From a virus, in the IMG/VR virus record IMGVR_UViG_3300022752_000480, positions 1 to 20,454 of that record: a stretch of 20,454 bases of DNA; one strand, 5' to 3'. How positions within the stretch are numbered: the first letter of the stretch is position 1; every line of letters begins with the position of its first letter. The notes below the pieces were generated by a model that searched no databases, had not been told where the DNA came from, and saw only the letters and a program-made list of their open reading frames with translations. Shown here piece by piece: positions 1 through 20,454 of this stretch. A program made the translations under genes and the position numbers.

Positions 1-2
1 AT

Positions 3-68
3 TTTCTTCGCATCAATTCAGTCCCTAAAGAGGGGGTTATAACAAAACATAAAAATCATACAAAATGA
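3..68 (+). CDS. Possible 3' end of an upstream gene (partial)
   Basis: Reading from base 3, the frame is open for 21 codons and ends at a TGA (66-68) that overlaps the ATG of the small terminase gene as ATGA. The same coupling arrangement occurs at several other junctions in this window, so this may be the tail of the preceding gene. Too little is left to identify it. The frame from base 1 is also open, to a TAA at 40-42, so the choice of frame is uncertain. A tiny CCCT/AGGG hairpin (23-34) is present, but it is too weak to call a terminator. Confidence 0.3.
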   Translation, partial: FLRINSVPKEGVITKHKNHTK

Positions 69-514
69 GAGCAAAGACATTGAAAACAAAAGAGTTGCAA
101 GGCACTCTTATTCCTTCCAGGATTAAAACCTTTTCCGGCTCGCCTGTTGGCAAAGCATTGTTACAGTTGAATGAGGATGAGGTAAAAATTTATGAGAAAT
201 TAAAGGAGCATCTTCAAGCGCACAAAGCAAGCAAGGATGTTGATGACATTTTCTTGAGCATTGCTACGCGTGCTATTGGCCATTTGCTTTACAATGCAGA
301 GGTTCTTGCAGTTTCAGGTGCAGTTATGGTGCATCCAAACGGCGCAAGGCAAGTATCTGCAGAATGGACTGCATTTAAGCAAAGTATGGATATGTTTTTG
401 GAGATTTCAAAGAGTTTAGGCTTGGATCCTGGCAGCCGTTTAAAATTAGATTATTTTAGAGACAGTAATGATAATGAAGATGATGAAATAGCTAAATTAT
501 TAAAAATGAACTGA
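65..514 (+). CDS. terS: Phage terminase small subunit, P27-like
   Basis: The small terminase binds the packaging site on phage DNA and delivers it to the large subunit motor. The 149-residue product is mostly helical. Its C-terminal half carries the pattern typical of P27-family (Terminase_4) small subunits: an N-G-x-R-Q-V-S-x-E-W segment (about residues 92-101), a helix, then S-L-G-L-D-P-G-S-R-L-K-L (117-128) and an acidic tail rich in D, E and N (132-141). Length fits the family. The ATG at 65 follows an A-rich leader with no Shine-Dalgarno sequence. The stop codon overlaps the next ATG at 514. Its place just before a membrane protein and the large terminase supports the call. The assignment rests on pattern recognition and position, not on an alignment. 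Confidence 0.8.
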   Translation: MRAKTLKTKELQGTLIPSRIKTFSGSPVGKALLQLNEDEVKIYEKLKEHLQAHKASKDVDDIFLSIATRAIGHLLYNAEVLAVSGAVMVHPNGARQVSAEWTAFKQSMDMFLEISKSLGLDPGSRLKLDYFRDSNDNEDDEIAKLLKMN

Positions 515-723
515 TGAAACAAAGCATTTATGAGTTTATTACATTTATAATAGTGCTTGGCATTATTGATGTAAGTTTGTCTATACCTTTTTACTATCTC
601 TGGAATTGGTTATTTGTTAAATTCTTTAATTTTAATTATATAGACTTATTTGAAAGCATGGGTTTTATTGCCTTGCTTATTATGCTTAGATTTTTAATGA
701 TAGATGCGAGAGTAAATAAATGA
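514..723 (+). CDS. Small two-helix membrane protein of unknown function
   Basis: This 69-residue protein has two strongly hydrophobic stretches, about residues 8-33 and 49-63, separated by an aromatic, Asn/Phe-rich loop. It ends in a short basic tail. It therefore looks like a small inner-membrane protein with two membrane segments. No enzymatic motif is visible. The gene is wedged between the two terminase subunits, sharing one base with the small subunit stop codon and overlapping the large subunit start as ATGA, so it is almost certainly co-translated with them. A membrane protein here is unexpected for DNA packaging. It could be a superinfection-exclusion or lysis-related accessory (morons of this size occur in late operons), but nothing in the sequence decides this. 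Confidence 0.6.
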   Translation: MKQSIYEFITFIIVLGIIDVSLSIPFYYLWNWLFVKFFNFNYIDLFESMGFIALLIMLRFLMIDARVNK

Positions 724-2387
724 AATTTATAGAGGATGTTGTTTCGGGGCGATTACACATTGGCAACTATGCAAGGTTGGCTGTTGAAAGGCATTTAAAA
801 GATTTACAGGTTAACGATTGGGAGTACTATTATTCAGAGGAGAAGGCAACCAGGGCTTTCTCCTTTATTTCTGCATTACGTCACACAAAAGGCGAGTTTG
901 CCGGGCAGAGGTTTAACATCCAGCCTTTTCAAGAGTTTTTCATAAAGGTATTGTTTGGATGGCAGAAAAAGACTGGCGGCAGACGCTTTCGCAAGGCTTA
1001 CCTTGAAATAGCAAGGAAGAATGGTAAGACAGAATTAGCAGCTGCAATTGCGGTTTATTGTTTTCTATTGGATAATGAAACTGGAGCGGAAGTGTACACG
1101 GCTGCGACTACCAGAGACCAGGCAAGGATAGCATTTGATACGGCTAAAGTATTTTTAAAGAATCTAAAGAATGATTCAAAGACATTTAACAAGCTAGTTA
1201 ATGTATTAAAGTATAATTGTAATGTACCTACGACAAATACAAAGTTTGAATCGGTTAGTGCTGATGCTGATACATTAGATGGTTTAAATCCTCATTGTGC
1301 TATTATTGACGAATACCACGCGCATAAGACAAGCGATGTTTTGGAAGTCATGGAAACTGGTATGGGATCAAGAACTCAGCCATTACTATTAATTACTACG
1401 ACTGCAGGATTTAATAGAGAAAGTCCATGCTATATGTATAGGAAAGTAATGATTGATATTTTAGAGAAAAGAAAGATTGATGAATCTGTTTTTCCGCTTC
1501 TTTTCTGCTTAGATGAAGGTGATGATTGGCAGGATAAAAAGAATTGGACAAAGAGCAATCCAAATCTTGGAGTTACTCCATACATGGACTACATGGATAA
1601 CCAGTACCAAAAGGCATTGAACGAAGGAGCGGCAAAACAGATACAATTCATGACTAAAAATTTAAACGTATGGACATCTACCTCATCCGTTTGGATTTCT
1701 CAAAGCTACATTGATGCAACAAGGTTATTTATTGACGATGCTACGCTTTATAATAAGAAATGCTTTGCTGGATTAGACCTTGCCTCAACGCGTGACATTT
1801 GCGCACTTGTACTCTGTTTTCCAATACAAGAAGGATTATCTAAACCACATATAAAAAGTTATTATTTTTGTCCAGAGGATAATGTAAGAGAGCGATCTCT
1901 TAGTGATGGTGTACCTTATTTGCAATGGCAACAAGATGGCCATTTAATTATGACAGATGGGAATGTAACAGATTACGATTACATTAAAAATAAAGTCATT
2001 GAGATAACGGCTAAGTACAAAATAGAATGTATTTGCTTTGATAGATGGAATGCCAGTCAACTTGTTATCCAGTTAACAAACGATGGTGCAAACATGAAAC
2101 CATTTGGACAAGGTTTTATTTCGATGTCTGCACCAACCAAAGAGATAGAAAAGTTGTTTTTATCTAATGAAATTACGCACGATGGAAACCCAGTATTGGA
2201 ATGGATGATGAGTAATGTAATATTAAGACTTGATCCTGCCGGAAATATAAAAATAGATAAAGCTAAGAGTACAGAAAAAGTGGATGGTGCAGTAGCAATG
2301 GTAATGGCATATGCTCAAATAATGCAAGGAGATAAACCAACCATATACGAAAGTAAAGAAAGAGAAAGTGGTTTATTAATGCTATAA
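720..2387 (+). CDS. terL: Phage terminase large subunit (ATPase and nuclease)
   Basis: This is the packaging motor: an ATP-driven DNA translocase that docks on the portal and cuts the DNA concatemer. The 555-residue length is normal for HK97-type large terminases. Visible ATPase motifs are the variant Walker A A-R-K-N-G-K-T (residues 98-104), Walker B A-I-I-D-E (194-198) and the coupling motif L-L-L-I-T-T-T-A-G (222-230). The C-terminal RNase H-like nuclease has G-L-D-L-A-S with Asp353, C-F-D-R-W with Asp441, and K-V-D-G-A with Asp522, which gives three plausible metal-binding acidic residues. The gene starts at an ATGA overlap with the small membrane protein. All expected active-site residues are intact. 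Confidence 0.96.
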   Translation: MKFIEDVVSGRLHIGNYARLAVERHLKDLQVNDWEYYYSEEKATRAFSFISALRHTKGEFAGQRFNIQPFQEFFIKVLFGWQKKTGGRRFRKAYLEIARKNGKTELAAAIAVYCFLLDNETGAEVYTAATTRDQARIAFDTAKVFLKNLKNDSKTFNKLVNVLKYNCNVPTTNTKFESVSADADTLDGLNPHCAIIDEYHAHKTSDVLEVMETGMGSRTQPLLLITTTAGFNRESPCYMYRKVMIDILEKRKIDESVFPLLFCLDEGDDWQDKKNWTKSNPNLGVTPYMDYMDNQYQKALNEGAAKQIQFMTKNLNVWTSTSSVWISQSYIDATRLFIDDATLYNKKCFAGLDLASTRDICALVLCFPIQEGLSKPHIKSYYFCPEDNVRERSLSDGVPYLQWQQDGHLIMTDGNVTDYDYIKNKVIEITAKYKIECICFDRWNASQLVIQLTNDGANMKPFGQGFISMSAPTKEIEKLFLSNEITHDGNPVLEWMMSNVILRLDPAGNIKIDKAKSTEKVDGAVAMVMAYAQIMQGDKPTIYESKERESGLLML

Positions 2388-2395
2388 AATGTACC

Positions 2396-2421
2396 TAATT
2401 AAAATAAAAACCTTTTAATTA
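2396..2421. repeat. AT-only inverted repeat before the 2421 start codon
   Basis: A perfect 9-bp inverted repeat made only of A and T (2396-2404 and 2413-2421) has an 8-base loop and ends on the A of the ATG at 2421. Pairing would be weak. It may slightly mask the start codon, or it may be chance in AT-rich spacer sequence. Confidence 0.3.
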
Positions 2422-2651
2422 TGGAGAATTTAATGAGAAAACATGAGTACGCTCAACAAGTTAGACAAATTAATTCAACATCCGGATATTTTCATCGCTT
2501 TTATGAATTGTCTGGAGAATGTCGGACACATCAAGAGGCATGGCAAAAATTAGAGGAAGAAAGAGAGGAGTTAGGGCTTGATGAAAAATACACAACGTAT
2601 AATAGTTTCCGTAAAGCTAAAAGTAATTATATGGAAATGAAGTTTGTGTAG
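2421..2651 (+). CDS. Small conserved-looking phage protein of unknown function
   Basis: The 76-residue product is charged and probably helical. It contains a Y-F-H-R-F-Y motif (about residues 23-28), an E/K-rich helix around H-Q-E-A-W-Q-K-L-E-E-E-R-E-E-L-G-L (37-53), and a C-terminal Y-x-S-F-R-K-A-K segment typical of a small nucleic-acid-binding or regulatory helix bundle. No catalytic motif is seen. A second ATG lies at codon 5 (2433), so the start may be either one. It sits alone between the large terminase and the portal, and the promoter-like and terminator-like elements follow its stop. The coding look (acidic/basic helix periodicity) supports a real gene. I do not recognise its function. 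Confidence 0.6.
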   Translation: MENLMRKHEYAQQVRQINSTSGYFHRFYELSGECRTHQEAWQKLEEEREELGLDEKYTTYNSFRKAKSNYMEMKFV

Positions 2652-2665
2652 TCTGTTACTCAAAG

Positions 2666-2698
2666 TTGAAAACTTTATACTAATCTGGTTTATATTTG
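2666..2698 (+). promoter_or_regulatory. Bacteroidota-type promoter candidate upstream of portal
   Basis: TTG at 2666-2668 and TATATTTG at 2691-2698 are separated by 22 bases. This matches the known -33 TTTG/TTG and -7 TAnnTTTG arrangement of the Bacteroidota housekeeping sigma factor. Transcription would start about 4-8 bases downstream, that is at or next to the portal ATG (2703), giving an essentially leaderless message. The match could be chance in AT-rich DNA, but it sits in one of the few intergenic gaps, at a gene-block boundary. Confidence 0.45.
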
Positions 2699-2736
2699 CC
2701 GCATGGGTCTATTTAATACCATGCGGTCTTTTTTTT
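2699..2736 (+). terminator. Terminator-like hairpin containing the portal start codon
   Basis: An 8-bp GC-rich stem (2699-2706 with 2719-2726, extendable by a G-U pair at 2698/2727) has a 12-base loop and is followed by TC and eight T residues (2729-2736). This is the textbook form of an intrinsic terminator. It lies over the first codons of the portal gene: the ATG at 2703 is in the left arm, a second in-frame ATG (2721) is in the right arm, and the T-tract encodes part of R-S-F-F-S. It may end packaging-gene transcripts, attenuate head-gene transcription or control portal translation. Confidence 0.6.
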
Positions 2737-3929
2737 CTAATACTCGCGCCAGTATAGAAAATCCAAGTACACCTATTAACGGTGATACATTAGGCGCTTT
2801 ATTTCAGCGTAGTTCTGCTGCTGGTGTAGCGGTGGATGAATATTCTATTATAGGTCTTCCTGCCTTTTACCGTGCTACTCAAATACTTGGAGGTGTTATT
2901 GCTTCTTTGCCTTTTGATATTATAGAGAAAGGTACTGATGGAAGTTTGAGAATAGCTAAAGAGCATCCAAATTATAAAATAGTATCTCGTGAGCCTTCAC
3001 AATTTTATACGGCTCACACGTTTTACAAAACAATGGTGCTGCACTATTTAAGCCATGGTGTATTTTACGCAGCTATAACAAGAAATGCAAATTCTCAAAG
3101 GATTACAAGTTTGCAAATACTTGATCCGGTGCAGATGGAAAGCTACTATAATACCAGAGGTGAATTATTGTTTAAAAACAAGAAGACCAACAAGAAATAC
3201 AGTTACGATAACATCATTCATATACCTAATCTTTCATGGAATGGTATAGATGGCTTTGTAATGCCGGACCTTCACAGAGATAACTATGGCTTAGCTTTAG
3301 CCAACAGGAATTATGGTGCTAACTTTTATAAGAATGGCGCACATTTAAACGGAGTGCTAAAACATCCTGGCAAGTTAACCAATGAGGCATACGACAGATT
3401 GAAATCTTCTTTTAATCGTGCTTTTGGAGGCAGTCAAAATGCTGGAGGCACTGCCATCTTAGAGGAAGGCATGGACTTTCAAAAAGTAGGTCTGAATCCT
3501 AATGATGCAGCTTTCAATGAAACAAAGAAGGCTACTATCTCCGACATCGCTCGCATTACAGGTGTGCCTGGTGTTTTATTAGAAGATATGGATAAGGCTA
3601 CCTTTAGCAATATGGAGCAGTTGTCTCAAATGTTCGTTAACTATACCATTATGCCATTATGTGAGATAATAGAGGCAGAATTTAATAGAAAGATATTTTT
3701 TGAGGTAGAAAAAGACAAGTTTAGCACTCGTTTTAATCTTGATGGCTTACTCCGTGGCGATGTGGCAGCAAGATCATCATATTATACAACGATGCGTAAT
3801 GTATTAGCTATGTCACCAAATGAAATTAGGATTAAGGAAAATATGAATCCTTATCAAGGTGGTGATAGCTACGAATTACCTTTAGCTTCTAATATAAAAA
3901 TAGAACCTACAAGCGATGCCGTACAGTAA
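2703..3929 (+). CDS. Phage portal protein, HK97 family
   Basis: The portal forms the dodecameric ring at one head vertex through which DNA enters and leaves, and it nucleates head assembly. The 408-residue product matches the HK97/lambda-type portal (Phage_portal) in length and pattern. After a short N-terminal arm comes A-V-D-E-Y-S-I-I-G-L-P-A-F-Y-R-A-T (about 43-59) leading into the portal core. Near the C-terminus is the family signature of an I-A-R-I-T-G-V-P helix followed by a K-A-T-F-S-N-M-E-Q segment (about 277-311), then the crown region ending in a short Pro-containing tail. Start choice: M1 gives the common M-G-L-F opening, but the codon lies in a hairpin and M7 is an alternative. 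The gene overlaps the protease gene by 14 bases. Confidence 0.94.
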   Translation: MGLFNTMRSFFSNTRASIENPSTPINGDTLGALFQRSSAAGVAVDEYSIIGLPAFYRATQILGGVIASLPFDIIEKGTDGSLRIAKEHPNYKIVSREPSQFYTAHTFYKTMVLHYLSHGVFYAAITRNANSQRITSLQILDPVQMESYYNTRGELLFKNKKTNKKYSYDNIIHIPNLSWNGIDGFVMPDLHRDNYGLALANRNYGANFYKNGAHLNGVLKHPGKLTNEAYDRLKSSFNRAFGGSQNAGGTAILEEGMDFQKVGLNPNDAAFNETKKATISDIARITGVPGVLLEDMDKATFSNMEQLSQMFVNYTIMPLCEIIEAEFNRKIFFEVEKDKFSTRFNLDGLLRGDVAARSSYYTTMRNVLAMSPNEIRIKENMNPYQGGDSYELPLASNIKIEPTSDAVQ

Positions 3930-4851
3930 TTATCCGCAATCAGCAACTAATGCAGCAAAGAAGGCTTTGAAGCATAAAGAAGAGAATGGTAGCCAGTGCG
4001 GTACAAGTGTGGGCTGGACAAGAGCAAGGCAGTTATCAAGCAGAGAGGCATTAAGTGAAGATGAGGTAATAAGGACATATAGTTTTTTAAGTAGAGCCAA
4101 GGTATATGACCAAGGCAAATATTTTGATGATAACGATAACGAAATATGCGGTTCTATTATGTATGATGCTTGGGGTGGTTCAACCATGCTACCTTGGGCA
4201 GAAAGAACAGCTAATAAAATAATGGACGAAAGGTCAAAAGAAGAAACTATGGAAAAGAGAAGTATAAATTACGAGTTTAGGGCTATGCCAGAATCTCGAA
4301 CAATAGTAGGCACTGCTACCGTGTTTAATTCTGCCTATGACATGGGTTGGTATACTGAAGAGATGAGCCAAGATGTATTTACTAACTCGGACATGAGCGA
4401 TGTAGTAGCATTGTTTAATCATGATGCTAACATGGTATTAGCCAGGACTAAATCCGGTACCTTAAAATTAAAGGTTACTGGTAATGCTATGGAATATGAG
4501 TTTGAAGCACCAAACACTACTTTAGGTAATGATCTTTTAGAGATGGTTAAACGAGGTGATGTTTATCAATCTTCATTTGCTTTTAGTGTAGAGGCTGAGG
4601 ATTGGCAAGAAAGAGAGGGAATGAAACCAAAGAGAGTGATTCGAGGTATTAAAAAAGTATATGATGTTTCTCCCGTTACTTATCCAGCCAACCCTGACAC
4701 AATGGTGGCAAAAAGGAGTTATGAGCAAATAGCTGGAAAGGTAGATGAGGATTTACAAAGTGTAATTGATATATCTGTTAAATCAGAGATTAATATTGAT
4801 AACGAGTTACGCAGGAATGCCCTGCATTTACTAAAATTAAAAACAATTTAA
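3916..4851 (+). CDS. Prohead protease (HK97/S78 type) with extra N-terminal domain
   Basis: This assembly protease cleaves the scaffolding region of the capsid protein during head maturation. Residues from about 113 form a typical HK97-type (Peptidase_S78) domain: R-T-I-V-G-T-A-T-V-F, then F-N-H-D with the catalytic His169 (166-170), Y-Q-S-S-F-A-F with the likely nucleophile Ser219 or Ser220, and V-S-P-V-T-Y-P-A (251-258). Residues 1-105 are an additional helical domain with C-G-T-S-V-G-x-x-R-A-R-Q-L (28-40) and D-A-W-G-G (84-88). This resembles a small phage domain of unknown function that I recall beside or fused to other virion proteins. An internal ATG at codon 112 (4249) could produce the protease alone. 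The start overlaps the portal end. Confidence 0.9.
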   Translation: MPYSNYPQSATNAAKKALKHKEENGSQCGTSVGWTRARQLSSREALSEDEVIRTYSFLSRAKVYDQGKYFDDNDNEICGSIMYDAWGGSTMLPWAERTANKIMDERSKEETMEKRSINYEFRAMPESRTIVGTATVFNSAYDMGWYTEEMSQDVFTNSDMSDVVALFNHDANMVLARTKSGTLKLKVTGNAMEYEFEAPNTTLGNDLLEMVKRGDVYQSSFAFSVEAEDWQEREGMKPKRVIRGIKKVYDVSPVTYPANPDTMVAKRSYEQIAGKVDEDLQSVIDISVKSEINIDNELRRNALHLLKLKTI

Positions 4852-4852
4852 A

Positions 4853-6079
4853 ATGAATTCTAAGGAATTAAGAGAAAAGCGGGCTTCCGATTATGCGATA
4901 ATGGAAGACCTACAAAAAAGAGCCGCAGCCGAAGGTCGCTTAATGTCAGCTGATGAGTTGGCACAATGGGATCAGGCGGATGCCTCTTTTAAAAGTTATA
5001 CAGACCAGATTTCTCGTTTGGAAAGATGGAATGAAATCAACTCCGAGTCAAGAGGATTAAGCGAGGTTGAGCAAACAGTTGCTGCAATGCCTACTAATCA
5101 AAGAGAGATTGTAAAGTCACCAGAGTACCACTCTGCATTTATGAAGGCTATTGCAAAGAGAGAGTTAAACAACACTGAGCGTTCATTGCTTCGTGAGATG
5201 CGTGGTACTGCAACTATTACAACGGCTGAGACTGGTTTAGCTGGTGGTTATGTTATTCCTTACCAATTCTCATACGAGTTGGAAAGAACAATGGCATATT
5301 ATGGACCAATGTTACAGGTTAGCCGTATAATCACTACTCCTCAAGCTGGTACATTATATTGGCCAAAGGTAAATGACACCGGAACAAGTGCTAACTGGCA
5401 TACAGAGGGTGGATCGGTAACTGTTCAGGACATGACCTTTACAAGAGAGACTTTTGCAGCTCACGTTTGTAACACATTGGTTAAGGTATCTGTTGAATGG
5501 GCAAATGACGAGTTTGGTCTATTGAATAGTGAGTTACCAATTATGTTAGGCGAGAGATTGGGTAGAGCGTTGAACACTGCATTTACTACCGGTGATGGCT
5601 CTGGTAAACCAACAGGATTTAGAGATGTTGCTCCATCCGGTGTAGAATCTGCATCTACTGGCGCGTTTACTGCATCTGATTTAATTAATCTTGTTCACTC
5701 TGTTGACATTGCTTACCGTAACTCTCCATCGGCTGCATTTATGATGCATGACCAGATTTTGAGTGCGGTTAGAAAGTTAAACGTGGATAACAATTATAAC
5801 GGTTTATTCCAACCATCATTAAGAGAAGGTACACCTGATAGATTATTAGGTTACAATTTTTTTGTGAATAATGATTTACCATCTGCACAAGCTGCTGATG
5901 CTAAGATAATTTACTTTGGTGATTGGTCAAAATATATCATCCGTGCCGTGGCTAATAATGTACTAGTACCATTACGCGAGCGTTTCATGGATGAAATGGA
6001 AATAGGTTTCTTGATGTATGCAAGGTATGATGGCAAATTGCTAAATACGGCTGCAATTAAGCACCTTAAGAATCTGTAA
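4853..6079 (+). CDS. Major capsid protein, HK97 fold
   Basis: This is the shell protein of the head. The 408-residue length and layout match the Phage_capsid family. Residues 1 to about 75 form a charged coiled-coil delta domain that acts as internal scaffold, followed by a linker (about 76-118) where the upstream protease probably cuts. The shell domain then begins with the family signature G-L-A-G-G-Y-V-I-P (128-136). Further family marks are a W-H-T-E-G-G strand (182-187) in the E-loop region and G-D-G-S-G-K-P-T-G-F (247-256). The gene follows the protease after one base and is itself followed by a strong hairpin, consistent with high, separately terminated expression. Confidence 0.95.
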   Translation: MNSKELREKRASDYAIMEDLQKRAAAEGRLMSADELAQWDQADASFKSYTDQISRLERWNEINSESRGLSEVEQTVAAMPTNQREIVKSPEYHSAFMKAIAKRELNNTERSLLREMRGTATITTAETGLAGGYVIPYQFSYELERTMAYYGPMLQVSRIITTPQAGTLYWPKVNDTGTSANWHTEGGSVTVQDMTFTRETFAAHVCNTLVKVSVEWANDEFGLLNSELPIMLGERLGRALNTAFTTGDGSGKPTGFRDVAPSGVESASTGAFTASDLINLVHSVDIAYRNSPSAAFMMHDQILSAVRKLNVDNNYNGLFQPSLREGTPDRLLGYNFFVNNDLPSAQAADAKIIYFGDWSKYIIRAVANNVLVPLRERFMDEMEIGFLMYARYDGKLLNTAAIKHLKNL

Positions 6080-6100
6080 ACTTTCATTGGGGATCTAATC

Positions 6101-6130
6101 TGGAGGACTTGAAATATAGTCCTCCATTTT
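6101..6130 (+). terminator. Intrinsic terminator after major capsid gene
   Basis: A perfect 9-bp stem (6101-6109 with 6118-6126) with an 8-base loop is followed by TTTT and further A/T. It lies 21 bases after the capsid stop codon. It probably ends most capsid transcripts while letting some read through to the connector genes. Confidence 0.75.
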
Positions 6131-6143
6131 AAAATATAATAAA

Positions 6144-6704
6144 ATGGGTTGGAAAGTAACGACTGCACCGGTAAATGAACCTTGGACATTGCAAGAGGTT
6201 AAAGACTATTTAAAGATTGATGACTCAAACGAGGACACAATGATAAATACTTTAATTAAAGGTGCAAGGATGGTGGCAGAGAGTTATCTTAACCAAGCAT
6301 TAATAACACAAACAATAACGGAGAAATTTGATAGGTTGTCTAATCATACTATTTATCTTAGTGTGTCTCCAGTTATTACAGTTACTAATTTCCAGTACGC
6401 AGATAGCCAAAATACTACGCAAACATTTGCATCTACTAATTATGTCGTTGACACATTCACTAAGCCTGCAAGGTTAACGCTTGGCTACGGCAAGACATGG
6501 CCAACACTTTATGGGAATATAAATGATGTTACGATTACTTATACGGCTGGCTACGATACAGAAAGTAGCGGTGTACCATACCAAATAAGACAAGCTATTT
6601 TATTAATGATAGCTGATACATACGAGAATAGACAAGATTACGTTAGAAAATTACCTACTGCATCTCAATATTTACTTGACCAATATAGAGTTCAATATTT
6701 CTAA
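6144..6704 (+). CDS. Head-tail connector protein (HK97 gp6-like)
   Basis: This adaptor binds below the portal and joins the filled head to the neck. The 186-residue product shows the family layout: W-T-L-Q-E-V-K-D-Y-L-K-I-D (about 14-26), then D-x-x-I-N-x-L-I-x-x-A-R-x-x-A-E-S-Y-L-N-Q-A-L (33-54). This is the helical core shared by the gp6/QLRG-type connectors. A beta-rich insertion follows, and a last helix is built on Y-Q-I-R-Q-A-I-L-L-M-I-A-D-T-Y-E-N-R (146-163). It starts after an A-rich leader, and its stop overlaps the next ATG as TAATG. The position directly after the capsid gene is standard for this role. Confidence 0.85.
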   Translation: MGWKVTTAPVNEPWTLQEVKDYLKIDDSNEDTMINTLIKGARMVAESYLNQALITQTITEKFDRLSNHTIYLSVSPVITVTNFQYADSQNTTQTFASTNYVVDTFTKPARLTLGYGKTWPTLYGNINDVTITYTAGYDTESSGVPYQIRQAILLMIADTYENRQDYVRKLPTASQYLLDQYRVQYF

Positions 6705-8830
6705 TGAAATACAACAAAAATGAAATTATTGGTCGAATGCGTGATAGGATTACCATCCAAAATGTCACGCGTTCAAAATCAGATACAGGCTTTGCCCAGG
6801 AGTCATGGGCAGATAGTGCCATAGTTTGGGCGAATGCCGAAAGTAAGTTACCTCCATCAAATGAAACGGTGATTGATGGAAAGAATACTGCTAAAAATAT
6901 AAGCGACTTTACAATAAGATATACGACAGGCATAGATGAAGAAAGTCGTATTATTTGGAATGATAAACTATACCAAGTACGAAATATAAAGGTAAGTCAC
7001 GATAGAAGATTTATAAGTTTTCAAGGCGAATTCTACGACTCCTATATTCTTACCGGTGTTACCGTTGCCTCCATTCTTTCAGCCAATGCAAGCCTATCTT
7101 CCAATGTTAAGGTAATACATAATGTGCTTGCGGCTATGAATGCCATAGCAACGACAAACGCTGAAATAGTTGTTAGCCAACAAGGTCAAGTCTTGGCGGC
7201 TGCTTCCCTCTCCGCATCTGGCAATGTTTCTGCTGATGCTACAAAAGTGATACAAATTAATAGCGATGTTACGGCAAATGGCACTTTAGCTGCTGCGGTG
7301 ACAAAAGCTATAAATATAAATAGCACACTAAATGCAAATGCTACTTTAGTTGGTGATGCTTTGGTGAGCAAAACATTAATAAGTACACTAAATGCAAATG
7401 CTTCGACATCGGCTGCGGTTGATGTTGTGACGCAAGGTTCTGTTAGTGTTGATGCTGCATTAAATGCTTTAGGCACTGTTGCGGCTGAAATTAAACGTAC
7501 AGTTACATTAGTAAGTAGTTCAAGTACAAGCGCAACGACAGAATTAAACGCTACATTAACTAAAGTTATAGAGGCAAGCGCAACTGCAACGGCTAACACA
7601 CAAAGTGCTGCACAATTAACCATACCAGTTAACGCAGCTGCAAATGCTACGGCTAATACTACGGCTAATGCCACATTATCATATACAGTCAATGCTGACT
7701 TAAACGCTACGGCACAAACAACAATTGAAGCACAGATAACAAGAATTATCTCAGCTGAAATGACTGCAACTGCACAGACAAGCGTTGAGGCTGGTATCGG
7801 TGTTACTTTTGTTTCTTCATTAATGGCTTCGGGTTCTGTAACAAATGCTGAATTGTTTAGAACGGCAACGCTTGAAAGTTCAGTATCTGCAAACGGCACA
7901 ACTACATCAGCAATTACAACGGCTAAGAATATTGCGGCAAGTGTAAGCGGAGCGGCAACAGTGACGAGTGCGACATTAACTGCGGCTGCACCTACTGTAA
8001 CAGTTGATTACATTGTAGTTGCTGGTGGTGGTGGCGGTGGCACATCTCAAGGTGGTTTTTCTGGTGGCGGTGGTGGTGCTGGTGGATATAGGACTGCAAT
8101 AGGATTAATTTTAAATTTAAATACTCCTTATTCTGTTATTGTTGGGGGTGGAGGTCCTACTGATACAGTTGGCTCAAATTCTAAATTTGATACGATTGAA
8201 TCTAATGGCGGTGGTAAAGGTGGTATAGGTGGTGGTTCATCTAATAATGGAGGAAATGGTGGAAGTGGTGGCGGTGGTGGCACAAGAGCGAGCGCTGGTG
8301 CTGGTTCTGGTGGTATAGCCACAGTATCACCAAGCCAAGGAAATAATGGAGGTGCTGGCAATACATTAGGCAACGCGGATAGTCAATTACAAGCTGGTGG
8401 CGGTGGTGGTGCTGGTGGAGTTGGTGGTTCTGGTAATAATACAAATGCTGGTAATGGAGGAAGTGGTTTAACAAATAGTATTACAGGATTAACCTATTCT
8501 GGTGGTGGAGGTGGTGCAACATATGTAAGTACCATAGGCACAGGAGGTTCGTCAGTAGGTGGAAATGGTGCTAAATTTAACGTATCAGCATCAACACAAG
8601 GTACAGCAAATCGTGGTGGTGGTGGTGGTGGTGGTGGTGTTGTACTTGGTTCTCCAACTGGTGCTGCTGCTGAAGGCGGTTCTGGCGTAGTTATCATAAG
8701 AATACCCGAAGCAAATACTGCAACATTTAGTAGTGGAGTAACTGGTACTACCCCTGTTGTTTCTGGTGGATATAAAACATATACTATTACCGCAACAAGT
8801 GACACAACGAAAACAGTAACCTTTACATAA
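6704..8830 (+). CDS. Head-closure protein fused to repeat stalk and Gly-rich adhesin tip
   Basis: Residues 1 to about 115 look like a complete head-tail joining protein (Phage_H_T_join, SPP1 gp16 type), with G-R-M-R-D-R-I-T-I-Q (10-19) and ending near F-I-S-F-Q-G-E-F-Y. That family is normally only ~100-120 residues, but here the frame continues to 708. Residues ~120-430 form about 15 repeats of ~20 residues, rich in Ala, Thr, Ser, Val and Asn, with alternating hydrophobic positions, consistent with a beta-stacked stalk. Residues ~433-667 form a Gly-rich domain opening with V-D-Y-I-V-V-A-G-G-G (433-442) and closing with G-S-G-V-V-I-I-R-I-P (659-668). This resembles the glycine-rich domain of phage adhesins such as the T-even gp38 type. 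A short beta-rich end follows. The fusion is seen directly. Its role as a neck fibre is inference. Confidence 0.75.
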   Translation: MKYNKNEIIGRMRDRITIQNVTRSKSDTGFAQESWADSAIVWANAESKLPPSNETVIDGKNTAKNISDFTIRYTTGIDEESRIIWNDKLYQVRNIKVSHDRRFISFQGEFYDSYILTGVTVASILSANASLSSNVKVIHNVLAAMNAIATTNAEIVVSQQGQVLAAASLSASGNVSADATKVIQINSDVTANGTLAAAVTKAININSTLNANATLVGDALVSKTLISTLNANASTSAAVDVVTQGSVSVDAALNALGTVAAEIKRTVTLVSSSSTSATTELNATLTKVIEASATATANTQSAAQLTIPVNAAANATANTTANATLSYTVNADLNATAQTTIEAQITRIISAEMTATAQTSVEAGIGVTFVSSLMASGSVTNAELFRTATLESSVSANGTTTSAITTAKNIAASVSGAATVTSATLTAAAPTVTVDYIVVAGGGGGGTSQGGFSGGGGGAGGYRTAIGLILNLNTPYSVIVGGGGPTDTVGSNSKFDTIESNGGGKGGIGGGSSNNGGNGGSGGGGGTRASAGAGSGGIATVSPSQGNNGGAGNTLGNADSQLQAGGGGGAGGVGGSGNNTNAGNGGSGLTNSITGLTYSGGGGGATYVSTIGTGGSSVGGNGAKFNVSASTQGTANRGGGGGGGGVVLGSPTGAAAEGGSGVVIIRIPEANTATFSSGVTGTTPVVSGGYKTYTITATSDTTKTVTFT
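7058..7993 (+). repeat. About 15 degenerate ~20-residue repeats (coding)
   Basis: Within the fusion gene, residues ~119-430 repeat a pattern of about 20 residues. The rough consensus is S-x-[LV]-x-A-[NST]-[GA]-x-x-x-x-A-x-[ILV]-[TK]-[KR]-x-[IV]-x-[IL]. Clear copies begin near residues 167, 186, 206, 227, 330 and 391, and recurring blocks such as L-N-A-N-A (209-213, 229-233) are almost identical in DNA. Copies differ enough that the array looks old and selected at protein level. Confidence 0.7.
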
Positions 8831-8831
8831 T

Positions 8832-9215
8832 ATGGCACATTTTGCAAGAATAAAAGATAGTATCGTTGATTTTGTAGTTGTTGGTTGCGACGAAGATGAA
8901 AACAATGAGAATCAATTGGCTCATGATGAATGGATTTACAAACGCACATCATACAATACTCGTGGCGGTGTGCATTACACAAATGGAGTGCCAAGCCAAG
9001 ACCAAAGCAAGGCATTTAGAAAAAACTATGCTGGAATTGGATATTATTATGATGAAATAAGAGATGCTTTTATTCCTCCTAAACCTTTCCCTTCATGGAT
9101 ATTAGACCAATTTAGTTGCTTATGGCAATCGCCAATACCTTATCCAAATGATGGTAAAATATATCAATGGAATGAGGAAACAGGCAACTGGGAAGAAATA
9201 AACCTAACACGATGA
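8832..9215 (+). CDS. Small phage protein of unknown function, fibre-associated
   Basis: The 127-residue product opens with M-A-H-F-A-R-I-K and holds a middle segment around Y-N-T-R-G-G-V-H-Y (about 42-50). Its C-terminal half is very aromatic: A-G-I-G-Y-Y-Y-D-E (67-75), then D-A-F-I-P-P-K-P-F-P-S-W (79-90), then a Y-x-W-N-E-E-T-G-N-W close. I recall this pattern from uncharacterised structural-region proteins of marine T4-like phages and cyanophages, where function is unknown. The Trp/Pro-rich end with W-N-E-x-T-x-x-W resembles a small surface-binding module. It starts one base after the fusion gene stop and overlaps the glycosyltransferase as ATGA. A partner or assembly factor for the preceding adhesin is a reasonable guess only. 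Confidence 0.65.
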   Translation: MAHFARIKDSIVDFVVVGCDEDENNENQLAHDEWIYKRTSYNTRGGVHYTNGVPSQDQSKAFRKNYAGIGYYYDEIRDAFIPPKPFPSWILDQFSCLWQSPIPYPNDGKIYQWNEETGNWEEINLTR

Positions 9216-10186
9216 AAATAGCCATTTTTACAAACATCAACTCTCCAGCTACCGACTTTTATCGAACGGTTGGCTGCTATGCCTACATGAGGCATGATAT
9301 AAAATACCTTGCCATTGAATCGGCAAAGTGGTATGATTTAATGGATGTTGATGTTGTAGTGGCTAAGTCTCCTAATGGTATGCCTTACTTTGAGATGCTA
9401 AGAGAGTGTAAAAGGATGGGTAAAAAGATTATCATTGACCATGACGATAACTTGCATGAAACAACAAGGACTAATCCTGCACACGTTGAACTAAGCCATG
9501 AGGCAATAAGAAAAACGGTTGAGGATTGCTTTGGCTTTGCTAACCACATTATTTATTCTACTCATGCCTTACAAAAATATTATATGCCGTATCATGAAGG
9601 CATTGCAAGCACGGTTATTAATAATGGATGGAATCCAATCATTCAGCCATTCATGCCAGTGCCTAAGATAGAAGATAAGATAAGGTTTATTTGGAGAGGC
9701 TCAATGCACCATTTGGATGACATAGGCAGCATAGCAACTTATATAAATGAGTTAGCGGAAGATGAAAGCTGCGATGTTGCCATGCTTGGCATACAAGATT
9801 TTATTATGGCTCATCTATTTCCAAAGGTGAAAACAAAGGAATGGAATAGTTCATTATTTGGCTACTTTGAAACATTAAACAATAGCCAATGTCACTACGG
9901 CTTATTTCCGTTACTCAAAAACGATTTTAACTTTGCAAAGAGCAATATATTTGCCATTGAGATGTTAGTCGCTGGTGGTGTAACGATTGCGCCAAAAGGA
10001 ATACCAGAGTACAACATTCCAGGTGTAATAAAGTATGAGAAGTTTAGTGATGTCATGGAGGCAGTTAAAAACAAAGACTTTGACAGAGAGGCGATAGTGA
10101 AGGAGGGGAGGGAATATTTGAACGATGTGCTTAGAGTGGATAAGCAGAACAAAAAGAGAGAACTAATTTTAAATAATTTAAACTAA
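9212..10186 (+). CDS. Glycosyltransferase, GT-B fold (GT4-like)
   Basis: This enzyme probably transfers a sugar from an activated nucleotide sugar. The 324-residue product shows the two-lobe GT-B pattern. The N-terminal lobe has K-K-I-I-I-D-H-D-D-N-L (71-81) and N-H-I-I-Y-S-T-H-A-L (111-120). The C-terminal lobe starts with I-R-F-I-W-R-G-S-M-H-H-L-D-D (157-170). It then has the donor-binding region with F-N-F-A-K-S-N-I-F-A-I-E (239-250) and a G-I-P-E-Y-N motif (263-268) characteristic of Glycos_transf_1/GT4 enzymes. It lies inside the head-tail gene block, coupled by ATGA to the small protein before it. The neighbourhood suggests a virion protein as acceptor, the adjacent Thr/Ser-rich stalk being the obvious candidate. 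Host surface glycans or phage DNA bases are alternatives. No signal peptide, so it acts in the cytoplasm. Confidence 0.8.
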   Translation: MKIAIFTNINSPATDFYRTVGCYAYMRHDIKYLAIESAKWYDLMDVDVVVAKSPNGMPYFEMLRECKRMGKKIIIDHDDNLHETTRTNPAHVELSHEAIRKTVEDCFGFANHIIYSTHALQKYYMPYHEGIASTVINNGWNPIIQPFMPVPKIEDKIRFIWRGSMHHLDDIGSIATYINELAEDESCDVAMLGIQDFIMAHLFPKVKTKEWNSSLFGYFETLNNSQCHYGLFPLLKNDFNFAKSNIFAIEMLVAGGVTIAPKGIPEYNIPGVIKYEKFSDVMEAVKNKDFDREAIVKEGREYLNDVLRVDKQNKKRELILNNLN

Positions 10187-10192
10187 TAAACT

Positions 10193-10597
10193 ATGGCGGC
10201 TTTTTCAAATTATTTGGAAGACCAAATAACAGGATGGATAGCAGGTACTGCTTTTGCAACTGCTCCGACTGCTACATTTGTACAATTGTATAATGGTGAT
10301 CCAACTGACGCAGGATCTGGTGGTACTGCTCTTTTTACAAGATACCAAGTTGCATCTGGTGCAGGTTCTTGGACAAGAGGTACAGGTGGAAATGGTACAA
10401 TTACAAATGCATCTGCTTTTACTATTACATCAAGTGCAACGGCTACGGCATCTGCTACTTATGTTGCGGTATTTGATGCATCTGCAGCTGGTAATTTACT
10501 TTTTTATGGTCAATTAACTCCAACGGCTGGCAAAACAATTGCAGTAGGTGATGAAGTTAAGTTTAACGTAAGTGCTTTAACGCTAACAGTTGCTTAA
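10193..10597 (+). CDS. Small beta-rich virion-type protein (decoration or fibre protein)
   Basis: The 134-residue product resembles a widespread family of small phage structural proteins sometimes labelled tail fibre or capsid-associated. It has an N-terminal helix S-N-Y-L-E-D-Q-I-T-G-W (5-15), then T-F-V-Q-L-Y-N-G-D-P-T-D-A-G (28-41). Alternating strands follow through G-T-I-T-N-A-S-A-F-T-I (68-78) and a final G-N-L-L-F-Y-G-Q-L-T (99-108) with a V-G-D-E-V-K-F strand. Such proteins form a compact beta sandwich with no enzyme motif. It is followed directly by its own strong terminator, the only gene here besides the capsid gene with that arrangement. High copy number in the virion, as head decoration or neck/fibre subunit, is therefore plausible. 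The exact place in the particle is not shown. Confidence 0.6.
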   Translation: MAAFSNYLEDQITGWIAGTAFATAPTATFVQLYNGDPTDAGSGGTALFTRYQVASGAGSWTRGTGGNGTITNASAFTITSSATATASATYVAVFDASAAGNLLFYGQLTPTAGKTIAVGDEVKFNVSALTLTVA

Positions 10598-10599
10598 AT

Positions 10600-10639
10600 A
10601 ATAGGAGAATGCTTATGTGTTCTCCTATTTAAATTTTTA
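10600..10639 (+). terminator. Intrinsic terminator after the small virion protein gene
   Basis: A perfect 10-bp stem (10600-10609 with 10620-10629) has a 10-base loop and is followed by TAAA and TTTTT. It begins 3 bases after the stop codon at 10597 and ends just before the ATG at 10642. It marks the right boundary of the accessory neck block. Confidence 0.75.
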
Positions 10640-10641
10640 CA

Positions 10642-11226
10642 ATGACTTATATCACGCAGAGCCAAATATCAAGGTTAAAAAAAGCAAGTGGAACAGGTGC
10701 TAAGACAAGAGGTATTTTTGCTAATGGCTTAGCTGAAACTGTTATAGAACTTAATGATATATTAAGTAAAATAACCATTGATAAAAGGATGGATGTTATT
10801 AATGCTGGAATGCCTGCTGCAATAAATGTATATAAGTCTCTTATTCCTATATCTAAAAAAGAACATAAAATAAGTACGTTTGCTAAAGGTGTAGGAAAGT
10901 CTGGAGGTAATGCTGATTATAGGTATATAGTTAAGCCTGGTAACCTTCAAAGATCAATAAAAGGTTTAAGCCAATTATTAAAAAAATACAAGTGGAATAG
11001 TGGAGCAATTGGTCCTCATTATTTAGCACAACCAATAGGTTCTACTTTAAATAGTGAACAAAAATACGATGGCTTTTATGCTCACATGGTTTACGGCTCT
11101 GCCAAAGCATGGAGGCAAAAAATAGTTTTAAAAGCAAAAAATATGTCTGCATCTGTTGTTTATCCTAAGATGGTAGCAGAGGCAAAAGAAGTAGTTAAGA
11201 TGTATCCTAAAAAGTTTTGGGAATGA
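10642..11226 (+). CDS. HK97 gp10-like head-tail/tail completion protein
   Basis: The 194-residue product fits the HK97 gp10-like family, whose members sit at the neck or top of the tail and help join head and tail. Matching features are an early helix with D-I-L-S-K-I (38-43), a helix around M-P-A-A-I-N-V-Y-K (56-64) and P-G-N-L-Q-R-S-I-K (103-111), where this family usually has G-x-L-x-x-S-I. A G-x-x-x-x-x-x-x-Y-D-G-F-Y-A-H-M-V-Y-G segment (around 141-152) then leads to the C-terminal helix. It is longer than the usual ~110-150 residues because of an extended N-terminus. The gene restarts the standard head-tail order after the accessory block. Its stop overlaps the next ATG as ATGA. Confidence 0.75.
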   Translation: MTYITQSQISRLKKASGTGAKTRGIFANGLAETVIELNDILSKITIDKRMDVINAGMPAAINVYKSLIPISKKEHKISTFAKGVGKSGGNADYRYIVKPGNLQRSIKGLSQLLKKYKWNSGAIGPHYLAQPIGSTLNSEQKYDGFYAHMVYGSAKAWRQKIVLKAKNMSASVVYPKMVAEAKEVVKMYPKKFWE

Positions 11227-11612
11227 TAGGAAAAGTAATATATGGAAGGTTAAGCGCAGAGCCTACAGTTATAGCGATTGTTGGGCAAAAGATATATCCT
11301 GATTTAACACCTCAGGATGTGCAATATCCTTTCTGTGTTTATACTATCGTAAACTCTCTCCCAATTGATTACAAGGATGGACAAAGTAATTTGGAGGAGG
11401 TGCAATTCCAAATTGATTGCTATACTCAAAGCTATGATAGTACGCAAGAACTCGCAAACAACATAAGAAATAGCCTTGATAGGTTTGTAGGGACTATAAA
11501 TGGAGTTGAAGTGCAAACTATTAAATATATGTCAAGCGATTCACAGGTTTACAATCCTACGCTAAATGTATATTGGATGTCAGTTGATTTTATGGCAAGA
11601 ATGAAAAGATAA
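11223..11612 (+). CDS. Tail completion/terminator protein (DUF3168-like)
   Basis: This protein caps the tail tube and docks it to the head in related siphoviruses (SPP1 gp17 type). I place the start at the ATG at 11223, which overlaps the preceding stop (11224-11226). A TTG two codons upstream (11217) would extend the frame but is less likely. From the ATG the product is 129 residues. It has the family layout: a short helix, V-G-Q-K-I-Y-P-D-L-T-P-Q (about 21-32), the Q-Y-P-F-C-V-Y strand (35-41), an E-V-Q-F-Q-I-D-C-Y strand (60-68), then a helix with N-N-I-R-N-S-L-D and final beta strands. Position between gp10-like and tube proteins supports the call. Confidence 0.8.
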   Translation: MIGKVIYGRLSAEPTVIAIVGQKIYPDLTPQDVQYPFCVYTIVNSLPIDYKDGQSNLEEVQFQIDCYTQSYDSTQELANNIRNSLDRFVGTINGVEVQTIKYMSSDSQVYNPTLNVYWMSVDFMARMKR

Positions 11613-11614
11613 TT

Positions 11615-11884
11615 ATGAAACTAAGATTAATAAAACCGTGGAACGGTAAGCCAGTAGGCGCAACAGGTGTATTCCTTTCCGACTTTGGCAAGCAACTTGT
11701 AGCGGATGGCATTGCTGAGCATCTTGATGATGATTTTGTGGTAGAACAAATGCCAGAGAAAAAAACACAAGAACCACCTCAACCTATTTATGTTCCAGTG
11801 CCTATGCCCATGGAATATTTTCAGGATGAGAATGAATTGGAAAAAATTGATGTTAATATAGATTTGTCAAAAGCTAAAAAATAA
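11615..11884 (+). CDS. Small acidic protein of unknown function
   Basis: The 89-residue product begins with a compact beta-like segment, K-L-R-L-I-K-P-W-N-G-K-P-V-G (2-15), followed by a helix D-F-G-K-Q-L-V-A-D-G-I-A-E (23-35). This resembles a small SH3/KOW-like fold often seen in short phage head-tail proteins. The second half is Pro-rich, with a run of P, V and M (about 54-66), then an acidic/basic tail. It lies 2 bases after the DUF3168-like gene and 4 bases before the tube protein gene, so it belongs to the tail-joining set. I do not recognise a specific function. Confidence 0.6.
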   Translation: MKLRLIKPWNGKPVGATGVFLSDFGKQLVADGIAEHLDDDFVVEQMPEKKTQEPPQPIYVPVPMPMEYFQDENELEKIDVNIDLSKAKK

Positions 11885-11888
11885 TAAA

Positions 11889-12317
11889 ATGGCAACAACT
11901 GGAATTATTAACGGTACGTTGATGCGACTATACAAAGATAGCACTGCTATCGGATATGCCACATCCTGCCAAATGAACATCACCGCTGCAATGCGTGAAA
12001 TCTTAACCAAAGATAGCGCAAGCGGTGGATGGAGAGAAGTTAAAAAAGGTCAGCTTTCAGGCACTTTGTCAACGGAGGCATTGTACGCTGGTCCTGGCGA
12101 TTCTTCTACAAACTACTTGTTTGATGATCTCTTTACAGATTTGATAAGCGGCACTGCTTTAACGATTAAGTTTACTACAGATGTGAGCGGTGATAACGTG
12201 TTTACAATGTCTGCCATCTGTACATCATTGGATTTAAACGCAGCCGTAGAGGAAAATACAAGCTATTCAGCTTCGTTTGAAGTTACAGGTGCAATTACAA
12301 AGTCAGTTAAATCTTAG
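11889..12317 (+). CDS. Major tail tube protein
   Basis: This is the subunit of the hollow tail tube. The 142-residue product is rich in alternating beta strands and resembles the TP901-1-type tube family (Phage_tail_2). It has a start with I-I-N-G-T-L-M-R-L-Y (6-15), the S-C-Q-M-N-I-T-A-A-M-R-E-I-L-T-K-D (26-42) strand/loop pattern, then G-G-W-R-E-V-K-K-G-Q-L-S-G-T-L-S-T-E-A-L (46-65). A final S-Y-S-A-S-F-E-V-T-G (126-135) strand is also typical. Position just upstream of the frameshifting chaperone pair and the tape measure is diagnostic. Confidence 0.88.
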   Translation: MATTGIINGTLMRLYKDSTAIGYATSCQMNITAAMREILTKDSASGGWREVKKGQLSGTLSTEALYAGPGDSSTNYLFDDLFTDLISGTALTIKFTTDVSGDNVFTMSAICTSLDLNAAVEENTSYSASFEVTGAITKSVKS

Positions 12318-12335
12318 AATTAAAAATTACCTAAA

Positions 12336-12665
12336 ATGAAAACAATAAAAATAGCTGAAGCGGACATTCCAGTAAAGTTTGGTATGTTCGTTTTAGGTAC
12401 ATTTTTAAGGGAGAGGAATCTTAAGCTAAGTGACCTCTCCCAACTTGGCGAAGACCTCTTATTTGCCCTTGAACTTGCCTTTGCCGGTGTGCAGGCTGGA
12501 TACAAAGCAAAGGGAGAGAAATGTCCATATACCTTAGAAAAGTTTTGCGATTTAGTAGACTTGGACAAGGGAGGAATAAATAGGATAACAGAATTGATAA
12601 CAAACGAGATATCAGTTCCTGAAGATCCTGAAAGAAAAAACGAGATAGCGGAGGCGGTGAGTTAA
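12336..12665 (+). CDS. Tail assembly chaperone, short product (lambda gpG-like)
   Basis: This protein works with the longer frameshift product to keep the tape measure soluble and to recruit tube subunits. The 109-residue product is helical after a beta start (I-P-V-K-F-G-M-F, 11-18). It has L-G-E-D-L-L-F-A-L-E-L-A-F-A-G-V-Q-A-G-Y (37-56), a pattern shared by tail chaperones of Bacteroidota phages. Identity is supported mainly by position between tube and tape measure genes and by the slippery heptamer at 12635-12641 near its end. After the slip site the zero frame adds only a few codons before TAA. Confidence 0.82.
   Translation: MKTIKIAEADIPVKFGMFVLGTFLRERNLKLSDLSQLGEDLLFALELAFAGVQAGYKAKGEKCPYTLEKFCDLVDLDKGGINRITELITNEISVPEDPERKNEIAEAVS
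12635..12641 (+). promoter_or_regulatory. Programmed -1 frameshift slippery site A AAA AAC
   Basis: The heptamer AAAAAAC is in the X XXY YYZ register relative to the upstream chaperone frame (codons AGA AAA AAC). A -1 slip enters a frame that is open from 12632 to the stop at 12977-12979. It is 24 bases before the zero-frame stop. Confidence 0.85.
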
Positions 12666-12979
12666 CACTGGAGTATATCGAACGATTTTGCTTTGGAGTC
12701 TTAAGATTTCCACCTCCGCAATTTTATGAAATGACATTAAGAGAGGTTATTATAGCCATGCAAGGTTATAATAATCAATTTGAAATAGAGCAGCAATTTG
12801 AGTGGGAACGTGCCAGGTGGCAAACAACACTTTTATTAAATGTTCATACGGCAAAAGGCAAATCAATTAAGCCAAAAGATTTGATTGAGTTTCCTTGGGA
12901 GAATGATAATCCAAAACCAATAAAACGAAATTTGACAGAAGTTGATAAATCAATTTTTGACAAATGGGATAAAGAGTAA
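12641..12979 (+). CDS. Tail assembly chaperone, frameshift extension (lambda gpT-like)
   Basis: This is the -1 frame part of a fused chaperone. Slipping at 12635-12641 joins about 102 residues of the upstream protein to 112 residues encoded here, giving about 214. The first ATG in this frame is at 12731, but the sequence upstream of it already looks like a folded helical protein: L-E-Y-I-E-R-F-C-F-G-V-L-R-F, then P-P-P-Q-F-Y-E-M-T. This argues that the ATG is not the true start. The following T-L-R-E-V-I-I-A-M-Q-G-Y helix and a Trp-containing helix are typical of gpT-like extensions, which bind the tape measure protein. The end is 3 bases before the tape measure ATG. Some initiation at 12731 cannot be excluded. 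Confidence 0.8.
   Translation, partial: RDSGGGELTLEYIERFCFGVLRFPPPQFYEMTLREVIIAMQGYNNQFEIEQQFEWERARWQTTLLLNVHTAKGKSIKPKDLIEFPWENDNPKPIKRNLTEVDKSIFDKWDKE
12648..12719 (+). promoter_or_regulatory. Possible frameshift-stimulating RNA stem
   Basis: GCGGAGG (12648-12654) can pair perfectly with CCTCCGC (12713-12719). After one mismatch, two more G-C pairs are possible (12656-12657 with 12710-12711). The stem begins 6 bases after the slippery heptamer, inside the spacing usual for stimulatory structures. It is among the few GC-rich segments in the area. The enclosed loop is long (over 50 bases). Confidence 0.5.
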
Positions 12980-12982
12980 AAT

Positions 12983-15064
12983 ATGGCAGGCGGCTCTACT
13001 TTAATGCTGAAACTTGGAATAGATGTTTCCAACCTATCCAGAGAACTGGGCAAGGTGGAAAGTCGCATGGCTAAGTTTGGCTCACAAATGCAATCTATAG
13101 GCAGCACCATGACGCAGTCTATTACACTGCCATTGATTGGTGTTGGCGCAGCTTCATTAAAGGCATTTGCTGACATGGAGAAGCTGGAAAATGGATTAAT
13201 TGCCATAATGGGTAGCAGTGAAGGAGCAAAGGAAGAGTTAGATAAACTACGAAAAGTTGCCGAGAATCCTGGTCTTGCCTTGCCTGAAGTTGTTAAAGCT
13301 TCAGCTTCTTTGCAAAGTGTAGGGATGAGTGCCGATGCAGCTAGAGAAACTATTACACAGTTTGGTAATGCGGTTGCAAGGTCAGGAGGAGGAGCAGAAC
13401 AATTTAGTGGTGTTACATTAGCTTTAAGTCAAATAAGCGCAGTTGGTAAAGTGACTCAAGAAGACCTTAATCAAATTAAAGAAAGGTTGCCAGAGTTTGC
13501 CAGAGTGATGAAAGAGGAATTTGGCACAGTGACTGCAGAAGGTATAAGGGCAATAGGTGTAAGTAGTGAAGAATTTATTACGCGATCCGTATCTGCCTTA
13601 AGTAAGTTGGAAAGGGCGCAAGGAGGTTTAGGGAATACGTTTGATAATTTAAAGGATAATGTAACGGCTTCTTTGGCTGAGTTTGGCAAGGCTATAAACG
13701 AATCATTAAATTTACAAGCTGTAGCCGAGAGTTTAAGTAAATATATTCAAGGATTAGTAGATGGATTTAAGGCGCTTAATCCAGAGACGCAAGGTTTTAT
13801 AGTTAAGGCTGCTTTAGTGGCTGCATCTATAGGACCTATTATTTTTATTGTAGGAAAATTAATAAGCACATACGGTGCTTTAGTTGGTGCTACTAAATTT
13901 GTGGTGCAAGGAATAGGTAATATAAGTAAAGCATTTACCTATTTAGCAGCTAACCCAATGATTTTAGTAGTCACCGCATCAATTGCTGCGCTTGGTGCGA
14001 TTGCCTTATATGTATATGATAATTGGCAAGCATTTACTGATAGGTTTAAAAATATATGGATAAATATTAAAAATAGCGTGATATCAGGTGTGGCATCAGT
14101 TTTAAAAAGTATAGATAATTTACAAAAATCTCTTGGATTAAAATTATTTAATCTTGATGGATTAACCGAATATCAAAAAGAGCAAAGAATTGTTGCTACT
14201 GAATTTAAAAGTATTGGAGAAACGGTTGATAGTTTAAAAGGTAAACTTGCTTCATTGTTTACTACTGGTGCAAAAGCAAGTGGAGGAGGAGGTAGTATTA
14301 TTTCTACTGGCACAACAAATGCAGGTTCTACTGGTGGAGGTGGCGGTGGTGGTGCAGTAGGCTCAAGAGGTTCAATGGATGCAACAAATTTATTGCCTAC
14401 CTTAAATTTATTGCCTGATCAATTAAAAAGTGCAACTGCTGAAACAGAGAGATTAACACAAAATACAAACGCATTTAAAGATGCTCAAATAGCAGCTGGT
14501 AATGCAGTGCAAGTTACAGATGAAAAAATAAATTTATTAAAAGATTCTTTTGCAAGATTAAATGAAGGTTTAAAAACAATAGTTGATAGCACATTAAACG
14601 ATTTAGCCATTGGCTTTGGCGAGCAGTTAGGCAATGCTTTATCTGGTGCAGGATTTAGTATTAAAGCTTTAATTACTCCAATGGCTGATGCTTTAGCACA
14701 GTTTGGAAAGTTAGCTATACAAACAGGTATAACTGCTGCTGGTATTAAATTAGCATTAAAGCCTCCAATTAATCCTGCGGTTGCTATTGCAGGTGGTATT
14801 GCCCTTGTAGCTTTGTCAAGTTTAGTTAAAAGTAAAATGCCTGCACTTGCAGAAGGCGGATTGGCAACTGGTCCAACAATGGCATTAGTAGGAGATAATC
14901 GAAACGCAAGGGTTGACCCTGAAGTGATTGCACCTCTATCTAAGCTAAAATCAATGCTTGGTGACATGGGAAGCAGTGGTGGAGTATTAGAGACAAGGAT
15001 AAGTGGAAATGATTTAATTATATTATTGAATAGGTCGCAAAAGACTTTAAATAGAGTTCAGTAA
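12983..15064 (+). CDS. Tail tape measure protein
   Basis: The tape measure protein sets tail length and is ejected with the DNA. The 693-residue product has an N-terminal amphipathic helical region, with I-D-V-S-N-L-S-R-E-L-G-K-V-E (13-26) as in many tape measures. It then has a T-Q-E-D-L-N-Q-I-K-E-R-L-P-E-F-A-R-V-M (158-176) segment typical of TMP family members. Hydrophobic, potentially membrane-spanning stretches lie at about 273-297 and 325-344. A Gly/Ser-rich linker follows (433-461) and another hydrophobic stretch (597-614). The common C-terminal motif M-P-A-L-A-E-G-G-L-A-T-G-P-T-M-A-L-V-G (619-637) ends with P-E-V-I-A-P-L. At roughly 0.15 nm per residue the tail would be about 100 nm. 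The stop overlaps the next ATG. Confidence 0.93.
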   Translation: MAGGSTLMLKLGIDVSNLSRELGKVESRMAKFGSQMQSIGSTMTQSITLPLIGVGAASLKAFADMEKLENGLIAIMGSSEGAKEELDKLRKVAENPGLALPEVVKASASLQSVGMSADAARETITQFGNAVARSGGGAEQFSGVTLALSQISAVGKVTQEDLNQIKERLPEFARVMKEEFGTVTAEGIRAIGVSSEEFITRSVSALSKLERAQGGLGNTFDNLKDNVTASLAEFGKAINESLNLQAVAESLSKYIQGLVDGFKALNPETQGFIVKAALVAASIGPIIFIVGKLISTYGALVGATKFVVQGIGNISKAFTYLAANPMILVVTASIAALGAIALYVYDNWQAFTDRFKNIWINIKNSVISGVASVLKSIDNLQKSLGLKLFNLDGLTEYQKEQRIVATEFKSIGETVDSLKGKLASLFTTGAKASGGGGSIISTGTTNAGSTGGGGGGGAVGSRGSMDATNLLPTLNLLPDQLKSATAETERLTQNTNAFKDAQIAAGNAVQVTDEKINLLKDSFARLNEGLKTIVDSTLNDLAIGFGEQLGNALSGAGFSIKALITPMADALAQFGKLAIQTGITAAGIKLALKPPINPAVAIAGGIALVALSSLVKSKMPALAEGGLATGPTMALVGDNRNARVDPEVIAPLSKLKSMLGDMGSSGGVLETRISGNDLIILLNRSQKTLNRVQ

Positions 15065-17280
15065 TGGCTATAAGGTATCAAACGACTGTTTACAACGAGA
15101 AGAAAAGGAAGATAACTATATCTATTAAAGATAAAGATTATTCTGGTGCAGTCGGTTCTTTTGATACTACAAATATTGCATTGCAATATGATTCCCAAAG
15201 CAAACAAGGAGAAGAAAGATTTACACCTATTATTGGCTCAAAATTTACATTACAATTATTAATAAATAGTCAGGCATTACAAACATTAATGACTGATATA
15301 GGTTTGGCAGTTGAAGGTAGATTTACAATACAAGTAAGCGCATACAAAGCAGATAACACAACGATTGCTTATAATTGGTATGGTTATATAGTTACAGATT
15401 TAATTGAGTTTGAAGATGTACCTGTTGAACTTGGTTTTATTGCAAGCATCCAGGCGATTGATGGCATTGGATGGCTAAAAACTTTATTATACAAAAGTGA
15501 AGTAGGTCCATATCTTGGTCAAGATACAGTGGTGCAGCATATTTTAAACTGTCTTAATCAATTGGATTTTGTACAAAGTGAATTAGTAGCAAATGATTTG
15601 CCAGTGTTACATACAATATTTAATTGGCATGAGGATAGTATAACATATTCTACAAACAATGATTTTGCTTTAAAAACTGCTATACAACACAGAGCATTTT
15701 ATCATACGGATACAAAAGGTAATTATATTTATAAAAGTTGCTATGATGTGCTTAATATTATTTGTCAGGCATTAGGTGCAAGATTAATATTTAGCGGATC
15801 ACAATATTGGTTTATACAAGTTAATGAATATTATAATTCTCCGAAAACACACAGATACTTTAAGTATAAAGCATTAGGTAATCAAGTTAGTGGCACATTT
15901 ACAGATGATTTTACATTATTAAATTTACAAAACGATTTAAGTACAAGTAAATTATTAAGACTATCTGGTGGTAGATGGTCATATTATTCAGCTTTAAAAA
16001 ATACTATATTAAGATATAATCATAATGCCAAGCGTAATTTAATGGCTGGGGTTGTGTATAATTATCAAACAAATAATGATGGAACAACGGTTCAAACAGG
16101 AACTTTAGACGCAACAAGTCCAGAGGCAAAGTTATCATACACTGGTATTTTATATCAGCGTTCACTTAGCACTGCGGGCCCTGGCTTTGTTCCTCATATG
16201 TTTGTCTATGCCGTTAAAGTTGCATCTATTATTGATGCTATTCCTTTACAAACATTTAGTCCAAGTGATTGGACATTTGGTAGCGGTTGGACAGAATTAA
16301 GCGGCAAATTATTTGCCTCTGCGGCAAGTGGTACTGCTCAATATGATACGGAAAGTATAATTAGCGGTAAATATTATTACGTTAAAATAAAAGTAGAATT
16401 AACAAGTGGAGAATTAAGATTACGATTAGGTGGAGTTACTAAAATTATTACATCGTCTGGTGATTATGATTATAAAATATATACTACCTCTACTCAAAAA
16501 TTTATATTAGATTCTATATCTACACCAAAAGTCACTGCAACAATTACAAGTTTGCAAGTAAAAAAAGAAAGCAAATATTTAAAGAGAAATATAAATTTTA
16601 CAAATGGATTTAATTTTCAATTTACGGCTGCAACGTGGGAAACATCATTTTATGAATGGGAGTTTAATACTGATGTTATTACGCAGGATGGAACAGAAAT
16701 TATAAATAAAACTATTTCATTTGACACTTTAGCTATTCCAGAGACAGGAGAGTATATTTGGGAGATGCGATTGAAAGAGGTTAGAGATGAAAGTGGTACA
16801 GATATAAAAGCAGATTATACTATTGAATATTATTTAACAAACAATTATTTAGAGTTCATTCCAGATGGTACTTTACAAGGTCAATCGGATATAAAAGAGT
16901 TTGGTAACGATAACGATGATAAATCAAGTGTTAGCTACGATGTTGACACCTATTTAGGAGATGGTCCTTCTGCCACTACAACTGGCGCATTGAGAGTGCT
17001 AAATGCAAGCGGAGAATATGTAATAAGCGATGGTTGGAAGTTTGGTAATATAGGATCGGCTAAACCTATTAGCCAGTTATTAATTAATGAGGTTATTAAA
17101 GGTCAGTTAACTCCAAGATTGCGCATGGTTGATATGCCATTTCAAAATCTTAGTTTAGATCAGCCTTATCTTCCACATTTAGCAATAGAATATTCATCTG
17201 GTTATTACGTTTTTGAGAGAGGTAGTTACGACCTTAACACTGATATTTGGAATGGTGATTTTTATAAAATAGAATACTAA
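15064..17280 (+). CDS. Tail-tip/baseplate protein with inserted jelly-roll-like domain
   Basis: The 738-residue product directly follows the tape measure gene, where siphoviruses encode distal tail and hub proteins. The N-terminal part (about 1-140) is beta-rich with a F-T-P-I-I-G-S-K-F-T-L-Q-L segment (53-65) and a W-Y-G-Y-I-V strand (105-110). I recall this arrangement from tail-tip proteins of Bacteroidota phages. A mixed middle part (150-380) follows, with a Y-D-V-L-N-I-I-C-Q-A-L-G-A-R helix (227-240). Residues ~396-502 look like an inserted carbohydrate-binding or jelly-roll domain: S-D-W-T-F-G-S-G-W-T (401-410), S-I-I-S-G-K-Y-Y-Y-V-K-I-K-V (431-444), then T-S-L-Q-V-K-K (495-501). The C-terminal part is again beta-rich. 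No peptidase or lysozyme motif is seen. Confidence 0.75.
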   Translation: MAIRYQTTVYNEKKRKITISIKDKDYSGAVGSFDTTNIALQYDSQSKQGEERFTPIIGSKFTLQLLINSQALQTLMTDIGLAVEGRFTIQVSAYKADNTTIAYNWYGYIVTDLIEFEDVPVELGFIASIQAIDGIGWLKTLLYKSEVGPYLGQDTVVQHILNCLNQLDFVQSELVANDLPVLHTIFNWHEDSITYSTNNDFALKTAIQHRAFYHTDTKGNYIYKSCYDVLNIICQALGARLIFSGSQYWFIQVNEYYNSPKTHRYFKYKALGNQVSGTFTDDFTLLNLQNDLSTSKLLRLSGGRWSYYSALKNTILRYNHNAKRNLMAGVVYNYQTNNDGTTVQTGTLDATSPEAKLSYTGILYQRSLSTAGPGFVPHMFVYAVKVASIIDAIPLQTFSPSDWTFGSGWTELSGKLFASAASGTAQYDTESIISGKYYYVKIKVELTSGELRLRLGGVTKIITSSGDYDYKIYTTSTQKFILDSISTPKVTATITSLQVKKESKYLKRNINFTNGFNFQFTAATWETSFYEWEFNTDVITQDGTEIINKTISFDTLAIPETGEYIWEMRLKEVRDESGTDIKADYTIEYYLTNNYLEFIPDGTLQGQSDIKEFGNDNDDKSSVSYDVDTYLGDGPSATTTGALRVLNASGEYVISDGWKFGNIGSAKPISQLLINEVIKGQLTPRLRMVDMPFQNLSLDQPYLPHLAIEYSSGYYVFERGSYDLNTDIWNGDFYKIEY

Positions 17281-17651
17281 TGCCCAGTTATACAGAGAGA
17301 GTAATTTTGTCTAAGCCAAACGACTTTAATAACATTCCAAATAACGCTGGAAGTGGAGGAGTAGTAAGCAGCAATGTGACTGAAACAATAAATAACGTAA
17401 CAGTTAACGGTAGTAATATTTCTATTTTTAATCAAGAATTTCTTGATACAAAATCTGCTATATTAACATGGACACAAAATAATAATAAGTTACCTACTAC
17501 AAATATATTAGCTGCTATTCACGTTTACCAAAACGGTCAGAAATTAATAGATTCACAATATAATATTACTCAACCAAACACAATTACAATAGATAGTAAT
17601 ACGCATTACGATGGTTCAAATTATATTATTTTTGCAATAATTATAAACTAA
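17280..17651 (+). CDS. Small beta-rich tail/fibre-base protein
   Basis: The 123-residue product has a disordered-looking Asn/Gly/Ser-rich start. A V-T-E-T-I-N-N-V-T-V-N-G-S (33-45) segment follows, of the kind found where trimeric fibres join a baseplate. The rest is a compact beta domain with I-L-T-W-T-Q-N-N-N-K-L (61-71), H-V-Y-Q-N-G-Q-K-L (80-88) and a hydrophobic C-terminal strand. It overlaps both neighbours by one base (TAATG), so it is made together with the tail-tip protein and the fibre. A role as fibre connector or small receptor-binding subunit is likely from position. The family is not recognised. Confidence 0.6.
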   Translation: MPSYTERVILSKPNDFNNIPNNAGSGGVVSSNVTETINNVTVNGSNISIFNQEFLDTKSAILTWTQNNNKLPTTNILAAIHVYQNGQKLIDSQYNITQPNTITIDSNTHYDGSNYIIFAIIIN

Positions 17652-19915
17652 TGGAAGAAATTAAAGCACCTAAGAAAGAAAGAAAGTTTTTAAAATCCAT
17701 TGGTCGCATTGCTGGTGTTTTAGCTCAAGAACTTGTACTTGGTTTAGGAAGAAAATACATAGGTAAAATGATAAACAAAATTAAGATTCCAAAGAAAAGA
17801 GAAACGCTATCTTTTCTATTACTTCTTTCCTGCACCTTTGCCTTTGCCCAGTATCCAGCGACAGGGAATAAACAAAGATTGGGTTATCAGACAAGTGGAG
17901 ATGGATTGGTTTTTAGAGGAAGGTCGAGCGATACAACGGCATTAAAACCTTCTACTATTAATAATGCTTACCATTTATTTGATACAGTAAACAATGTCTT
18001 ATTTAGTTACATTAAGACTAAAGGAGGATGGAAGTTTAATAATAGTGATACGATTATAATTCAAGGTGCAACAATGCCATTTGATTCTATTACCTTTAAT
18101 ACGGCAAAGGATGGTACTGTAGGAGTGGGCGAAGTAGAATACAATGATTCGCAAGGCTCTTTGATTCAAGGCTTAAAAGGTGGCAATGTGACCAATATAA
18201 TAGGGCAGCAATTACACCAAAGAGTAAGCAATGTTACTGGCTCAACACTATCTAAGGGTACTGCGGTTTATTTGTCAGGTAGCCAGGGAAATAGAATAAC
18301 GGCAGCCAAGGCACTTGCAACAAGCGATCCAACATCGGCAAATACATTTGGCATTGTTGCGGAAAGCATAGCTGATAATGCAAGTGGCTATGTCATTACA
18401 GAAGGATTAATTACAGGAATAAATACATCAGGATTAACAGAAGATTCTGCTGTTTACTTATCTCCAACAGTTGCAGGAGGATTAACATCAACCAAGCCAC
18501 AAGCACCTAATCACGGTGTTTATATCGGTGTGTGTGTTAAAAGCAATGCTGGTTCAGGAGAATTATTTGTTAAAATAAAAAATGGTTTAGAGTTAGATGA
18601 ATTGCATGATGTGTTAATTACATCGCCTGCAAGTAATGCAAGTTTGTATTATAAAAGTAGTGAAGGTATTTGGCGAGACACAACTGCAGCACTTTTGGTC
18701 AGCGATACGGCAAGTATGTTGACAAATTATTTGCGCACTGGTGTTGCAGCTTCGACATATCAAACAAAGTTAAATGGTACTGGTTTTGTAAAAGCAAGCG
18801 GTACAACCATAACTTATGATAATTCAACTTATCTTACATCCTCAACAGGTGTGACCACTTTTTCAGCAGGTACTACTGGCTTTACACCATCCTCTGCTAC
18901 ATCTGGCGCAGTGACATTGGCTGGCACATTAGCAATTGCCAACGGAGGCACAGGTGCAACATCAGCATCGGCTGCAAGGACTGCTTTAGGCGCAACGGTG
19001 CGAGGTGCAAATACTTTTACTTTAACAGATATAGGAGCAATTTCATTTTTACGATACAATGCAGATAACACGGTTAGCCAAAGGGCAGCCGATGGAATGC
19101 GTAGCGATTTAGGAGGTACAACTATTGGACAAAGTATGTTTACTTTAACTAATCCTTCTGCTATTACCTTTCCAAGATTTAACGCTGATAATACGGTGAG
19201 TGCTTTAGATGCTGCAAGTTTTAGAACTGCTATTGGAGCAGGCACAGGTAATGGAAATGGAACGGTAACAAGTGTTACAGGATCCTTACCTATTTCATCA
19301 AGCGGAGGAACAACACCAAACATAACCATCGCCAATGCTTCAACAACTGCATCGGGTGTAGTTACTACATCAACTCAAAGCATGGCAGGAAACAAAACAT
19401 TTACGGGAGATTTGGCAACAAGTGGGGCTTTTAGCGCAACAGGTTTTAGCACATTAACAGGCGGTGCAAGTATAGGTACAATGGCTACAACATCATCTTT
19501 AACTCATATTCTTGGTGTGAATAGTAGTAATGCAATTGGTGAAATAGCTTTAGGTAGTGGATTAAGTTTATCAAGCGGAACATTGTCTGCAACGGCATCA
19601 GGTGCAGTAAATGTATATCTTGCAATAAATGGACCTGGAATTACTTTATCTTCAAGTTTTGGTGAATATTCACATTGGTATGTAAATATAAATCAAAGTT
19701 CAACTGTAAGTATTACTTTACCTTCTGCAAGTGGTAATACAAATAAAACACTAGTAATAAAAAATTCAGGTGCTGGAGCGGTAAATTCTAATTCAACAAA
19801 CATTGAGCCATTAAATAGCACATCATTAACAACAGCTATTTTACCATCTGGTGGTGGTAAATTTGCAACTCTTGTAAGCAATGGCACTAACTGGATAATC
19901 ATGCAAGCTAATTAA
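17651..19915 (+). CDS. Tail fibre protein with internal signal-peptide-like segment
   Basis: The 754-residue product is a long, beta-rich, Thr/Ser/Gly/Ala-rich fibre. Residues 1-50 are basic and amphipathic. Residues 51-66 are a hydrophobic core ending in A-F-A before Gln67, exactly like a Sec signal peptide if translation began at Met40 (17768). Residues ~185-321 form a domain known from many tail proteins, with S-K-G-T-A-V-Y-L-S-G (about 203-212) and L-D-E-L-H-D-V at its end. Next comes the classic fibre motif N-G-G-T-G-A (431-436) and two ~41-residue repeats with R-[YF]-N-A-D-N-T-V. The C-terminal ~130 residues form a separate beta domain, probably the receptor-binding tip. No chaperone-type self-cleaving domain is recognised. 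The role in host attachment follows from composition and position. Confidence 0.82.
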   Translation: MEEIKAPKKERKFLKSIGRIAGVLAQELVLGLGRKYIGKMINKIKIPKKRETLSFLLLLSCTFAFAQYPATGNKQRLGYQTSGDGLVFRGRSSDTTALKPSTINNAYHLFDTVNNVLFSYIKTKGGWKFNNSDTIIIQGATMPFDSITFNTAKDGTVGVGEVEYNDSQGSLIQGLKGGNVTNIIGQQLHQRVSNVTGSTLSKGTAVYLSGSQGNRITAAKALATSDPTSANTFGIVAESIADNASGYVITEGLITGINTSGLTEDSAVYLSPTVAGGLTSTKPQAPNHGVYIGVCVKSNAGSGELFVKIKNGLELDELHDVLITSPASNASLYYKSSEGIWRDTTAALLVSDTASMLTNYLRTGVAASTYQTKLNGTGFVKASGTTITYDNSTYLTSSTGVTTFSAGTTGFTPSSATSGAVTLAGTLAIANGGTGATSASAARTALGATVRGANTFTLTDIGAISFLRYNADNTVSQRAADGMRSDLGGTTIGQSMFTLTNPSAITFPRFNADNTVSALDAASFRTAIGAGTGNGNGTVTSVTGSLPISSSGGTTPNITIANASTTASGVVTTSTQSMAGNKTFTGDLATSGAFSATGFSTLTGGASIGTMATTSSLTHILGVNSSNAIGEIALGSGLSLSSGTLSATASGAVNVYLAINGPGITLSSSFGEYSHWYVNINQSSTVSITLPSASGNTNKTLVIKNSGAGAVNSNSTNIEPLNSTSLTTAILPSGGGKFATLVSNGTNWIIMQAN
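18977..19239 (+). repeat. Tandem ~41-residue fibre repeats (coding)
   Basis: Two successive units contain F-T-L-T, A-I-[ST]-F and R-[YF]-N-A-D-N-T-V-S, each followed by a helix-like R-x-x-[LI]-G end. The R-[YF]-N-A-D-N-T-V motif recurs exactly 41 codons apart (near 19052 and 19175). A preceding A-A-R-T-A-L-G end gives the boundary of the first unit. Such repeats form the shaft of tail fibres. Confidence 0.7.
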
Positions 19916-19925
19916 AAATATAACA

Positions 19926-20330
19926 ATGAAAACCATAATTTACAACATTCTTAAAATAGGCTATGATGGCATTGCCTTTGCCGTGTGCTGCGGCTTGATT
20001 GCTTCCTTTATTATTCCTATTAAATCATTCCTACTCTTTACCGTCTTTGTCGTGTTTGCTGATACAGTTACTGGCATAGTTGCAGCCAAGAAAAGGGGCG
20101 AAGAGATAACAAGCAAAGGATTATACAGAACATCGCAAAAGTGCCTTGTTTATCTTTGTGGGATTATGATTTTCGAAGGGGCAAGGTTGACATTTCAACT
20201 GCCTTATAATATAACCTACATGGTAGCCTTTACCATTGCCACAACGGAATTATTTAGCATTTCGGAGAACATAAAATCAATTACTGGAGTAAACATAGGA
20301 GTATTACTAATAAAACTTATTAAAAAGTAA
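19926..20330 (+). CDS. Holin (phage holin family 4-like)
   Basis: The holin forms inner-membrane holes at the end of infection and releases or activates the endolysin. The 134-residue product has about three to four hydrophobic segments (roughly 14-31, 35-53, 73-85 and 95-107). It shows the family pattern F-A-D-T-V-T-G-I-V-A-A-K-K-R-G-E (44-59), followed by an S-K-G-L-Y-R-T-S-Q-K segment (63-72). The T-T-E-L-F-S-I-S-E-N-I (106-116) segment is typical of Cp-1/TcdE-type holins. The C-terminus is basic. It follows the fibre gene after ten A/T-rich bases. No endolysin is present in the window, and it may lie just downstream. Confidence 0.85.
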   Translation: MKTIIYNILKIGYDGIAFAVCCGLIASFIIPIKSFLLFTVFVVFADTVTGIVAAKKRGEEITSKGLYRTSQKCLVYLCGIMIFEGARLTFQLPYNITYMVAFTIATTELFSISENIKSITGVNIGVLLIKLIKK

Positions 20331-20349
20331 CCCATTAAATTTTTTAAAT

Positions 20350-20454
20350 ATGTCAAACGAAGTTTTAGGAATCAAAGAAACCAAAGAAGTTTTAAATTTC
20401 GGTTTCGATTTACTTGAGGCAATCATCAAGTCATTAGATGACAAGAAGTTTTCT
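20350..20454 (+). CDS. Start of an unidentified small phage gene (partial)
   Basis: An ATG at 20350 opens a frame that runs to the window end (35 codons). It begins M-S-N-E-V-L-G-I-K-E-T-K-E-V-L and continues as an amphipathic helix with L-L-E-A-I-I-K-S-L. I recall similar openings from short proteins beside holins in Bacteroidota phages, without a known function. It is preceded by an A/T-rich leader typical of this window. The C-terminal part is missing, so no function is assigned. Confidence 0.6.
   Translation, partial: MSNEVLGIKETKEVLNFGFDLLEAIIKSLDDKKFS

Follow-up and report, generated by a model that had tools for sequence, protein, structure and literature searches.

A phage head completion domain continuous with a repeat stalk and a putative exchangeable adhesin tip

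Tailed phages are expected to carry their receptor-binding parts at the tail tip, or else as separate whiskers. One long gene of an uncultured virus raises the question of whether such a part could also be carried by the protein that closes the head. The window, the whole stretch of DNA analysed here, is 20,454 nucleotides long (IMG/VR record IMGVR_UViG_3300022752_000480), and the genes and domains located below between 6144 and 11612 lie on its forward strand. Its genes are ordered portal, S78-family prohead protease, capsid and head-tail adaptor Ad1 (6144–6704; PF05135, E 2.1e-10; PHROG_442), the last of these forming the ring on which a stopper docks. Ad1 is followed by an open reading frame at 6704–8830, and the tail terminator, tail tube and tape measure genes come later. 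A search of Rfam found no RNA elements in the window. A sequence-only reading had proposed that the 6704–8830 frame joins a head-tail joining domain to a repeat stalk and a glycine-rich adhesin, such that each copy would project a fibre from the neck.

The fusion at 6704–8830 of a stopper domain (head completion protein; HCP), a repeat stalk and a Gly-rich adhesin tip is real. The exchange of tips, the putative chaperone, the Gp80 companion and the relatives lacking an arm, all described below, go beyond the sequence-only reading. The frame consists of 708 codons plus a stop codon and is uninterrupted as had been claimed, with no internal stop. The same architecture is found in other phages, with intact fusion frames in more than 90 IMG/VR contigs. 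These relatives (>90 IMG/VR loci) were retrieved by a search with the HCP domain, have HCPs about 70–100% identical to that of the window, and encode fused proteins of 478 to 743 amino acids. No stop or frameshift is seen near the joint between HCP and stalk, which is read through in every retrieved relative that reaches past the HCP, with the exception of one decayed allele (L095/L232). In comparisons of the window with 12 relatives, dN/dS is 0–0.09 in the HCP and 0.12–0.26 in the stalk, which indicates purifying selection throughout the fusion. The window is a metagenomic contig of an uncultured virus, and an assembly or sequencing error could have joined two genes; with the same joint in dozens of independent contigs and purifying selection across it, the likelihood of such an artefact is negligible, and a pseudogene is rejected on the same grounds. 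The full-length fusion and the stalk have no tblastn match among cultured phages, the HCP alone has distant matches, and the cultured relatives of the capsid and terminase are all distant. PHROG_2295, a family of unknown function, matches residues 102–696.

The N-terminal domain (residues 1–115; 6704–7048) had been described as a near-complete joining domain, and profile comparisons agree. PF05521 (Phage_HCP) matches residues 9–103 (E 8.5e-15; profile positions 3–98 of 106) with a score of 55.7 bits against a curated cut-off of 25, all 20 of the relatives scanned match it too, and PHROG_25 ('head closure Hc1') matches residues 9–104. An HCP alignment also finds PDB 2kz4 (E 5.8e-10), the head-tail adaptor SF1141, which has been termed a putative stopper (PMC9701221). 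Judged from unfused relatives with stand-alone homologues, the domain ends at about residue 115 (..FYDSY). AlphaFold models the HCP poorly within the whole protein, and the HCP alone has a pLDDT of 52. The top fold match of this low-confidence model is SPP1 gp16 in the connector (E 0.011), with no match below 0.01; further non-significant matches are to the Pam3 neck, the neck of Agrobacterium phage 7-7-1, the Bxb1 connector, 2kz4, the phiXacJX1 connector, the GTA particle, XkdH, and gp16 in solution. The list is consistent throughout with stoppers, though no single match is significant.

The HCP gene sits between Ad1 and the tail terminator gene (11217–11612; PF11367, E 4.7e-15; PHROG_347). 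This gene order is in keeping with the fixed place in the neck previously assigned to the joining domain, from which a fibre would project. Short HCP domains could, on general reasoning, be co-opted, such that the domain would be a mere fibre anchor and closure would have passed to another protein. This is very improbable given that the HCP evolves at the low dN/dS noted above, that its place after Ad1 is the one taken by the stand-alone HCPs of relatives, and that each of 17 fused contigs of at least 12 kb contains exactly one HCP. Because the HCP is single in these 17 contigs, the fused domain is taken to be the stopper in use rather than an extra copy; the presence of a second HCP elsewhere is rejected by the same count.

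The stalk (residues 116–420; 7049–7963) is predicted to be beta-structured and contains about 15 repeats of 20 residues. These repeats, already apparent in the sequence-only reading, are recovered as a periodicity, with self-identity (residues 117–420) of 25% at a lag of 20 and 21% at lags of 40 and 60, whereas 500 shuffles gave no more than 19% at any lag. The structural model shows weak beta-strand pairs at residues 289–360. The Gly-rich tip (residues 421–708; 7964–8827) is matched by PF21722 (Gly_rich_2) at residues 422–667 (E 4.2e-14; 53.6 bits against 24.3) and is modelled well by AlphaFold (pLDDT mostly >85). The adhesin-like frame V-D-Y-I-V-V-A-G-G-G...G-V-V-I-I-R-I-P that had been pointed out here is confirmed, its two motifs being the ends of the Gly-rich domain. 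Foldseek searches with the tip model find the Bxb1 tail tip (9d93_Qa; E 6.8e-5) and the Pam3 tail fibre (7ypx_A; E 2.1e-4), and a tip profile matches the Pam3 fibre with E 0.004.

Identical HCPs bear unrelated tips, and the genes on either side are 85–99% identical. There are 153 contig pairs in which the HCPs are at least 99% identical and the tips are less than 50% identical or unalignable, and in a converse case (L022/L079) the tips are 88% identical and the HCPs 74%. A nucleotide comparison of the window with a near relative (L051) gives 96% identity in the HCP and 85–90% in the stalk; the tip and the adjoining gene 8832 are unalignable, apart from a 4% stretch, and identity returns at 95% in the glycosyltransferase gene and 99% in the 10642 gene. 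By Pfam, the tip types are Gly-rich (the majority), laminin-G-like, arabinofuranosidase-like and DUF6923. For one further type ('DADAQAFFNRVTTAGG...') Pfam gives no convincing match, and in other phages this type is mostly a small protein of its own, about 270 amino acids long. At least four types of stalk are present, alternative stalks occur in relatives, one of which (L102) has a Gly-rich tip on a different stalk, and stalks, like tips, are exchanged. The tips thus behave as hypervariable segments exchanged by recombination, in the manner of receptor-binding parts, and the tip may bind a receptor.

Gene 8832 (8832–9215; PHROG_7759) encodes a putative partner specific to the Gly-rich tip. 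It is found after 45 of 49 Gly-rich tips but after none of the 14 tips of other types (Fisher P 8e-11, a value that overstates independence as the contigs are related). The first ~45 residues of its product are variable (31% mean pairwise identity at residues 16–30) and the remainder is conserved (about 70–90%). Once HCP similarity is corrected for, contigs with similar tips also have similar N-termini of this product (partial Mantel r 0.52; 0 of 2000 permutations), and the C-terminus does not covary with the tip (partial Mantel r 0.09, p 0.08). This is the layout of Tfa-like chaperones: the gene adjoins that of its presumed client, and its product has a variable client-specific N-terminus and a conserved C-terminus. 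Pam3 gp25, which serves as chaperone for a Gly-rich tail fibre, similarly has a variable client-binding N-terminus and a conserved trimerising C-terminus (PMC9608196). The gene 8832 product probably acts on the Gly-rich tip as a Tfa-like folding chaperone, a function assigned by analogy and not by family membership, because it has no match to a solved chaperone (none in the PDB at E 10 or better, and none in Pfam).

The next gene (9212–10186; PHROG_7162, E 3.2e-18) is glycosyltransferase-like and borders the exchanged tip cassette on its right as a conserved flank, with 93–97% amino acid identity over most of the window's lineage; it is present in 36 of 60 fused loci and 0 of 52 unfused loci. 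It is followed by a gene for a small fibre protein of the Gp80 family (10193–10597; PF23140, E 9.7e-24, 84.6 bits against 27; PDB 8jou_a, E 1.3e-11). Gp80 is encoded in all 60 armed but only one of 52 unarmed distinct loci (P 2e-31, again with independence overstated among related contigs). The single exception, L232 (on the same contig as L095), is an arm-deletion remnant, in which an intact 159-amino-acid HCP with a short stalk stub and intact downstream tail genes are joined to foreign head genes. The order in armed phages is HCP-stalk-tip, gene 8832 and the glycosyltransferase gene where present, Gp80, and then the next neck gene (10642–11226), which directly follows the HCP stop codon in arm-less phages.

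Arm-less phages were reached by using tail-tube protein and adaptor queries from recombinant contigs. Their HCP is encoded by a stand-alone gene with a product of either 113 amino acids (ending ..RTSY or ..RQGY) or 118 amino acids (ending ..FDSYATV), and in those inspected the HCP stop codon and the next neck gene are separated by a gap of 0–2 bp or overlap by 1 bp. The fused proteins extend exactly at the unfused HCP end, with ..RSSY continuing as TSIY, ..RSGY as ILEN, and ..YDSY as ILTG. A near-isogenic pair, one armed (L214) and one unarmed (L220), has 92.8% identity until close to the end of the HCP and 95.5% past the cassette, with a difference of about 1.9 kb. On an HCP tree the armed or unarmed state requires four changes at best, and well-supported branches make at least two of them unavoidable; the arm has therefore been gained or lost more than once. 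These comparisons indicate that the arm is an optional modular cassette added at the exact end of the HCP and, since arm-less relatives exist, that it is dispensable in some backgrounds.

The same relatives bear on whether the chain stays intact. Cleavage after synthesis could send the HCP to the neck and the stalk and tip elsewhere, or leave them as a separately attached fibre; the S78-family prohead protease encoded by the phage is in keeping with this, and a freed HCP would work, as the unfused HCPs of 113–118 amino acids evidently work alone and L095/L232 keeps a stub of 159. However, a freed stalk and tip would have no known docking part, unfused relatives have no separate stalk or tip gene beside the HCP, and a conserved cleavage site is made less likely by a joint that varies between lineages (TGVTVA, IQPVLI, STVIGL, TSIYAG, ILENLI). 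Cleavage is accordingly regarded as unlikely.

The best explanation, to which we assign a probability of roughly 80%, is that the protein is a stopper with a C-terminal beta-repeat stalk and an exchangeable adhesin tip, and that these arms stand out from the neck; all of the points that can be examined by sequence support a covalent adhesin arm on a stopper domain. Following DNA packaging, the N-terminal domain would bind to the Ad1 ring and seal the portal channel in the manner of SPP1 gp16, whose hexamer forms the channel plug (PMC9701221). The C-terminal extensions would leave the ring outward as neck arms, with their tips, folded by the gene 8832 product, presented to the host surface or to surrounding glycans. 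Gp80 would accompany the arm, perhaps as a collar or a second appendage. Recombination would swap tips and stalks, and arm-less sisters would keep the HCP alone. Because gp16 is a hexamer, six arms per virion are the natural expectation, and by this analogy six is probably the number. Against this explanation, the symmetry of a stopper hexamer does not simply match that of the Gly-rich tip, which may be a trimer like Pam3 gp24, and the HCP model is of low confidence, the outward course of its C-terminus being one that we infer.

A broader reading is also likely, if held with slightly less assurance, in which the genome-sealing stopper is itself the root of a fibre. The optional cassette of stalk, tip, chaperone and Gp80 would have been joined at the same residue, apparently repeatedly, to give a receptor-binding organ of plug-in type, the tips of which move between phages. 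A separate tail-fibre-like protein is encoded at 17651–19915, and the arm therefore need not be the main receptor-binding protein. It is possible, though less likely, that a neck arm is present without a role in host recognition, and that it serves instead as a decoration by which the virion sticks weakly to particles, extracellular polymer or mucus, or controls the tail fibres as T4 whiskers do. The tips of A-1(L) neck fibres failed to bind the host (PMC10966104), which agrees with such a role, as do the additional tail-fibre-like protein and the arm-less relatives. However, turnover of the tips is extreme relative to that of the neighbouring genes, a pattern for which weak attachment to a general matrix gives no obvious reason, and the tips match tail-tip and tail-fibre adhesins.

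Scans of bacterial genomes with the HCP and with a capsid alignment revealed no relatives. A Shine-Dalgarno-like motif is present upstream of none of 22 gene starts, and missing Shine-Dalgarno motifs fit Bacteroidota. The best cultured match of one tip family is in Flavobacterium phage FL-1. A Bacteroidota host would fit both observations, neither of which is proof.

If the favoured explanation of a stopper-borne arm is correct, host contact or surface adhesion is placed on a ring that must open for ejection, which raises the question of whether contact at the neck influences opening of the gate. The near-isogenic armed and unarmed pairs, together with the series of tip swaps, constitute a natural experiment on the function of neck appendages. 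Likely roles are also suggested for two poorly annotated families, PHROG_7759 as a tip chaperone and Gp80 as an arm companion.

The claim that a head-closure subunit carrying its own adhesin was undescribed is in line with the open-access literature searched, in which no stopper fused to an adhesin was found. We judge the covalent stopper arm to be a variant within a known class of neck appendages, whose described members (T4 whiskers, A-1(L) neck fibres and the lactococcal phage NPS) are separate proteins (PMC10966104, PMC10747895, PMC10684548). The domain resembles stoppers of the SPP1 gp16 type and the PF05521 family in the sequence of residues 1–115, in its place after Ad1 and in a weak fold match, but known PF05521 stoppers are stand-alone proteins of about 110 residues, whereas an arm of 590 residues is added here. 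The adhesin of Pam3 shares the Gly-rich tip fold and the adjacent chaperone-like layout (gp24/gp25; PMC9608196), although the Gly-rich adhesins Pam3 gp24 and S16 gp38 are mounted on a baseplate or tail fibre and not on a stopper. The 10193 gene is a clear homologue of Gp80, fibre I of phage GP4 (PF23140; PDB 8jou); GP4 is a podophage, whereas the phage here has long-tail (tape measure) genes and its Gp80 accompanies an arm borne on the HCP. The A-1(L) neck fibres and the T4 whiskers (fibritin) are likewise neck appendages (PMC10966104), but they are separate fibre proteins that dock on neck rings, whereas the arm described here is covalent. The NPS of TP901-1 and its relatives are elongated neck-anchored proteins that end in carbohydrate-binding modules (PMC10747895), and the C-terminal domains of lactococcal phage NPS are exchanged (PMC10684548), as are the modular C-terminal ends among the relatives here. 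The NPS, however, is a protein in its own right, with a dedicated N-terminal domain and a predicted ring over the portal/adaptor junction, whereas here the N-terminus would be the stopper itself.

A natural allele with the arm (stalk plus tip) deleted from the head completion protein (HCP) is present in the related contig IMGVR_UViG_3300028569_000287 (loci L095 and L232; L095 coordinates 7128–7835). It contains a 159-aa HCP ORF that includes a stub of the stalk and is followed by interrupted stalk remnants; Gp80, the small fibre-family companion of the arm, is retained. Its tail genes are unbroken. The terminase, portal, capsid, and adaptor belong to another type, indicating that head and tail modules have recombined beside the HCP gene. 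PHROG_2295 (function unknown) matches the 6704–8830 fusion at residues 102–696, corresponding to the stalk and tip, and the match begins only at PHROG_2295 position 320, such that other phages may carry the same arm on a different N-terminal base.

Immediately after the exchanged tip cassette is a glycosyltransferase-like gene (9212–10186) that is 93–97% conserved across the majority of the window's lineage. Many other armed phages lack it, as does every unarmed one; it perhaps modifies glycans of the virion or host surface. Three relatives (L099, L100, and L101) have a 73-aa gene (MIGYILTIAQKQ...) immediately downstream of one non-Gly tip type, possibly encoding a further tip-specific accessory protein.

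The tail tube protein encoded in the window has just 142 aa, whereas its counterparts in the sister phages (L183–L230; e.g. L013 4709–5428) have ~240 aa, with a C-terminal extension that, judged by eye, may be a fibronectin type III domain. A 754-aa tail-fibre-like protein (17651–19915) has a hydrophobic, secretion-signal-like stretch close to its N-terminus and weakly matches BppL_N (E 0.0024, under the curated cut-off), giving the phage a candidate receptor-binding protein at the tail end in addition to the neck arm.

In the window, none of 22 genes examined has a Shine-Dalgarno-like motif upstream of its start, as is likewise the case in phages of the Bacteroidota.
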